DNA of 64,000 nucleotides from Chthoniobacteraceae bacterium. GTDB lineage: Bacteria > Verrucomicrobiota > Verrucomicrobiia > Chthoniobacterales > Chthoniobacteraceae. A program made the translations under genes and the position numbers. Shown piece by piece: positions 1-64,000 of this stretch. How positions within the stretch are numbered: position 1 is the stretch's first letter; the number at the start of each line of letters is the position of its first letter. The stretch is taken from assembly GCA_028293625.1 (NCBI GenBank), contig JAQGOL010000029.1:248001-312000 (forward strand). The letters run 5' to 3'. The notes beneath the pieces were generated by a model. That model was not told the origin of the DNA and did not search any database. It saw only the letters and a program-made list of their open reading frames with translations.

Positions 1-1035
1 TTACGCCACCAGCTCAGGCGCCGACGCGGGTTCAACCGATGCAAGCCGTTCACGCAGCGACGCCGTGACGGCGCCCGCCACCGAGCTTTGCGTCCGATCA
101 AAGACAAAGAGGAGCTTCGTTTTTTTCTCCAGGTTGTAGAAGATCAGGTATTCGCTTAAAAACTTGGGCTCCTGGGAGATCTTGTAATGGGCAAGATCGA
201 GGCAGACGGCCAGTTTCCTGAATCTGCCCCGGGAGACGAACCAAATCTTGCCTGGTTCCTCCGCCGTTGCGATCAGGTAACCAAACACATTGGCGGGAAT
301 GCCTTTAGCCGAACGGCAAACGCAATGCGCGGCCCAGACGATGGTTTCTCCCAGCAGATTATGATTATGGAAAAGGATGTGCAGGTCGGGTGGCAGATTG
401 GTCCCCAGCTGCATAATCGGTTTGTCGCTCGCCGGTGAACCGATCTTCTTCCACAAAAGCCAGATCTGCACCCTGGCCGCCCGGTAAATCTTGGGACCGA
501 AATAGACCATCAGCAGGAGCACGATGCCGAACACGACAAACGCCAGAGTCGGATCGGTCTTGATCAATGCCAGGCCGCCAAGCACCGCGACATCCTCCGT
601 CAGGCTCACCGCGATATTGGAGAACGGCTCGGGCGAATGATTGACCACAAGCCGCGTGCCCGACTTCACCGTGTGCACGAGCATCGTCACGCTCCCGCCA
701 AGCAGCCCAACGATCACATCAAAAACCGGGTCCGGCTTGCCGAGCACGCGGATGGCCAGAAGCGCGCCGCCCACCGGCCGGATGATCGTATGGACCACGT
801 CCCAAAGCGAATCGACCCACGGCACTTTATCCGCGAAAAACTCGATGACGTAGAGTGTCCCTGCAATTGCCACAATCGCCGGATGCCCCAGGATGACCAG
901 ATCAGGATGCGACGTGCTGACGTCAATCCACTGCTGCTGAATGGCCAGGCCGGTGACAAAAACCGTCAGATAAAGGTTCAGACCAGCCAGCGTGGCCAGT
1001 CCAAGGGCGATCCCTAGAGTTTGCAGCGGTTCCAT
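1..1035 (-). CDS. DUF4126 family membrane protein with C-terminal extension
   Basis: The protein has 344 residues. The first ~195 form hydrophobic stretches separated by short loops (about 5-30, 50-70, 85-125, 145-185), with an early NLYLTVFVTGL segment and GG-rich turns typical of DUF4126 membrane proteins. From what I know of the family, such proteins are usually close to 200 residues, so the soluble tail of roughly 145 residues here is an extension I cannot assign. The stop codon is the first base triplet of the window, so the gene is complete. It lies 25 bp downstream of a fumarylacetoacetate-hydrolase family gene on the same strand and may be co-transcribed with it. Function is unknown. 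Confidence 0.85.
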   Translation of the reverse strand: MEPLQTLGIALGLATLAGLNLYLTVFVTGLAIQQQWIDVSTSHPDLVILGHPAIVAIAGTLYVIEFFADKVPWVDSLWDVVHTIIRPVGGALLAIRVLGKPDPVFDVIVGLLGGSVTMLVHTVKSGTRLVVNHSPEPFSNIAVSLTEDVAVLGGLALIKTDPTLAFVVFGIVLLLMVYFGPKIYRAARVQIWLLWKKIGSPASDKPIMQLGTNLPPDLHILFHNHNLLGETIVWAAHCVCRSAKGIPANVFGYLIATAEEPGKIWFVSRGRFRKLAVCLDLAHYKISQEPKFLSEYLIFYNLEKKTKLLFVFDRTQSSVAGAVTASLRERLASVEPASAPELVA

Positions 1036-1060
1036 GTGGCAATTATTCGGTTGATGCCGG

Positions 1061-1897
1061 TCAATACAAACTGAAACTCGAGCCTGAGCCCGAGGCCGGT
1101 TCTTCTATGACCGGATTAATAAGCGACCCAATCTGGGGAATTTCAATGCTGACCAGGTCGCCGGGCAATAAAAACCGCACAGGAGTGCGCGCGACACCGA
1201 CGCCATGCGGTGTGCCGGTCAGGATTACGGTGCCCGGCAGAAGCGTGGTGCTGCCGCTTAAAAACTCGATCAACGTGGCGATATCAAAAATCATGTCGCT
1301 GGTGGAAGCGTCCTGAAGAACTTCGCCGCTGACCACCGTCCGGATCCGGAGCGCATTCGGGTCGGGAATCTCGTCCGCCGTAACGATGACCGGTCCAAGC
1401 GGGCAGAACGTATCGAAGCTCTTTCCGCGGCACCATTGGGAGCCGCCCCCTTCTTTTTGCCAGTCCCGGGCGCTGACATCATTCGCGCAGGTGTAACCGA
1501 AAACATAGGAGAGCGCGTCGGCCCGTGAGACGTTCTTGCAGGCGCGGCCGATAATCACGGCGAGCTCGCATTCAAAATCGACTTTCCGGCTCTCCATCCA
1601 GTGTGGCAGGACAATCGGGTCGCCCGGATTCTGCACCGACGCGAGGTTCTTCATAAACACCACCGGATAGACCGGAATCGGCGTATTGGTTTCCACCGCG
1701 TGCTGACGGTAATTAAGACCGATACAGAGGATCACGGCAGGATCGAGCGGGGCGAGGATTTTGGCGACGTCGGCGGTCTCTTCCGTTGGTTCTAGCCCGG
1801 AGAAAAGTTCGCCTCGTAGCTTGAGGTGTGTGCCGTCGGATTGTTGGGCGGCGTAGCCAATGACGCCTTGGGAGGACTGGTAGCGGATGATTTGCAT
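1061..1897 (-). CDS. Fumarylacetoacetate hydrolase family protein
   Basis: About 278 residues, the usual size for the FAH superfamily (hydrolases, decarboxylases and isomerases acting on acyl-pyruvates and related 2-oxo acids). The metal-binding pattern is visible: an ExE in FECELAVIIG and the later aspartate in NDVSARDWQ, plus the family signatures GLNYRQHA, GKSFDTFCPLGP and LTGTPHGVGV. The frame stays open to a TTG at 1918, but the ATG at 1897 gives the family-typical start MQIIRY, so I chose it. The actual substrate cannot be read from sequence. It sits between a TPR membrane protein and a DUF4126 protein, all on the minus strand, and neither neighbour suggests a pathway. Confidence 0.92.
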   Translation of the reverse strand: MQIIRYQSSQGVIGYAAQQSDGTHLKLRGELFSGLEPTEETADVAKILAPLDPAVILCIGLNYRQHAVETNTPIPVYPVVFMKNLASVQNPGDPIVLPHWMESRKVDFECELAVIIGRACKNVSRADALSYVFGYTCANDVSARDWQKEGGGSQWCRGKSFDTFCPLGPVIVTADEIPDPNALRIRTVVSGEVLQDASTSDMIFDIATLIEFLSGSTTLLPGTVILTGTPHGVGVARTPVRFLLPGDLVSIEIPQIGSLINPVIEEPASGSGSSFSLY

Positions 1898-1980
1898 GGT
1901 TCTAGGAGCGCCATTCAATGGCGAAGCCGGAGGGGAACTTCAAGGTTTTGAATGTGCGCAGCGTGCAAAACGCCGTTCCA

Positions 1981-2760
1981 TCACACGTTGCAAGCGCTTA
2001 ACAGCTTTTTGGCCCGCCCCGACCATTGCTTGTTCTGACGCACGATATACGCCGGGCTGTTCCGCAAATCGTCGATGATTTCCCGCGCCACCTTTGCCGC
2101 TTCCATCCGGTCGCCGATCTTCAAAAGGAGCGCCCCGTATTCCACCTGCGCCTCATAAAAGCTGTGCCGGTCAAGGAACCGCTCGTAAAGAGCGCGCGCC
2201 TCTTCCAACTGGCCGCGCGCGACCTGGCACCTGGCGCATTGCCAGAGCAATTCATCGCGGTCAAAGCCCGGCTGCAATTTGAAGGCGGGTTCCAGCAGCG
2301 CCCACGCTTCCTCCGGTCTTTTTAAACCGAGGATCACATAACCGAGGTGCGCCTTGATATCGAACGCATCGGGCGCCTGGGCGAGTGCCGTTCGGTAAGC
2401 GCCTTCCGCTTCGCGCAATTTCCCCATGTTTCGGTACACGTCGCCAAGCGCCTCGTAGTTTGCCGCGTTCGGGCAGAAATGGACCTGGCCCTGCACCTCT
2501 TTGAGCTGGCGCCGGGTGGCGGCGTTTCCGCCAAGGAAACCATCCATCAGCGAGCCGTCCCAATGATGCATGTAAAAGTAGATAAAAGCGCCGAACCCGC
2601 CTGTCATGAAGATGACCCAGAGCCACCAGAACTCGCGCTGATTGCGCAGGCAATCGATTATCATCCAGGCCGAGAAGGCGAACATGGCGGCGGCAAAGAG
2701 CGCGCTAAGAACTCCACCGACGCTGTCCATATCGCTCAAGTAGTAAAACAATTCGTTCAT
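1981..2760 (-). CDS. Membrane-anchored TPR protein
   Basis: 259 residues. Two hydrophobic segments near the N-terminus (about residues 15-35 and 43-63) flank a short cytosolic loop with the pattern IIDCLRNQREFWWLW, resembling the PLDc_N-type membrane hairpin found at the start of several envelope proteins. From about residue 90 the protein is alpha-helical repeats with TPR character (ALGDVYRNMGKLREAEGAY, YVILGLKRPEEAWALLEPA, ARCQVARGQLEEARALYERF). It is probably an inner-membrane scaffold for protein-protein contacts; no enzymatic motif is visible. The start codon is ATG. A repeat-rich 200 bp separates it from the divergent SPFH gene. Confidence 0.85.
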   Translation of the reverse strand: MNELFYYLSDMDSVGGVLSALFAAAMFAFSAWMIIDCLRNQREFWWLWVIFMTGGFGAFIYFYMHHWDGSLMDGFLGGNAATRRQLKEVQGQVHFCPNAANYEALGDVYRNMGKLREAEGAYRTALAQAPDAFDIKAHLGYVILGLKRPEEAWALLEPAFKLQPGFDRDELLWQCARCQVARGQLEEARALYERFLDRHSFYEAQVEYGALLLKIGDRMEAAKVAREIIDDLRNSPAYIVRQNKQWSGRAKKLLSACNV

Positions 2761-2802
2761 CGCAAAGTTACTCCCCGAAGTATCACTTCCTCCTCCCCTC
2801 CG

Positions 2803-2838
2803 TAATCTTAATCGTAATCATAATCATAATCTTAATCG
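2803..2838. repeat. Six tandem TAATCN hexamers
   Basis: Six consecutive hexamers read TAATCT, TAATCG, TAATCA, TAATCA, TAATCT, TAATCG. They lie in the short intergenic space between the divergent TPR and SPFH genes. The same hexamer family returns near 13550-13629 as an inverted repeat. Confidence 0.9.
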
Positions 2839-2859
2839 CCCTCCGAGCCCCCCGAACCC

Positions 2860-2917
2860 TCCGCCCCCCGGAACCCCCCGGAACCCCCCCGGAACCCCGC
2901 CGGAACCCCCCCGGAAC
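2860..2917. repeat. CCGGAACCCC low-complexity tandem repeat
   Basis: Five imperfect units of a GGAA core followed by a run of four to seven C, directly after the hexamer array and just upstream of the SPFH gene. Strand asymmetry is extreme (C-runs on the plus strand). Related C/G-run repeats occur at 11311-11368 and 60497-60541. Confidence 0.85.
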
Positions 2918-2965
2918 TGCTGATGCTTGCATTTGTTCCCCACAGGAACATGCTCGGGTAAAAGT

Positions 2966-5071
2966 ATGACTATGCTGCTTATTTGGGCCGGAGTCGGGGT
3001 TGCTGCTTTCCTCACCGCTTTCTGGCTGACTGGGGTACGATATATCCCGCATCAAAAGGTTGGGGTCATTGAAAAGCTCTGGTCGAGCCGGGGATCGCTG
3101 CAGGAAGGACGCATCATTGCCTCCAATGGCGAGGCCGGATTCCAAACCCGCATCCTGCGTGGCGGCATGCAGTTCCGGTTTTTCCCGTGGCAATTTCGCA
3201 TTCACGAAATGCCGCTTGTGACCGTTGCCGAAGGCCGGATCGGTTATGTCTATGCCAGGGACGGCGCCCCGCTGCAGCCGACCCAGACCCTCGGCCATGT
3301 GGTTGAATCCAACTACTTTCAGGATGCTGACGCTTTTATCCGCAATGGCGGACAGCGCGGCCGTCAACGCGCCATTCTGCGCGAAGGCGTTTTTGCGATC
3401 AATCCCGCGCTCTTCGTCGTCCTGACCGAGGACCGCGTTTATGTCGGGCCGGGCGATCGGCTCGACATGTATGTGCTCTGGCAACAGGAACTCCATGCCA
3501 TGGACGGCTTCCGCCCCATCGTCATTGGCGCGGCCCGGCGCGGCGACTTTCGCTCCGTCCAGCCGGTGCCACCGCCGCCGGCCACCTCTCTGCCTCCCTC
3601 AGAAACCCGCGAGGCAGCCGAACTCCTCGCGTCCGACACGGTCGGCGTCGTCGCCGTCCATGATGGCCCCACCATTGCTTCGGGGGAAATCATCGCCCCC
3701 GAGATCGTCGCGCCTTTTGGCGAATCCGATCACAACTACTTCCAGGATACCGAACGGTTCCTTGAACTTGGCGGCAAACGCGGACGCCAGCTTCAGGTGC
3801 TCACCGACGGCACCTTTTTCATCAACCGCTGGTTTGCCAGCATTGAGATCAAGCCGAAGACACTGATCCCGATTGGTTTTGTCGGTGTGGTCGTCAGCTA
3901 CTACGGCGCCCAGGGCTCCGATGTCACCGGGAAAGAGTTCCGCTATGGCGAACAGGTCGAGCCCGGCGAACGTGGTGTCTGGAAAAAGGCGCTGCCGCCC
4001 GGCAAATACGCGCTGAACCCGTACGCATTAAAGGTCGAGCATGTCCCGACCGTGAACTTTGTTTTGCGCTGGATCACTGGCCAGACCGAGGCGCATCAAT
4101 ACGACAAGGAACTCGCCAGCATAGCCATGATCACGGCCGACGGCTACGAGCCGATGCTGCCGCTCTCACTGGTCCTGCATATCGACTATCAAAAAGCGCC
4201 CAGTGTCATTCAACGTTTTGGCGATGTGCGCCGGCTGATCACCCAGACCCTTGATCCCGTGCTGACCGCCTATTTCCGCGATGTGGCGCAAAGCAGCAAC
4301 ATGCTCGATCTGCTTACCCACCGTGAAGAGATCCAGAAACGCGCCACGCTCGAACTCGGACGCCGGTTTACCGAGTTTGATATCAACTGCGTGGCGGTTC
4401 TCATTGGCCGCCCCGAATCGAGCCGGATCCACCCGGGCGGCGTTGATCCGATTGAAACGCTCTTTGATCAGCTCCGTGTCCGCCGTCTGGCGCAGGAACA
4501 ACGCGAGACCTACGGCAAGCAGCAGGAAGCCGCGCAGCATCTTAAGGAACTCCGCAAACACGAGGCCGCCGCGGAAAAAGAACGCGAGCTCACCCAATCG
4601 CGCATCGAGATCGAGATTTCCGGCAACCGGGGCGAAGCGCAGCTTGCCGAAGCCCAGCAGCTGGCCAAACGCGATGTGGCACTTGCCGAAGGCCAGGCGC
4701 AATCCAAAAAACTCTTCGGTGAAGGTGAGGCCTCGCGGATCACCAAGACCGGCCTGGCCGAGGCCGCCGTCTTCCTGCAAAAGATCAAAGCCTACGGCGA
4801 TGCCCGCCTTTTCGCCCTTAATCATCTGGCCAGCGAGTTCAGCAAAAGCTCGCAGCCGCTCGTTCCCGAGCGCGTGTTCCTAAGCGGCCAGGGCGGCGGC
4901 AAGGAAGGCGAGGGGAACTCTCTCAACCTGCTAAACACCCTCATTGAACTGCTTGTCTCCGACAAAAGCGGGATCCGGATCGAGGAAGGCCGCTCCGACC
5001 TTGCCGAATTGGAAAAGGTGATAGCCGACGCCGCCGCTGACAAAGCAACAAAGGATAAACCGCGAGCTTAA
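2966..5071 (+). CDS. SPFH/flotillin-like membrane protein
   Basis: About 701 residues. An N-terminal membrane segment (about 1-22) is followed by a band-7/SPFH region and a long charged coiled coil at about 505-610 rich in Glu, Lys, Arg and Ala (EKERELTQSRIEIEISGNRG), ending in the flotillin-like LAEAAVFLQKIKAYGDARLF. SPFH proteins oligomerise on membranes and organise microdomains or proteases. It is much longer than a slipin (~250) or flotillin (~450-500), because the N-terminal half contains a duplicated module: NYFQDADAFIRNGGQRGRQ near residue 113 and NYFQDTERFLELGGKRGRQ near residue 254. I chose the ATG at 2966, which begins directly before the membrane helix; an ATG 39 bp upstream would add a polar stretch lying in the repeat region. 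Confidence 0.88.
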   Translation: MTMLLIWAGVGVAAFLTAFWLTGVRYIPHQKVGVIEKLWSSRGSLQEGRIIASNGEAGFQTRILRGGMQFRFFPWQFRIHEMPLVTVAEGRIGYVYARDGAPLQPTQTLGHVVESNYFQDADAFIRNGGQRGRQRAILREGVFAINPALFVVLTEDRVYVGPGDRLDMYVLWQQELHAMDGFRPIVIGAARRGDFRSVQPVPPPPATSLPPSETREAAELLASDTVGVVAVHDGPTIASGEIIAPEIVAPFGESDHNYFQDTERFLELGGKRGRQLQVLTDGTFFINRWFASIEIKPKTLIPIGFVGVVVSYYGAQGSDVTGKEFRYGEQVEPGERGVWKKALPPGKYALNPYALKVEHVPTVNFVLRWITGQTEAHQYDKELASIAMITADGYEPMLPLSLVLHIDYQKAPSVIQRFGDVRRLITQTLDPVLTAYFRDVAQSSNMLDLLTHREEIQKRATLELGRRFTEFDINCVAVLIGRPESSRIHPGGVDPIETLFDQLRVRRLAQEQRETYGKQQEAAQHLKELRKHEAAAEKERELTQSRIEIEISGNRGEAQLAEAQQLAKRDVALAEGQAQSKKLFGEGEASRITKTGLAEAAVFLQKIKAYGDARLFALNHLASEFSKSSQPLVPERVFLSGQGGGKEGEGNSLNLLNTLIELLVSDKSGIRIEEGRSDLAELEKVIADAAADKATKDKPRA

Positions 5072-5098
5072 ACCTTCCGAGCGCGGGCAGTCAGCCGT

Positions 5099-7555
5099 TC
5101 AGCGTTCGGTGGCAAGGCGTTGAAGCAGCGCTGTGATCTCGCGATGAAAGCGTGGCGATTCAGCCGCCTTGGTTTCTCCGCGTGCCGCCGTCAACGCCTG
5201 GACGGCAAGCTCGCGTGCCGGGGGCGTTAAGTGCGCCGTATCGGGGATCTGCCCCAGGACGCGTTTTCCAAGCCAACGCAAAGCTTCCCGGCGCAACGGT
5301 GTCATCTCCGAGGTCAGGTACGCGTCAGCCAGCCGTTCAGGACGCTTGTAAGAAGAGGCGAGGGCGGCTTCAACGGAAAGCCAGGCAACCGCGGGAACCG
5401 GCTTTGAGGCATATCGGAAATGCGCGGATGCCAATGCCCTTCCTTCCACTGATCGGCCCGAAAGCGCGCGCAGGAAGGCCGGCTCAATATTGACGCCCAA
5501 AGCTCCCAGTCTTTCGAGCGCGGTTTCCGCTGAAAAACGGACCTGGGCATCCGAATGACTTAGAAGCGCGGCAAGATAAGGGAACGATTTATCCGCGGCT
5601 CCGGCAAATCCTCCCAAGGCAAGGGCGGCCGCTGCCTGGACTTCATAGGATGGATCCTGTATCGCTGCAATCAGGGCCGGCGCGGCGTTTCCAGCGGCGG
5701 GACCGATATTTCCCAGCGCACGAGCGGCGGCAATGCGGGTTTCACGGGCCGGATCCTTTAACAGGGCCGGCAGCATGGATGCGGCCTTCAGTGCAAGGGG
5801 CCGGTTATGGTCCAAGTTTGAAATGACGAACGTACGGGCAGGCGAATCCCCTGACGCCGCGAGCAATATCATCAGTTCATCCAGCGCTTCTTCCACGAAA
5901 GAACCCAACTCGCATAAGATTGCCGTCGCAATCATTTGAGTCTCGCCAGCCGGATCTTTCAGCATGCCCGCCAGCTTTGGGACTATTGCTTTGGCCGCTG
6001 CTCCCAGTTCCTTGAAATCAAGAATAGCGTGATACCGATAAGCCCAATTCTCCGAAGATTTTATTTTATCAAGCAGAGCGTCGCATCTGCCCGCAACCGA
6101 CCTATCCGGTTTTTTTAACGCCGTGCTGGCAGCCTCGCGTATCCCAGCGTTTGGATCCTTCAGCAGCACCACAAGTTCCGGAGTGGCTTTCTCCGCAACC
6201 TTTCCCAATCGCTGAAGGGCAAGCGCCGCGGCATTGTTGGGACGCAAGTCCACGTGGCCGTCACGCTCCCCATCCGATGGGATTATTCTCGGTAACCGCA
6301 ATCTCGGCACTGTCGGTGTTGACTTGAAGTCCACGCGTTTCAGCAACCTCACGAGATCCGGCACCGCGCTTTCGGCTGCCGGCCCGAGATTCCCCAAAAT
6401 CGAGGCCGCCGCATTGCAAACGGAACGATCGGGATCGTTCAGAAGCGCCTTTAATTCCGGCACCAAAGCTCCCGCTGCCATTCCCATACTATCCAGCGCA
6501 AATTGAGCAAAGCGGCTGACTTCGTAATCGGGATCCTTGAGCAATCGCACAAGCTCGCGAAGCGAATCGGGCGCTGTTTCCCGCAGATTAATGAGTGCAA
6601 TCATGGCCGTCTGACAGACATCGGAGTAAGGATCCTGCAACAACAAGACCAGCTCAGGCACGGCCGGCCTGGCCATTTCCCCGAGGCCCTCTGGTTTAAC
6701 GCTCAAATCACGATGAAATGATCCTCCCAGAAGTTTGATTCCATAGATGCGAACCCTTGGCTCCGGATCTTTGAGCAGCGTGAAAATGTCAGGCAACACG
6801 TTCTTCAGCGCCGGTCCCATGGTCTGCAATGCCGATTGCGCGGCTCTTCCGTTTACCTCCCATTCCTTTCTTAGCAATGCCACAAGCTGCGGTGCCGCCT
6901 CCGCCGCTTGCGGACCCATTTTTTCGAGTGCGTTCGCCGCACGATCGCGAACTTCGGCATCCGGATCTTTCAGTAATAAAATCAGCTCCGAGAGTTTTCT
7001 TTCCGTTCCCAGAGCCCCCAAGACGGATACAGCGAAAGCACGCACATTAGCGTCCGGATCTGTCAGCAACGCGACAACTTCGGGTGCAGCCGGTTCTATC
7101 ACGGGCCCCAGGTTCTCCAATATGGAGTTCGCCACAGAGCGAATATCGGGATTGGGATCTTTGAGCAACGCCACGAGCCCGGGGACTGATTTCCCGGCCG
7201 CTTCCCCCATGCCGCCCAGAGTCGTGGCCGCCTCGGTTCTAAGATTCTCGTCGCCACGGATGCAGTCCATCAGCGGCTCAACCAAACGCGGATCCGACGT
7301 TCTCTGCCCGGCCACCCATCCAAGAACCAGCCGCCCTACTTCGCGATCCTGATCTTGAATCGCTGCCAGCACCGCTTCGACCTGCCATGGCGGCACCACC
7401 CGTTTATACGCCGGTTCAATCGCCTCGCTTCTTCCCAGGCAAAGCATCGCCAACAATCCAATCTGTAAGGTCCGGCGGATCACCCGCGCAATTGGCGCAA
7501 CCGGCGCCGTTTGGCGATCAATCCCGGCTAATTGATGATTTTCACCAGGTTGCAT
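5099..7555 (-). CDS. Secreted HEAT-repeat protein
   Basis: 818 residues. A hydrophobic stretch near residues 28-46 (IGLLAMLCLG, then SEA) looks like a signal sequence after a long N-region. Nearly everything else is HEAT/PBS-lyase-type helical repeats of ~37 residues, recognised by the recurring pattern LLKDPDxxVRxxAAxALxxMGPxA followed by AAPxLVxLL, from about residue 60 to 690. There is no catalytic motif. Such solenoids act as protein-binding scaffolds; PVC bacteria carry many. It is convergent with the SPFH gene (27 bp between stop codons), so the two are not co-transcribed. The ATG at 7555 is the first in frame and is uncertain; a start nearer the hydrophobic segment is possible. Confidence 0.88.
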   Translation of the reverse strand: MQPGENHQLAGIDRQTAPVAPIARVIRRTLQIGLLAMLCLGRSEAIEPAYKRVVPPWQVEAVLAAIQDQDREVGRLVLGWVAGQRTSDPRLVEPLMDCIRGDENLRTEAATTLGGMGEAAGKSVPGLVALLKDPNPDIRSVANSILENLGPVIEPAAPEVVALLTDPDANVRAFAVSVLGALGTERKLSELILLLKDPDAEVRDRAANALEKMGPQAAEAAPQLVALLRKEWEVNGRAAQSALQTMGPALKNVLPDIFTLLKDPEPRVRIYGIKLLGGSFHRDLSVKPEGLGEMARPAVPELVLLLQDPYSDVCQTAMIALINLRETAPDSLRELVRLLKDPDYEVSRFAQFALDSMGMAAGALVPELKALLNDPDRSVCNAAASILGNLGPAAESAVPDLVRLLKRVDFKSTPTVPRLRLPRIIPSDGERDGHVDLRPNNAAALALQRLGKVAEKATPELVVLLKDPNAGIREAASTALKKPDRSVAGRCDALLDKIKSSENWAYRYHAILDFKELGAAAKAIVPKLAGMLKDPAGETQMIATAILCELGSFVEEALDELMILLAASGDSPARTFVISNLDHNRPLALKAASMLPALLKDPARETRIAAARALGNIGPAAGNAAPALIAAIQDPSYEVQAAAALALGGFAGAADKSFPYLAALLSHSDAQVRFSAETALERLGALGVNIEPAFLRALSGRSVEGRALASAHFRYASKPVPAVAWLSVEAALASSYKRPERLADAYLTSEMTPLRREALRWLGKRVLGQIPDTAHLTPPARELAVQALTAARGETKAAESPRFHREITALLQRLATER

Positions 7556-8084
7556 ATTAGATATCGGAGGGTCGTGAGGAAGAATTCGAATGCCGTATAC
7601 GGATAACTAACGGGCGGCGGATACCGCTGTCGATCAATACGGTATCCGTAGCAGCTCGCTGATCGGTTCAGACGGCTGTGAGAGGCGAATGGACGCCTGC
7701 GAGCGCGGATTTGGCACCTGCAGCAATCGAATCGGCGTCTCCCGTAACGGATCCGGCGGCTGGCGCGCGTCATTCGGCGTCCGGAGCAAGCCATTTGTCT
7801 ACTTTCTATATCGGAAGTTTGGCTTTTGTTTTTGATTTTGTCTCCGAGTGGGGGCGGCGGGGAGAAGTATCACGCGGTAAGGAGGAAATGGTGGTGACGC
7901 GGTTTCCCGGGAGGCGGGGCGGGCTGGCTTGTGGCCTTGTTCAGGAGCGGCCCCGGTGGTGGGCTCAGGCGGGGTTTTGCTCTGGGTGAGAATAGCGGGT
8001 TGTTGATAACGCTCTTTTTATCGAGCGGCTTTAAAGCTTGCGCCAGATGCGTAACCGGCGGCTCGGATTCTACGGTAAGTTTTT
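7556..8084. other. Non-coding gap with small palindromes
   Basis: No credible gene in this 529 bp. Open frames here have no family resemblance and a composition unlike the neighbours. It holds a perfect palindrome CCGTATACGG (7593-7602) and an inverted repeat CGGATACCG / CGGTATCCG (7618-7626 and 7640-7648, 13 bp loop), which share the core TATCCG. These sit upstream of the HEAT-repeat gene and could be operator sites for it; that is a guess. The right part (7850-8000) is G-rich on the plus strand. Confidence 0.5.
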
Positions 8085-9068
8085 ATGACTGAATTCTGGG
8101 AGGTCACTCGTGAACGCGGCATTGCAACGGTCTCGGTTTGGGCTTTGGACGCGAAGTTCGCCCTGCGCGATCTGAGTCTGAAAAATCATCAGATGCAGGT
8201 CGCCCAACTCGATGAACTGGCGGGCGCGCGCGCCGATCAACAGGTGCTGCTTTCCGCCGCGCGCAGCGCACGTGATCTGGCGTTTGATCAGCTCAAGGAA
8301 CTGATCGTGCGCGTGCCCGGTGTCATTGAAGGGATGCTCGAGCCGGAGAGCGATCTGCACAGTCATTTGCGTCTTATTTACAATGTATCGAGCTCCTTTA
8401 CTGAGGAAAGCGCGCTGCGCCGGGGCCGGCTGACGCTGGGGCTATGGAGCAAGTTCAACGAGCAGATGCCGCAAGGGAGCAGCCCGCTTGTGCTCCGGCA
8501 AAATGGCTCGGCTGGATTCGATGTGGCTGGCTTTGAGGTGCTCTTGTTAAAGACATGCGTGCAGGCGCAGCAGAAGCTCGCCAATGCGGAGCGCGACCTG
8601 AGCATTGTGAAATCCGAACTGGCGCTGCTTGAAAGCAAGGTCGATCAGAATAACAAACGCTGGTACAAGGCGTGGATTAAGAACCATCTGGCCGGAACCA
8701 AGGAAGGCGATGCCGCCCGCTCGCAGATCCCGACCGAGCAGGGAACCCCGGTTCCTTCAGCCCAGGAAATCGCCGCGCTTTATCCACAACCCGATCAGCG
8801 GATCTGGGTGGAGTATCTGCCGGAGGGTGGACATCATGCAACGACACTGGAATTGCAATGGCGCCTGGCGGGCGAGGCGGACTTTATGCATTCCATCCCG
8901 GTCCAGCTCCCCTCGCAATTTATCGGGCCATTTTCGGCCGGCACGACTGTTCTTATCCGCACGCGCGCGGCGAATTCGAGCGGCGTGATGTTCGGCACGG
9001 AAAAATCGATCATGGTGATCGCCGCGGTGCGCGATCAGGGGACGGCGATTTCCGAATCGTCGGCGTAA
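8085..9068 (+). CDS. Orphan coiled-coil protein with fibronectin-III-like C-terminus
   Basis: 327 residues, no signal peptide or membrane segment. The first ~200 residues are helical with heptad-like stretches (LANAERDLSIVKSELALLES near 170-190). The last ~90 look like a fibronectin type III-like beta sandwich, ending in GPFSAGTTVLIRTRAANSSG, the F/G strand pattern of that fold. I do not recognise the family. It stands alone between a non-coding gap and the convergent kduD gene. Reading-frame quality, codon use and the ATG position argue for a real gene; function is unknown. It resembles proteins used to test repetitive mechanical or adhesion roles only in fold, not in motif. Confidence 0.75.
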   Translation: MTEFWEVTRERGIATVSVWALDAKFALRDLSLKNHQMQVAQLDELAGARADQQVLLSAARSARDLAFDQLKELIVRVPGVIEGMLEPESDLHSHLRLIYNVSSSFTEESALRRGRLTLGLWSKFNEQMPQGSSPLVLRQNGSAGFDVAGFEVLLLKTCVQAQQKLANAERDLSIVKSELALLESKVDQNNKRWYKAWIKNHLAGTKEGDAARSQIPTEQGTPVPSAQEIAALYPQPDQRIWVEYLPEGGHHATTLELQWRLAGEADFMHSIPVQLPSQFIGPFSAGTTVLIRTRAANSSGVMFGTEKSIMVIAAVRDQGTAISESSA

Positions 9069-9125
9069 AACTTTACGCGAAACGGTGAATGGACGGACCC
9101 GGGCGAGACGATGCAATCGAAACTG

Positions 9126-9893
9126 TCAGCGTCCGAGCCAGCCGCCATCGACAACCAGGAGCTGGCCGCTGACGTAATTGGAGGCGGCGCTCGCAAGAAA
9201 GACGACCGCGCCTTTTAAATCATCCGGTTCGCCCCAGCGGGTGGCGGGAATGCGCTCCAGGATCTGACGATTGCGTGTCTCATTCGCCATCAGCGGCGCG
9301 GTGACATCGGTGGCAATGTAGCCCGGGGCGATTGCGTTGACGTTGACTCCTTGCCCGGCCCATTCGTTGGAGAGCGCCATGGTAAGCTGCGCGATGGCTC
9401 CTTTGCTCGCGGCGTATCCCGGCACCGTGATCCCGCCCTGAAAACTGAGCAGTGACGCGGTGAAAATGATCTTTCCAGCGCGCCTGGCGAGCATCTCGCG
9501 GCCGAACTCACGGGCGAGGATGAAGTGGGAGTTGAGGTTCACTTCAAGGACGTGATCCCAATTCTCGTCGCTATGGTCGACGGCGGGCTGGCGGCGCGTG
9601 GTGCCCGCGTTGTTGACCAGGATATCGATGCACGGGTTCTCGGCTTTTACTTTTTGAATAAACGGATGAAGGGCGCTCCGGTCGGCAAAGTCGCATTGAT
9701 ACGCACGAAATTGGCGTCCGGTCGCGCGCACCGACTTTTCGACTTCGCTCCCGCTGAGTTCCAGCGTGGAACTGACTCCGATAATGTCGGCTCCGGCTTC
9801 GGCAAGCGCTTCAGCCATTGCACGGCCGATGCCGCGTTTGCAGCCGGTCACCAGCGCCGTTTTTCCATCGAGTTTAAAGCGATCAAGAATCAT
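9126..9893 (-). CDS. kduD: 2-dehydro-3-deoxy-D-gluconate 5-dehydrogenase (KduD-like SDR)
   Basis: 255 residues, classical short-chain dehydrogenase length. Visible: nucleotide-binding TGCKRGIG (about 17-24), NNAG (about 93-96), catalytic Ser in TASLLSFQGG, and YAASK with Tyr and Lys. The combination LDGKTALVTG, ENWDHVLEVNL, SFQGGITVPGYAASK, NAIAPGYIATD, RIPATRWGEP and C-terminal VVDGGWLGR matches KduD closely. In characterised members KduD reduces or oxidises 2,5-diketo-3-deoxygluconate in pectin/alginate or glycosaminoglycan uronate breakdown using NAD(H). The upstream gene on the same strand (58 bp) encodes a secreted DUF4861 protein, which supports a uronate-polysaccharide role. Specificity within the SDR family is inferred. 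Confidence 0.85.
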   Translation of the reverse strand: MILDRFKLDGKTALVTGCKRGIGRAMAEALAEAGADIIGVSSTLELSGSEVEKSVRATGRQFRAYQCDFADRSALHPFIQKVKAENPCIDILVNNAGTTRRQPAVDHSDENWDHVLEVNLNSHFILAREFGREMLARRAGKIIFTASLLSFQGGITVPGYAASKGAIAQLTMALSNEWAGQGVNVNAIAPGYIATDVTAPLMANETRNRQILERIPATRWGEPDDLKGAVVFLASAASNYVSGQLLVVDGGWLGR

Positions 9894-9951
9894 AAAATGT
9901 CAGTGATAACCGGCAATGCATACGGGAGTGCCGTGCGGTTGGTTTTAATAC

Positions 9952-12900
9952 TCATTTGGCCGTTTTAAGGTTCACCAGGCCGACATCGAGGACCTGGCCG
10001 CCGATCCCGTTGTGGCCATGGGCTGCGATCGTGATTTTGGCACCCGGTTTAAGCCGGGCCACTGCCTCCGGGCGGATGGCAAAAACCGAGTAACCACGGG
10101 TCTCGACGTTTTCTGAGCGCCAGGCGGCGATCCCATCGATGTAGACCTCGGCATCGTTATCGTGATGAACAATGAGATGCAGACCGGAGCCGAGTTCATT
10201 TGGAAGCTGAGCCTCGCGCCGGATCCAAATATCTTTTGTATTCCAGAGAGTATTCAAGGTCCCCTTTGTGCCCGGTGTTCCCGCGGTCCCAAAGGACGAT
10301 TTCCCTTCCGCCCAATCATCATCCTTAAAGTCGGGCTGCGCCCAGTTGGGAGGCGGTTGCGTGGTGATCCAGCGCCAGATAACCGGGCGTTTCGCTGCGG
10401 TGGGAATCACGTCGGTGAACCCGGCCGAAAGCTGTTCCCTGGTAAGCGGCAACCGGCTCGGCTCGGAACCGGCGGCGGCTATGTGGATGGCCGGTTTTGC
10501 GTTCGGATCGAACTTTCCCAGGTAACCGTGCCATTCCCCGGGCGATCTGATCTCGCCGGCTTTTTCCCAGCCGAACCCGGCAAAATGCGTGACCTGTCCG
10601 GCGGCATCGGTATGCGCAATTAGAAGCGCATGGCTCTCCCTGGAGCCGGGGGTTTGGTATTCGAGCATCTTAGCGATCCGGCCCGGCGCAATCCAGACAC
10701 CGGTGCCGAGGCCGTTCCCCTCGATGGTTTCCCAGCACGACATCCAGCCTTGTTTCCGGTTAAACGTCGCTTTTGCCAGGCCGTCGTGGGTTGTCACGCC
10801 GATCGCAATGTCGAGTGCCGCCGGTTGACCGTTTTTTGTGAAGGTCGATTCGGAGCGGAACAGACGTTGCCCCAATGCGATGGTGATCCGTTTGACCTCG
10901 TGAATAGCCTCGCCGTCCACGTCGTAGTCGTAGGTGAGTTCAAAGGTCGATTGACCCCGCTCAAGGGAGAGGATGTTCCACGTCTTGAACGGTCCCGAAA
11001 TGATCATCCGGCCATTTTTCCAAATCGCGGTCCCGCCGCAGCCGCGTGAGCTGCCGACTTTATAAAGGTCGTTTCCTTCGCCGTGATCCTGATGATAACT
11101 CAGGCCGCGCGCTTCATCCGCGTACCACTTGTCGATGATCGGGTAGGGGACTCGTTTGCACCAGCAGTCAATGCCGCTCTCTTCATCGCCAGCCTTTGGA
11201 ACCTGGCCGACCGCCCGGATCGCGGGGCCGTACGCGCGAAAAGCGACCAGATCATTTTCCCAGGCAAAATCGTCCTTCCGCTCGGGAACGAAACGTGCCC
11301 CGGTGGACGGCTGGGGGGGAACTGGGGGAACTGGGGGAACTGGGGGAACTGGGGGAACGGGGGGAACAGGGATGAGAGAAGGGGCATCCGGTTTTTCGCC
11401 GTCCAGCCATACGGCCTGGGTGAATGCGCCGTTTGCGGCGATATCCCACACTTCGAACCGGACCCATGTGCGGCCTTTGAGATCGACCGGCTGGCTGATC
11501 TTTTGAGAACTGCCTCTCTCGGAAAGGTTGATGCGCTCCCGGTAAACGCGTCTCCCGTCGCCGGAAACGATCTCGGCAAACGCGAGCGGGAACGTCCAAT
11601 CCAAACTGGCCTCCAGGAGCGGAGTAGGATCGCCCTTTGTTTCGAGAGTGTCGCCGCTGCGTTTGCCGCCCACGGTGAATTCAGGAATCAGGACCTCGCC
11701 CGTGCTTGTGAAGAACCGGCCGCCGCGCAAGGCATCGAGAACAGGCTGCCAGCCGTCGCCAAAACGCGGCAGTTTATCCAGGCGCAGATAATTGATGTTC
11801 ATGTGCGCGTAAGTCTCAAACTCCGGTTCCACACGGAAGATATCGACCTCGCCAAGCGCTTGTTTTTTCAAGCCCCAGTTCATCATCTCATCGAGCGTAT
11901 CGAGGACGCGCCAGCCCAGGGTAGGCCGGGAAAGGTCGGCAGGCATTTGTTTCCACGCGGCCCCGAGGAAATGTTCGGAGCGAAAGAAGTCGCGTTCCTT
12001 ATATTGATCGGGAAACCCGATGGATCCTTTGATGCGGGCGTGAGCGGTCCACATGAGCCCGTTTTCTTTCTCCATCAACTTCAGCACATCGTCCGAGTTG
12101 CCGACGTGGTAGACGGTGCCGTAGCCGGGCAGTTCCTGAACGAACGGTTTGCCTTTGGGCCGGTTGAGCACCCAATAGACCGGTTTGGGAAACAAGCTCA
12201 GCCAATGACCGCCCAGGTGCACATTCGGTTCCTCGCCGGGCAGCACGAGGAGTTGATTATCGGAGAGCCGGGCGCATTCTTCATGAAGCTTCTTCAAGAT
12301 CGCCAAACGGTCCGCCGTTTCCTGCTTGGGGGTGTTCATGAAGAGGTGGAACTCGGCCAGATGCGCGATATCGACCCCGCGCGCCTTGAATGTTTTTACA
12401 AAGGACGGCAGCTCCAGCTCGGGCGGCACGGTGTTAATGCCGAGAGCCTTTTGTTTTTTCAGGAGCTCCTGCACATGTTCCATGTGGTAGTGGCTGGTGA
12501 AAGTCAGGTAGCCGGGTAGCTTTTTATACCGGTCGCCGTGGGTGTATCGGGCCACTTGATCCAGTGCCTGGGCGCCATCGCCGCGTGTAAGTAGGTAAAA
12601 GACGCCGAGCCGCTGCTCCGTGTCGGGCGGCGCGTTGAACCACGGGACATACCGTTTGTCGCCGCTGATCGATTGCCGGATGCCGAGGCCTTGCTCGTCC
12701 CGCTCTCCGCCGTAGTTGCGTCCATGCCAGACAAACTGAAGGTTATACGCTTCGTCCTGCGGATAAAAAAACCGGTGCGGCGCGGGGAACAGGGCCAGCG
12801 ACCCGGCGCCGCTTTCCGCAACAATCGTGCGTCCTGTGACGGCGACGGGGGCGGCGGCCGGATCGGAATCGAGTCGGACGCGCTGGAGCATGCCGGCCGG

Positions 12901-13491
12901 GTCCTTCCAAACATTTGATTTCCAGTCGGGCTTTGCGCTCGTTAATCCGGTGTCGTAGATGATCGCACAGCCGTCTTCGCTCGTTAGAAGCACGGTCTCG
13001 GCCTGGACGAGCGGGGAGCCATTGTAAAAGGTAAACCGCACATCGCCTCGGAACGACGCCGCGGAAGCTTCCGCCAGGCTGACCGTGGTATGGGTCCCGT
13101 TCCGGATGACCTGAAGACGGCGTTCGCCAAGCATGACCAGATACGTCTCGTGCGGGCGCAGCGGCGGATTATCAAAAAACGCCACCCAGCCGGCCGGGTT
13201 TGCCAGGTCCCGGCTGCCGATGGTCAGCAGCGTCATTGGGTTCAAGCCGGTGGCGATCGTTTTGACCGGCTGCCCCGCTGCCGCGATCCCAAACGATTCG
13301 ATAAGCGGTTTTTCCGGATCGAGATCAAAGACCGCTTCACCTCTCTCTTTTGCCGAGATGGGCCAGGTTACGCGGACCCGTTTGGCGATCTGCTCGACAA
13401 CAACTCCGGGCCCGGGAGCGGATGTCTCTTCTGCCTGACCGGGAGTCAGGAGAAAGAGAAATAGCAGGAGAACAGGAACGAGGGGGCGCAT
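9952..13491 (-). CDS. Secreted PHP-like / DUF4861 fusion protein
   Basis: 1179 residues with a clear signal peptide (hydrophobic core about 4-17, then GQAEE). Residues ~310-620 look like a PHP-type metal-dependent domain by scattered His/Glu motifs (SHYHMEH near 334, AEFHLF near 380, EEPNVH near 421, TAHARI near 480); this is a tentative call. A proline linker of PPV repeats lies near 707-730. Residues ~735-1010 carry DUF4861 features (AYGPAIRAV, YHQDHGEGNDLYKVGSSRGCGG, SESTFTKNG, GVTTHDGL). The last ~130 form a beta-sandwich of the type appended to glycosidases (DNDAEVYIDG, AAHGHNGIGG). DUF4861 proteins occur in pectin/uronate gene clusters, and kduD follows immediately. Substrate and activity are unknown. 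Confidence 0.82.
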   Translation of the reverse strand: MRPLVPVLLLFLFLLTPGQAEETSAPGPGVVVEQIAKRVRVTWPISAKERGEAVFDLDPEKPLIESFGIAAAGQPVKTIATGLNPMTLLTIGSRDLANPAGWVAFFDNPPLRPHETYLVMLGERRLQVIRNGTHTTVSLAEASAASFRGDVRFTFYNGSPLVQAETVLLTSEDGCAIIYDTGLTSAKPDWKSNVWKDPAGMLQRVRLDSDPAAAPVAVTGRTIVAESGAGSLALFPAPHRFFYPQDEAYNLQFVWHGRNYGGERDEQGLGIRQSISGDKRYVPWFNAPPDTEQRLGVFYLLTRGDGAQALDQVARYTHGDRYKKLPGYLTFTSHYHMEHVQELLKKQKALGINTVPPELELPSFVKTFKARGVDIAHLAEFHLFMNTPKQETADRLAILKKLHEECARLSDNQLLVLPGEEPNVHLGGHWLSLFPKPVYWVLNRPKGKPFVQELPGYGTVYHVGNSDDVLKLMEKENGLMWTAHARIKGSIGFPDQYKERDFFRSEHFLGAAWKQMPADLSRPTLGWRVLDTLDEMMNWGLKKQALGEVDIFRVEPEFETYAHMNINYLRLDKLPRFGDGWQPVLDALRGGRFFTSTGEVLIPEFTVGGKRSGDTLETKGDPTPLLEASLDWTFPLAFAEIVSGDGRRVYRERINLSERGSSQKISQPVDLKGRTWVRFEVWDIAANGAFTQAVWLDGEKPDAPSLIPVPPVPPVPPVPPVPPVPPQPSTGARFVPERKDDFAWENDLVAFRAYGPAIRAVGQVPKAGDEESGIDCWCKRVPYPIIDKWYADEARGLSYHQDHGEGNDLYKVGSSRGCGGTAIWKNGRMIISGPFKTWNILSLERGQSTFELTYDYDVDGEAIHEVKRITIALGQRLFRSESTFTKNGQPAALDIAIGVTTHDGLAKATFNRKQGWMSCWETIEGNGLGTGVWIAPGRIAKMLEYQTPGSRESHALLIAHTDAAGQVTHFAGFGWEKAGEIRSPGEWHGYLGKFDPNAKPAIHIAAAGSEPSRLPLTREQLSAGFTDVIPTAAKRPVIWRWITTQPPPNWAQPDFKDDDWAEGKSSFGTAGTPGTKGTLNTLWNTKDIWIRREAQLPNELGSGLHLIVHHDNDAEVYIDGIAAWRSENVETRGYSVFAIRPEAVARLKPGAKITIAAHGHNGIGGQVLDVGLVNLKTAK
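11311..11368 (-). repeat. In-frame 9-bp tandem repeat encoding a PPV linker
   Basis: About six copies of a 9-bp unit, CTGGGGGAA on the plus strand, with small variation at both ends. Because the unit is a multiple of three it keeps the frame and encodes repeated Pro-Pro-Val in the minus-strand DUF4861 fusion, forming the interdomain linker. Such arrays can change copy number by slippage without breaking the gene. Confidence 0.92.
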
Positions 13492-13525
13492 GTTGAGAAA
13501 TGGATTAGAACGAGCGTACGCTCGC

Positions 13526-13667
13526 CACCACCCATTCCCTAACTTTCTTCTTACTCTTAATCTTAATCTCCTCCGTACTTCCGGGAGGGAAACGGGATTA
13601 AGATTAAGATTACGATTAAGAGTAAGAAGCGGAGGGGGCTCCCGCCCCTGCTAATGATTGGGTGGTG
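13526..13667. repeat. Long imperfect inverted repeat built from TTAATC hexamers
   Basis: The arms at 13547-13568 and 13608-13629 are 22 bp reverse complements with a single mismatch, built from TTAATC/GATTAA hexamers and an outer CTTCTTACTC. Further out, CACCACCCA (13526-13534) pairs with TGGGTGGTG (13659-13667). The element occupies the space between two divergent genes, so it lies in both promoter regions. It shares its hexamer with the array at 2803-2838. Confidence 0.88.
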
Positions 13668-13683
13668 CGACGGTTATTACTGC

Positions 13684-16536
13684 ATGTTTTCCGCGTCGGC
13701 CGGTTGTATCCGGTTTCATCGAGTCATCTGTTTTCTTCTTCTTTTGCCGCTTGTGACTCGAGTCATCGCTGCGGAGGAGGGGGACGCGTTTTTTGAAAGC
13801 CGGATCAGGCCTGCGCTGGTGGAATACTGCTATAAATGCCACGCCGCGGATTCCGAGAAAATCAAAGGCGAACTGCTGCTCGATACGCGGGAAGGATTGC
13901 GCAAAGGCGGGGAATCGGGAGCCTCAATCGTGCCCGGCAAACCCGAGGAAAGCCTGCTGATCAAAGCAATCCGGCGGCTGGACAAGGATCTGGCGATGCC
14001 GCCCAAACTCGAGATGCCCGAGGCGGTGGTGAACGATTTTGTGACTTGGGTGAAAATGGGTGCGCCGGATCCGCGCACCGCCGTCGTAGCGGCAGCCGCG
14101 GGCGAAGCGCCGGCCGTTAAAATTGATTATGCGGCGGAACGGAAAAAATGGGCATTCCATAAACCCGAACTCCCAACCGTCCCGGACGGCGCGGAAGCCG
14201 ATCCGATCGATCGCTTTCTTGCCGCGAAATATCAGGCCGCCCACATCAACCCGGCGCCGCGAGCCGATAAACGGACTTTGATCCGCCGCGCCACATTTGA
14301 TCTCACGGGCCTGCCTCCGGCTCCGGAGGAAGTGTCGGCGTTCGTCGCGGATGAATCGCCCGGGGCATTTGAAAAAGTGATCGAACGGTTGCTGGCCAGT
14401 CCGCATTACGGCGAGCAATGGGGCCGGCATTGGCTCGATCTCACCCGGTATGCCGATTCGCTCGATGCCAGGTCCGGTGGCAGGGAAGGCGACATCCTCG
14501 ATGCCTGGCGTTACCGGGACTGGGTGGTGGACGCTTTTAATCGCGATCTTCCTTATAACGACTTTGTAACATACCAGGTCGCCGGGGATTTGCTCGCGGC
14601 AAAAGGCGCGGACCCTTCATTGACCATCGCCACCGGTCTTTATGCGATTGGCAACTGGGGCAACGGCGACGCGGACAAGGAGAAAATCTATACCGACATT
14701 GTCGACGATCAGATCGACGTCACCGGGCGCGCTTTCCTCGGCCTGACCCTGGCGTGCGCGCGGTGCCACGATCATAAGTTCGATCCGATCACCACGGCGG
14801 ATTATTACTCGCTGGCGGGCATCTTTTTTAGCAGCCATATCCTTGAGAAATTCACGCCGAAGGGCCAGGGCGAAAACATGATGCGGATCTCCGTGCTGAC
14901 ACCCGCTGAACGCGCGGCGCGGGAAATCGCCACGGCTCGCATGGCGGCAATCACCGCGCAACTGGCCGGCGGCCTGCGGCCACTGACGGAAGTAAAGCGC
15001 GACCTGAACGGGATTCCCGGTTTGATAAACTGGATCGGAAAAGGCGCGGAAAATCCTTCGTTATTAATCAACACCACCGCGGCCGAAATCGCGTTTTCAA
15101 CCATTCGATTGCCCGCGCGTTCCATTGTCTTGCATCCCGGACCAAAAACGGCGGCCACGGCGGTCTGGCGCAGCCCGGTCTCGGGAAAGGTTCGGGTCAG
15201 CGCAAAAGTGCGCGATGCGGATCCGAATTGCGGCGATGGAATCGCGTGGGCAATTCGGCACGGGGCGAAGGAACTTGCCTCGGGTAAAATGGAGAACGGC
15301 GGCGCGTCTGATTTCCCGGAAAGGGAGGTGGCTGTGGAAGCGGGCGATTTGCTGGAGCTGGTGGTCAGCCCGGCAGGCGAATACAGCTGCGACTCCACGG
15401 TCTGCGAGTTTGTCGTAAAAGGGGATCAAGTCTGGGATTTGCGCGACGCCCTCGTTGGCGGCGCCACCCAGGGCGACGGAAATCTTTGGTGGATCTGCGC
15501 AGGAGAAGGCGCGCGGCTTGGCCAGGATTCCACGAATGTGGCCGCGCTCGAAGCCGAGCAAAAGCAGCTCGCCGCGGAACTTGCCGTTTTGCGCCAGTGC
15601 CAGGGTTTGCAGGAAGGCGGCATTCCAGGTACCGCATACGCCGGCATTCACGATGCGCGCATCCATGTCCGGGGCCGTTACGATCGGCTCAAGGAAGTGC
15701 GTCCGCGCGGATTCCCCGCTTTGCTCAGTGACGCGCACGACTCACAGATCACCGAAGGAAGTGGCCGGATCGAACTGGCGCGCTGGCTTGCCAGTCCTGA
15801 AAATCCGCTGACGGCGCGCGTGATGATGAATCGGATTTGGCAGCATCATTTTGGCGACGGGATTGTGCGAACGCCGAATAATTACGGGAAACTCGGTAGC
15901 GCGCCGACCCATCCCGAGCTTCTCGACTGGCTCGCATTGGAATTTGTAAAAAACAATTGGAGCGTGAAGGCAATGCATCGGCTGATCATGCGCAGTGCGG
16001 CTTATCAGCGGGCAAGCGCCGCGAACGCCGACCCGGAGAACCAATGGTTTGCCCGCCAGAACCGGCGCCGCCTGAGCGCCGAAGAATTGCGCGATTCATT
16101 GCTGGTGGCATCCGGAACGCTCAACCGGACTGTGGGCGGGCTGTCGATTGGCGATCTGAACACGCCTCGGCGGACTCTTTACGTCACGACGATTCGCTCG
16201 GACCGGGCCACGTATCAGATGCTTTTTGACGGCGCCGATCCGACGGGCATTGTCGATAAAAGGACGGACTCAGTGGTCGCCCCGCAGGCGCTCTGGCTGC
16301 TGAACAGTCCATTTGCGCTCGCTCAGACCAGCGCGTTCATGCGCCGCATGGAACGGGAAGCGCCACCCGATTCAGCCGGACGCATTGCCTGGATTTACGA
16401 GCGGCTTTTTGCCCGTCTCCCAACCGATGACGAACTCCGGATTGCCACCGGGGCGCTTGCTCACCTTAAAACCAACGCGTGGGAGCAGCTTTGCCAGGTG
16501 TTCCTCTGTTCCAATGAATTCAGCTATGTCGATTAA
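13684..16536 (+). CDS. Secreted PSCyt1-DUF1549-DUF1553 cytochrome-type protein
   Basis: About 950 residues. A signal peptide (hydrophobic core ICFLLLLPLV) is followed by a planctomycete-type cytochrome domain with one haem motif, CYKCH, near residue 49. DUF1549 follows (about 170-390: FLTGLPP-like DLTGLPPAPEE, RHWLDLTRYADS, ARCHDHKFDPI), then a beta-rich insert (about 440-620), then DUF1553 (about 680-930: NRIWQHHFGDGIVRTPNNYG, RRLSAEELRDS, PQALWLLNSPF). These proteins are hallmarks of PVC bacteria and are always followed by DUF1501, as here; a role in polysaccharide or sulfated-glycan use has been suggested, not proven. I prefer the ATG at 13684 to the one at 13654 because the latter lies inside the inverted repeat. 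Confidence 0.93.
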   Translation: MFSASAGCIRFHRVICFLLLLPLVTRVIAAEEGDAFFESRIRPALVEYCYKCHAADSEKIKGELLLDTREGLRKGGESGASIVPGKPEESLLIKAIRRLDKDLAMPPKLEMPEAVVNDFVTWVKMGAPDPRTAVVAAAAGEAPAVKIDYAAERKKWAFHKPELPTVPDGAEADPIDRFLAAKYQAAHINPAPRADKRTLIRRATFDLTGLPPAPEEVSAFVADESPGAFEKVIERLLASPHYGEQWGRHWLDLTRYADSLDARSGGREGDILDAWRYRDWVVDAFNRDLPYNDFVTYQVAGDLLAAKGADPSLTIATGLYAIGNWGNGDADKEKIYTDIVDDQIDVTGRAFLGLTLACARCHDHKFDPITTADYYSLAGIFFSSHILEKFTPKGQGENMMRISVLTPAERAAREIATARMAAITAQLAGGLRPLTEVKRDLNGIPGLINWIGKGAENPSLLINTTAAEIAFSTIRLPARSIVLHPGPKTAATAVWRSPVSGKVRVSAKVRDADPNCGDGIAWAIRHGAKELASGKMENGGASDFPEREVAVEAGDLLELVVSPAGEYSCDSTVCEFVVKGDQVWDLRDALVGGATQGDGNLWWICAGEGARLGQDSTNVAALEAEQKQLAAELAVLRQCQGLQEGGIPGTAYAGIHDARIHVRGRYDRLKEVRPRGFPALLSDAHDSQITEGSGRIELARWLASPENPLTARVMMNRIWQHHFGDGIVRTPNNYGKLGSAPTHPELLDWLALEFVKNNWSVKAMHRLIMRSAAYQRASAANADPENQWFARQNRRRLSAEELRDSLLVASGTLNRTVGGLSIGDLNTPRRTLYVTTIRSDRATYQMLFDGADPTGIVDKRTDSVVAPQALWLLNSPFALAQTSAFMRRMEREAPPDSAGRIAWIYERLFARLPTDDELRIATGALAHLKTNAWEQLCQVFLCSNEFSYVD

Positions 16537-17941
16537 TCTTTCCCGGCGCCAGGTATTGCAGCGTTTCGCCAGCGGCTTCGGAATGCTCGGACTCGCCGGC
16601 TTGATCGGAAACGCCGAAAGCGCGTTCGCCGATGAGAAAACCGGGAGCCCGCTTTTGGTCAAGCCGCCGCATTTTTCGCCCAAGGCGAAACGGGTCATCT
16701 TTCTGTTCATGTCGGGTGGTCCATCGCACGTCGATCTCTTTGATCCCAAGCCGCGTCTGGCAAAGGAGAATGGGAAGCCGTTGCCCTTTGAGAAACCCAA
16801 GCTGGAACGGACGCCGACGGGCAACCTGCTCGGATCACCCTGGGCGTTTAAAAAGCATGGCCAATCCGGAATCGAGGTGAGCGAGTTATTGCCGCATACG
16901 GCATCGTGCATTGATGACCTCTGCGTGATCCGCTCGATGGTGGCCGATAACATCAATCATAACGGGGCATGTCTTCAGATGAATACGGGCGAGCAGGCGT
17001 TTTCCCGGCCGAGCCTCGGGTCGTGGCTGCTTTACGGGCTTGGCTCGGAGAACCAGGATCTGCCCGGGTTTGTGGTGATCAGTCCCGCGCAACCGGCCCA
17101 GGGCGCGCCGCTTTGGAGTTCGAGTTTCCTGCCGGCCGCGTATCAGGGCACCCTGGTAAACGATTTGAAGAAGCCGATTTCCAATCTCGGCAATGCCAGG
17201 TTCTCAAGCATTGAACAGCGCGCCCAGCTCGATGCGCTCAATGAACTGAACAAACTCCACGCCGCGCAACGGGCTGAGGATTCGCGTTTGAGCGCGCGGA
17301 TTGAATCCTTTGAGCTGGCGTTTCGAATGCAGACCGAGGCGCCCGAAGCGTTTGATATTGAAAGCGAATCGCCCGAGACAAAAAAACTGTACGGCCTCGA
17401 TGATCCCATCACTGAAACATTTGGCCGCCAGTGCCTGATGGCGCGGCGCCTGACCGAGCGTGGTGTGCGCATGGCGCAGGTTTATCATACAAGCACTTCC
17501 AAGCGTTCGAGCTGCCAGCTCTGGGATCAGCACGGCGGTCTGAAAGTGGAACTGCCCAATAATTGCGCGTCAGTCGACAAGCCGATTGCCGGCCTGCTCA
17601 AAGATCTCAAAGCGCGCGGATTACTGGAGGATACACTCGTGGTCTGGGGCGGCGAATTCGGACGCACCCCAACAGCCGAAGGCGGCGACGGGCGTGAGCA
17701 TCATCCCTTTGGCTTTACAATGTGGATGGCCGGCGGCGGTGTGAAACCTGGGATCGTTCATGGGGCGACCGACGAATTCGGATGGCACGCTGTCCAGGAC
17801 CGGGTCCATGTCCACGATCTGCACGCCACCATTTTGCATCTGATGGGGCTCGATCATACCAGGCTCACTTACCGTTACAGCGGGCGTGATTACCGGCTGA
17901 CCGACGTGCACGGCAACGTCGTTCGCGAGATCCTCGTCTGA
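16526..17941 (+). CDS. Tat-exported DUF1501 protein
   Basis: About 471 residues. The start overlaps the stop of the preceding gene by 11 bp. The N-terminus carries SRRQVLQ followed by a hydrophobic stretch, a twin-arginine signal, so the protein is exported folded. The body is alkaline-phosphatase/sulfatase-fold DUF1501 (IFLFMSGGPSHVDLFDPKP, VWGGEFGRTPTAEGGDGREHHP, HGATDEFGWHAV, HDLHATILHLMGLDH). Metal-ligand type residues (Asp, His, Glu-Phe-Gly-Arg) are present. It is the obligate partner of the PSCyt1/DUF1549/DUF1553 gene in PVC genomes. Catalytic activity has not been established for the family as far as I know. The upstream in-frame methionines were rejected because they would hide the Tat signal inside a long leader. 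Confidence 0.94.
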   Translation: MSINLSRRQVLQRFASGFGMLGLAGLIGNAESAFADEKTGSPLLVKPPHFSPKAKRVIFLFMSGGPSHVDLFDPKPRLAKENGKPLPFEKPKLERTPTGNLLGSPWAFKKHGQSGIEVSELLPHTASCIDDLCVIRSMVADNINHNGACLQMNTGEQAFSRPSLGSWLLYGLGSENQDLPGFVVISPAQPAQGAPLWSSSFLPAAYQGTLVNDLKKPISNLGNARFSSIEQRAQLDALNELNKLHAAQRAEDSRLSARIESFELAFRMQTEAPEAFDIESESPETKKLYGLDDPITETFGRQCLMARRLTERGVRMAQVYHTSTSKRSSCQLWDQHGGLKVELPNNCASVDKPIAGLLKDLKARGLLEDTLVVWGGEFGRTPTAEGGDGREHHPFGFTMWMAGGGVKPGIVHGATDEFGWHAVQDRVHVHDLHATILHLMGLDHTRLTYRYSGRDYRLTDVHGNVVREILV

Positions 17942-17970
17942 TCCCGCGAACTGACGCGATCAAAACCGCC

Positions 17971-20661
17971 TTACTCGGCCAATGCTTCCTGCATCCGCTG
18001 AAGCTGGGCGATTTTCTCCTGCCAATCGGTTTCCCGCTGGCGATGCTCTGCCACCACCTTGGCCGGCGCGCCTGAGACAAAAGTTTCGCTGCTCAGTTTT
18101 CCGCGCACCTTAACGAGTTCCTGGGCGACTTTGGCGATCTCCTTGGTGAGCCGTTCCCGCTCCGCCTCGACATCGACGAGGCCTTCCAAAGGGAGGAAAA
18201 GTTCGCCCAACGGAGTGAGCGCGCTTGGGGTACCGCGTTTCGGGGCGAAATCGGCGTCGAGATCAAGCGTCTCGGCATTGAGGAGAATCTTAAGCACTTC
18301 GGCCTCATGAGCGGGCAGGGGAGCGCTCGGTTTTAAAACAAACCGGACCCGTTTATTGGAAGCAATGTTGGAGTCGCGCCGCAGGCTGCGGCCAAGGGTG
18401 ACACTCTCGTATTTAGCATTGGCGGCCGCTTCATCTTCGGCAGTCAGCCCGTAATGGGCGCGGAAATCGTCGTCAAACGGCTCCGGCCAATGGGCGAACA
18501 TAATGGTGCGGCCTCCCTGGTTTTCGGGCAGATCGTTCTGGTAACCGAGCCCGTGCCAGAGTTCTTCCGTGATGAACGGGAGAAACGGGTGAAAGAGCCG
18601 GAGCGTGTGGCCGAGGATGAAGTCGAGCACGGCCACGGTGTTGGCCTTGCGCTCGGGATCGGTCCCATTGAGGGCGGCCTTGCTCGCTTCCAGATACCAG
18701 TCGCAATACTCGTTCCACAAAAACCGGTAGAGCGTCGCGGCTGCGTCGCTGAAGCGGTATTGATCCAGAGCGGCGGAGACTTCACGGATCGTGCCGTCGA
18801 GACGCAACAGAATCCATTTGTCGTCATTGGTCAGAAGCCCGGGCGTAATTTCGCCCTCAGTTTCGCCTCCCTGCATCTGGCGGAATCGCGAGGCGTTCCA
18901 GAGCTTGGTGCAAAAGTTCCGGCCGAGCTCGACGTTCTTGTCATCAAAAAGAATGTCCTGGCCGAGCGGCGCGCTGCGCATGACTCCGAAGCGGAGGGCG
19001 TCGGCGCCGTACTTGGCGATGAGGTCCAGCGGATCGGGCGAGTTGCCGAGGCTCTTGGACATCTTGCGTCCCTGTTTATCCCGGATAATCCCGGTGAAAT
19101 AGACGTTCTTAAACGGCATCCCGCCCATGAACTCGAATCCAGCCATGATCATCCGGGCCACCCAGAAGAAGATGATGTCCGGGCCGGTGACGAGATCGGT
19201 GGTGGGATAGAATTTTGCCAGGGTGGCGGTTTTGGCGGGCCATCCCATGGTGGCAAACGGCCAGAGCCACGAGGAAAACCAGGTGTCGAGCACGTCGGGA
19301 TCCTGGACCCAGTTTTGCGGATCGGCCGGGCCTTCGATTCCGACGTAAATTTTCGGAGCCTCATCGTCGTCCCCGGATTTGCGATACCAGACCGGGACAC
19401 GATGCCCCCACCAGAGCTGGCGCGAGATGCACCAATCCTGAATCCCGCTTAGCCAATGTTCATAAACCTTGGCCCAGCGTTCCGGATAAAATTTCATGCC
19501 GCCTTCGGCCACCACGGCGCGCGACGGATCGACGCTTGGGTATTTCAAAAACCATTGCTCGCTCAGGCGCGGTTCGATTGGCACATCGGCCCGTTCGCTG
19601 TAGCCGACGTTGTTTTGATACGGCTCCTCTTTTTCAAGGACTCCAAGGTCGCGCAGATGGTCGGCGGCAACGGTGCGCGCTTCAAAGCGATCGAGCCCGG
19701 TTAGCGATTCGCCGGCAAGGGCGTTCATGGTGCCGTTGGCGTTCATCACGTCGACCACCTCGAGTCCGTGGCGGAGGCCGATTTCGAAATCGGCTTTGTC
19801 GTGGGCAGGCGTGACTTTTAAAACGCCGGTCCCGAATTCAAAATCAACGTGCTCATCGCCAATGATCGGGATCAGTTTCTCGGCTCGCGGGAGGTGAATG
19901 GGCAGGGGACGCACCACGTGTTTGCCGATGAGATGGGCATACCGCGGGTCCTTGGGATTAACCGCGATGGCTGTGTCGCCGGGGATTGTTTCAGGCCGCG
20001 TGGTGGCGATGCTGAGCCAGGTACCCGAGATCTCAGCCACCTCAACTTTAAAATAATAAAGGGTGCCGTTCTGCGGCTTCATCGTGACTTCTTCATCGCT
20101 CAGCGCGGTCAGCGACACGGGACACCAGTTGACCATCCGTTTGCCTCGGTAAATGAGGCCTTTATTATAAAGATCAACAAAGACTTCCTGAACGCAGCGC
20201 GAGTAATCGGCGTCCATTGTAAAACGTTCCCGGCTCCAGTCGCACGATGCGCCAAGCTTTTTGAGCTGCTGGATGATGATGCCGCCGTGCTTTTCCTTCC
20301 ATTCCCAGACTTTTTCGAGGAACTTTTCGCGGCCTAAATCGTCCCGGTGCTTGATCACGCCCTGCTTTTTCAAGGTCCGTTCCACAACGGTTTGCGTGGC
20401 GATACCGGCATGATCGGTTCCCGGTAGCCAAAGCACTTCTTTCCCGAGCATCCGGGCGCGCCGGGCGAGGATATCCTGGATAGTGTTGTTTAAAACATGG
20501 CCGAGAGTAAGCACCCCGGTGACATTGGGCGGGGGAATGACGATGGAGTACGCCGGTTTCTGCGATTGCGGGTCGGCCGTGAAACAACCTTCAGCAATCC
20601 ATTGGGCATACCACTTCTCTTCGATTGCTTGCGGTTCGTAAGTCTTCGGGAGCTCGGACAT
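17971..20661 (-). CDS. valS: Valyl-tRNA synthetase
   Basis: 896 residues, normal ValRS size. Class Ia signatures are intact: PPPNVTGVLTLGHVLNN (HIGH equivalent, about 42-58), the CP1 editing domain (TTRPETIPGDTAIAVNP, TPAHDKADFEIG), WCISRQLWWGHRVPVW, and KMSKSLGNSPDP (KMSKS, near 535). The C-terminus has the ValRS-specific arm, an alpha-helical coiled coil rich in Glu and Arg (ERLTKEIAKVAQELVKV), which separates it from IleRS and LeuRS. It charges tRNA-Val in the cytosol and edits Thr. It is convergent with the DUF1501 gene and divergent from the amidase gene. No T-box or other leader element was recognised upstream. Confidence 0.98.
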   Translation of the reverse strand: MSELPKTYEPQAIEEKWYAQWIAEGCFTADPQSQKPAYSIVIPPPNVTGVLTLGHVLNNTIQDILARRARMLGKEVLWLPGTDHAGIATQTVVERTLKKQGVIKHRDDLGREKFLEKVWEWKEKHGGIIIQQLKKLGASCDWSRERFTMDADYSRCVQEVFVDLYNKGLIYRGKRMVNWCPVSLTALSDEEVTMKPQNGTLYYFKVEVAEISGTWLSIATTRPETIPGDTAIAVNPKDPRYAHLIGKHVVRPLPIHLPRAEKLIPIIGDEHVDFEFGTGVLKVTPAHDKADFEIGLRHGLEVVDVMNANGTMNALAGESLTGLDRFEARTVAADHLRDLGVLEKEEPYQNNVGYSERADVPIEPRLSEQWFLKYPSVDPSRAVVAEGGMKFYPERWAKVYEHWLSGIQDWCISRQLWWGHRVPVWYRKSGDDDEAPKIYVGIEGPADPQNWVQDPDVLDTWFSSWLWPFATMGWPAKTATLAKFYPTTDLVTGPDIIFFWVARMIMAGFEFMGGMPFKNVYFTGIIRDKQGRKMSKSLGNSPDPLDLIAKYGADALRFGVMRSAPLGQDILFDDKNVELGRNFCTKLWNASRFRQMQGGETEGEITPGLLTNDDKWILLRLDGTIREVSAALDQYRFSDAAATLYRFLWNEYCDWYLEASKAALNGTDPERKANTVAVLDFILGHTLRLFHPFLPFITEELWHGLGYQNDLPENQGGRTIMFAHWPEPFDDDFRAHYGLTAEDEAAANAKYESVTLGRSLRRDSNIASNKRVRFVLKPSAPLPAHEAEVLKILLNAETLDLDADFAPKRGTPSALTPLGELFLPLEGLVDVEAERERLTKEIAKVAQELVKVRGKLSSETFVSGAPAKVVAEHRQRETDWQEKIAQLQRMQEALAE

Positions 20662-20898
20662 AAAAGGGTCGGCAATGTTTCCGACCTCGGGGCATTTGGC
20701 AAGAGCGCGAACGAAAGCGAAGAAGAGCCGATGGGCGAAGGCAAATTGAAGAGAGCGAAAGAAATCCCGGACGACGCCACCTGATTTTCCTCTCTGCGCG
20801 TCCTCGTCGGGTTCGCAAGAGTTGTTGCGAAATCCCCGATCCCTGGCTCATCAAAACGCCTTGCCAATTGACTTTTCAAGAGTAGCCTACGCGCCTCA

Positions 20899-22038
20899 AT
20901 GCGTCGGACCCTACTATCTTTGCTTGCGCTCGTTTTATTTGCCGGTGCGGCTTCGGGGGGCGACTGGGATCTCGTGAAGATTGGCGGACGCGATCACGTG
21001 ACATTAAAAAACGTCGCGCAGTTTTACGGTTTCGGAGGAGTGCAGAAAGTCAGCAACACGTTTACCATGCGTTCCAGCGCCCGGCAATTGCGTGGCCAGG
21101 GCGGTTCGGTGGAATTTTACATTAACAATTTAAAATTCAATCTGAGCTATCCGATCGTTGAGCACGATGGGCAGTTCTGCATTTCGCGCATGGATCTCAC
21201 CAAGCTCATCGAGCCGGTGTTGCGTCCCGGAAAGATCGCGAAAGCGGATCAGATTGATACCGTGGTGCTTGATGCCGGCCATGGCGGCCACGACAACGGC
21301 GCTTACAGTCCGCTTGGCTGGGAAAAACAGTACACGCTCGATACCGTGCTGCGTGCCAAGCAACTCTTTATACAAGCCGGGTTCAAAGTCGTGCTAACCC
21401 GCGGCACCGATGAATTCATCCCGCTTGAAGGGCGCGTTAAAATAGCCAATCAATACGAAAACGCCCTATTTATCAGTGTGCATTTCAATTCCGGCGGCGC
21501 CGGAACGGGCCTGGAGACCTACACCCTCGCTCCGCGCGGCGTCCCTTCGATGATGGCTGACGGTCCGCGGATTTCCGATCTTGATCCTTGCCCCGGCAAT
21601 GGCCACGACGCCGAAAACATGGCGCTCGCCACCGCGACCCATGCCACGCTTGTGGTGAAATCGAGGATGTACGATCGAGGGATTAAGCGGGCGCGTTTTG
21701 TGGTGATCCGTGACATCACCATCCCCGGCGTTTTGATTGAAGGCGGTTTTTTGAGCAACGGTTTCGATGCCAAAATGATCAACATGCCTGAGTATCGGCA
21801 GCAGATGGCGGCGTCCATTGTGCAGGCGGTCCAGAATTACCGCCGTGCGCTCGCTCCGCAGCAGATCAGTGTCGCTTCGGCCGCCAGTTCAGCCGCAAGT
21901 ATTGAATCGAAGGAAGCCGCGCGCCGGAGCGAAGCGGCGATTCAAAGCCAGTCGCGCATGGAGCCTGTCGTGGTCACCCCGACGACCGCTGTCCCTGCGA
22001 GCCCGCCTGCGCCTGTCTCTGAGCCGGCGAGCAACTAA
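20899..22038 (+). CDS. N-acetylmuramoyl-L-alanine amidase (Amidase_3)
   Basis: 379 residues with a signal peptide (LLSLLALVLFAGAASGG). A beta-rich N-terminal segment (about 25-110) resembles the copper-amine-oxidase-N/AMIN-like modules that position cell-wall amidases. The zinc amidase domain spans about 118-315: first ligand His in LDAGHGGHDNGA, Glu in LGWEKQYTLD, second His in ISVHFNSGG, and the catalytic Glu in VLIEGGFLSN. A long Ser/Ala/Pro tail follows. It cleaves the amide between MurNAc and the stem peptide in the periplasm during cell separation. It is followed 26 bp later by murI, so two peptidoglycan genes lie together, probably as one operon. Confidence 0.93.
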   Translation: MRRTLLSLLALVLFAGAASGGDWDLVKIGGRDHVTLKNVAQFYGFGGVQKVSNTFTMRSSARQLRGQGGSVEFYINNLKFNLSYPIVEHDGQFCISRMDLTKLIEPVLRPGKIAKADQIDTVVLDAGHGGHDNGAYSPLGWEKQYTLDTVLRAKQLFIQAGFKVVLTRGTDEFIPLEGRVKIANQYENALFISVHFNSGGAGTGLETYTLAPRGVPSMMADGPRISDLDPCPGNGHDAENMALATATHATLVVKSRMYDRGIKRARFVVIRDITIPGVLIEGGFLSNGFDAKMINMPEYRQQMAASIVQAVQNYRRALAPQQISVASAASSAASIESKEAARRSEAAIQSQSRMEPVVVTPTTAVPASPPAPVSEPASN

Positions 22039-22064
22039 AGCCTATTGAGGTGCGTTTAGGTTGA

Positions 22065-22910
22065 ATGAGAAAACTCACCCCTGACTCGTTAGCCATTTCC
22101 GAAGAACCGCATCCGATCGGAGTATTCGATTCCGGAATCGGTGGACTGACGGTCGCCGCCGCGTTGCGGCAACTCCTTCCGGGCGAAGACATTTTTTATA
22201 TCGGAGATACCGCGCGTGTCCCGTATGGCGGCAAAAGCGCCACCACCATTCAGCGTTACAGCCGGGAGATTAGCGATTTGCTGCTGGCCGAGAGCGCGAA
22301 AATCATCGTCGTCGCCTGTAATACGGCATCGGCGCTTGGCGTGCCCCGGTTGAAGGAAACATTGCATGTACCAGTCATCGGGGTCATTCAGCCGGGAGCC
22401 GAGGCCGCGGTGAGGGCGACTCAAAATGGGCGCATTGGAGTCATCGGGACGCGGGGCACGATTGCCAGCGAAGCTTATCAGCGCGCCATTTATGCGCTCG
22501 ATGCGAAGGTGACGGTATCAAGCCAGTCATGCCCGATCCTGGTGCCGCTGATCGAGGAAGGCTGGATCGATGATCCGATTTCCGATGCCGTGATTGAGCG
22601 CTATCTGGAGAAATTCGTCAGCAACGGCATCGATACGTTGGTGCTTGGCTGCACGCATTACCCTCTGATGCGGGAGGCAATTCAGCGGTTTGTCGGCCCC
22701 GGGATTACGCTGGTTGATTCTGCCGCGAACTGCGCCCTGGCTGTGCGCGATTTACTTCAGGAGAAAGGTCTTTTCGCGCCGGTAAATCACAGGGGAAATT
22801 TGCGCGTGGCCGCCACCGATGCCACCGACGGTTTCCTGCGGGTTGCCGAGAAAGCGCTCGGAATCGATGTGGGAGAAGTTGAGCTGCGGACCGTGCGCGG
22901 CGGAAGTTAG
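22065..22910 (+). CDS. murI: Glutamate racemase
   Basis: 281 residues, normal size. Family signatures: GVFDSGIGGLTV near the start, YIGDTARVPYGGKS, first catalytic cysteine in VACNTAS (about residue 88) and second in LGCTHYPLM (about 195). The enzyme interconverts L- and D-glutamate without a cofactor, supplying D-Glu for peptidoglycan stem peptides. It lies directly downstream of a cell-wall amidase. The ATG at 22065 follows a weak purine-rich stretch (TTTAGG). Confidence 0.97.
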   Translation: MRKLTPDSLAISEEPHPIGVFDSGIGGLTVAAALRQLLPGEDIFYIGDTARVPYGGKSATTIQRYSREISDLLLAESAKIIVVACNTASALGVPRLKETLHVPVIGVIQPGAEAAVRATQNGRIGVIGTRGTIASEAYQRAIYALDAKVTVSSQSCPILVPLIEEGWIDDPISDAVIERYLEKFVSNGIDTLVLGCTHYPLMREAIQRFVGPGITLVDSAANCALAVRDLLQEKGLFAPVNHRGNLRVAATDATDGFLRVAEKALGIDVGEVELRTVRGGS

Positions 22911-22966
22911 GAGCAGATTTGATGAAACGAAGTCACCCCGCTTACTCGCGAGCGTAGCCTCTTACT

Positions 22967-24157
22967 TTGAATTGCCCCCAAGTATACGCCCAGCAGGCGG
23001 TCAGTGATAGCAATGTTCCAGCTTGGTCAGATCCTGCCCGGCGCAACAGGAACAACTTTGATTTCCTGCGGCTTTTATTTTCGGTCGCAGTTATCATCAG
23101 TCATTCTTTTGCTACACTGGGAAAAAATGAAGAGCCTCTTGCAAGGCTATCGAATGGGCGTTATTTGTTTGGTGGGTTAGCTGTTAATGGCTTTTTTATA
23201 ATCAGCGGTTACTTAATCGCTGCAAGCTTCGTTAGAAGCCCTCGGTTTTTCGATTATTTGAGTCGGCGGATTCGCCGGATTTATCCCGGCTTCATAGTCG
23301 CAGTTGGAGTTACATTATTCTTTGGTTATGTGGCCGGTGCATATCAAATGCCAGCCGGCGAATTTCTTAAAGAGGCAGGCAAGGCGCTTGTTAGTACGAT
23401 GACTCTTACGCCGTATCAGCCGCCGTTTGCCTTTTCCTCAAATCCGATCTCTGTCTTTAATGCATCGCTCTGGACGATTCGTCCCGAATTTACGTGCTAT
23501 CTTCTTTTGGCATTGGTTTTTCAGCTGCGCCGCACCGCGCATCGAATGCTCATGTTATTGATTCTGCCTTTGATCTCGTCTGCGCTCGAAATCAGTTTTA
23601 CCACAAGTGGACAGTCATTCCTTACAGCGCTCAGGCCCTATATTCCTTCGATAGCAAACCCGGACTGGCCCCTGCGGTTATGGTTTTCTTTCGCCATTGG
23701 AGCGGGCATGTATTTATACGGACATCGGGTTCCTTACCGGCATAGTTTGGCTGCTGTGGCTCTCGTATTGATGGTATTTCTACAAGTTACACCATTCCCC
23801 AGATTGAGTGCGTTTCTTGCAGCTGTTCCCTTTGCTTACCTGGTGTTCTGGTTTGCATATAATCCATTCATTCGCCTGCGCGATTTTGGCCATTTTGGTG
23901 ACTTTTCGTATGGAATATATCTCTACGGGTTTCCCGTACAACAAATCCTGGTTCTCTTCCTGGCGCCTCTGCTTAACCCGTATACTTTGATTTTGCTTTC
24001 AATCGCCATTTTATTTCCGATCGCGGCAATGAGCTGGTTTTTAGTCGAACGACCATGTCTGACTTCACGCCGCAGGCAACGGATTGATTTGAACTATTAC
24101 AAGACGGAACTCGACCGGTCGAAAGAATCCGTCGGTGCCGTATCTCCATTGCGATAG
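22967..24157 (+). CDS. Acyltransferase 3 family membrane protein
   Basis: 396 residues with about ten hydrophobic helices. The acyltransferase-3 hallmarks are the early FDFLRLLFSVAVIISHS (with the conserved His), FFIISGYLI and RRIRRIYPGFI. Such proteins O-acetylate or otherwise acylate sugars of lipopolysaccharide, exopolysaccharide or peptidoglycan at the inner membrane. The start is a TTG at 22967; the frame is closed by a stop 12 bp upstream and there is no in-frame ATG before the first helix, so a rare start is the only option. Base composition is visibly more AT-rich than the flanking genes and the codon use differs, suggesting recent acquisition. It is not co-linear with any polysaccharide locus. 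Confidence 0.9.
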   Translation: MNCPQVYAQQAVSDSNVPAWSDPARRNRNNFDFLRLLFSVAVIISHSFATLGKNEEPLARLSNGRYLFGGLAVNGFFIISGYLIAASFVRSPRFFDYLSRRIRRIYPGFIVAVGVTLFFGYVAGAYQMPAGEFLKEAGKALVSTMTLTPYQPPFAFSSNPISVFNASLWTIRPEFTCYLLLALVFQLRRTAHRMLMLLILPLISSALEISFTTSGQSFLTALRPYIPSIANPDWPLRLWFSFAIGAGMYLYGHRVPYRHSLAAVALVLMVFLQVTPFPRLSAFLAAVPFAYLVFWFAYNPFIRLRDFGHFGDFSYGIYLYGFPVQQILVLFLAPLLNPYTLILLSIAILFPIAAMSWFLVERPCLTSRRRQRIDLNYYKTELDRSKESVGAVSPLR

Positions 24158-24195
24158 CGCCAGCCTTGCCTCTGGGTTCCAGATGGCGCAAACGT

Positions 24196-24651
24196 TTAGC
24201 TTCCTGGAAATGCCGCCAATGCCGCGGCGTAAATAGCGCGTAATGGCTGGCCGCTGGTTTTACTTACGGCCCGGCACGATTCGAACTCGGGCGCGATCTG
24301 GAGAAGTTCATCCCCTTTGAACCCGAGCTTGATTGTAACTTCGCCAAACTCAGTTAGGACCTGTTCAAACCGGCGCTGAAGTTTAAGCCGAATCACTTTT
24401 TCAACCCGGAGCCCGAATGCGCTGGTTTCGCGAAAGATGATTTCCGAAAGAGTCTCGATATGCGCCTCATCGCACAGCAGCGAAAGCTGCACGGCGGGAC
24501 GGCTCTTTTTCATCTGGATCGGTGTGAACCAGACATCGAGGGCACCCGCGGCAAAGAGATTTTCCATGACCGCACCGGTGATCTCGGGCGAGAGATCATC
24601 GAGATTGGTCTCCAGGCGCGTGACGGTGTCGGTCTCGTAGCCGCCTGACAT
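24196..24651 (-). CDS. larC2: LarC C-terminal half (nickel-pincer cofactor biosynthesis), separate cistron
   Basis: 151 residues corresponding to the C-terminal domain of LarC (TLETNLDDLSPEITG near the start, WFTPIQMKKSRPAVQLSLLC, SAFGLRVEKVIRLKLQR, LGFKGDELLQIAPEFESCR). LarC inserts nickel into the pyridinium-dithiocarboxylate cofactor of lactate racemase-type enzymes using CTP. The gene is in the same frame as the preceding larC1 cistron and is separated from it only by one TAA. Its ATG lies 7 nt after that stop and is preceded by AGGAG located in the last codons of larC1. So it appears to be translated by reinitiation or coupling rather than as a frameshift product. Confidence 0.88.
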   Translation of the reverse strand: MSGGYETDTVTRLETNLDDLSPEITGAVMENLFAAGALDVWFTPIQMKKSRPAVQLSLLCDEAHIETLSEIIFRETSAFGLRVEKVIRLKLQRRFEQVLTEFGEVTIKLGFKGDELLQIAPEFESCRAVSKTSGQPLRAIYAAALAAFPGS

Positions 24652-24657
24652 CGCGAA

Positions 24658-25692
24658 TTACTCCTGAACGAGTTCGCCAATGACAGCCCGCAAGACATTC
24701 GGGCGGGCTTCGAGGTCGCGCGAGCCAAGGCCGTAACCAATGCTCTCGATCTTCATCCGCGGCATGAGTCCGAATGAAACGCCAAACTCAGCGGCGATCG
24801 CGGCGCCCGTGGGCGTGATCAATTCATGCGGCTCGTCGATCTGGCCAAGCGGAATATCCTTCAGAATTTCCAACGTGGCCGGTGCCGGCACCGGGAAGCG
24901 CCCATGGGCGCAGTCGATGACGCCATGGCCGTCATTGAGATGCGAGATGTAAACTTTCTCGACGCCGAGCGCTTCAATTCCCACGCATGCGCAAATGATG
25001 TCCGCGATTGAATCCAATGCGCCGACCTCATGAAACTCTACGTCCTCGGGAGGTTGCCCGTGGATTTTTCCTTCAGCCACGGCAATGCGCTGGAAAATGC
25101 CAAACGCGTGTTCTTTGACAAAAGGCGAGAGATCGCTTGAAGCGATGAGTGCGCGGATGGCGCGATGGTTCATTCCATGCTCATGGTCGTCGTGCGCATG
25201 CGCTTCGTGGAAGTGGACTTCATCGCCATGATCGTGATCAAGGCCGTGCACGTGTTCGGCATGATCACAATCAGGCCCATGCTGATGTTCCTTATGCTCA
25301 TGCGCATGCGCTTCGTGACCATGGTCACAATCCGGTCCATGAACGTGTGCCTCGTGCACGTGATGGCATTCAGGTCCATGAACGTGTTCTGCGTGCACGT
25401 GTTCTGCGTGGCCATGATTGCACTCAGGTCCGTGCACATGGTCCTCGTGGGAATGGCCGGCGTGCGGTTCTTCATCCTGGTCATGGGAATGGGTCGCACC
25501 GGCATGAATGCCGAACTTGATTCCTTCGATGCCCTTGCGCTGTTGGCGCTCGAAATGCATGTGGAAATCGCCGATCTCCAGTTTGGAGAGTTCCCACTCA
25601 AAAGTGGACGGTTTGACTCCCAGGTCGCACAAGGCTCCCACGGTCATGTCGCCGCTGATACCGGAAAGGCAGTCGAGAAAAAGAACACGCAT
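24658..25692 (-). CDS. larC1: LarC N-terminal half with histidine-rich insert
   Basis: 344 residues, LarC N-terminal domain: FLDCLSGISGDMTVGALCDLG at the start, VEFHEVGALDSIADIICACVG, and LITPTGAAIAAEFG near the end. Between about residues 67 and 172 is a very long insert with dense His, Asp, Glu and evenly spaced Cys, made of repeats such as HGPECNH, HGPECHH and HGPDCDH; it would bind many metal ions, presumably nickel. LarC proteins usually carry a shorter His-rich stretch at this place. The cistron ends in a TAA that splits the usual single larC gene; the second half follows. It lies 26 bp downstream of hisA. Confidence 0.92.
   Translation of the reverse strand: MRVLFLDCLSGISGDMTVGALCDLGVKPSTFEWELSKLEIGDFHMHFERQQRKGIEGIKFGIHAGATHSHDQDEEPHAGHSHEDHVHGPECNHGHAEHVHAEHVHGPECHHVHEAHVHGPDCDHGHEAHAHEHKEHQHGPDCDHAEHVHGLDHDHGDEVHFHEAHAHDDHEHGMNHRAIRALIASSDLSPFVKEHAFGIFQRIAVAEGKIHGQPPEDVEFHEVGALDSIADIICACVGIEALGVEKVYISHLNDGHGVIDCAHGRFPVPAPATLEILKDIPLGQIDEPHELITPTGAAIAAEFGVSFGLMPRMKIESIGYGLGSRDLEARPNVLRAVIGELVQE
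24661..24665 (-). promoter_or_regulatory. Shine-Dalgarno for larC2 inside larC1
   Basis: On the coding strand AGGAG occupies the last two sense codons (CAG GAG) of larC1, followed by TAA, six bases and the larC2 ATG. The 9-nt spacing from GGAG to ATG is good for initiation, supporting a designed split over an accidental nonsense mutation. Confidence 0.75.
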
Positions 25693-25718
25693 GATGAAGT
25701 TTTTAAGAAGCTGAAAAA

Positions 25719-26435
25719 TTAACGGGAAGCAACGAGTACAGAGAGATCGATCGCTTTGTCATAGAGCGCTTTGCCGATGATGCAGCCGTAAAGACCTTCC
25801 ATTTTGTCCAGGCGCAGGACGTCCTGCGCCGATGAGACTCCGCCGCTCGCAATCAGCTGGCAATGAAGCGCATCGAGCATCTTTTCCATCTCGGAAAAGT
25901 TCGGTCCCTGCATCATTCCATCGGTGGCGATGTCGGTATAGATGATCGTGCCGGCGCCGGCGTCTTCGGCCCGGCGGGCAAGATCCAGGGCGCTGAGGGT
26001 GGACATTTCCGTCCAGCCTTTCACCGAGACAATGCCGTTTTTGGCGTCGATGCCGACCGCGATCCGTTCGCTGCCGAATGTTTTCGCCATGTCTCGGACA
26101 AACTCCAGGGATTCGGCGGCGCGTGTCCCAATGACGGCCCTTGAAACACCAGCATCAAAAGCGCGTTGGATAGCTGCTTCGGAACGCATCCCGCCGCCGA
26201 GTTCACACGGAATTGAAATGGCCTCCGTGATGGCGCGCACCGCTTCCAGATTGCGTTGTTCCCCTGAAAAAGCCGCGTCGAGATCGACGATATGAAGGTA
26301 GTCGCCGCCTTCGGCTTCCCACTTTTTTGCGAACGCGGCGGGATCGTTGGAATAAACCGTTTTCTGATCGGCTTTACCTTGGCGAAGACGGACGACTTCG
26401 CCCGACATGAGATCAATTGCGGGAAGGAGGAGCAT
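25719..26435 (-). CDS. hisA: Phosphoribosylformimino-5-aminoimidazole carboxamide ribotide isomerase (HisA)
   Basis: 238 residues, TIM-barrel of normal length. Signatures: LLPAIDLMSGEVVRLRQG with the first catalytic Asp near residue 8, the second Asp in AVGIDAKNG, phosphate-binding GGGMRS and ASGGVSSAQD. It catalyses the ProFAR to PRFAR isomerisation in histidine biosynthesis. It is third in the order hisB-hisH-hisA, on the minus strand, 50 bp after hisH. The next gene downstream is larC1. The hisF partner of hisH is not in the window, nor are the other his genes. Confidence 0.97.
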   Translation of the reverse strand: MLLLPAIDLMSGEVVRLRQGKADQKTVYSNDPAAFAKKWEAEGGDYLHIVDLDAAFSGEQRNLEAVRAITEAISIPCELGGGMRSEAAIQRAFDAGVSRAVIGTRAAESLEFVRDMAKTFGSERIAVGIDAKNGIVSVKGWTEMSTLSALDLARRAEDAGAGTIIYTDIATDGMMQGPNFSEMEKMLDALHCQLIASGGVSSAQDVLRLDKMEGLYGCIIGKALYDKAIDLSVLVASR

Positions 26436-26485
26436 TGCGGAGCGTGGGCAGGGTGGCGGAGAGAGGCGGCCGGAAAGGCGGCTCG

Positions 26486-27097
26486 TTAGTGGGTTGTGGA
26501 AATGAAATTGCGCAGGATGCCGAGACCGACCGCCTGGCTTTTTTCGGGATGAAACTGCACGGCGGCCACATTTTCCCGGGCGACACTGGCGGCGAAGGTT
26601 TCCCCGTGGGTTGAGCGCGAGGTGATGATGGTTTCATCTTCCGGCGCGGGAAAATACGAGTGCACAAAGTAGACGTGCGGATTGGCGGGCAGCCCACGCC
26701 AAAGTGGATCAGCCGGATTGGTGAGCTCCAAATTGTTCCAGCCAATCTGCGGTACTTTAAGCCCCGGGACGTTGAATTTTTTGACCACGCCCTTGAAGTG
26801 GCCGAATCCGCGGACACCAGGTGATTCTTCGCTTTCATCGAAAAGCAATTGGTAGCCGACGCAGATCCCAAAGAATGGTTTGCCCGATTCAAGCCATTCC
26901 TGAACCGGTTCCCAGAGGTGGCGCGATTGAAGGCCGCGCACACAATCGCCAAACGCGCCGACTCCCGGGAGCACGACGCCTTGGGCAGCGGCGAGCCGTT
27001 CCGGGGTTGAAACCAGTTCGACATCGGCCCCTTCGTGCCGAAGCGCGTTCAGCACACTTTGGATATTGCCGCTGCCGTAGTCGATCAACGCGATCAT
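26486..27097 (-). CDS. hisH: Imidazole glycerol phosphate synthase glutaminase subunit (HisH)
   Basis: 203 residues. Class I glutamine amidotransferase with DYGSGNIQSV at the N-terminus, oxyanion/nucleophile motif FGICVGYQLLFDESEE (catalytic Cys near residue 79) and the His-Glu pair in VQFHPEKSQ near the C-terminus. It supplies ammonia to HisF for ring closure to IGP and AICAR. Its ATG follows the hisB stop with no base in between (TAA then ATG), indicating translational coupling. Confidence 0.97.
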   Translation of the reverse strand: MIALIDYGSGNIQSVLNALRHEGADVELVSTPERLAAAQGVVLPGVGAFGDCVRGLQSRHLWEPVQEWLESGKPFFGICVGYQLLFDESEESPGVRGFGHFKGVVKKFNVPGLKVPQIGWNNLELTNPADPLWRGLPANPHVYFVHSYFPAPEDETIITSRSTHGETFAASVARENVAAVQFHPEKSQAVGLGILRNFISTTH

Positions 27098-27685
27098 TTA
27101 GAGAGTTCCTTTGGTGCTTGGGATGCCTTCAACACGCGCGTCGCGCTGACAGGCCGCATCCACCGCTTTGGCCAATCCTTTAAAAACCGCTTCGGCCATG
27201 TGGTGCGCATCGCGGCCATAAAGAATTTCCACGTGCAAATTGACTCCGGCGTGCACGGTAAAGCCGCGCAGGAATTCCTCCACCAATTGGAATGGAAAGG
27301 CACCGATGGAAACCACATTTTGCGGGGCACGATATTCCAGGAACGGACGGCCGCTGAAGTCGATCACCGCGCGGACGAGCGTTTCATCCATCGGGACGTA
27401 AGCGGACCCGTAACGGCGGATGCCGCGTTTGTCGCCCAGCGCAAGGGCGAACGCCTGGCCGAGCGCGATGCCGGTATCTTCAACCGAATGATGAAAGTCG
27501 ATCTCGATATCGCCGTCCGTCTTCAGGTCAAGATCAACCAGGCTATGCCGCGCAAAAAGCGTGAGCATGTGATCGAAGAACGGGATCTTCGTCTCGATGC
27601 TGCTTCGGCCGCGGCCATCGACGGTAAGGTCGACGCGGATCGCGGTTTCATTCGTCTTGCGGTCAATGTGCGCTTGGCGGTCCAT
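27098..27685 (-). CDS. hisB: Imidazoleglycerol-phosphate dehydratase
   Basis: 195 residues, the monofunctional dehydratase (no N-terminal phosphatase domain as in enterobacteria). The duplicated metal-binding motifs HHSVED and HHMAEA are present, as is the N-terminal RKTNETAIRVDL and PFFDHMLTLFARHSLVDL. It removes water from IGP in histidine synthesis using Mn(II). It starts 11 bp after the upstream membrane-anchored protein gene and runs directly into hisH. Confidence 0.97.
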   Translation of the reverse strand: MDRQAHIDRKTNETAIRVDLTVDGRGRSSIETKIPFFDHMLTLFARHSLVDLDLKTDGDIEIDFHHSVEDTGIALGQAFALALGDKRGIRRYGSAYVPMDETLVRAVIDFSGRPFLEYRAPQNVVSIGAFPFQLVEEFLRGFTVHAGVNLHVEILYGRDAHHMAEAVFKGLAKAVDAACQRDARVEGIPSTKGTL

Positions 27686-27696
27686 TTAAATCCTTA

Positions 27697-29004
27697 TTAT
27701 TCGTCAGCTTCTTCGGAAAGCGCCTTGCGTTTGCGAACGGCTGAGACGGCGGCGATAATGCCCACGATCACGGCGATGAGGATGATGATGCCAACGGGCG
27801 TCGTTAAAAAGGAGCGCTCTTCCACTTCACTGGTCTCACTCGCTGTCGTCACCTCGGGGGCTTTTTCCTCCGCCACCGGGGCAGCTGCTGTTTCCACAGG
27901 CTTCGCTTCTTCAACCGGCGCAGCCTCGACAACGGCAGGGGCGGCTGTTTTTCCGGCTTCGGCAATCGGGTTGAGCCGTTCAACCACTTCGTTTGCGCTC
28001 CAGAGTTCGCGCGATTTCCCCAACGCCACGGTGGCACCTTCAAAGTCTTTGTCGGCGATTGCTTTTTGGGCTTTCTCGCTCAGTTGAAGCGACTGGCGGA
28101 TCCTGGGGATGTCGATGGTGTTTAAACGAGGGAGCTCGGAGGCGAGTTTTCCCTGAAGCGCGTTGAGGCTTTTTGGCTCATGCACGAGCAACGGCGGCCA
28201 GCGAAGGCCCCGTTTCTCAGCGGCCGCGAGCGCGGCGTCCGCGGCGGCGGCATCGCGTTTGACAGCAGCCTCCATTTCGGCGCGTTGGGTGATTGAGGCG
28301 AGCTGCAGGCCTTTGGCCCGGTCGGCTACTTCCGTGGCAACCATCGGTTGCCGGCGCTCAACTTCCGCTTTTAAAGAAGTGGCAATGCGCCGGGCCAACT
28401 CCACCGCGTCGGGCCAGATGCGTGCGCCGGGAAATTGCTTTTCGATGGCGTCAAAAGTATTGAGCGCACCAACCAGGTCACCGCCGGTGCTCTGGTCTTT
28501 CATGTAATTGAAAGCGAGCAATGCGCTGATCTGGTAGCGCTCTTTTTCCGCGTCTTCTTTGCTCAACCATGCGCCGTTGAGTTTGACTTCGCCCGCGTCG
28601 ACGCGCTTTTTTTCCTGCTCAAAATCCGAGGCGATTTTCTGGGCGTCGGCCAGATGCGTGCTGGCCGGGAACGCGCTTTTGAATCCTTCGATGGAACGAA
28701 GCACTCCTTCGTAGGTGGCAGGCGGCAAAGAGTTCGCCCCAAGCTTGGAATTCTTCAAGGTCTGCCAGGTCGCTTCATCCGGCTGCTCCTTATCAACTTT
28801 TGCAACCTCCGCCTTTAATACCACGCGGGAATCGGTGATTCCCGCCGAGATCTTTTGCTCCAAAGTGATCTCTGTATCGGTCTCTTTCGTGATTTTTCCC
28901 TCCAGCTTTTCCCCGCTTTTTAAGGTCACGCTGTCGGCGAATCCTTTCTGGGGAAGAGTGGCAAGGGCAAAGGCGGTCAGGAGGAGAATACCGGTTTTTC
29001 TCAT
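27697..29004 (-). CDS. Exported protein with C-terminal membrane anchor, unknown function
   Basis: About 435 residues. Signal peptide (RKTGILLLTAFALATLPQKGFAD), then a small beta-rich module (VTLKSGEKLEGKITKETDTE) of the kind seen at the start of many verrucomicrobial secreted proteins, helical middle segments (EQEKKRVDAGEVKLNGAWLSKEDAE), a Pro/Ala/Glu/Val-rich low-complexity tail and a transmembrane helix near the end (GIIILIAVIVGIIAAVSAV) with a basic cytosolic tip. So it is a periplasm-facing protein anchored at its C-terminus. I do not recognise a catalytic motif. I moved the start to the ATG at 29004 because the upstream frame adds a polar leader before the signal peptide. Confidence 0.8.
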   Translation of the reverse strand: MRKTGILLLTAFALATLPQKGFADSVTLKSGEKLEGKITKETDTEITLEQKISAGITDSRVVLKAEVAKVDKEQPDEATWQTLKNSKLGANSLPPATYEGVLRSIEGFKSAFPASTHLADAQKIASDFEQEKKRVDAGEVKLNGAWLSKEDAEKERYQISALLAFNYMKDQSTGGDLVGALNTFDAIEKQFPGARIWPDAVELARRIATSLKAEVERRQPMVATEVADRAKGLQLASITQRAEMEAAVKRDAAAADAALAAAEKRGLRWPPLLVHEPKSLNALQGKLASELPRLNTIDIPRIRQSLQLSEKAQKAIADKDFEGATVALGKSRELWSANEVVERLNPIAEAGKTAAPAVVEAAPVEEAKPVETAAAPVAEEKAPEVTTASETSEVEERSFLTTPVGIIILIAVIVGIIAAVSAVRKRKALSEEADE

Positions 29005-29097
29005 GGGGGAGGCAATTAAGCAGAGGGTTGGGGGACGAGGAAAGGACTTATCTGAGGCACGCAAGGCCGGGAGGCAATGCCGGAGTTTGATGCCGAT

Positions 29098-29775
29098 TCA
29101 TCGGTCGAATTTATAACCAAATTCGCGGACGGTCTTGATAAAACGCGGTTGAGCCGGATCGGGTTCGATCTTATTTCGCAGGGAATTGACAAAGCGATCG
29201 ATGCTCCGCGGTGTCACCATGCAATCGTAACCCCAGACCCGGTTCATGATCGTATCCCGGCTGAGCGCCGTGCCCGAATGACTGACCAGATAGTGAAGCA
29301 AATCAAATTCTTTGGGCGAAAGCGGCACATCGGCACCCGCACGCACCAATGCGCGTGACCTGGCATCGAGGCGGCAGTCGCCAAAGTCGTGCACGATCGC
29401 GCCGCTGCGCCGCCGCCGAAGAAAGGAATCGGCCCGCGCGAGCAGTTCATTGATACTAAAAGGCTTGGTGACGTAGTCGTCGGCCCCCAGTTTTAGTCCA
29501 AGCACCACATCGGCTTCCTGGCCTTTGGCCGTGAGGATAATGATCGGCATCTCGAGCCCTTCCTTGCGCAGAAACCGGCAGACCTCGTATCCATTCACCT
29601 TCGGCAACATGAGATCGAGAATGATCAGGTCAGGCTGGATTCGAATGGCTTCTTTTAACCCTTCATCGCCATCGATGGCCGTCTTTACCTGGTATCCCTC
29701 AAACTCAAAGTTGTCTTTGAGCCCGCGCAGCATGGCCGGATCGTCCTCGATAATGAGCACAGTTTCTTCAAGCAT
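29098..29775 (-). CDS. OmpR/PhoB-family response regulator
   Basis: 225 residues. Receiver domain 5-118: acidic pair D11/D12, phospho-acceptor D54 in LIILDLMLP, switch residue T82 in ILTAK and K104 in YVTKPFS. The C-terminal winged-helix domain (about 130-224) has SPKEFDLLHYLV, TPRSIDRFVNSLRNKIE and REFGYKFD. It is a DNA-binding regulator. No histidine kinase gene lies next to it, so the sensor is encoded elsewhere. It is divergent from a small membrane protein gene on one side. Confidence 0.95.
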   Translation of the reverse strand: MLEETVLIIEDDPAMLRGLKDNFEFEGYQVKTAIDGDEGLKEAIRIQPDLIILDLMLPKVNGYEVCRFLRKEGLEMPIIILTAKGQEADVVLGLKLGADDYVTKPFSINELLARADSFLRRRRSGAIVHDFGDCRLDARSRALVRAGADVPLSPKEFDLLHYLVSHSGTALSRDTIMNRVWGYDCMVTPRSIDRFVNSLRNKIEPDPAQPRFIKTVREFGYKFDR

Positions 29776-29884
29776 GGTTCTGGGGGGTGGGTGGGGCGGA
29801 ACGGAGTGGGGTGGGGTAGGAAGATGGGAGCCCGGAAAGGCGGGAAAATTGCAAGGTCGCGTGCCGGCTCAATCTGATTAGGAT

Positions 29885-30529
29885 ATGGCGTTCATGCGTG
29901 CCGGATATTTTTTGGCCTTTGGCCTGGGTCTCTTTTTGTTTTTTGTGATTTTCAATCGCACTCCGGCCCCTCTGGTGCGGAGGGAGGTGATTGTTGAAAT
30001 ACCAGTCCCAATCGCGGCTCCTCGCGCCAGGGAGGAACCGGCGCCGGCGGCAACTGTGCCGGAGGAAACGTATCCCGATCTGAATCTGGCGCCACGGCTT
30101 GAACTTCAAACTGGATCGCTTCTTTGGGAAGATCGAGTAACGGCGATCACGCAGTCCGCAACACTCACCGAGGGGGCAAAGGCGCGGGAACTATTGCGCA
30201 ACCTGGTTTCGTTCCCGGAGGAAGGACTCGAAACTGCCACACAAGAGGCGGTGAATCGGCTTCCGGACAAGGAATTCGCGGCGGCACTCGGGCTTTTGAT
30301 CAATCCGCAAACACATGGCCGTGTGCTTCAGGTTCTGTTCGCCGATCTGTTGGAACGTCCCGATGAGATCACCCTTCCTGCGCTCCTGTCGATTGCGCGA
30401 AATGGGACGCATCCTTTTGCGAGGCAGGCCCGCGACAATCTTGGGCTGCTGGTAGGAAAAGATCTCGGAACGGACTGGAATCGGTGGGATGCCGAAATCC
30501 GGCATCTGCTCAAGCCGTCGAGCTTGTAA
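29885..30529 (+). CDS. Membrane-anchored HEAT-like small protein
   Basis: 214 residues. A single N-terminal transmembrane helix (about 6-23), a proline/alanine/arginine-rich linker, and an alpha-helical C-terminal domain (about 85-205) with HEAT-like features (ARELLRNLVSFPEEGLETA, ALLSIARNGTHPFARQARD). It is probably a bitopic envelope protein. I do not recognise the family. It is divergent from the response regulator (109 bp) and nearly abuts the ferredoxin gene on the other strand (9 bp between stops). Confidence 0.75.
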   Translation: MAFMRAGYFLAFGLGLFLFFVIFNRTPAPLVRREVIVEIPVPIAAPRAREEPAPAATVPEETYPDLNLAPRLELQTGSLLWEDRVTAITQSATLTEGAKARELLRNLVSFPEEGLETATQEAVNRLPDKEFAAALGLLINPQTHGRVLQVLFADLLERPDEITLPALLSIARNGTHPFARQARDNLGLLVGKDLGTDWNRWDAEIRHLLKPSSL

Positions 30530-30538
30530 CCGGCTCGA

Positions 30539-30778
30539 TTATTCGCCGTCGCTCCCGACTGCGGCTGTCGGGCAGACTGCCATGATCTCTTCAGCGATTG
30601 CAACCTGCGCATCCCCGATCGGCTGCTCGTGAAAATAGACGTAGGTTTCATCGTCATTCCATTTGATCAGTGAATCGGCGCCGTCGACGTCAAGGCAGGT
30701 CCGGCACGGGGTGCAGGTGGCGTCCACATACCAGGGACCAGGAACGTTTTCGGGAACTTTGGAACAATAATCGGCCAT
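30539..30778 (-). CDS. Single-cluster 4Fe-4S ferredoxin
   Basis: 79 residues. Cysteine pattern C22-x2-C25-x2-C28 with a distal C69 followed by Pro (CPTAA), the layout of small [4Fe-4S] ferredoxins of the Fer4_13 type. An additional Cys at residue 5 is not part of this pattern. It is highly acidic, as expected for a soluble electron carrier. It lies directly upstream of nothing obvious in sequence on the minus strand, but is 51 bp after the stop of the large multihaem cytochrome gene on the same strand, so the pair could be co-transcribed. Confidence 0.92.
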   Translation of the reverse strand: MADYCSKVPENVPGPWYVDATCTPCRTCLDVDGADSLIKWNDDETYVYFHEQPIGDAQVAIAEEIMAVCPTAAVGSDGE

Positions 30779-30829
30779 GGCTTCTGCCTAGAAGATCCCG
30801 CTTAGGAGATCAATGTGTTAGTACCGGCG

Positions 30830-33800
30830 TTACTGCGATTTTTTTGAATCTTCACTGGGCGTCTCCAGCTTGGGAGCGGGGCGCAGTTCAAGGAGCCTGA
30901 GAAGATCAATCCCGGGATCAATCGGTTTTGGAGGGGGCTCGGTCCCGGGAGGCGGTTCAGGCAGCGGAGGAGCGACGATCTCGCGGCCTGATTTTGTAAA
31001 GAGCGCTGTGCGGATGATCTTTTGTTTCTGACCTTTCTCGTCAATTTTTTCTTCGCTGACCGTTTTAATCGCTACGTCGTCGACTTTGTAAAGCGCGCCA
31101 TTGGCATGCCTCAGGAACGGACGCATTTCATCAAGATGGAACGGCCGGCTGCCGCGGCGCCCGAACACCACGGTCTGTCCGCCGGTTTCATCGGTGACGC
31201 GATCGCGATCGAGCCCGCGTGAGACGGCGAGCATGGCGTGTTTGGTCGGGAAGGTGGCAATCAAACGCGGCGCGGGCCTTGGGCTGAAGCCCGATGCGCC
31301 TTCCACTGAGTCCGGCGAGATCATCTGGATGACTCGGAGACCGTTATGGCCATCGGCGACGAGCGCATACATTGAAGCGGCAACCGAGCCGATCTGCACG
31401 GCGCGCGAATCGTTGAGGGCGCCGTTGGCATTGAACATCTGATCAAGCTTCGGCTTGGTCGGATTCTGCACGTCAATGATCGCCAGCCCATCACGTCCAT
31501 CCGCCACATAAGCGTAGGTGCGTGCGACGTAAACCTTGTGGGGATCGCGAAGCCGGACCACCGCGCCCGGAATCGCCCTGGGGCGGGTGGGCTCGCTGAT
31601 GTCGACTACCTTGAGCCCCTCCTCATCGGTCACAAAGGCATACTGGAATTGAATGGCGACCGATTTTGGGTGCTTGAGAAATCCGTCGGCCAGTTCACCA
31701 ACGAGGCGCGGCTGGTTGGGTTTATTGACGTCCACGACAGCCAGGCCGCGTTTAGTCGTAATGTAAACACGATGGCCTGCGCAGACCCCGTAAGTGGCGC
31801 CGGTGAGTTTGCCCTCAGGATTGTAATGATTGCCGATGTCAGCGCCGCTCCCGTCGCGCAATGGCATCCGTTTCAGGAAATTGTTTTCCGGATTGCCATC
31901 GTAGAGGCAATTGATGTCAACGATCACGAGACCCTCTTCCAGATCGGTCACAAAAGCGGTGCCGTAAATGGGATGGATCGGCTGCTCTTCGTTGGCTGGG
32001 TTTTGAATCCGCAACGGATCATTCATCATCGTGCTGGCCAGCGCGGCAGAAGTCGCAAACTTGGTTTTCACGATCGTATGCTGGCCGAGCGGCGAGACCG
32101 GTGAGCTCAGGAAACGTTCAGAGAACCCTTTCTGGTCGATGTTCGCCACGTCGAAGACTTCAAAACCGCCCTCGCCGTTTGCCGTATAGACATATTCGCC
32201 GTGCAGGGTGATGTCGTTGATCTCATCGGCATGATGCTCGTAAGCAGTCTTGAGCACGCGCCCGGCGGCCAAATGCTCGGCATAATTACGCGGATACGCT
32301 TTGCTCTGGAATGTGCTGCCGATCGGCGCCTGAGGTTCTTCGGCTTCCGTCCAGATGACGCCATGGAGTTCATGATCGCCGCCAACCCACGCGTAACGGC
32401 CAAAGAAATTGACCGTGCCGGTGCCGAAGCCGAGTAGCGAGGTCATCCAGGCATTGTTATCGTTGTTCTTGGAAAGATGACATTCCGTGCACGACTTGGT
32501 GGTGCCGCGTCCGCTGGTGGTGTGGGCAAAATGCGGATTAAAAGCCTGACCGCTGTAGCCGTCGCCACTGACGGTTTGAGCCTGGGAATAGACCCATTCG
32601 CGGTTTGAGTTTTGCGAGCTTACCAGAACCGCACTGGAGGATCGGAGGACCGCCATGCGGTTTTTCTTCACCGTGCCATCGATGCCGAGCATGAAGACGT
32701 CGTCGCGAACAACCTGCGGGTTGTAAGTTGTAAAGTTGCGGTCGGTGACGCCTTCGTACTTGTTCATGGCAACGCGCTGGTTGGCCTTCATCGGCATATG
32801 ACAGCCAAAGCAGCTCGTTGCCCATGAGGTATGGCAGATCTGGCAATCCATCGACTTATTGCTGTGGGCCAGTTCCGCCGCGCATTTCTCGGGTGAATCG
32901 GGCACGGTGCCCCAGGTCTCGCCGTCGCGCCGCAGCGTCTTGGCGTAACGGGCCTTGGCATTGTACTTGGGCGAGAGCGGATTGATGATGTCGACCGTCT
33001 GCGGGATTTCCCAGCGCATATCGGGCGACATGGTCGAGTTCTGGAAAAGCTTGCCGGCTTCCCATTCAAAACGTGGTTTCCAGGGCGTGGAACCCTTGGC
33101 CAGATCGACCGGTTCCTGTTTGCGTTCCTTGGCATTCCAATGACCGCCCGCGCCGGTGGTAATCAGGGTGGGCCGCTGGTCGATGGTGCCATGGCAATCG
33201 ACGCAGGTGATGGTGGTCACGTTGCGCGGTTCGCCATAAAGAAGGCCGTTGCCGTGGACCTCGATTTCAAAGTGGCAATCAACGCATTGCATCCCTTTGG
33301 CGAGATGGATGTCATTAAGATGGACGGCCTTTTTGAAGTCCTTGTGTGCGATGATGTTGTCGTCAAGGTCGAGCCGGTTTCCTTTTTTGTCCTGCTTAAA
33401 GATGGCACGGTAAACCCAGCCGTGGCCGTGGTAATCGGCAAATTGCGTGTGCTTGAGCAGCGGATTGAGCTCGGCAACTTTTTCAAGAAAATCGAGCTTG
33501 CCCCAGTTGCCACGTGCGGCGGCGGCCTCGGGATTGGAGACAGTGGCGCTGACCATCTCGGCATCGGTCGGGTCGTGCTGGACCTTGGGATACATGAGGT
33601 CGGCATCGGTTTCCTGGTCCCACCAGGTGTATCCAAGGAACGGATTCACAAAGAGGTTGCCCTGGTGCATATGGCAGTTCATGCACTGGGAGGAAGGGAT
33701 CGACCGGGTAAATTGATGTTTGACCGGATGCCCGCGTTCGTTTTTGGGAATGGTCGGGTCTTTGCTGAAACTCAGGCCCTGATGGCCATACTTGCTATAC

Positions 33801-34939
33801 CAGCCCGAATTGGTCGGGGAACGGTCATTGGCATAAACCACGTGGCACGCCGTGCAGCCGCTCGAGCGATAATCTCCGGGCCGGTTGTTGGATCCCATGA
33901 ATCCCAGCATCGGATCGTGAAGCCGGGTTTTTTGCGCGCCGAGAATAACCGGGTCGGTCCGGTTGAGGGTGCCAAGTCCGCGATCTGAAAGACGGCGCTC
34001 CGGTTTGCCGGGAGGCTCGTCCAACGTGGAGAGCCCCAATGAAAGGGGAGCCGCCCCGCCTTTTTCAAAAATACGAAGGACATTGCCGGGCATGCTTCGA
34101 TTCCAGCGAGGCAACGGGACCAGGTAAGGAAGGATGCCGTATTTGCGGGTTTCTTCCGCGGTGGGCACAAACGGGTTTTCCAGTTTAAGTGGTACGCCAT
34201 CCGCGCCATACGACTGGCCAACGATGGCGTTTTTGGAATCGATCGCCCCGTTGTTGTAAGCGGCAGCGTTCCAGAGCATGGCACCATGGTTCATCATCGA
34301 ATGGCCCACGCGATTGACGATGTCCGAGTGACAAAGTCCGCACGCTTTGGCGGCAACGCGCAGGTCGCCCGGGTTGATGAATCGGATGAACTCAGGCGAT
34401 TCGTGATTGAGGATGACCGTCGCGTTGGGCGGATTGGCGGAACTGCGCCACAGCTCCGGATTGTTGGCCATGACGTGCGCTTTATCGAGCGTGAGTCCAC
34501 GTTTTGGATCGCCACCATGGCAGTCAGTACATCCAAGCACCACGCTCGGGGACGCGTGCATCGTGTGAGTGTCGGTTGTCTTATGGCATTCCATGCAACC
34601 GACACTCTTGCGATCGGCCTCCTCCTGGGTTTGATCAATCCAGTTACGCTTCACACCGGAACGCGTCGGTGGCGGTGGAATCTTGCCGGAAGTGCGCGGC
34701 CCAAGCCCGGTCGAGTCCGGGATAAGTTCAAGCCGCGGCTCGTTGGTTGTGGATGTCTCGGGCCCGATTCCCTCTCCGGCTTTCTCCGGCATGACTTCCG
34801 CCGGGGCGATCTGTGGAGAAATAGCCGGCCCGCTTCCCGTGGCAGGTTCGGGCGCCTTGTTCTCGTCGACAGCCAGACTCAGCAGTGCGGGCAGGCCGAG
34901 CCACAAAACAAGTAACGAGAGAAAGAGGGTTTTTCGCAT
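30830..34939 (-). CDS. Decahaem cytochrome c with C-terminal LVIVD repeats
   Basis: About 1369 residues. Signal peptide (RKTLFLSLLVLWLGLPALLSL) then ten CxxCH haem sites: CMECH, CTDCH, CGLCH, CTACH, CMNCH, CVDCH (twice), CQICH, CFGCH and CTECH, spread from about residue 117 to 820. From about 900 to 1210 are LVIVD-type beta-propeller repeats (GGFEVFDVANID, GLVIVDINCLYDG, GLAVVDVNKPNQP, GLKVVDISEPTRP, GLAIIDVQNPTKP, GLRVIQMISPD). The last ~100 residues end in a proline-rich tail. It is exported and would work as a periplasmic or extracellular electron conduit; acceptor unknown. A GGAAG Shine-Dalgarno precedes the chosen ATG at 34939. An upstream in-frame start was rejected for lacking this. 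Confidence 0.93.
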   Translation of the reverse strand: MRKTLFLSLLVLWLGLPALLSLAVDENKAPEPATGSGPAISPQIAPAEVMPEKAGEGIGPETSTTNEPRLELIPDSTGLGPRTSGKIPPPPTRSGVKRNWIDQTQEEADRKSVGCMECHKTTDTHTMHASPSVVLGCTDCHGGDPKRGLTLDKAHVMANNPELWRSSANPPNATVILNHESPEFIRFINPGDLRVAAKACGLCHSDIVNRVGHSMMNHGAMLWNAAAYNNGAIDSKNAIVGQSYGADGVPLKLENPFVPTAEETRKYGILPYLVPLPRWNRSMPGNVLRIFEKGGAAPLSLGLSTLDEPPGKPERRLSDRGLGTLNRTDPVILGAQKTRLHDPMLGFMGSNNRPGDYRSSGCTACHVVYANDRSPTNSGWYSKYGHQGLSFSKDPTIPKNERGHPVKHQFTRSIPSSQCMNCHMHQGNLFVNPFLGYTWWDQETDADLMYPKVQHDPTDAEMVSATVSNPEAAAARGNWGKLDFLEKVAELNPLLKHTQFADYHGHGWVYRAIFKQDKKGNRLDLDDNIIAHKDFKKAVHLNDIHLAKGMQCVDCHFEIEVHGNGLLYGEPRNVTTITCVDCHGTIDQRPTLITTGAGGHWNAKERKQEPVDLAKGSTPWKPRFEWEAGKLFQNSTMSPDMRWEIPQTVDIINPLSPKYNAKARYAKTLRRDGETWGTVPDSPEKCAAELAHSNKSMDCQICHTSWATSCFGCHMPMKANQRVAMNKYEGVTDRNFTTYNPQVVRDDVFMLGIDGTVKKNRMAVLRSSSAVLVSSQNSNREWVYSQAQTVSGDGYSGQAFNPHFAHTTSGRGTTKSCTECHLSKNNDNNAWMTSLLGFGTGTVNFFGRYAWVGGDHELHGVIWTEAEEPQAPIGSTFQSKAYPRNYAEHLAAGRVLKTAYEHHADEINDITLHGEYVYTANGEGGFEVFDVANIDQKGFSERFLSSPVSPLGQHTIVKTKFATSAALASTMMNDPLRIQNPANEEQPIHPIYGTAFVTDLEEGLVIVDINCLYDGNPENNFLKRMPLRDGSGADIGNHYNPEGKLTGATYGVCAGHRVYITTKRGLAVVDVNKPNQPRLVGELADGFLKHPKSVAIQFQYAFVTDEEGLKVVDISEPTRPRAIPGAVVRLRDPHKVYVARTYAYVADGRDGLAIIDVQNPTKPKLDQMFNANGALNDSRAVQIGSVAASMYALVADGHNGLRVIQMISPDSVEGASGFSPRPAPRLIATFPTKHAMLAVSRGLDRDRVTDETGGQTVVFGRRGSRPFHLDEMRPFLRHANGALYKVDDVAIKTVSEEKIDEKGQKQKIIRTALFTKSGREIVAPPLPEPPPGTEPPPKPIDPGIDLLRLLELRPAPKLETPSEDSKKSQ

Positions 34940-35117
34940 GGCTTCTTCCGTCAGCAGCATTACGCGTTGTCGCCGCCTCAGTGACGTGACGAAATAGGCG
35001 GCCCTCTTTAAACACGCGAGGCAAAAGAGGGGAGTCGCGCAAATTTATTGCTTCCAGAAAGAACCAGCTGGCGGCCCGCTGCGATTCGCGCGTGGTCAAC
35101 GCCGAAACGCGGGAAAT

Positions 35118-36353
35118 TTAGGCCAGCGCAAGAATGCGGCGGGCGACTTCCTCCACATTGGCGCGGCTGTTAAATGAGCTGATCCGGAAGTAGCCTTCGC
35201 CCGCGCTGCCAAAACCGCTGCCTGGTGTAATCACGACATTGGCCTCATTAAGCATCCGATCGAACATCTCCCAGCTGGTGGTATTGGCCGGTGTTTTCAC
35301 CCAGATATAAGGTGCGTTGACACCGCCCCAGACACTAAGGCCGGCTTTCGTGACGGCTTCGCGCAGGATCGCCGCATTGCCCATGTAATGAGATAGCAAG
35401 GCCTTGATTTGTGCTTTGCCCTCAGCCGAATAGAGCGCCTCGGCACCCCGCTGCACAATATAGCTGACCCCATTGAACTTTGTGCTCATACGCCGGTTCC
35501 AGAGCGCGTGGAGGCCATGCTTTTCTCCTGAGCGCGTGCGTGCCATGAGCGATTTGGGCACCACTGTAAATGCGCACCGTGTCCCGGTGAATCCGCCGTT
35601 TTTTGAAAAACTGCGGAACTCAATGGCGCACTCGCGGGCGCCGGGGATTTCGTAAATGGAATGCGGGATGCCGGGCTCGCTGATGTAAGCCTCGTAAGCG
35701 GCATCGTAGAGGAGGATCGTGTCGTTTTTGAGCGCATATTCGACCCATGCCTCAAGCTGGACGCGCGTGGCAACGGAGCCGGTCGGGTTGTTGGGAAAGC
35801 AAAGATAAACAATATCCGCGCGCTCGGATGGGACATCAGCGACAAACCCGTTCGCTTCGTTACAAGGCAGGTACATCAGCCCGGCGTACGCGCCGGTCTC
35901 ATCCGCCGCGCCGGTATGTCCGGCCATGACATTGGTATCGACATAAACCGGATAGACCGGATCCATGACCGCAATCACGTTCTCCGCGCCGAGGATATCC
36001 AGGATCGCGCCGCAATCACATTTCGACCCGTCGGAAACAAAGATCTCGTCGTCGGCCACCTCCATGCCGTGGTCGCGGTAATCGTGCTGGGCAATGGCGG
36101 TGCGAAGAAATTCGTAACCCTGTTCGGGCCCGTATCCGCGAAAGGTTTCACGCGCGCCCATTTCGTCGACCGCTTTATGCATCGCCTCACGGACGGCTTC
36201 GGGCAACGGCTCTGTCACGTCGCCGATTCCGCAACGGATCAGGCGCTTGGCGGCTTCAGGGTTGGCATTGCAGAAAGCCGTGACGCGGCGGCCGATTTCC
36301 GGAAAGAGATAGCCGGCGCGAAGCTTGAGGTAGTTATCGTTGAGAAAAGCCAT
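35118..36353 (-). CDS. dapL: LL-diaminopimelate aminotransferase
   Basis: 411 residues from the ATG at 36353, which gives the family-typical start [19 protein letters not shown]. Other signatures: [53 protein letters not shown], and the PLP-lysine motif [17 protein letters not shown]. It converts tetrahydrodipicolinate directly to LL-diaminopimelate, skipping the succinylase steps; this variant occurs in plants, Chlamydiae, Verrucomicrobia and others. It supplies both lysine and peptidoglycan. It is divergent from the rluD-like gene. Confidence 0.97.
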
Positions 36354-36474
36354 AGGAGCGGGACGGTTTAGTCGAGGCTCGCGTCCCGGTAAATCCCGAA
36401 TGCAAGGCAGGGTGCGCCGCATCTTTTCCAGATGTGTGTTTCATCCGGGCCGCTCCAAGGTTAAGTGCTCACGG

Positions 36475-37392
36475 GTGCAATCCGTAGAATTTATCGTCCC
36501 GCCCGAAAGCCTCGGCACGCGTCTTGACCAGTATCTGGTTGCGCAACTTGCCGCCTCCGTGGTTTCCAGGGCGCGCATTCAGGATTTGATCAAGTCCGGC
36601 CACGTGACGCTCAATGCGGCTGTTACCAAGCCAAACGCGCGATTGAAAGCCGGGGATCAGATCTTTTTCAGCGAACCGGCGCCGGCCGCGGTTGATACTT
36701 TGCCACAGGAAATCGCGTTGGATGTGCTCTTTGAAGACGATGACCTCATTGTGCTCAATAAACCGGCCGGCATGGTTGTGCATCCCGCCGCGGGAAATTG
36801 GGATGGGACCCTGGTCAATGCACTGCTGCATCATTGCACGTCCCTTTCGGGAATCGGTGGCGAGCAACGTCCCGGAATCGTCCATCGGCTCGATAAAGAA
36901 ACCAGCGGCTGCATCGTCGCCGCCAAAAACGATCTGGCGCATCAAGGGCTCTCGGGGCAGTTCGCGAGGCGCGAAGTTACCAAAATTTATCTGGCCCTGG
37001 CGGCGGGTCATTTTCCGCAACCGCGGGGGATTATCAACGAGCCGATCCATCGGCATCCGGTGGATCGCAAAAAGATGACGGTGGTGGCCAAGGGGATGCC
37101 CGGACGCCTGGCGCGCACCGATTGGAGGGTCATTTGCGAGATCGGCAAGGCGTCGCTGGTGGAATGCACGTTGCATACCGGCCGCACCCATCAGATCCGG
37201 GTGCACTTAAAGCACCTTAACCATCCGCTGCTTGGCGATGAACTTTACGGAAAGCGCGCCGGTTATGATCGCCAGATGCTCCATGCATGGAGGCTCGGCT
37301 TTACTCATCCGCGTACTCGCGAACGCCTCAGTTTCGAGTCGCCCATCCCGCTTGATTTTGTGGAAGCTGGAGTGCCGAAAACTTTGCCATGA
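36475..37392 (+). CDS. RluA/RluD-family 23S rRNA pseudouridine synthase
   Basis: About 306 residues. S4 RNA-binding domain at the start (SRARIQDLIKSGHVTLN), then the catalytic domain with the aspartate in GIVHRLDKETSGC, KIYLALAAGHFP and the closing GRTHQIRVHLKHLNHPLLGDELYG. This is the RluD-type pattern, which modifies helix 69 of 23S rRNA, although I do not claim the exact position. The start is uncertain: no ATG lies close to the family N-terminus (VEFIVPPE...), so I chose the GTG at 36475. The longer frame would overlap the divergent dapL gene. Its stop overlaps the next start as ATGA. Confidence 0.92.
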   Translation: MQSVEFIVPPESLGTRLDQYLVAQLAASVVSRARIQDLIKSGHVTLNAAVTKPNARLKAGDQIFFSEPAPAAVDTLPQEIALDVLFEDDDLIVLNKPAGMVVHPAAGNWDGTLVNALLHHCTSLSGIGGEQRPGIVHRLDKETSGCIVAAKNDLAHQGLSGQFARREVTKIYLALAAGHFPQPRGIINEPIHRHPVDRKKMTVVAKGMPGRLARTDWRVICEIGKASLVECTLHTGRTHQIRVHLKHLNHPLLGDELYGKRAGYDRQMLHAWRLGFTHPRTRERLSFESPIPLDFVEAGVPKTLP

Positions 37393-38285
37393 ATTCTTTC
37401 CTGTCCGCTCTCGATGTTGTCCATGCCGCGCTCCGCTCCCTTCACGAGCAAGGTGTGGAGCTGCGTGCTTCGAGCGCCTCGCTTGCAAGGCTTGCAGATG
37501 GCCTTGCCAAAGCGGCTCCGGCACAGCCCGAAGCCAGGCGTCCGGTCTGGAATCCGCCGGTTGAGACGCCACAGGTATCCGAGAGCATTCCGGCTCTCGT
37601 TGAGGCGCCCCGGGCGGTTGTGGCGCCGGAAAAACGCGCGAACAATTCCGGCGCGGAAAGCAGTGAAGCCCGCCTGGCCGCACTCCATGAACCGGCCGCC
37701 ATCCTTGCGTTTTGTCCTTCGCTCGCAAGCAAGCCGGCTCAGATTGTATTCGGCCTCGGCAGCGCGGAAGCGGAGATCATGTTCATTGGTGATGTGCCCG
37801 GTTGTGAGGAAGACCCGGCCGGCGAACCGTTTGGCAGGCTCGACGGAGTGCTTTTAAACAAGATCATTGAAACAATGGGCTTCCCCCGAGCCAAGGTTTA
37901 CATCACTACCTTGATCAAATGCCGCCCGGAACGGCTGGCCGACGGCGAGCCCGACAGCCGCAAGCCTTCCACAGGTGAATTGCAAGCAGCTCTCCCGTTT
38001 CTCAGGCAACAGATTGAGATTATCCAGCCAAGGGTGCTCGTGGCGTTGGGAGCGGGCGCCATGGCCGGCTTATTGGGCGAATCCCAGCCGATGGCAAAAC
38101 TGCGTGGGCGCTGGCATGAATTTGAGGGACTCCCGCTCATGGCGACTTATCATCCCACCTACTTGGTCCGCAATCAGGCGCTGAGCGAAAAGCGGAAGGT
38201 CTGGGAGGATATGCTGCTGGTCATTGAAAAGCTCGGCCGCCCGGTCTCGGCAAAACAACAAGGCTATTTCCTGCCGAAAGCGTGA
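37389..38285 (+). CDS. Uracil-DNA glycosylase superfamily protein, family-4-like with degenerate Fe-S site
   Basis: 298 residues. The UDG fold motifs are there: GDVPGCEED (motif 1 region, about 135-145), GEPFGRLDGVLLNKIIETMG, VYITTLIKCRPE, PRVLVALGAGAMAGLLG, and motif 3 in TYHPTYLVRN. In classical family 4 enzymes a [4Fe-4S] cluster uses four cysteines (CxxC before the motif-1 region, KCRP, and a Cys in the CRPFL segment). Here only one Cys (near 107) is found at the first site, KCRP is retained, and the last is LPFL. So the cluster is probably lost. The first ~100 residues are Ala/Pro-rich and disordered. The gene is coupled to the rluD-like gene by a 4-bp ATGA overlap. Confidence 0.85.
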   Translation: MNSFLSALDVVHAALRSLHEQGVELRASSASLARLADGLAKAAPAQPEARRPVWNPPVETPQVSESIPALVEAPRAVVAPEKRANNSGAESSEARLAALHEPAAILAFCPSLASKPAQIVFGLGSAEAEIMFIGDVPGCEEDPAGEPFGRLDGVLLNKIIETMGFPRAKVYITTLIKCRPERLADGEPDSRKPSTGELQAALPFLRQQIEIIQPRVLVALGAGAMAGLLGESQPMAKLRGRWHEFEGLPLMATYHPTYLVRNQALSEKRKVWEDMLLVIEKLGRPVSAKQQGYFLPKA

Positions 38286-38299
38286 CTTGCTCCCTGCGC

Positions 38300-39277
38300 T
38301 CAGGTTCGAACGAGCGCGTTCAATGAACGATTTGAAAAGGCGATCGGCAGCGCAAGCAAAAGCCCTTTGCGAACCGTGGAGCGGGGGACTTTCACTTTTC
38401 GCCCGGTTTCAAGCGGCGGCTGTTCGCGCATGAGCCGGAGTGTTTTCAGTCCCAGATACCACGGCAGAAAACAGGCCGCGCGCAGCCGTCCCGAGTTTAG
38501 CGAGGCAATGTAACGGTGGCCGTCCTGAAGATAATCTCCCGCCTGAATGAGCCAGCGTTCAATAACGGGATGCGCAGATTGCGGCGCATTGACAAGCGAC
38601 TCGGGTGAAAGGCCCGCAGCGCGCAATTCATCCTCCGGCAGATAACAACGGCCTGCGCGCAAATCAGCAGGCATGTCGCGCAGGATATTAACCAGTTGAA
38701 GACCCTTGCCGAAATTTAACCCGATCCTGCACAACTTTTCAGTCTCGATGGTTGAATAGCGCGGCAGATGCAACAAGCAAAGCCGGGTCCAAAATTCACC
38801 GACACATCCGGCAACCAGATAAGTATACTCGTCGAGCTCCGCGGCCGTTTGCAGGGCGATAATCTGGCCCGTCTCGCCAAACCGCTGAAGATCGAGTCTC
38901 TGTCCGCGAATGATGATTTCCATCACGCGCACAATTTCGTCCCGATCACTTTTTTTGAGCGATTCAAGCCACTGGAGGCAACGGCCCAGGTTCTTTACCA
39001 GCTCACTTTCTCCTTTGTCTTCGGAATGAATGACCTCTTGAAGAGCCGGGAGTGAGTCGGTAACGCCAGTACGAATCATCTCGTTGAACGCGGTCAATGC
39101 TTCAAACCGCACTGAAACGCTCGCCTGGGCCGAATCGGCAATTGTGTCGCTTGCCCGCGCGAGCAAATAAGCGAGGCCGATCGGGTCGCGCAGCGGGGCT
39201 GGCAGCAGACGGATGGTCAGGTAAAACGAACGCGAAACCGAGGCCAGCAACGGGCCTCCAAGATCGGATGTGGTCAT
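38300..39277 (-). CDS. Squalene/phytoene synthase family protein
   Basis: 325 residues. Head-to-head prenyl synthase motifs: first Asp-rich site DTIAD (residues 44-48) preceded by RSFYLTIRLLPAPLRDPIGLAYLLARAS, and the second DMPAD near 200 in LQLVNILRDMPADLRAGRCYLP. The pattern GQRLDLQRF and YLVAGCVGEFW follow the squalene synthase (FDFT1) type more than phytoene synthase. It condenses two farnesyl diphosphates to presqualene diphosphate and squalene at the membrane, for sterols or hopanoids. No hopanoid cyclase lies nearby. Its start overlaps the stop of the DUF362 gene by 4 bp (ATGA). Confidence 0.93.
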   Translation of the reverse strand: MTTSDLGGPLLASVSRSFYLTIRLLPAPLRDPIGLAYLLARASDTIADSAQASVSVRFEALTAFNEMIRTGVTDSLPALQEVIHSEDKGESELVKNLGRCLQWLESLKKSDRDEIVRVMEIIIRGQRLDLQRFGETGQIIALQTAAELDEYTYLVAGCVGEFWTRLCLLHLPRYSTIETEKLCRIGLNFGKGLQLVNILRDMPADLRAGRCYLPEDELRAAGLSPESLVNAPQSAHPVIERWLIQAGDYLQDGHRYIASLNSGRLRAACFLPWYLGLKTLRLMREQPPLETGRKVKVPRSTVRKGLLLALPIAFSNRSLNALVRT

Positions 39278-40332
39278 GGTTCCGTAGTGATTTTTTTCAA
39301 GTCAATGTGTTCCGCGTTTCCAAGCCCCAGCTCGGAAGCCGTGTGCAACCATTCGGCCCTGGCGCCAATGGGCGGCAACCTCGCTTCATGCCGCCACGCT
39401 TCAAGCTGGCGCACCGCAACCGTGTCAATGGCAACCGGATCTTTGCTGGCGTACAAGGTGCCGTGGGCGAAAGCGTAGTTGGGGTTCCCGCTGGGACCGC
39501 CTGCATACTGGGCGACCAGTCCGTCCAGGATATGCAGGACCACCTTTGCTCCAATATGCTCGTCGTCGTAAAGCGCTGGGATCGAATCCGCGCCGGAAAT
39601 ATCGCTTTGCAGGAATCTGCGCCAGTTGTCGATATTGGGGATGGTCATGTTGTAAAGGGCGCCAGCCACTCCGCAGGCGGATTCATCGGCCAGGACAGGC
39701 ACATTGATGACTTTCGTAACCTCGCGACTTAGCACCGTGGCAAGGTGGCTCGTGGAACTAAGCATCTCCGCTTCGGAAGCCCTGAACAGCGACGCTTTCC
39801 GTTGTTTTTCCTGAAAAAGCAAGTCGCCCCAAATCAGCTTCCCCAGCACGGGCGCAACCAGTTCAGTCGCCCGATCGTAACTCTCCGATGTCGGAATGCT
39901 GCGCACCGTATAGCCGCCGCGTCTGTTAATAAATCGCGCTTCTTTTAAGCGTTCCGCATCCCGATCCCAAACAATAATCTGCGCAGCCGGGACGCCCGCC
40001 TGCTCAAGCCCGGCCACAATCGCCTCAACGACGCCGAGATGGGTCGAAAAGTAGCGTCCGCCAGCCGCTGAAACCTTGATCCCAATCCGATCCTTTGGCG
40101 TCACAAGCGAGCGCCATCCTGCAGCAACACTTTTTTGTCCGGTGACGGCCATGATCAGCTCATCCACCATTTGCCGAGTCACGCGCGGGTTCTCTTCCAG
40201 CCGCGAAATCGCTTCCGATCGCTGTGTGTAATAGACGACTGATTCCGCGGGCACGCCGGCTCCTCGCGCCGTTTTGAGAGCGATAAGCGCGAGAAGAGTA
40301 GCCGCCAGAATGTTCCGAAACACAGGCGGCAA
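39274..40332 (-). CDS. Exported DUF362 family protein
   Basis: 352 residues. A signal peptide (ILAATLLALIALKTARGAG) precedes DUF362: VTPKDRIGIKVSAAGGRYFSTH, QIIVWDRDAERLKEARF, DESACGVAGALYNMTIPNIDNW and GTLYASKDPVAIDTVA. Related proteins bind iron-sulfur clusters through cysteines, but here I see only one Cys in that area, so an Fe-S role is doubtful. The first in-frame start is a TTG at 40332; a GTG three codons in is an alternative. The gene overlaps the squalene-synthase-like gene by 4 bp, so they are co-translated; no link between these families is known to me. Confidence 0.88.
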   Translation of the reverse strand: MPPVFRNILAATLLALIALKTARGAGVPAESVVYYTQRSEAISRLEENPRVTRQMVDELIMAVTGQKSVAAGWRSLVTPKDRIGIKVSAAGGRYFSTHLGVVEAIVAGLEQAGVPAAQIIVWDRDAERLKEARFINRRGGYTVRSIPTSESYDRATELVAPVLGKLIWGDLLFQEKQRKASLFRASEAEMLSSTSHLATVLSREVTKVINVPVLADESACGVAGALYNMTIPNIDNWRRFLQSDISGADSIPALYDDEHIGAKVVLHILDGLVAQYAGGPSGNPNYAFAHGTLYASKDPVAIDTVAVRQLEAWRHEARLPPIGARAEWLHTASELGLGNAEHIDLKKITTEP

Positions 40333-40543
40333 CTATTCCGGGAGAGCGCCGACGTGTCAATTTGCGTCGAACCCAATGCCGTTTCTGACTCCCTGCGCCG
40401 GAGCACCGGCGGATAACGCGGTTGATTTATACCCCGAATCATCCATTTAAGGCACTTAGCACCTTTCTTGCACAAGCGCAGTTACGGCAGTGGCCAAAAA
40501 CGACGCCTTGCCCACGGCGCTCCATCCGTTCGCCGCCTTAATA

Positions 40544-41059
40544 CTATCCGACCTCGAGCAAACGCAGCAACGCCGTATCAATCCGCCCTGTAACGCTAAG
40601 TCCGTTTTCGCTCTGATAAGCACGAATGGCAGCGCGCGTCTCCGGCCCGACGCTGCCGTCGATTGCACCCTGGTAAAATCCAAGTTCCTGCAAGGCGTTT
40701 TGCACCTCCACTCCCAGGTTCCCTCGGCTGCTTGTGCTACGGCTTGCGTAAGTCACCGTGCTTGTTCTGCAGTCAGGATAAGTTTCCACGTGATGATAGC
40801 TGACTCCGCGCCCGGGCTCGAAGCCGGGATAATTGTAAGTCCAATGCGCGTAGGAATAAGGGCGCACAAAACACGGCTGGGATGAGTGTCTTGAATAACG
40901 GGCAACTTGATAGCTGCGTTCACTCCCATATGAATAAAGCCCCCCCCGGCTGCCGGCGCGGACTCCATCACCCCTGTCGACGCGATTATGATCGCTTAAC
41001 CCCGTTGCCGTTAGACTCATCCCCAGGCAAAGCGACCAAATGATACGAAACGATCTCAT
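40544..41059 (-). CDS. Secreted peptidoglycan-binding domain protein
   Basis: 171 residues. Signal peptide (IIWSLCLGMSLTATGLS), then a Tyr/Ser/Arg/His-rich middle (YSYAHWTYNYPGF), and a C-terminal PG_binding_1 domain at about 110-171 (VQNALQELGFYQGAIDGSVGPETRAAIRAYQSENGLSVTG). This domain binds cell-wall peptides. It has no catalytic domain, so it is probably a wall-anchored periplasmic or outer-envelope protein. It is monocistronic, with ~100-200 bp to neighbours on each side. Confidence 0.9.
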   Translation of the reverse strand: MRSFRIIWSLCLGMSLTATGLSDHNRVDRGDGVRAGSRGGLYSYGSERSYQVARYSRHSSQPCFVRPYSYAHWTYNYPGFEPGRGVSYHHVETYPDCRTSTVTYASRSTSSRGNLGVEVQNALQELGFYQGAIDGSVGPETRAAIRAYQSENGLSVTGRIDTALLRLLEVG

Positions 41060-41155
41060 AGAAATTGAATCGAGACGACTGCCGAAAATTGCCGGGTAAT
41101 GTTTGCTCGGGTTAGCACTTCGGAGTGCGGTAAGTTATCGCGAACTTTGTGCCGC

Positions 41156-41638
41156 TTAACCGGGTTGCCCGCTAACTCGCAATAAGCCGTCGTTTAAAAT
41201 CATCGCCCGCAGCCCTCCACGGTTTTTTAAAAGTGCTTCCGCACCCGGCGCAAAAGCCTGATCCATCCAGTAGCACGGAGCGCACTCCGCTTCGCCGCGA
41301 AAACGCACTCCCTGGATTTCGAACTCCCTGCCGATCAACGTATTGAGATCGACTCCGGCGGTAATCACGTTGCGCCGGAAAACGGCGGGTGTCTTATCGC
41401 TTATCAAAAGCTTCTCACAGAGTTGCTCGTAGATTTCCAACTGGAAAAAAGTGATCTGGCCTTTGTAACCCGGCTTGTAATTCAGAAACCGGTCGCCTTC
41501 GATCCCGCGGCCTGCCAGGCATCGGATCTCCGCTTGTTCAATCATCGTATGCTGGCCGGGTGGTTTGCCGTGATGTCCAAAGAAATTGTGGCCGGGCGAA
41601 GTATAAAGATGTTTGATCCGCAGCGTCTCAGGAGTCAC
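41156..41638 (-). CDS. MOSC domain protein
   Basis: 160 residues. MOSC domain with RCLAGRGIEGDRFLNYKPGYKGQITFF and a Cys pair at ECAPCYWMDQA (about 118-121), the sulfur-carrying cysteine region conserved in MOSC proteins. MOSC domains bind molybdenum cofactor or transfer sulfur to it. The start is a GTG at 41638. It is divergent from mobA with 66 bp between, a sensible pairing because both handle molybdopterin cofactors. Confidence 0.92.
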   Translation of the reverse strand: MTPETLRIKHLYTSPGHNFFGHHGKPPGQHTMIEQAEIRCLAGRGIEGDRFLNYKPGYKGQITFFQLEIYEQLCEKLLISDKTPAVFRRNVITAGVDLNTLIGREFEIQGVRFRGEAECAPCYWMDQAFAPGAEALLKNRGGLRAMILNDGLLRVSGQPG

Positions 41639-41704
41639 AGCTCTATTCTGCCTGAATACTCTGGAAATGCCCGCACTTATTCATTCCGCAGACTGCGCCG
41701 GCTA

Positions 41705-42298
41705 ATGAAAGAAACCGCGGATAGCCCAAGAGTAAGCGCCGCCCTTTTGGCCGGGGGAAAATCGAGCAGGATGGGTGTCGACAAGGCCGGCGTGATCGTT
41801 GCCGGAGAGCCATTGTGGCGCCGGCAACTCGCTTTGCTGCGCGCCGTAAATCCAGACGAATTGCTTGTGTCGTGCCGGCCCGGCTCCGGGTATTTTGATT
41901 CCGAACAAAATATCATTTTAATCCATGATACCGTTTTGGATCTGGGGCCGCTGGGCGGGATTGCGGCCGTTTTGCAGAAGGCTCGCTTTGATTTTATATT
42001 AGTTTTAGCGATCGATTTACCGCTGATAACAGCGCAATTTCTTTTCCGGCTGATTGCCGCTTCCAATCGCCACGGCAAGGGGATTGTACCGCGTGATGAA
42101 GAGTGGTATCAGCCGCTTGCTGCGATTTATCCGCGAGCGTGTCTGCCGCTTATTGAGAAACATCTGTTAGGGCCTGATCGTTCAATGCAATATTTTGTTA
42201 AGGCGGCATTGCATTCTGGATTCGTTTCCGAATACCCACTGGCTGAAGCGGAGCGATCCCTTTTTAAAAACCTCAATACAGTGGCGGATCTTTTCTGA
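41705..42298 (+). CDS. mobA: Molybdenum cofactor guanylyltransferase
   Basis: About 197 residues from the ATG at 41705. GTP-binding motif LAGGKSSRMGVDKA (about 13-26), ILVLAIDLPLI for metal and product binding, GPLGGIAAVLQ and WYQPLAAIYPR. MobA attaches GMP to molybdopterin. The frame is open farther upstream over the divergent MOSC gene, so I rejected that extension. It is divergent from the MOSC gene across 66 bp. Base composition falls toward AT at the end of the gene and in the following intergenic region. Confidence 0.93.
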   Translation: MKETADSPRVSAALLAGGKSSRMGVDKAGVIVAGEPLWRRQLALLRAVNPDELLVSCRPGSGYFDSEQNIILIHDTVLDLGPLGGIAAVLQKARFDFILVLAIDLPLITAQFLFRLIAASNRHGKGIVPRDEEWYQPLAAIYPRACLPLIEKHLLGPDRSMQYFVKAALHSGFVSEYPLAEAERSLFKNLNTVADLF

Positions 42299-42594
42299 AA
42301 TCTATTTTCCCATGGCGAATAATTGATTTGTTTTAAATAAAAGCCATTGTTTGGAAGCCGATGCTCTGCGGCAGAGTGGCGGCATGGAGCGCGCAGGCTC
42401 GTATTCTATTTGAGCGCACTATGCATTCGACGCTCCCGGAGTGTAACCGTCATAACCATCTCATTATTAGAATGGCGTTTTTGGGAGAGGTTCCATAACG
42501 CGGTTCTTGTCCGCTGATTCAACTCATTAATACGCTCTATTTTTCACAGAAAGGTTGACTCTAACCAACGAGCCCATATTTTCGCCGCCCACTT
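42299..42594. other. AT-rich non-coding stretch
   Basis: Visibly richer in A/T than its surroundings, no gene recognised. It holds the candidate promoter for the next gene at its right end. Confidence 0.6.
42555..42582 (+). promoter_or_regulatory. Candidate sigma-70-type promoter
   Basis: TTGACT (42555-42560), a 16 bp spacer and TATTTT (42577-42582). Transcription would start near 42589, only a few bases before the ATG at 42595, so the mRNA would be almost leaderless. Suggestive only. Confidence 0.35.
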
Positions 42595-42978
42595 ATGGCC
42601 AATAAACCAAACGCGATAGATCGAATCCAGGAACTCAAAGCTGAAATTGCTTCCCTGGAACAATCTGCGCTCAATGAACTAAAGCAACGCCGTGACTCGC
42701 TGGCCGAGGAGCTTATTGCTATCGACGCCGAAATCGCACATCTTTCAGGTAAACCGGCTGAAAGCAAAAGAACCCGCGCGCGTGCGGGCAAACGGATCGG
42801 CAAGTCGCTTCCGTTGCAGGAGCTAAAGGAGCTTCTGGCGGTTGCTCCGGGCAAAAGCCTCAGCATCCGCAAGGAAGGACTCGACCTTGCCAATATTAAG
42901 ACATTGGCAGCCGCGAATCCGCATTTGCTCCAGCTTGGCGGTAAAGGCCCGTGGCCAACCGTCACGCTTTTAAAGTAA
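42595..42978 (+). CDS. Small basic coiled-coil protein, possible nucleoid-associated
   Basis: 127 residues. The first ~55 form a coiled coil (IQELKAEIASLEQSALNEL... EELIAIDAEIAHL), a basic hinge follows (ESKRTRARAGKRIGKS), then a compact C-terminal ~55 residues (LPLQELKELLAVAPGKSLSI). This layout, an oligomerising helix plus a basic linker and small domain, resembles H-NS-type nucleoid proteins in design, but I see no sequence motif proving that. It ends 15 bp before a strong terminator and stands alone, so it is a monocistronic unit. No confident family. Confidence 0.7.
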   Translation: MANKPNAIDRIQELKAEIASLEQSALNELKQRRDSLAEELIAIDAEIAHLSGKPAESKRTRARAGKRIGKSLPLQELKELLAVAPGKSLSIRKEGLDLANIKTLAAANPHLLQLGGKGPWPTVTLLK

Positions 42979-42993
42979 TCCGGCAGAGAATGC

Positions 42994-43020
42994 CCCGGGG
43001 GCTTTTCCCCGGGGTTTTTC
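42994..43020 (+). terminator. Rho-independent terminator after the small coiled-coil gene
   Basis: An 8-bp perfect stem CCCCGGGG / CCCCGGGG (42994-43001 and 43008-43015) with a 6-base loop is followed by five T. The hairpin is strong and correctly placed downstream of the gene ending at 42978. It could also act on the opposite strand for the TPR gene ending at 43054, though that strand lacks a clear T-run. Confidence 0.88.
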
Positions 43021-43053
43021 CGCGTTTATTGACGGGCCCGGCGGCGGAGGCAA

Positions 43054-43923
43054 TTAATTGGCAGCCGGCTGTGATTCATTGACCTTTTTGTTCAGGCGCA
43101 ACTGGAGTTCCATCATTGCTTTGGTTGTGCGGATGCGTTCCGGAAGCCGTGCCGCTGCGTCGCTCGCGGCCTGATACGATTTGCCCGCTTCATCCCGGCG
43201 TCCCGCCTGGGATAGCAGATCGCCACGGCGTTCAAGCCAGTGCTCCTGGCGCTGCGCTGAGCTGCTTAACTCATCGAGGAGCGTGATCGCGGAGTCGAAC
43301 CGCTTTTGCGCGGCTTCAAGTTCAATTGCGTAAAGACCAAGCGTAGGAAGATTGCCTAGTAGTTTCATCCCTTCCCTCAACACCTCGACTGCTTTGGCTC
43401 CGTGCTCGCCAATGCCGGCAGCCGCCAGTGCGTGCGCTCGTTCAAGATAGATTTCCGGATCCGGCCGCGCGGAGTATTCAAGGGTTTTGGCAAAATCGTC
43501 CGCCGCGGCGAGCGGATTGCCCAGCTTCATTTCAATTCGGCCGTGAACAGCGTAACCTTCAGCGTGCCTTGGATTTCTCTTCAGGAATTGAGCGAGGATA
43601 ATTTCCGCGTCGCCGGCATGGCCCGACGCAAATAACATGCGGGCACGGCCGAATTCAATGCCAGGCAAGGCTGGGGCGAGGATCGCGGCGCGGTCGTAGT
43701 CGGCGGCCGCAGCCGGCCAATCTTCATGGATGCGGAATAGTTCCGCGCGTTTTAGATAGAGCCCGGCGTTTTCGGGGCCCTTGAGGATTTGGAGGGTGAG
43801 GGCGTCAATTTGTTCGTGCAGATCGCCGTGGGCAAGTGCCGTGGCGCAGAGTGCCACGTTCAGGATAAAAACAAGCAGCGGCAAACTTCTTTGACTCTTC
43901 AAATGATGGATTGCGGCCTTCAC
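43054..43923 (-). CDS. Secreted TPR protein
   Basis: 289 residues with a signal peptide (LPLLVFILNVALCATALAHG), then TPR-like helical repeats (LYLKRAELFRIHEDWPAAAADYDRA, AEGYAVHGRIEMKLGNPLAAADDFA). It looks like a periplasmic or outer-membrane-facing scaffold. Its GTG start overlaps the stop of the purple-acid-phosphatase-like gene by 4 bp (GTGA), so it is co-translated with it. Confidence 0.88.
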   Translation of the reverse strand: MKAAIHHLKSQRSLPLLVFILNVALCATALAHGDLHEQIDALTLQILKGPENAGLYLKRAELFRIHEDWPAAAADYDRAAILAPALPGIEFGRARMLFASGHAGDAEIILAQFLKRNPRHAEGYAVHGRIEMKLGNPLAAADDFAKTLEYSARPDPEIYLERAHALAAAGIGEHGAKAVEVLREGMKLLGNLPTLGLYAIELEAAQKRFDSAITLLDELSSSAQRQEHWLERRGDLLSQAGRRDEAGKSYQAASDAAARLPERIRTTKAMMELQLRLNKKVNESQPAAN

Positions 43924-46658
43924 TTTGGGTTCGCAACAGTCGCTACATTTGAGTAAGACGATGCGCCCTGGTTATTGAAGGCACGGACGCGATAAGAATA
44001 GCTCTTTCCAGGCTTCAATCCCGCACTCAGGAAGGTGGTTGTGTTGCGTCCGGCAATCGCGATCGGCGCAAATGGACCGTTTTCCTTCGAGCGCTCAATC
44101 CTGTAGCCGAGCTCATTTTGCGCGTTATCCGTCCAAAGAAGCCGTGTCTGTGAGTTTGAGACGGCGACCGCGGCGAGGTTGGTTGGCGCCGCGGGAGTTG
44201 AAGGAGGCACTTGGGGAATAACACGAACCAGCTTGGACGCGCCGCTTTCGCCGATCGCGTTCACGGCTGTGACCATATAATAATAGACAGAGCCGTTTTT
44301 GACGGTGGAATCGGTGAAGCTGGTCGTCGAAATCTCGCTGGCTACTTTCGTGAATGGCCGGCAATTTATTCCGGCTCGCCGGATTGTGTAGCTGCTGGCG
44401 CCCGTGGCCGGCTCCCAGTTTAGCATGACATTCCCATCGCCTGCGGTGGCGCTTAAGCCGGTGGGCGGCTGCGGCCGCCGCAACGGTTTAATCAGCACAT
44501 TGACGGGTGCGGATGTGGTCGTCGCGCCCCGGTTATCAGTGGCCGACGCCGTCAAAGCGTAGTTACCTGGTGCCATCGCTTTCCACGTCACAGCAAAAGG
44601 CGCCGAGGTCGCTGTGCCGATTAGCTTGCTGCCTGCGTAAAAATCAACTTGTACAACCTTCCCGTCGGAGTCGGCGGCCTCGGCGGTAATGGGGACCGTG
44701 GCAGGAAAGAGAATTGAGGCGTTTGGATTTGGTGAAAGTATGCGAACGGAGGGGGCAATATTCGGGACACTTTTTGTAATGGTGAAATGATCTTCCACAG
44801 TGCCCGTGGCGCCGATCATTTTGGCTTCTAGACGGTTTCCATCGATGTCGATTGCCAGCGAGCCGACGTGCAGGAGCGATAGATACATTGCCGGATGCGG
44901 TACCGGATTGAGCGTTTCGGCGGTCCCATTGCTCCAAAAGGTCACGTGCCCGCCGTTGCCGGCAACCACATAAACCGCGCCTTGGTTGGCCGCGAGATTT
45001 GTTGGTTTGTCATAGACGCCGCTGCCATCCTCCCGGCCATCGCCGCCATCGACTTTCATCGCGTCAGTAAAAGACGTCGATGGACCATAATGCCCGTCAA
45101 TCAAGAAGGAGCGCTCATAACAGTGACTGTGTCCCGCGAGGATAAGATCGACTCCGGCCGCTTCGAGTATTGGCAACACATTGGCGCGGACCTCGATCAG
45201 ATCGGACTCCAGATCCGAGTTATGTGAGCCCTTTGTATACGGCGGGTGATGGAAAAAAGCGATGATCCAATCCTGTGTGGTCGACTCCAGGTCGGCCTGC
45301 AGCCACGTTAACATCGGGCTTCCCGGAAGCCGGCTCGATGACATGGAATCCAGGCAGATAAAATGGATCCGCCCATGATCAAACGCGTAGTATTTTTCCG
45401 TCCCTGATGGAACGCCGCCGGCCTCGGCGTTTGTGGGCTGAGTGAAAATTTTAAAGAACGGGGTGGTGGTAACATCCGGAGCCGAGGAGAAGGCCGTGTC
45501 GTGATTGCCAATGGTTGACCAGAGAACGGTTTGCCTAAGATAACCTGGATAGGTATCAAACACGGCGGCTTGATAATCCGCATCGGTCCCGTACGGATAC
45601 GCGTTGTCCCCAAGCATCAGCCATACGTCTGTGTAGCGATTTCCCGTAAAGCTTGTATAGCCATCCCTCACAATCTTGCTGGCGATATTCGGCATGCCGG
45701 AATCGCCCAGGACCCAGATTCTTGTTGGATGCCCTACTCCGACGGGCGGCGGCGTGAAGAAGCTATACTCAGAGCCGGTTGCAAGCGTCGCAGCACTGGT
45801 GCCGATGGAATAATAGTAATGAGTATCGGCCGTAAGCCCGGTTAATTTGACCTCATGTTCAGTCGTCAGGGTGCTGTCGTCCTGAACGGCATCCAGATTG
45901 GCCGCATCGATCCCAAAACGGACCCTGCTATCGGTGGCCTCGTCGGTGCGCCACCGCACCACGATGCTTTCAGGGGTCCCTGCCTGGAGGTATGGTCCGC
46001 GCGTAATCAGGCGCGGTTCCATGCCGACAAACTCCATGTCGAATTCCATCGAAGGACTTGTCACCGAGCTTTTATGGACTTCGACCGCGAACACGTTGGT
46101 TCCAGCGACGATCGTGTCGGGCAAAAGGATCGACTGATAAAACCCGGGCTCGTTGGAGGGCGGTGGACCGTTCCCGGCGGGAGGCGGTTCCTGAGGTGCC
46201 GAGGTAACTGCCAGAGCCGTCGAATTGATTGGACCGGGAGGCAGATTATCGCGGCGCACTTCCACCCCATTTAAATAAACGACAGCTCCGTCGCCGGGCT
46301 GAATGCTTAATCGAAGAAGGAGTGAAGTATAAGCTTTCGGATCCGCCACGGTAAAGCTGGTGCGGAAGTAGGTCGTAATATGCTTGTTTTCGGGATCCGA
46401 ACCGAAGCTGATCGGCGTGGCTTCATCGGACCCGCCGTAGCCGAGCTCGGAGGGTCCAAAGGCCCAGCTTGAATCATCAAAGGCGGATGCCCTCCAGGCG
46501 GTGCCTTGATCGGAGCCGTTGTCCAGGTATTTCCATACACTGCCTGGCGCGATAAAGCTTGTGTCCGCAGGCGAGTTGATCGTGCAGAATAAGGCGGCAA
46601 AAACGACAAGCCAAAGCTTGAAAACGGGAAGGCGAGGCGAAACTATATCTGTATTCAT
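43920..46658 (-). CDS. Secreted purple-acid-phosphatase-like metallophosphoesterase with FN3 domains
   Basis: 912 residues. Signal peptide, N-terminal beta-sandwich (about 35-215), an FN3-like domain of purple acid phosphatases (about 220-310: TPESIVVRWRTDEATDSRVRFG), then a metallophosphoesterase core (about 315-560) with all motifs: LGDSG, LGDNAYPYG, GNHD, FFHHPPY and AGHSHCYERS. After that come a Big-like bacterial Ig domain (about 650-740, VRILSPNPNASILFPATVPI) and two fibronectin type III domains (about 750-910). It is an extracellular or periplasmic phosphoesterase. It lies in an operon with an upstream LtaS-like transferase and is coupled to a TPR protein. Confidence 0.92.
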   Translation of the reverse strand: MNTDIVSPRLPVFKLWLVVFAALFCTINSPADTSFIAPGSVWKYLDNGSDQGTAWRASAFDDSSWAFGPSELGYGGSDEATPISFGSDPENKHITTYFRTSFTVADPKAYTSLLLRLSIQPGDGAVVYLNGVEVRRDNLPPGPINSTALAVTSAPQEPPPAGNGPPPSNEPGFYQSILLPDTIVAGTNVFAVEVHKSSVTSPSMEFDMEFVGMEPRLITRGPYLQAGTPESIVVRWRTDEATDSRVRFGIDAANLDAVQDDSTLTTEHEVKLTGLTADTHYYYSIGTSAATLATGSEYSFFTPPPVGVGHPTRIWVLGDSGMPNIASKIVRDGYTSFTGNRYTDVWLMLGDNAYPYGTDADYQAAVFDTYPGYLRQTVLWSTIGNHDTAFSSAPDVTTTPFFKIFTQPTNAEAGGVPSGTEKYYAFDHGRIHFICLDSMSSSRLPGSPMLTWLQADLESTTQDWIIAFFHHPPYTKGSHNSDLESDLIEVRANVLPILEAAGVDLILAGHSHCYERSFLIDGHYGPSTSFTDAMKVDGGDGREDGSGVYDKPTNLAANQGAVYVVAGNGGHVTFWSNGTAETLNPVPHPAMYLSLLHVGSLAIDIDGNRLEAKMIGATGTVEDHFTITKSVPNIAPSVRILSPNPNASILFPATVPITAEAADSDGKVVQVDFYAGSKLIGTATSAPFAVTWKAMAPGNYALTASATDNRGATTTSAPVNVLIKPLRRPQPPTGLSATAGDGNVMLNWEPATGASSYTIRRAGINCRPFTKVASEISTTSFTDSTVKNGSVYYYMVTAVNAIGESGASKLVRVIPQVPPSTPAAPTNLAAVAVSNSQTRLLWTDNAQNELGYRIERSKENGPFAPIAIAGRNTTTFLSAGLKPGKSYSYRVRAFNNQGASSYSNVATVANPK

Positions 46659-46712
46659 CGGGGGGAAGAAGTGGAGGTGTCAGCCAATGGGATTGAACCT
46701 AAGCTGATTTTG

Positions 46713-48725
46713 TTAACTTCGGTCAGGTTTTTTAACCGGCCGCATCTGTTTGGCCACAGCGCCCGCTTCGCGAGTGGCACTTTTTTGGGACTCCATCCAC
46801 GCGGCCAGGCGTTGGTGAAGGCGCTCGCGCAATGCGGGTTCGTTGGGAGAAAGATTAAGTTGCTCACGCGGATCGGCCGCAAGATCGTAGAGTTCGTCCC
46901 GGCCTTGTGTTGAATTGAAGATATATTTGAAACGCCCTTCGCGGACTCCAAAGATAAAGTCGTTTCGCATGCCGAAAAAATAGGCGCGGCGATCGCCGGT
47001 TTTTAGAAGACTGCGGCCCTGCCAGCCTGCCGGCGCGGCGATTCCGAGCAGATCAAGAACAGTCGGGGCGAGGTCGATATGCGCTCCGATGGCGTCAGAG
47101 CGCGGGCTGTTGGAAAAGAGCGATGGACTCCAGATGAAAAAAGGCGCGTGCACGTCTTCTTCATACACATTGCCGCTATGGAAATAACCTTGGTGGGGAG
47201 GTCCAAATGCCTGGCCATGATCGCCGGTGACAATGACAATGGTGTCGTCGGCGAGGTGGCGTTCGCGAAGTGCCTGGAAAAGCCGGCCAAGCTGGCGGTC
47301 AAGCTCGGCCAGCGCGTTGAGATAATTGTTCAGATCCTCGGGAATATCAGTCAGGGCGGTGTCGTTTTGAACAAAATCGTTTTCCGCATAAGCCGGCGGT
47401 ACATAGAAAGGGTGGTGAGTGGCTTGGGTCCACGAAAGCACGTAGAATGGCTTGGAGCGGTCCCGATCCGCGAACTCAAGGATCATATCAACCGTCGACT
47501 TGTCATCGAGGCCCCAGGAAAATGAGGAGGGCGTATTGGCGCTGTGGCAATCCTGTATCAGATCAAAGCCGCGACCGTTTAGAAAGTCGGCTTGCATCGC
47601 GTATTTGTTATCACCGCCGGAAATGAATGCGGTCCGATAATCGTGGTTCTTAAGAATCTCCGCTACGGTGGCGCCGGGTTCGCGGGGGTGCGTGGCGGTG
47701 GCATTACGCCACGTCAACGGCGCATAACGCGAGAGCGTGATGGCAAAGAGCGCGTCGGATGTATTTTCAATATGCGAGTAATAATGATCGAATACCAAAC
47801 TGTGCGCGGCTTCGGCTTCCATGCACGGCCAGGTTTTCAAGTGGCTTCCATACAGACTGAGGTAATAGCTGCCGACCGATTCGCATACGATAACGATAAC
47901 GTTCTTCGGCCCGCGAGCTATTCCCTGCGTAATTGGCACCGCGCTTTGGGACGGAAGGAAGTCGGCGGCAAACTCGCTTGGATAGTCACGCCGAAGGGCG
48001 CCGGTGTCACGATGGAACAGGTCGCTAATCCATGAGCTAATGAGATCGTAGTGCGGGTTATCCCAGATCTTGGGCATGTGATAACGCTGTCCCCATTCAC
48101 TCCGAATCCGAACATGGGCTGTCGCGCAGGAGGCGAGAATGACCAGTATCCCGGCTGCCTGTCCTGCCCGGATAAATGGCGTTCGTTTGCAGGGAAAAGC
48201 GCGAGCGCATCCGAACGTGAACGCAAGGAACAAAGCTGGGAGCGCAAAGAGTGTGGCCAGGAATTCTTTTGTAAGGGCCGCCGTTACTGAAGAGCGCATA
48301 TTTCCTATATCAGCTCCAATGCAGAGGAGCGGATAAGTAAGTGGCATATGCAGCACATCATAGAGTCCCATGCTCAAAACAGCGTAAACGACACACGCTG
48401 TACAGAATACAACAAATGAATTGTAGGCAATCGTTTGGAGGCGCGGCCTGTTCCCGATTGCCAGAAAGAGGGCTTGTCCCAGGAGTCCGGTTACGAGGGC
48501 AAAAAGCACGTCCGCAGCCGCCACCATGCAGACCTCCAAAATGTAACGCTCAAACTCTTCCCAACCGAGATAACCAGGAGTAAATACGCGATAGACTTTC
48601 GTGCCAAAGAGCGCCACGCCTAGCCAGAAGGCCGGCCAGAAACTGGATCTCGCCGCGGCCGTTTTTCTGGCCGAAAAACGGATCGGCGTGAAAATAGTCT
48701 GCGGCTGGGAGACATGGGTGTGCAT
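46713..48725 (-). CDS. LtaS-like membrane phosphotransferase (sulfatase superfamily)
   Basis: 670 residues. An N-terminal part with about five hydrophobic helices (to ~215) is followed by a periplasmic alkaline-phosphatase-fold domain. Motifs: NVIVIVCESVGS (metal and core strand), the Thr nucleophile region ENTSDALFAIT (like the TSD of LtaS), SGGDNKYA, and VTGDHGQAFGPPHQGYFHSGN (DHG metal ligands). This is the pattern of phosphoglycerol or phosphoethanolamine transferases that decorate envelope polymers. The family-level call is firm, but the exact donor and acceptor are unknown. It is the first gene of a three-gene minus-strand operon with a metallophosphoesterase and a TPR protein. Confidence 0.9.
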   Translation of the reverse strand: MHTHVSQPQTIFTPIRFSARKTAAARSSFWPAFWLGVALFGTKVYRVFTPGYLGWEEFERYILEVCMVAAADVLFALVTGLLGQALFLAIGNRPRLQTIAYNSFVVFCTACVVYAVLSMGLYDVLHMPLTYPLLCIGADIGNMRSSVTAALTKEFLATLFALPALFLAFTFGCARAFPCKRTPFIRAGQAAGILVILASCATAHVRIRSEWGQRYHMPKIWDNPHYDLISSWISDLFHRDTGALRRDYPSEFAADFLPSQSAVPITQGIARGPKNVIVIVCESVGSYYLSLYGSHLKTWPCMEAEAAHSLVFDHYYSHIENTSDALFAITLSRYAPLTWRNATATHPREPGATVAEILKNHDYRTAFISGGDNKYAMQADFLNGRGFDLIQDCHSANTPSSFSWGLDDKSTVDMILEFADRDRSKPFYVLSWTQATHHPFYVPPAYAENDFVQNDTALTDIPEDLNNYLNALAELDRQLGRLFQALRERHLADDTIVIVTGDHGQAFGPPHQGYFHSGNVYEEDVHAPFFIWSPSLFSNSPRSDAIGAHIDLAPTVLDLLGIAAPAGWQGRSLLKTGDRRAYFFGMRNDFIFGVREGRFKYIFNSTQGRDELYDLAADPREQLNLSPNEPALRERLHQRLAAWMESQKSATREAGAVAKQMRPVKKPDRS

Positions 48726-48928
48726 CGCGGAAGGGAGGGGAGACGTTTATGCGCCAAATCGCCAGTTGTGTCGATCCCATGACAATAAGGAAGAGAATTG
48801 GTTGCAAGTGCTGATTTGCGGGCTCCGAACCGGCATCCTGTTATTTGTCTCAATCATGATTGAGATGGCCTGTTTTTGCCTTCGATTTTTCCGCCACTTT
48901 TCACAGACTGGAACCCGCTTATTTTCTC

Positions 48929-49840
48929 ATGAAAAAAATCGCCGTTATTGGATCGGGTGCCGTTGGTTGTTATTATGGCGGGATGCTCGCGCGCATGGGG
49001 CAGGACGTGCATTTTTTAATGCGCTCGGATCTGGAGGCGGTTCGGGCGAATGGGCTGACGATTCAAACCGGCGGCGAGAGACTGAAAATTCCCCATGTCA
49101 AAGCGCACGCTTCCACAAAGGAGATAGGCCATTGCGATCTGGTGATCATCTCCCTCAAGGCTACGGGAAACCAGGCGCTTGAAGCATTGTTGCCTCCGCT
49201 CATCGGGCCGGACACGGCGCTTCTGACCCTGCAGAATGGCCTCGGCAACGAGGAGTTCCTCTGCAAGAGATGGGGCGCTGCCCGCGTCATGGGAGCGCTC
49301 TGTTTTGTCTGCCTGAATCGGACCGCGCCGGGTGTGATTGAGCATTTCGACCAGGGCTCGATTTCAATCGGTGAATTTCAGCGACCGTCCCAGGCTCGCA
49401 CCCGCTCGATTGTCGAGGCTTTTAAGAGCGCGGGAATCGATGCGAACGTGGCTGAAAATCTTTTAACGGAACGGTGGCGCAAACTGCTTTGGAACATCCC
49501 TTTTAACGGCCTTTCCATTGCCGCCCAGGGTGCCACGGTCTCCGATGTGCTCGCTGACGAGGGGTTGCGCAATCTGGCCCGCCACCTCATGGATGAAGTG
49601 CTCGACGCCGCCCGCCGCCTCGGACATGACATCCGTGATGAGTTTGCCGATTATCAAATCACCCGGAGCGCGACCATGGGGCCGTATAAACCTTCAAGCA
49701 TGATCGATTGGGAATTGGGACGTCCGGTGGAGGTCGAAGCAATCTGGGGCGAGCCATGGCGTCAAGGGGTTGCCGCGGGGGCTGGCATGGGACGCCTCGA
49801 AACAGTATATCGCCTGCTTCAGCGGCTGACGGCCCGATGA
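48929..49840 (+). CDS. 2-dehydropantoate 2-reductase family protein
   Basis: About 303 residues from the ATG at 48929, which gives the PanE/ApbA N-terminus KIAVIGSGAVGCYYGGML, an NADPH-binding Rossmann fold. Further support: LVIISLKATGNQ, LLTLQNGLGNEEFL, EAFKSAGIDANVAENLLTERWRKLLWNIPFN (Lys and Asn of the active site) and PSSMIDWELGRPVEVEAIWGEP (Ser/Glu). It reduces ketopantoate to pantoate for coenzyme A, or a related 2-oxo acid. An upstream in-frame methionine was rejected. The stop overlaps the next gene as ATGA. Confidence 0.9.
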   Translation: MKKIAVIGSGAVGCYYGGMLARMGQDVHFLMRSDLEAVRANGLTIQTGGERLKIPHVKAHASTKEIGHCDLVIISLKATGNQALEALLPPLIGPDTALLTLQNGLGNEEFLCKRWGAARVMGALCFVCLNRTAPGVIEHFDQGSISIGEFQRPSQARTRSIVEAFKSAGIDANVAENLLTERWRKLLWNIPFNGLSIAAQGATVSDVLADEGLRNLARHLMDEVLDAARRLGHDIRDEFADYQITRSATMGPYKPSSMIDWELGRPVEVEAIWGEPWRQGVAAGAGMGRLETVYRLLQRLTAR

Positions 49841-50607
49841 CTTCTCAGGAAATTGACAGCCGGGCAAAAGAGTTTGCACCGACCACAGCGATTGTTCTCG
49901 GCTCCGGTCTTGGGGGATTGGTGGACCGGGTTGAAGTGGCATTCACCCTGCCGTTTACGAACATTGACCGGCTCCCCGTTTCCAAAGTGCCGGGGCATGC
50001 CGGGCAGTTTGTATTCGGGCATCTTGGTAAAGCCCGGGTCGTGATCGCCCAAGGCCGGACTCATTTGTATGAAGGCTGGAGTGCGTTTGAGGTCACCGCC
50101 GGCGTCCGTTTCATGGCGTCGCTCGGCATCCGCCGGCTCATCCTTACCAATGCGGCGGGTACACTGGCGTTTCCACCGGGTACCTGGATGATGCTTAGCG
50201 ATCACCTCAATCTAACCGGCACCTCGCCGCTATTGGGAACGGCAAACTTCGTCGATATGACGGGGATTTATTCAGCGCCTTTGCGCCGGCATTTTTTAGA
50301 AATCGCGCAAGCCGAAGGCATCCCGCTTCATGAAGGGGTCTATGCCGGCGTGCTCGGCCCGCAATACGAAACACCGGCCGAGATCCGCATGCTGCGGACG
50401 ATGGGGGCCGATGCGGTCGGCATGTCGACAGTGCTGGAAGCCATTCAGGCGCGCGCCCTTGGAATTGAACTCGCGGCTTTTTCCTGCCTGACAAATTGGG
50501 CGGCGGGAATCAGCCCGCAACCGCTCAGCCACGCCGACGTTCTGGCGACGGGCCATGATGCCTCCGGCAGCCTGATGCGACTGCTGGAACTCGGAGTTCC
50601 GGTTTAA
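49837..50607 (+). CDS. Purine nucleoside phosphorylase (trimeric family)
   Basis: About 256 residues from the ATG at 49837, which overlaps the previous stop by 4 bp. Family 2 PNP signatures: IVLGSGLGGL (phosphate/nucleoside site), VPGHAGQFVFG, GRTHLYEGW, LTNAAGTL, LGPQYETPAEIRML and GADAVGMSTV. It cleaves inosine and guanosine (or related) to base and ribose-1-phosphate, for purine salvage. It is convergent with nuoC, with only 4 bp between stops. Confidence 0.93.
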   Translation: MTSQEIDSRAKEFAPTTAIVLGSGLGGLVDRVEVAFTLPFTNIDRLPVSKVPGHAGQFVFGHLGKARVVIAQGRTHLYEGWSAFEVTAGVRFMASLGIRRLILTNAAGTLAFPPGTWMMLSDHLNLTGTSPLLGTANFVDMTGIYSAPLRRHFLEIAQAEGIPLHEGVYAGVLGPQYETPAEIRMLRTMGADAVGMSTVLEAIQARALGIELAAFSCLTNWAAGISPQPLSHADVLATGHDASGSLMRLLELGVPV

Positions 50608-50611
50608 TTCC

Positions 50612-51187
50612 TTATTCGGCCGTGCGGGAGCGCGGTTCGCGATCCTTGGTCGTGGCGGTGGAAGGAAGTGTTACAAAAGGTCCGCCAGCGAGCGGCGCTT
50701 TATTGGAAAACGCGACATCGGGCATATCGCTTGGCAGTCCGGCCAGCGGGAAGTCTTTGCGCAATGGGAAGAACGGATATCCATCCCACATCAGGATCCG
50801 GCGCAGATCGGGATGATTGGTAAACTCGATTCCCATCATGTCAAAGAGCTCCCGCTCATGCCAATCGGCCGTGCGCCAGATGTCCGAGACGGTCGGTACT
50901 TCAAGCAGATCTTCCGAGACGAAGATCTTAAGCCGGAGATGATCGCCTTTTTCAAACTGGTAAAGTTCGTAGACGACTTCAAAGCGGGGTTCATCGCCGA
51001 AATTATCGACGCCGGTAATATCGAGCAGATAGATAAATCCGAGTTCTTCCTTGCAGAAGAGCGCAATGGCATGGATCTGGTCGCGCTCGACGAGGAGCGT
51101 CGTTTCGCCTCGGAACTCCGGCTTGCGGATGACTTTAAACTTCGCTTCAAGAGCGGCCAGGGCGGGATTGAGGGTGGTCGAAGGCAT
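50612..51187 (-). CDS. nuoC: NADH-quinone oxidoreductase subunit C
   Basis: 191 residues, the free subunit (not the NuoCD fusion). Signatures: GFIYLLDITGVD, FEVVYELYQFEKGDHLRLKIFV and VSDIWRTADWHERELFDMMGIEF, NHPDLRRILM. This is the 30-kDa subunit of complex I in the peripheral arm. It follows nuoB by 8 bp. A Glu/Arg-rich tail ends the protein. The other complex I genes are not in the window. Confidence 0.97.
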   Translation of the reverse strand: MPSTTLNPALAALEAKFKVIRKPEFRGETTLLVERDQIHAIALFCKEELGFIYLLDITGVDNFGDEPRFEVVYELYQFEKGDHLRLKIFVSEDLLEVPTVSDIWRTADWHERELFDMMGIEFTNHPDLRRILMWDGYPFFPLRKDFPLAGLPSDMPDVAFSNKAPLAGGPFVTLPSTATTKDREPRSRTAE

Positions 51188-51195
51188 TGGGAAAA

Positions 51196-51723
51196 TTAGG
51201 CTCGGTATTGGGCGATCAATTCCTTTTTCTGCTCAAGGAACGAGCCTTCGGTATCGATTTTGCGCTGAAGCCGCATAAGGCCTTCAATAAGGGCTTCGGG
51301 CCGGGGCGGGCACCCGCTGATATAAACATCGACGGGAATCAGCTGATCGATGCCCTGGAGCACGGCGTAGCTGCGATACATGCCGCCGCTTGAAGCGCAG
51401 GCGCCCATGGCAATGCACCATTTGGGCTCAGGCATCTGGTCCCAGATGCGTTTGACCGCCAACGCCATTTTATACGTCACCGTGCCAGCCACGATCATGA
51501 CGTCGCTTTGACGGGGCGAGAACCGCATGACTTCCGCACCGAATCGCGCAATGTCAAAACGCGAAGCGCCGGTGGCCATCAGCTCGATCGCGCAGCAGGC
51601 AAGTCCCATCGGCATCGGCCAGAGCGAGTTCTTGCGCATCCAATTGATCGAGGCGTCGAGCCGCGTGATAATCACGTTTCCTTCAATTTTTGAGTCGTAA
51701 CCAACGGGTGCGGTTTCAGGCAT
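51196..51723 (-). CDS. nuoB: NADH-quinone oxidoreductase subunit B
   Basis: 175 residues. The four cysteines of the N2 iron-sulfur cluster are visible: the adjacent pair in [11 protein letters not shown], one in [10 protein letters not shown] and one in [11 protein letters not shown]. This subunit hands electrons to quinone at the NuoB-NuoD interface. It is followed by nuoC, but nuoA is not upstream; instead a GH26-like lipoprotein gene precedes it on the same strand (71 bp). So this is an isolated nuoBC pair, presumably one of several separated nuo clusters. Confidence 0.98.
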
Positions 51724-51794
51724 GGCGGGCGAAAATCTACGGGTGAAATTTAAATGTGGAAAGTGGAAAGTCGGCTTTTGCCGGGACGGATTGT

Positions 51795-52961
51795 TCAGGG
51801 AGTGGCCGGCAGGCTTGGGCCGGGCACCAGGATCGGCCGATCGAGATAGAATGGATCGGCGACTTCCTGCCGATACGCCTCGAGTGCTTCGGGGCTGGAG
51901 TTGACCCGCAGGTTGGAATATTTGCCGGCGTTGTCGGCCAGATCGTCCTTTCCGTTCTGCCAGCGTTCATGCCAGTAAACAATCGCCTTCAAGCGCGAGA
52001 ATTTCGGGGTTTTCATCAGCCTTAATCCGTCGCGGAACCAATCGGCTTTGCTGCCAAGGTGGGGCAATTCCGCAACGCCCCATTCACAGAGCATTATTGG
52101 CTTATCCGGATCAATCAGGGTCAGTTCCGTGTAAGGCCAGTCGAGCAGCGGGAAAAAAGGCGCCCATTCCTTGTCACCCGGAAATTGCGACCCATAGAGG
52201 CTTAATCCGAGCCAGTCGACGTACTCGGAACCCGGATAATATTCCTCAGCCAGATTCCAGCCTTCCTGAGGATCCGAATAGACCATCAAATGGAGCACCC
52301 ATTGGATATTCCTGGCGCCCCGGGCACGCACCCGGTCGACCACATGACGCCACGCTTTTTTGAAAGTCTCCGGCCCTTGATAATGATAAACCTCCGGCTT
52401 GCCATCAACGGGGGGATCGATGGAAACCACCTTCTCGCCGCCATAAAGCACGCCGCTCCATGGGAACCACGAGCCGTTCATTTCATTGGCAAACGAGACG
52501 ATCATCGGCTGCCCGAATTCGCGGGCTTTATCGGCCCACATATCCAGGTAAGCGTCGTGTTCGCCTGCAATGATGCTGGTTAGCGAATACTTATCAATGC
52601 CGCGGCTCTCCACATACGGCTTGTCCCATGGCGACCAGAAGATGAGCGGAATGGAACCGTGCCGGGAAATCAGGCGCACATTCGCTTCGGGAAACGTCTG
52701 TTCGCCCCAGTAACTTGAGCTCGCGACAATGGCCTGATGTTTTTCCACCATCCGCTCAAACTTCTCGATGGCTTCAAGCGTGACGCTCTCCTCCTTGTCT
52801 CCAAAGTCGATGTAAGCACCGGTGTAAATCCCGTGGGCCGGCACCGAGAGCCGGGGATTGGCGATCGCGGCTTGCAGACCCGGCGCCGGTTGCCGGCCAC
52901 AGGATGCCAGCGAAAAAAACAGAAAAAGTGCCAGGGCCGCTCGGGTAAAACGTGAATTCAT
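51795..52961 (-). CDS. GH26-like glycoside hydrolase lipoprotein
   Basis: 388 residues. Lipoprotein signal with lipobox LASC (Cys near 21). The barrel carries GH26-type features: [18 protein letters not shown], the acid/base glutamate in [16 protein letters not shown] (about 155-170), [14 protein letters not shown], and the nucleophile glutamate in [11 protein letters not shown] near 300. Related proteins are endo-mannanases and EPS-modifying enzymes. It is almost fused to the upstream GH18-CE4-GT2 gene (stop TAA, two bases, ATG). So it probably acts on the polymer that protein makes, either trimming or releasing it; that is inference. Confidence 0.88.
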
Positions 52962-52963
52962 GG

Positions 52964-55900
52964 TTACTCCACTTTCCGCATTTCAAGTCCTGAACTCGGC
53001 ACGGCGCCGGTGCGTTCAAGTTTGCCCCAGCCAACCAACGCGCCTTTGAGCGCACGCAGAATCGACTTCCAGATGACCCATGCCAGAAGGGGACGGTAAA
53101 CCAGCCGCATCGGTATAATAAGAAAAGCCTGCCGCAACCGTTCTCCCTCCATCGCGCAGGCCAGGGTCGCCAGGAAAATGTCGAGGGCGAAGAAGATGAC
53201 GATGTAATACCAGATGGCGCCGGCGTGCCCAAGAAAGACGGAGTAAAAGAGGATGAAATCAACGAGCGGGGTCAGCGCCACGAGCGCGATTTGGAAAAAC
53301 CAGACACTCGGCAGACTAAACCATCCAAGCCCCGGAAAACGGCTGCTAAAAAGCAGGTCGCCATGTTTCCAGAGGCATTGCATGGTGCCGAATGCCCAGC
53401 GAAACCGTTGCTTGGCGAGCGTCGCAAACGTTTCGGGCGCCTCGGTCCAGGCGACCGCATCGGGGGCATATTCGATACGGTAACCGAGCCGGTGCAGCGT
53501 CAGTGTCAGGTCGGTGTCCTCGGCCAATGTATCGTGCGAAAAACCGCCGGCCGCTTCGATCGCACTTTTTCGAAACGCACTGATGGCGCCGGGCACGACC
53601 GTGATGCAATTAAGCGCCGTGTAAGCGCGCCGATCGAGGTTGAATCCGCAGATGTATTCAAGGCTCTGGCAGCGTGCAAGGAAGGTGCGTAGATTACCGA
53701 CACGCGCATGGCCGCTGACCGCGCCGACCAAGGGATTTTCAAAGGCCGCCATCAAAGCGCCGAGCGTCCCGGGTTCAAAGAGGGTGTCCGCGTCCAAAAA
53801 AACGATCATGGCATGGCGGGCTTCGGCCAGGCCATGGCGAAGCGCGCCCGACTTTCCCGAGTTGGACTGGCGCAGCAATCGGACGCGCGGCTCGGTATCG
53901 GCAAGGAGCTGAATTTGCGCTGCCGTGTCGTCTTTGGAACCGTCATCAACCACCAGAATTTCAAAGTCGCCGCGGTAATCGGTATCAAGGACTGAACGCA
54001 CGGTCTTTTGAATCAACTTCCCTTCGTTGTATGCGGCAATAATCACACTGAGCGGCGGCTCTTTGCCGATCGCGGCGCCGGGCGCCCTGGCATGATGCCG
54101 GTGCGCGAGCCACGCCACCACCAGTGTGCGGATCACCACGAGCGCCGTGGCGAAAATCATGAATGACCAGAAAAACTCCACGATGCCGTGCCAGATCCGA
54201 AATCCGGTGCCCGCGACCATTCGTTCGACCGGTTGCGTCGTGTTGCTTAAAGGCATCAGTTCGTCGCGCGGGATGTGAAGCAATTCGCCCAGGGAGACAA
54301 TCCGATCGCCCCGGGTTTGGAGGTATTCAATGATTTTGGGCAGCGCCTCCACCGTCTCGGAGCGATCGCCGCCCGCGTCGTGCAGCAGGACGATATTTCC
54401 TTCACTGCGCAGTTCCCGCACCCGTTCAAGAATGACATCGACGCCCGGTTGCGACCAATCCTGGGGATCGATTTTTTCAAGCACCAGCGTGTAATTGAGT
54501 TCGTCCTGGGCCAACGCGAGCGGCGCCAGCTCCGCCAGATTGGCCGGAGTGGAATCGGCGTTGTAAGGAGGACGAAAGAGCGTGGTGGAACGTCCTGTAA
54601 TACTTTCGATTACACGCTGGGTCATGTTGAGCTCCAGGCGCATCCGGAACTCCGACATCAATGCCAGATTGGAGTGCGAATACGTATGGTTGCCGATCTC
54701 GTGGCCTTCCCTCACAATCCGCTCCACAAGTCCGGGATAATCCTCGGCATTTTGGCCAATCACAAAAAAGCATGCCTTGAGGCCGTTTGCCTTGAGGATA
54801 TCGAGGATCTTTGGTGTCCATTCCGGGTCGGGCCCGTCATCAAAAGTAATCGCCACCTCGTGTTCGCTACCGGCGCCCTGATGATAAAGAATCGGGTAGG
54901 TTGGGAAATCGACGTATTTGGCGCGCAGCAACCCGCGGGCATCGAGGGTAACGAGGCGACTGCCATCGTCGCGGTTTTTATTGACGCTGACGATTTCGCC
55001 CCGGCCAACATGCGTAATGGTGTCAGTGGCGTGCAGGACGGAGAGCGCTTTGAGCGTCGCTTCGGGAAGCGCGCCGCGCGGTTCAAGCACGTCCCAGATT
55101 TGCGGATCCTCATTGCCGAGCCGGTTGATGCCGATGCCGCCAAGCTTTGCTCCGCGAACAAGCTTAAGGCTGTTGTAAAAAGAGATGGCGTCGAGAAATA
55201 CGATCGTGTGTTCGTCCTCGCCTTCACTGAAGGAAAACTGGCCGTTGTAACCAGGCGCCGCGACGTCGACAAACGCGCCATCCCGGTCCGCGCCCGCGTA
55301 GCTTGCACGGCTCATCGCGTCCTTAAAGCTGATCGTTTCCGCTTTTTTGAGGGTCCGATTCCAATCGTAGGAATAAGCGCCCAGCGCGCCGATCCATTGT
55401 TCGGGATCGCCGTAATCGGCCAGAACGGCAAGCCACCCTTCAATCCACTCCTGGGCGGCGATCGGTCCGGGCGCATCGCTGCCGGAGTTCTCATCGTGCA
55501 GCACGGCGACGAATCGGTCGACAAATTCAGCCAGGGCATCGATGTCGAACGTGTTGAAATCGTCCCCGAGGGCGACCATGAACCAGAGCTCCTTGCCCGC
55601 TGTGTTCAAGGCGTCGGTCATGCTTTTTAGGAGCTCGGTCAGTTTATCGCGGGAGGCGGGATCGACCTGCTCCCAGTTGACAATGACGCCGCCCGCCTTG
55701 CTCTGCACGACGTGGGCGACCAGTTCATTGATGAATGCTTCGCGTTTATCGGCCGGCCCATTCGCGAGGTTCTCCACCGCTTCTGCCTGCCATTCATCAT
55801 GCAAAAGATTATCCAGAATCGGCATGACGGTAAGGCCATGGGCGGCGGCAAACGCCGCCAGTTTTGTGTCCGGCTCGTAAATGAGGCGTCCTTCTGTCTC

Positions 55901-56341
55901 AACCAGTGAGAACGATTCCGGGGCGATATGGGTTAAAGCGCCGGCGTGTTCCTCCAGGGAAGCAAAACTGTTGGAATCCCAGTCGACATAAAATCCAAGC
56001 CGGATCTTGCCGTTGGTCTGTTTGGGTTTGCGCGGTTGCGCACGCACCCGGGCGAGCCGTTCCTGGGCGGCCTGCGATTCGCCGTAATACTTCTGCCAGT
56101 TCATGCCGTTCGGATCGTTGCTTTCCTTTTCGGCCGTGGCTTTGAGTGTCCCTCGCATATCGCGCAGGGCACGCGGCAGCTTGAGCTCGGGCCGCACCAC
56201 GATCGACCAGATAAACCAGATCAATGCCGCGCAACAGAGCACCGTCCAGATCCCGATCACCCGGCGCAGACGCGGCCAGCGAAGCCCTTGTGGATCAAGA
56301 AAAACAAAACGTCGGGGCGGGAGCGATGGCGATTCGGGCAT
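52964..56341 (-). CDS. Trifunctional GH18-like / polysaccharide deacetylase / processive GT2 membrane protein
   Basis: 1125 residues. A membrane helix near residues 28-50 is followed by a GH18-type barrel (about 110-465; GFYVDWDSNSFASLEEH, GVIVNWEQVD where DxxDxDxE is expected, QIWDVLEP). Then a CE4 NodB deacetylase (about 505-690; TFDDGPDPEWTP, IGNHTYSHSN, RPPYNADST, IVLLHDAGGDRS). After another membrane helix comes GT2 (about 765-1010; VIIAAYNEG, VVDDGS, FLDADT, AEDTDLT, QRFRW), then C-terminal membrane helices. The QRFRW and D,D,D signature shows a processive transferase. It likely builds, deacetylates and cuts a beta-linked amino-sugar exopolysaccharide. It is preceded on the same strand by tatD (83 bp) and followed by the GH26-like gene. 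Confidence 0.9.
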   Translation of the reverse strand: MPESPSLPPRRFVFLDPQGLRWPRLRRVIGIWTVLCCAALIWFIWSIVVRPELKLPRALRDMRGTLKATAEKESNDPNGMNWQKYYGESQAAQERLARVRAQPRKPKQTNGKIRLGFYVDWDSNSFASLEEHAGALTHIAPESFSLVETEGRLIYEPDTKLAAFAAAHGLTVMPILDNLLHDEWQAEAVENLANGPADKREAFINELVAHVVQSKAGGVIVNWEQVDPASRDKLTELLKSMTDALNTAGKELWFMVALGDDFNTFDIDALAEFVDRFVAVLHDENSGSDAPGPIAAQEWIEGWLAVLADYGDPEQWIGALGAYSYDWNRTLKKAETISFKDAMSRASYAGADRDGAFVDVAAPGYNGQFSFSEGEDEHTIVFLDAISFYNSLKLVRGAKLGGIGINRLGNEDPQIWDVLEPRGALPEATLKALSVLHATDTITHVGRGEIVSVNKNRDDGSRLVTLDARGLLRAKYVDFPTYPILYHQGAGSEHEVAITFDDGPDPEWTPKILDILKANGLKACFFVIGQNAEDYPGLVERIVREGHEIGNHTYSHSNLALMSEFRMRLELNMTQRVIESITGRSTTLFRPPYNADSTPANLAELAPLALAQDELNYTLVLEKIDPQDWSQPGVDVILERVRELRSEGNIVLLHDAGGDRSETVEALPKIIEYLQTRGDRIVSLGELLHIPRDELMPLSNTTQPVERMVAGTGFRIWHGIVEFFWSFMIFATALVVIRTLVVAWLAHRHHARAPGAAIGKEPPLSVIIAAYNEGKLIQKTVRSVLDTDYRGDFEILVVDDGSKDDTAAQIQLLADTEPRVRLLRQSNSGKSGALRHGLAEARHAMIVFLDADTLFEPGTLGALMAAFENPLVGAVSGHARVGNLRTFLARCQSLEYICGFNLDRRAYTALNCITVVPGAISAFRKSAIEAAGGFSHDTLAEDTDLTLTLHRLGYRIEYAPDAVAWTEAPETFATLAKQRFRWAFGTMQCLWKHGDLLFSSRFPGLGWFSLPSVWFFQIALVALTPLVDFILFYSVFLGHAGAIWYYIVIFFALDIFLATLACAMEGERLRQAFLIIPMRLVYRPLLAWVIWKSILRALKGALVGWGKLERTGAVPSSGLEMRKVE

Positions 56342-56424
56342 GCGGGCGAACCCTTATACTGCAAAGATGCAGATCCCGCGACCTATAACAAACTCGCCCG
56401 GAACAGATCGGATTTGCCGGAGGC

Positions 56425-57282
56425 TTAACCCTGAAACCGGAAGAAGTTGTTCGCCACGGCTTCTGTCTGCGCCGCGATTAATTCCAGGCTGGTTCCCCGG
56501 AGTTGCGCGATCTTTTCGGCCACCAATCGTGTATGGGCAGGCTCGCAGCGTTTGCCCCGGTTCGGCACGGGAGCCAAAAACGGACAATCGGTCTCGACCA
56601 TAAAACTGTGATCGGGAAGGTGCGCGGCGGTTTCCTGCACGGTGGCCGAGTTTTTAAAGGTCACAATCCCGGTAAAAGAGACGAGATGATTCATCCCAAG
56701 GAGATGCCGGGCCTGATCGATTGTTTTCCCAAAACAATGGAATACGGCGCGCAGTTTCCCTTCGTAAGGCGCCAGCTGTTCGACGGTTTCCTCCCAGGCA
56801 TCGCGTTCATGGATGACGACATTGAGACCAAGTTCCACGGCCAGATCGAGCTGTTGTTCAAACACGATCGCCTGCCGGGCTTTGATCGCCCCATCCCGGA
56901 TGGCGGCGGATGGTTCAAACGGATCGTTCAGCGGCATCTCAGCCAGCCAGACCGGTTGCGGCGTCATCATCGCCTGACCCGGCAGCCGATGGTAATCGAT
57001 GCCGATCTCGCCGATGGCAACCACCCGCGGGCTCCGGGCCAGTTCGCGCAACTCCTCGATAAAATCGTCCTCGCATTCCATCGCCGAATTCGGATGCACG
57101 CCGATTGCCGCGTAGACATTGGGAAACGCTTCCGCCAGTGCGACCGCTCGCCGGCTCCCTTCCACCGAGGTCCCGATTGTAATCATCCGATTTACCCCGG
57201 CCATTTCGGCCCGGGCCAGGACTTCGTGGAAGTCGGCCGTGAATTCAGGAAAGTCGAGATGCGCGTGGGTATCGGTAAGCAT
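56425..57282 (-). CDS. tatD: TatD family metal-dependent hydrolase
   Basis: 285 residues. TatD signatures: MLTDTHAHLDFPEF (first His pair), GVHPNSA, VVAIGEIGIDYHR, VVIHERDAWEE, VFHCFGKTI, SFTGIVTF and VETDCPFLAPVPNRGKRCEPA. These are metal ligands of an amidohydrolase-like DNase/hydrolase; TatD homologues act as 3'-exonucleases or deoxyribonucleases. It lies 31 bp downstream of a ThuA gene on the same strand. Nothing suggests a role in the neighbouring sugar genes. Confidence 0.95.
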   Translation of the reverse strand: MLTDTHAHLDFPEFTADFHEVLARAEMAGVNRMITIGTSVEGSRRAVALAEAFPNVYAAIGVHPNSAMECEDDFIEELRELARSPRVVAIGEIGIDYHRLPGQAMMTPQPVWLAEMPLNDPFEPSAAIRDGAIKARQAIVFEQQLDLAVELGLNVVIHERDAWEETVEQLAPYEGKLRAVFHCFGKTIDQARHLLGMNHLVSFTGIVTFKNSATVQETAAHLPDHSFMVETDCPFLAPVPNRGKRCEPAHTRLVAEKIAQLRGTSLELIAAQTEAVANNFFRFQG

Positions 57283-57313
57283 TTACAAAGAGAGCGAAAA
57301 AAGAGCGGGCCGT

Positions 57314-58111
57314 CTACCGTGGCCTGCTTTCGTAGCCGGAGCGAGGTTTGCCGTTGTCGTCGAGTTTGTCGCACGCCCAGAGCAGCCCGCGCGTGACGAG
57401 GTCGAGATAAACGGGATCGCTCATCGTCTGGTTGGAATGGCCAAGCGTGGTGGAGAAAACACGCGCTTTTCCATACGTATTCAACCAGATGCAAACGTGA
57501 TCCTGCTTCGTCTCTTTGCCATACGCCTTGGCGAGGGGAATCACGTCGGGCCAGAGCTTTTCGTTCTTGTAAAGTTCATCCCCGTGGTCGAGCCACTTTT
57601 CGGGAAAGCCTGCCATGACCGGGTGTTCGGCATTGACTCGTTCGATATTGAGATCGCACCCTGTTTCATGACTGCGCGAAGTGATGCCAACCGCCATCCG
57701 CCATTCATCGGTGGCTGCCGCACGGTAGCTGTGGGAGCTGCAATGTAACATGACCGCGGGCACCCCGGCTTTGTGGGCGGCGGCAATCCCTTCCACAAAT
57801 CCGACGTCATCAACGAACCCAAAACATTCGTTGTGAAGGATGAGATCGTAGCCTTTTGCCCAATCGGGCTTTTCGTAAATGCTTACCCGATGTTTGCGTC
57901 CATCGTCGGTGGCGGTTGGAATCCCTTCATGGACAATCGTCCACTCGACGTTGGCTCGGGCGCTGATCCCTTCACTGAGAATTTTTTTCTGGGCGGTGTA
58001 ATCGTGGCAGCATCCGCCGGTCACCATCAGCACGCGGAGCGGTTTTGGTTCCTCGGCAAATAGAGCAGCCGCGAAGAGGAACAATAAAGCGGATAAAATT
58101 CTGGGGAGCAT
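57314..58111 (-). CDS. Secreted ThuA domain protein (copy 1)
   Basis: 265 residues with a signal peptide (LSALLFLFAAALFAEE). ThuA domain (glutamine-amidotransferase-like fold): LRVLMVTGGCCHDYTAQKKIL, GYDLILHNECFG, AVMLHCSSHSYR, CLWLNTYGKARVFSTTLGHSN and YLDLVTRGLLWACDK. ThuA homologues are linked to sugar metabolism (trehalose use in rhizobia); biochemistry is unknown. It is a paralogue of the next gene upstream, sharing the N-terminal and C-terminal segments, so the pair arose by duplication. The signal peptide places it outside the cytoplasm. Confidence 0.93.
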   Translation of the reverse strand: MLPRILSALLFLFAAALFAEEPKPLRVLMVTGGCCHDYTAQKKILSEGISARANVEWTIVHEGIPTATDDGRKHRVSIYEKPDWAKGYDLILHNECFGFVDDVGFVEGIAAAHKAGVPAVMLHCSSHSYRAAATDEWRMAVGITSRSHETGCDLNIERVNAEHPVMAGFPEKWLDHGDELYKNEKLWPDVIPLAKAYGKETKQDHVCIWLNTYGKARVFSTTLGHSNQTMSDPVYLDLVTRGLLWACDKLDDNGKPRSGYESRPR

Positions 58112-58177
58112 GGGGGGGAAATAAGCGGCCGCGCACCCGGTTTTGCCGGAGGCGCGGCCGCGGAAATGGAACGCGGT

Positions 58178-59044
58178 TTACTTGCTGTAACCGGCCTTGG
58201 GCTTGCCGTTGGCGTCGATTTTGTCGCAGGCCCAGAGCAATCCGCCGGTCACCAGATCAAGGTAACGGGCATCGGCGACGGTCTCGTTATTGTGGCCGAT
58301 GGTCGTGCTGAAAACGCGGGTCTTGCCGTTGTAAAGATTGGTCCATGCCACGACTGAGTTGCTCTCGCGGTCGGTGACTTTTTCGGTGCCGTCGGCCTGC
58401 TTTTTCTTGTCGTGGCTGATCTGCTTGCCGCTGACAACACCGTGCGCGCCTTCAAACACTTTGACGTTGTTATAAAGCTCCTCCTTAACGGTCGTCCAAT
58501 CGCTCATCCCCTTGGTGATCGGGTTTTCCTTGTCGGTAAAGCTGAGGGCGATCGGTTCCTGGGGACCGTGGCCGCTTGATTGCAGGCCGAGGTATTCGAA
58601 CCAGTACGAATGCGGCGTCCCAAGCGTGGTCGTCGCCTCGCCGGGATTGCCGATGCGGTAGCAATGCATCGCGCAGTGAAGATTCACGCCCGGAATGCCG
58701 TCCTGATGCGGCTTGAGAACACCTTTGACGACCGCTTCATCGTTCACGTCGGCAGCGCATTCGTCGTGAATGACCACATCGTAACCCTTTGCGTATTCCG
58801 GGTTGCCATAGATGGCGAGCGGCGGCTTGGTGCTTTTGTCATCGGTATGAACCTGGTCGACGACGGCGTTGATGCGCGATTCGATCCCGGCTTTCAAAAT
58901 ATCCTTTTGCTTGGCGTAATCGTGGCAGCAGCCGCCGGTGATCAGCAACACTTTGAGCGGTTTCACCGCCTCCGCGGCAAAGAGCGAGCCTGTGTTCAGG
59001 GCCAGCGCGACGGCGAAGAGAGTTGGGAGGAAAGGGGATTTCAT
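58178..59044 (-). CDS. Secreted ThuA domain protein (copy 2)
   Basis: About 288 residues from the ATG at 59044, chosen because it begins the signal peptide (TLFAVALALNTGSLFAAEAV). ThuA motifs: VLLITGGCCHDYAKQKDIL, GYDVVIHDECAADV, IPGVNLHCAMHCYR and VAWTNLYNGKTRVFSTTIGHNN, YLDLVTGGLLWACDK. It shares these with copy 1, 66 bp downstream, but has a longer middle region (HSYWFEYLGLQSSG). An upstream in-frame methionine was rejected because it would put a polar leader ahead of the signal sequence. A slipin gene is divergent from it. Confidence 0.93.
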   Translation of the reverse strand: MKSPFLPTLFAVALALNTGSLFAAEAVKPLKVLLITGGCCHDYAKQKDILKAGIESRINAVVDQVHTDDKSTKPPLAIYGNPEYAKGYDVVIHDECAADVNDEAVVKGVLKPHQDGIPGVNLHCAMHCYRIGNPGEATTTLGTPHSYWFEYLGLQSSGHGPQEPIALSFTDKENPITKGMSDWTTVKEELYNNVKVFEGAHGVVSGKQISHDKKKQADGTEKVTDRESNSVVAWTNLYNGKTRVFSTTIGHNNETVADARYLDLVTGGLLWACDKIDANGKPKAGYSK

Positions 59045-59188
59045 GTGTGGTAAAGACGAATGCCCGACTCTTTCTTTGGGCGAAAGCTTCAAATGCGATA
59101 AGGCGCGTTCAAAACCCCGGTGGTTTCAGATCAGCGGCTTTTTGACAGACTTGTCCTCAAGGCGCATCACAGTAGTCTGGCGTCTCTT

Positions 59189-59968
59189 ATGGTCTTTTCG
59201 CCTGTGACTCTTGCCTTCCTCATTCTTGGAGTGATTTTGCTTTCAGGGCTGAGGGTTGCTCAGGAATACCAGCGAGGTGTTGTTTTCCGGCTTGGGCGCT
59301 TTACGTCGATACGAGGGCCCGGGTTGTTCTGGATTATTCCGCTCGGAATCGAGCGCGCGGTGATTATCGATATCCGCGTGTCGACCGTCTCCGCGGAACA
59401 GCAGGAAACCATCACTCGCGATAGTGTCACAATCAAAGTGAACGCGGTGCTCTGGTATCGGATCGTCGATGCGGCAAGGTCGGTGATTGCGGTCCGGGAT
59501 GCGCCCGGTGCCGTCTATCAACTCGCACTGACAAGCCTGCGCAATATCATCGGCCAGCACGATCTCGATGAAGTGCTTCAGGAACGCGACAAGATCAATT
59601 CGCTCCTTAAAGAAGGGATCTACGACTCGACAGCCCAATGGGGAATTGAAGTGGAACGTTTTGAAATGAAGGATGTCGAGTTGCCCGAAGCCATGCAGCA
59701 GGTCATGGCGATGCAGGCCGAGGCGATTCGCGAAAAACGGGCGCGCATCATCAAAGCAGAGGCGGAGCTTGAGGCCTCCCACAAATTATCCGCTGCCGCG
59801 GCGCAGATGGCGGAGAACCCCGCGGCGTTGGAATTGCGCCGGATGCAGATGCTCTCGGAGATCGGTTCGGAAAACAACAGCACCACCATCCTGATGATTC
59901 CTTCGGATTTCGTGACGTTGAGCAAGAGTTTGAGCGACTATCTGCGCGAGAAAAGCCCGGGCGGATAA
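59189..59968 (+). CDS. Slipin (SPFH/stomatin-like) protein
   Basis: About 259 residues, classical slipin length. N-terminal membrane hairpin (TLAFLILGVILLSGL), then the stomatin-type sequence EYQRGVVFRLGRFTSIRGPGLFWIIP, TITRDSVTIKVNAVLWYRI, SLRNIIGQHDLDEVLQERDKIN, VERFEMKDVELPEAMQQVM, followed by an Ala/Glu coiled coil and a C-terminal hydrophobic segment (STTILMIPSDF). It is a membrane scaffold often paired with NfeD, but no nfeD gene is next to it here. An upstream in-frame methionine was rejected as it precedes a polar stretch. Confidence 0.94.
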   Translation: MVFSPVTLAFLILGVILLSGLRVAQEYQRGVVFRLGRFTSIRGPGLFWIIPLGIERAVIIDIRVSTVSAEQQETITRDSVTIKVNAVLWYRIVDAARSVIAVRDAPGAVYQLALTSLRNIIGQHDLDEVLQERDKINSLLKEGIYDSTAQWGIEVERFEMKDVELPEAMQQVMAMQAEAIREKRARIIKAEAELEASHKLSAAAAQMAENPAALELRRMQMLSEIGSENNSTTILMIPSDFVTLSKSLSDYLREKSPGG

Positions 59969-60039
59969 CCGATGTGCGGCGGTAGATAAAGTTTCTATCT
60001 TTTTCTTGCGCGGCCGATTTTTGATGGCAATTTTGCCTA

Positions 60040-60480
60040 ATGAAATCGGCTAACTCACTTTTTATCACCCTCGGCCTCGCCGGTGCCTGCGCGGTCGCCT
60101 TGTTATTTACGGATTCCAAACAAATCCGGCAGAAGGCGTCTGACACCTTCCAGTCGATTGCGATTTCATTGAGCGAAAAACCGCCGCAACCGGCCGAGCC
60201 ACCTTCCATTGTTGAAGCGCTTCGCGATGCGCGGATCGCCGCTTCCGAGCCGATCGCGGCGGACGTGCTTTATCGTCAGGTTCGTCTTCCAGCCATTCAC
60301 GAAGGAAACAATTACGGCTGGATCCAATTGCCGCGTGGCACGTTTGTTGACCTGCTGCGCAATGAAGGCGGGACCCTTCTTATTCGCTACGATCAAATCA
60401 CAGTGAGGGTTCCACAATGCGCCGTGGAAGAGGGCGCCGTCATCCTGCGCAAACCTAAAGCAGCGATCACCCGTATTTAA
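60040..60480 (+). CDS. Small membrane-anchored protein with SH3-like domain
   Basis: 146 residues. One N-terminal membrane helix (about 7-24), a linker, and a beta-rich C-terminal module (about 85-135; GWIQLPRGTFVDLLRNEGGTLLIRY) reminiscent of SH3-like domains. I do not recognise the family. It lies between the slipin and the ThuA-PQQ fusion, all on the plus strand. Low-complexity C-runs follow it. Confidence 0.65.
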   Translation: MKSANSLFITLGLAGACAVALLFTDSKQIRQKASDTFQSIAISLSEKPPQPAEPPSIVEALRDARIAASEPIAADVLYRQVRLPAIHEGNNYGWIQLPRGTFVDLLRNEGGTLLIRYDQITVRVPQCAVEEGAVILRKPKAAITRI

Positions 60481-60496
60481 CGTTCGCGGGGTTTCC

Positions 60497-60541
60497 AGTT
60501 CCCCGAAGTTCCCCCCCGGTTCCCCCCCAATTCCCCCCAGT
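60497..60541. repeat. GTTCCCCCCC low-complexity repeat
   Basis: Four imperfect units of GTTCC or ATTCC with C-runs (lengths 4 to 7), immediately after a small membrane-protein gene. Similar in unit to the coding 9-mer repeat at 11311-11368 and reminiscent of the array at 2860-2917. Confidence 0.8.
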
Positions 60542-60623
60542 TGCTCGGATTTGTTGATTTCCACCCCTGGGTGAGGGGAGCGGCTGGCATAGCCGCTCCC
60601 CATCACTCGGGGTTCGTTTTTCC

Positions 60624-63600
60624 ATGACCTGTCGCTATGCGCACGCAACGGGCTGGCCAAGAAAGCGGGACCGAGAGAGTTATTGCTGCGTGAGCCGCTT
60701 TTCCCCTCCATTGTTGCGTTTATTTTGTTGGTTCCTGCTGGTGCTTCCGTTGGGCGCGCAAGAAGAGCCGCCGGGCGCTTTAAAAAAAGTCGTGCTGCTT
60801 GCGGGGAAGAAAAGCCACGGACCCGAAGGCAACCGGATCCACGACTATCTTTGGTCGGCGCGTTTGATCAAAACCATGATCGAGCATTCCAATGTGCGCG
60901 ACCGGGTCCGAGTGGAGCTGCACGCCGATGGCTGGCCCAAAGATGAAACAAGCCTTGAGGATGCCGATACCATCATGATCCTTTCGGATGGGCGCGACGG
61001 CGACAAGTTTGAGGAGGCGCCGCACCTCGCTTCAGCCGAGCATGTCGCGCTGATCGAACGGCAGATGAAACGTGGGTGCGGCCTCGTGACGTTTCATTTC
61101 TCCACGTTCGCGCCCGACGAATACGGTGAACAGATCCTCCGTTGGAACGGCGGCTATTTTGATTGGGAAAAAGATGGGAAACGCGACTGGTTTTCCGCCA
61201 TCACCATCAAAGAAGCCCAGGTGGAACTTCCGTCGCCTGGTCATTCGATCTGTCGCGGCGTCAAACCGTTCCGGATGCGCGAGGAGTTCTATTATAATAT
61301 CCGGTTTGGGAGCGGCGACCCCGCGCTTACCCATCTGCTCAGCGTTCCGGCACTTCAAGGCCGCGAGAGCGATGGCAATGTCGTCGCCTGGGCCCGCCAG
61401 CGAAAGGATGGCGGCCGCGGGTTTGGCACCACGTGCGGTCATTTTTATGACAACTGGCAAAATGCCGATTTCCGCAGGTTTATCCTGAACGGGATTGTCT
61501 GGAGCGCGCGAGCTGAAGTGCCTGCGGATGGCGTCGAGGCGCGTTATTTTGAAAGGGACGAAATCATGGCAGCCACCCCGGATGCGGAGAATCCCGTGGT
61601 GCGCGCACAGATGCCCGAGTTTTTGGAGATCCCGGCCGCGGCGGTTGAGGAATTGACTGCCGCCAATGGAGCCGCGGGGCGGGGGAATGCACGGGACTGG
61701 CCGCGTTCGCTCGGTGACGCCACCTCGGCGCGTTATTCTGCTTTAAAAGGAATCAACCGGGAGAACGTCAAGGGGCTTGAATTGGCTTGGACGTATCACT
61801 CCGGCGATGGAAGCGGCAATATCCAGTGTAATCCGGTGATCGTGGACGGGGTCATGTTTGCTCCGACCGCCGGGGCGCGGATTGTCGCCGTGAATGCCGC
61901 GACCGGCCAGGAGTTGTGGGGCTTTAAACCGGAAAAAAAGGCGAACCGCCTGGAAGATGCGCCGGCCCGGCGCGGACTGATTTATTGGTCTGGAAATGGG
62001 GAAACGTCTCCCCGGATTTTTTTTACGGCAGGCAATTGGATTTACGCTTTGAATCCAAAAAAGGGCGAGCCCATTGAATCGTTTGGCATGGGTGGCCGTG
62101 TCGAATTGCCGACCGGCGGCACGGTGGCGGGAGCGGTTTGGAAAACGACGCTCGTGGTGCCCGGATTCAACGGCGACGTTTTCGCTTTCAACGTGGGGAC
62201 AGGTAAACTGCAGTGGCGCTTTCGCACCATTCCTCAGGGAGCCGAATTTGGCGCCGAGACATGGCAACGCCCCGGCCAGGGAGCCAATTGCTGGGGCGGC
62301 ATGGCACTGGATGAAAGTCGCGGAATTGCCTATGTCTCCACCGGATCGCCCAAGCCGAACTTCGACGGAAGCGGGCACCCCGGTGAAAACCTTTTCGCCA
62401 ACTGTTTGATCGCGCTCAACGTCGCCACCGGCGAACGGCTTTGGCATTTCCAGGAAATCCGGCACGATATATGGGATCTCGATGTTCCCGCGCCGCCCAA
62501 CCTGGTGAGCGTGATGCACGAGGGTCGCCGGGTCGATGCCGTTGCCCAGGTGACAAAAATCGGCAATACGCTCCTGCTTGACCGGGTCACAGGCAAACCG
62601 CTCTTTCCGTTCCGATTGCACCGTGCGCCGGTTTCCAGGCTCACCGGGGAAATTACCTGGCCCTATCAGCCCGACGTTCAATTGCCAGAGCCGTTTGCCC
62701 GCCAGGTTTTCTCGCGTGCCGATATCACCGATCGCACCCCGGAGGCGCGCGCATTTATCGAACAACTCCTTTCGCGTGCAAACATGGGGTGGTTTGAACC
62801 GTTTGAAGAGTCAAAACCAACCGCGTTCTATGGACTGCACGGAGGTGCGGAATGGACCGGTTCGGCCTTTGATCCCGCCTCGGGCCGGCTTTATGTCACC
62901 GCCAACGAGCTGCCATGGATCATCACCGTGTTTCGCGATGATGATGCGCCCGCGGCGCGGCCTGCCACCGCCGGCGAACAACTCTACCAGCAAACGTGTG
63001 CCGCGTGTCACGGAGCGGACCTGGTTGGCGTTGGAGTGGCGCCGCCTTTGCGGGGATTGCGTCATCGCATGAACGACGAGCAGGTCCGTGAGATTTGGAA
63101 AAAAGGCCGCAATCTGATGCCGCCCGCCCCTCCAATGAGCGAGGATCAGCAAAAGGCGTTGCTCGACTTCCTTTTTGTCCGCGATCGCGTCCAGCCGCCG
63201 ACTGATTTGAATGCGCCGCCCCGCTATTCATTCGGCGGTTATCGCAAGGTGCTCGATCACGAGGAATATCCTGGAAGCAAGCCGCCCTGGGGCACGCTCA
63301 ACTGCCTTGATCTCAACAGCGGAAAGCTTCTTTGGAAAGTGCCCCTGGGCGAATATCAGGCACTGACCCGGGCAGGCGTTGCCAAAACTGGCACCGAGAA
63401 CTTTGGCGGCGCGATGGTGACTGCCGGCGGACTCGTTTTTTGTTCCGGGACACGTGACAATAAGATTCGAGCTTTCGACAGCGCCACCGGAGCCGAACTT
63501 TGGTCGGCTCCTCTGCCGCTTCACGGGACCACCGCGGCGGCCACTTATGAAGTGGATGGCCGCCAGTTCGTGGTCATCCCGGCCACGGGTGGTGGAAAAT

Positions 63601-63650
63601 TGGGCGGCCCGACGGGCGATGCTTACGTGGCCTTTGCGCTGCCGAAATAA
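60624..63650 (+). CDS. ThuA-PQQ propeller-cytochrome c fusion, secreted
   Basis: 1008 residues. A signal peptide-like hydrophobic stretch lies near residues 27-43 (LLRLFCWFLLVLPLGAQ). Residues ~50-300 are a ThuA domain (KVVLLAGKKSHGPEGNRIHDYL, FHFSTFAPDEYG). From ~345 a PQQ-type eight-blade propeller follows (GLELAWTYHSGDGSGNIQCNPV, NAATGQELWGFKPE, WRFRTIPQGAEFGAETWQRP, DLNSGKLLWKVPLGEY). A cytochrome c insertion lies at ~780-850 with CAACH near 792 and the distal Met in LMPPAPPM. The layout suggests a periplasmic quinoprotein oxidase of a sugar or alcohol that feeds its own cytochrome. The GTG at 60690 is an alternative start. Confidence 0.9.
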   Translation: MTCRYAHATGWPRKRDRESYCCVSRFSPPLLRLFCWFLLVLPLGAQEEPPGALKKVVLLAGKKSHGPEGNRIHDYLWSARLIKTMIEHSNVRDRVRVELHADGWPKDETSLEDADTIMILSDGRDGDKFEEAPHLASAEHVALIERQMKRGCGLVTFHFSTFAPDEYGEQILRWNGGYFDWEKDGKRDWFSAITIKEAQVELPSPGHSICRGVKPFRMREEFYYNIRFGSGDPALTHLLSVPALQGRESDGNVVAWARQRKDGGRGFGTTCGHFYDNWQNADFRRFILNGIVWSARAEVPADGVEARYFERDEIMAATPDAENPVVRAQMPEFLEIPAAAVEELTAANGAAGRGNARDWPRSLGDATSARYSALKGINRENVKGLELAWTYHSGDGSGNIQCNPVIVDGVMFAPTAGARIVAVNAATGQELWGFKPEKKANRLEDAPARRGLIYWSGNGETSPRIFFTAGNWIYALNPKKGEPIESFGMGGRVELPTGGTVAGAVWKTTLVVPGFNGDVFAFNVGTGKLQWRFRTIPQGAEFGAETWQRPGQGANCWGGMALDESRGIAYVSTGSPKPNFDGSGHPGENLFANCLIALNVATGERLWHFQEIRHDIWDLDVPAPPNLVSVMHEGRRVDAVAQVTKIGNTLLLDRVTGKPLFPFRLHRAPVSRLTGEITWPYQPDVQLPEPFARQVFSRADITDRTPEARAFIEQLLSRANMGWFEPFEESKPTAFYGLHGGAEWTGSAFDPASGRLYVTANELPWIITVFRDDDAPAARPATAGEQLYQQTCAACHGADLVGVGVAPPLRGLRHRMNDEQVREIWKKGRNLMPPAPPMSEDQQKALLDFLFVRDRVQPPTDLNAPPRYSFGGYRKVLDHEEYPGSKPPWGTLNCLDLNSGKLLWKVPLGEYQALTRAGVAKTGTENFGGAMVTAGGLVFCSGTRDNKIRAFDSATGAELWSAPLPLHGTTAAATYEVDGRQFVVIPATGGGKLGGPTGDAYVAFALPK

Positions 63651-63718
63651 ACGCCACGCCCCGCAGCTCAATCCGGTTCGCAACCAACCATCTCCATTCG
63701 CCAGCTCGAATTGATTAT

Positions 63719-63964
63719 ATGAGCTTTCAAAATGAAACCCCCGCCCAAGCAGGCACGCCTGAAAACAAGGACCTGAAGGTCTCCCTCGTGGCAGGCCGCT
63801 GGATTGTCGAAGACGAAAACGGTGCCAGCATTGCCGACGCGGAGAATCAGGCCGCCGCGGTCGATTTAGCCCGGCAGGCAGGCGCCGACACCGGGGCCAG
63901 CCAGATTGCGGTGCATGCTGCGGATGGCTCGCTGGAAGCGACTTTCCCAATCGTACGCGGTTGA
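63719..63964 (+). CDS. DUF2188-like small protein
   Basis: 81 residues. The core AGRWIVEDENGASIADAENQAAAVDLARQAGAD matches the DUF2188 pattern (a short beta strand then W-x-V, followed by an Ala-rich helix), then a final beta segment (QIAVHAADGS). Family function is unknown. No signal peptide. It is followed by a putative gene start at 63986. Confidence 0.75.
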   Translation: MSFQNETPAQAGTPENKDLKVSLVAGRWIVEDENGASIADAENQAAAVDLARQAGADTGASQIAVHAADGSLEATFPIVRG

Positions 63965-63985
63965 CGATTGCGCTATCCAGAGACG

Positions 63986-64000
63986 ATGAAAGCGATCGCC
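63986..64000 (+). CDS. Possible start of a gene running out of the window
   Basis: ATG followed by four sense codons (start MKAIA) reaching the window end, 21 bp after the preceding stop. Only five codons are visible, so this is weak. No Shine-Dalgarno is clear (GAGAC only). Confidence 0.25.

Follow-up and report, generated by a model that had tools for sequence, protein, structure and literature searches.

A GH18-CE4-GT2 fusion protein and a GH26 lipoprotein form a candidate two-gene exopolysaccharide unit in a Chthoniobacteraceae bacterium

Two adjacent genes on the reverse strand of the window (the whole 64,000-nucleotide stretch of DNA that was analyzed) encode a large membrane protein with three enzyme-type domains, hereafter the fusion, and a lipoprotein of glycoside hydrolase family 26 (GH26). 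Their features are as follows.

52964..56341, minus strand: GH18-CE4-GT2 trifunctional membrane protein (open reading frame with ATG start, 1125 aa)
56195..56251, minus strand: predicted N-terminal transmembrane helix, residues 31-49 (hydropathy)
55067..56020, minus strand: GH18-type barrel, residues about 108-425 (weak Pfam match, profile search, AlphaFold model, fold matches)
55670..55678, minus strand: degenerate catalytic DxE motif of the GH18 barrel, N222-W-E224, with Asn in place of Asp (alignment; in the model, E224 directly follows strand beta-4)
54272..54880, minus strand: CE4/NodB deacetylase domain, residues about 488-690 (Pfam and motif residues)
54107..54163, minus strand: predicted transmembrane helix, residues 727-745 (hydropathy)
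53342..54064, minus strand: processive GT2 domain, residues about 760-1000 (Pfam, NCBIfam, motifs)
53072..53290, minus strand: C-terminal transmembrane helices, residues 1018-1090 (hydropathy)
52962..52963, minus strand: two-base gap between the stop codon of the fusion and the ATG of the GH26 gene (DNA read)
51795..52961, minus strand: GH26 lipoprotein (open reading frame with ATG start, 388 aa)
52899..52961, minus strand: lipoprotein signal peptide ending in the lipobox L-A-S-C21 (sequence)
52482..52484, minus strand: GH26 acid/base Glu160 (alignment with CtLic26A)
52083..52085, minus strand: GH26 nucleophile Glu293 (alignment with CtLic26A)

A sequence-only reading of this DNA had proposed that the GH18, CE4, and GT2 domains share one membrane protein; the open reading frame, Pfam, the profile search, and the structural model confirm this, and with all three domains on one polypeptide the protein falls in the trifunctional family. 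The CE4 domain (PF01522, 1.5e-37, residues 491-595) and the GT2 domain (PF13641, 1.9e-35, residues 762-985) are matched by Pfam; the Pfam match of the GH18 part with the single sequence (PF00704, 2.5e-4) scores 21.2 bits, below the curated cut-off of 29.6. We uphold this weak assignment because a profile search matches the GH18 part to the chitinase 5jh8 (6e-47) as well as to YdhD/SleL, and because its AlphaFold model is confident (pLDDT 92) and finds GH18 enzymes as its top fold matches in the PDB; by both fold and sequence profile, therefore, the barrel belongs to GH18. The top NCBIfam match of the GT2 domain is PgaC_IcaA (TIGR03937), with 199.7 bits against a curated cut-off of 422.3 that is not reached; PgaC is the nearest curated equivalog. 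Three helices lie near the C-terminus by hydropathy, and, because one transmembrane helix precedes and one follows the GH18-CE4 part, the GH18 and CE4 domains are predicted to be periplasmic, that is, outside the inner membrane, with the GT2 domain in the cytoplasm. An antisense frame across the gene (54275-55630, plus strand, 451 aa) has no Pfam match and was put down to the coding sequence on the opposite strand.

The junction between the two genes reads GAG TAA CC ATG AAT, that is, stop, two bases, start, just as the sequence-only reading had it; the lipobox and a Pfam match to GH26 (PF02156, 44.5 bits with a cut-off of 20.2) likewise agree with its description of the second product as a GH26-like lipoprotein. 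From this spacing we infer that the two genes are translationally coupled. The GH26 protein matches the lichenase CtLic26A in sequence (3e-21), in profile (2e-53), and in fold. With the Pfam score above the gathering threshold and both catalytic glutamates present, it is a member of GH26; among its homologues the Glu160 column is Glu in 36 of 36, the Glu293 column is Glu in all 35 that reach the position, and the lipobox column is Cys in 28 of 36.

The surroundings of the pair consist of housekeeping or unrelated genes: a TatD gene upstream, with ThuA, Band 7, and PQQ proteins farther upstream, and nuoB, nuoC, a nucleoside phosphorylase, ApbA/PanE, and an LTA-synthase-like sulfatase downstream. 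TatD is also upstream in several relatives, and Udaeobacter-type genomes share a block of housekeeping-type genes; the chromosomal neighbors, considered as functional partners, were judged to reflect synteny, not function. Some of these proteins have features of their own. The TatD protein (window:56425-57282) carries an inserted stretch of ~35 residues after residue 99; two ThuA genes lie at window:57314-59092; a single protein at window:60624-63650 joins a ThuA domain, a PQQ dehydrogenase propeller, and a cytochrome c domain; and the protein at window:46713-48725 is a membrane-bound sulfatase of LTA-synthase/phosphoglycerol-transferase type that may also work on an envelope polymer. A search for export components, which the sequence-only reading had suggested, found none in the surroundings of the pair in the window and none conserved beside the pairs of its relatives. 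The genome does encode four Wza-type Poly_export proteins elsewhere, unlinked to the pair; in the same genome nothing scores over the cut-off for the PgaA porin (weak matches only, as in most control genomes), and GH153 (PF14883) is absent, with E. coli as the positive control. With neither PgaA over the cut-off nor GH153 in the genome, the pair is not a rearranged PgaABCD system.

The GH18-CE4-GT2 fusion is a widespread and known architecture, not a new one. A scan of named genomes gave at least 596 candidate fusion stretches, and the best 80 of these, the loci that we examined for taxonomy, span Verrucomicrobiota, Alphaproteobacteria, Bacillota, Bacteroidota, Acidobacteriota, Cyanobacteria, Gemmatimonadota, and others, so that the suggestion that such a fusion is unusual does not hold. 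Sphingomonas, Caulobacter, and Bacillus are among the matches listed; the near relatives of the window fusion among the best 80 loci include Spartobacteria and Udaeobacter records, which makes a Chthoniobacterales-type verrucomicrobial host likely; and homologues in many phyla are 33-60% identical over most of their length. CDD has a model for proteins of this kind, GH18_trifunctional (cd06549). The literature that we searched, with most subscription journals outside it, yielded no characterized homologue of the full architecture. The closest relative of the window protein (L076:7168-10746, genome G018) carries insertions of ~14, ~21, and ~36 residues, located in its GH18 part, ahead of CE4, and within GT2. 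Another hydrolase-synthase fusion, an 852-aa protein with a GH2-type barrel and a GT2 domain (L097:7062-9620), lies directly upstream of one GH18-CE4-GT2 fusion.

What distinguishes the window's lineage is the GH26 gene. Among 38 genomes, comprising the window's own and its relatives of the same order, 18 contain a full fusion and exactly the same 18 contain a close GH26 homologue; the remaining 20, including three of the same genus, contain neither. In a phylum-wide sample the two genes likewise occur in the same 7 genomes. Across all loci read, 32 fusion genes are followed directly by GH26 on the same strand, with the fusion first, and 16 of these 32 adjacent pairs have a start candidate at -4 (ATGA-type, that is, a 4-base overlap). 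Apart from GH26, no neighbor is shared throughout the clade in these loci, and no conserved neighbor of the fusion was found in the loci read outside it. The compact two-gene unit proposed from the sequence is thereby supported, with its coupling conserved in relatives, if not everywhere: the genes are linked in most genomes and unlinked in a few. In six Udaeobacter-type genomes an adjacent GH26 is absent or the contig leaves no room for one, and in five of the six GH26 is on another contig amid other surroundings; in G314, too, the two genes are on different contigs. GH26 paralogues without an adjoining fusion also exist.

In a 98-fusion tree computed from the CE4 and GT2 domains only, leaving out the GH18 part, all of the GH26-bearing rows form one clade (SH-aLRT 99), with one gain of GH26; it is made up of Chthoniobacterales-type Verrucomicrobiota and five Thermodesulfobacteriota-type MAGs, and in the loci read GH26 lies beside the fusion in this clade only. 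Thus, the partnership of fusion and GH26 arose once, and the pair was probably passed between phyla. The five MAGs (L089, L091, L093, L094, and L158; Thermodesulfobacteriota/Desulfobulbus-type) have the same pair inside an otherwise verrucomicrobial clade. In G026 the pair occurs twice in tandem, fusion-GH26-fusion-GH26 (L073:5374-14487). Near the GH26 genes that stand apart from the fusion lies a secreted protein of ~720 aa whose only Pfam match is an F5/8 type C domain (L167:7912-10092, L168:1293-3485, L169:3590-5875, L170:3891-5882, and L174:1482-3623), and in G023 such a protein directly follows GH26; it may be a further enzyme of the pathway.

The active sites of the unit differ in how well they are kept. 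In CE4, D501, D502, H552, and H556 and the motif Arg, Asp-Trp, and His are intact, and the tested residues are invariant in 98 of 98 rows; in GT2, DAD 850-852, ED 941-942, and QxxRW 978-982 are intact, and the DxD, ED, and QxxRW motifs are invariant in the 98 fusions apart from one truncated row. The GH18 barrel of the window protein keeps Glu224, but the position of Asp222 is Asn, as it is in three other rows, so that the DxE motif of active chitinase-type GH18 enzymes is NxE here. Within the clade the catalytic Glu is replaced by Gln, Asn, or Gly in 13 of 38 rows (first count) and kept in 25; fusions outside the clade almost always keep DxE, and the Glu is absent in only 3 of 60 outside rows, among them L096, in fact a truncated member of the clade. 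On a single quickly built tree, with outside rows picked by their similarity to the clade, parsimony counts about nine changes of this Glu inside the clade vs one outside, an excess with a binomial p of 4e-4 given that the clade makes up 12.0 of the tree length of 35.4 (about a third). The barrel itself is retained, with a mean pairwise identity of 47% in the clade and 35% outside. Because DxE is NxE in the window and Glu has been lost repeatedly in the clade, the window GH18 is probably not a full hydrolase; the "hydrolase-like module" of the sequence-only reading thus stands as to fold and probably falls as to full activity. Since the GH18 Glu decays while the barrel is kept and the GH26 Glu pair is conserved, we read this as a replacement, in which GH18 may have become a binding or guiding module while GH26 took over the cutting. 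The lineage-specific coupled GH26 and the decay of the GH18 active site are undescribed in the literature searched, again with most subscription journals outside it, and look new.

Our main reading, to which we assign a probability of roughly 55%, is that the two genes together encode the machinery for a GlcNAc-type exopolysaccharide that is deacetylated in part, with the GH26 lipoprotein as the hydrolase of the polymer. In its favor we count the co-occurrence and adjacency of the two genes, the single gain of GH26, the excess of GH18 Glu changes in the clade, the near-invariant catalytic residues of CE4, GT2, and GH26, and the analogies with MatB and with the GH153 of PgaB described below. 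The presence of CE4 and of a GT2 nearest to PgaC is the reason for proposing a GlcNAc-type polymer that is deacetylated as it emerges. With its intact motifs and predicted topology, the cytoplasmic GT2 would polymerize UDP-GlcNAc or a similar amino sugar and thread the chain through its own membrane helices; the CE4 domain of the same polypeptide would then strip N-acetyl groups off the emerging chain. The adjoining GH18 barrel, its catalysis waning in the lineage and its fold kept, may hold or guide the chain, and cutting of the chain, deacetylated or mixed, would fall to the coupled GH26 lipoprotein, acting either in the periplasm or at the outer membrane, a role that would correspond to that of the GH153 domain of PgaB, BcsZ, or PslG elsewhere. 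Several observations count against this reading: the PgaC score does not reach half of its cut-off and no exporter is nearby; 25 of 38 clade members, and with Glu224 the window protein, retain the GH18 Glu, so catalytic loss is not universal; and the nearest solved GH26 is a lichenase. To our knowledge, the known GH26 enzymes act on mannan, beta-1,3-xylan, or 1,3-1,4-glucan, and none on amino-sugar polymers.

These last points are the ones on which the main competing explanation draws. If the fusion alone makes a GlcNAc polymer, GH26 could act on a different glycan, such as a mannan or mixed-linkage glucan of external origin or made by a second synthase, and the coupling would reflect no more than joint regulation of surface glycans; the likeness to CtLic26A, the neutral glycans that known GH26 enzymes use, the genomes in which the genes are apart, and the GH26 paralogues without an adjoining fusion are all consistent with this. 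It leaves the perfect co-occurrence in 38 genomes, the 4-base overlaps, and the repeated loss of GH18 catalysis in the GH26-bearing clade poorly accommodated, and we consider it unlikely. The GlcNAc-type deacetylase and the glucanase-type GH26 could also be squared by a chain that mixes beta-glucan and amino-sugar units, in which GH26 would cut the neutral stretches and CE4 would work on the GlcNAc units; the GT2 score below the PgaC cut-off fits such a polymer, but the unit has a single GT2, and a heteropolymer from one GT2 domain is uncommon, which makes this quite improbable. Lower still do we place a window GH18 that is a working endo-hydrolase to which GH26 adds a second cut: E224 is present, and Glu is kept in 25 of 38 clade members and 57 of 60 fusions outside, but in DxE the window protein, like three other rows, has Asn at position 222 instead of Asp, and Glu has been lost about nine times in the clade.

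Returning to the GH26 lipoprotein as the hydrolase of the fusion's own polymer, we offer a more specific version tentatively, at rather less than even odds: GH26 may have been recruited once, in the ancestor of the clade, as a dedicated hydrolase of an amino-sugar exopolysaccharide, and the GH18 domain, so relieved, would have lost catalysis many times and become a chain-binding module. If true, this would add a new class of substrates to GH26 and show clearly how one hydrolase can take the place of another inside a synthase. The role of the hydrolase that usually accompanies a synthase-dependent polysaccharide is debated; in this lineage the synthase seems to have been kept and the hydrolase family exchanged, with the old hydrolase domain decaying across species. 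The clade would thus offer a natural experiment on the purpose of the hydrolase, a GH26 that is a candidate for activity on amino sugars, and a unit of two genes, compact enough to be reconstructed.

Among known systems, the trifunctional GH18-CE4-GT2 proteins have the same three domains in one chain as the window protein; those outside the clade have no GH26 neighbor and almost always keep DxE, whereas the window pair has GH26 and NxE. CtLic26A, the GH26 lichenase of Clostridium thermocellum, shares the GH26 fold and both aligned catalytic glutamates with the window GH26, to which it is about 27% identical; it is secreted as a cellulosomal enzyme and is not known to be a lipoprotein or to be paired with a synthase. 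E. coli PgaABCD resembles the unit in its PgaC-type GT2, its CE4 deacetylase, and a hydrolase that acts on the deacetylated chain, and differs in that the window genome has no PgaA above the cut-off and no GH153, its hydrolases are GH18-like and GH26, and its GT2 scores below the PgaC cut-off; the GH153 of PgaB cuts PNAG only once it is deacetylated (PMC5933820). The CE4-GT2 part of the architecture, at least, has been characterized, in Streptomyces MatB, a fusion that makes PNAG with an intracellular GT2 and an extracellular CE4 joined by a transmembrane segment (PMC5972031). Compared by this published description, the window fusion has the same order of extracytoplasmic CE4, transmembrane helix, and cytoplasmic GT2 in one chain, judged from domain order and hydropathy; MatB comes from a Gram-positive bacterium, has no GH18 described, and is partnered not by GH26 but by MatA, a protein without a known domain. 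Gram-negative fusions of GT and deacetylase without pgaA have been described as well: in the sections of PMC7112194 drawn on here, PgaB clades with N-terminal GT fusions lack pgaA and pgaD, and the authors propose other modes of export. By that description these clades share with the window fusion a GT-deacetylase fusion without pgaA, and differ in that the same sections mention no GH18 or GH26. Finally, BcsZ (GH8, cellulose) and PslG (Psl) differ from the window pair in GH family, polymer, and export parts; they are named as endo-hydrolases of polysaccharide synthesis systems (PMC5933820), and in belonging to such a system they resemble the role proposed here for the GH26 lipoprotein.
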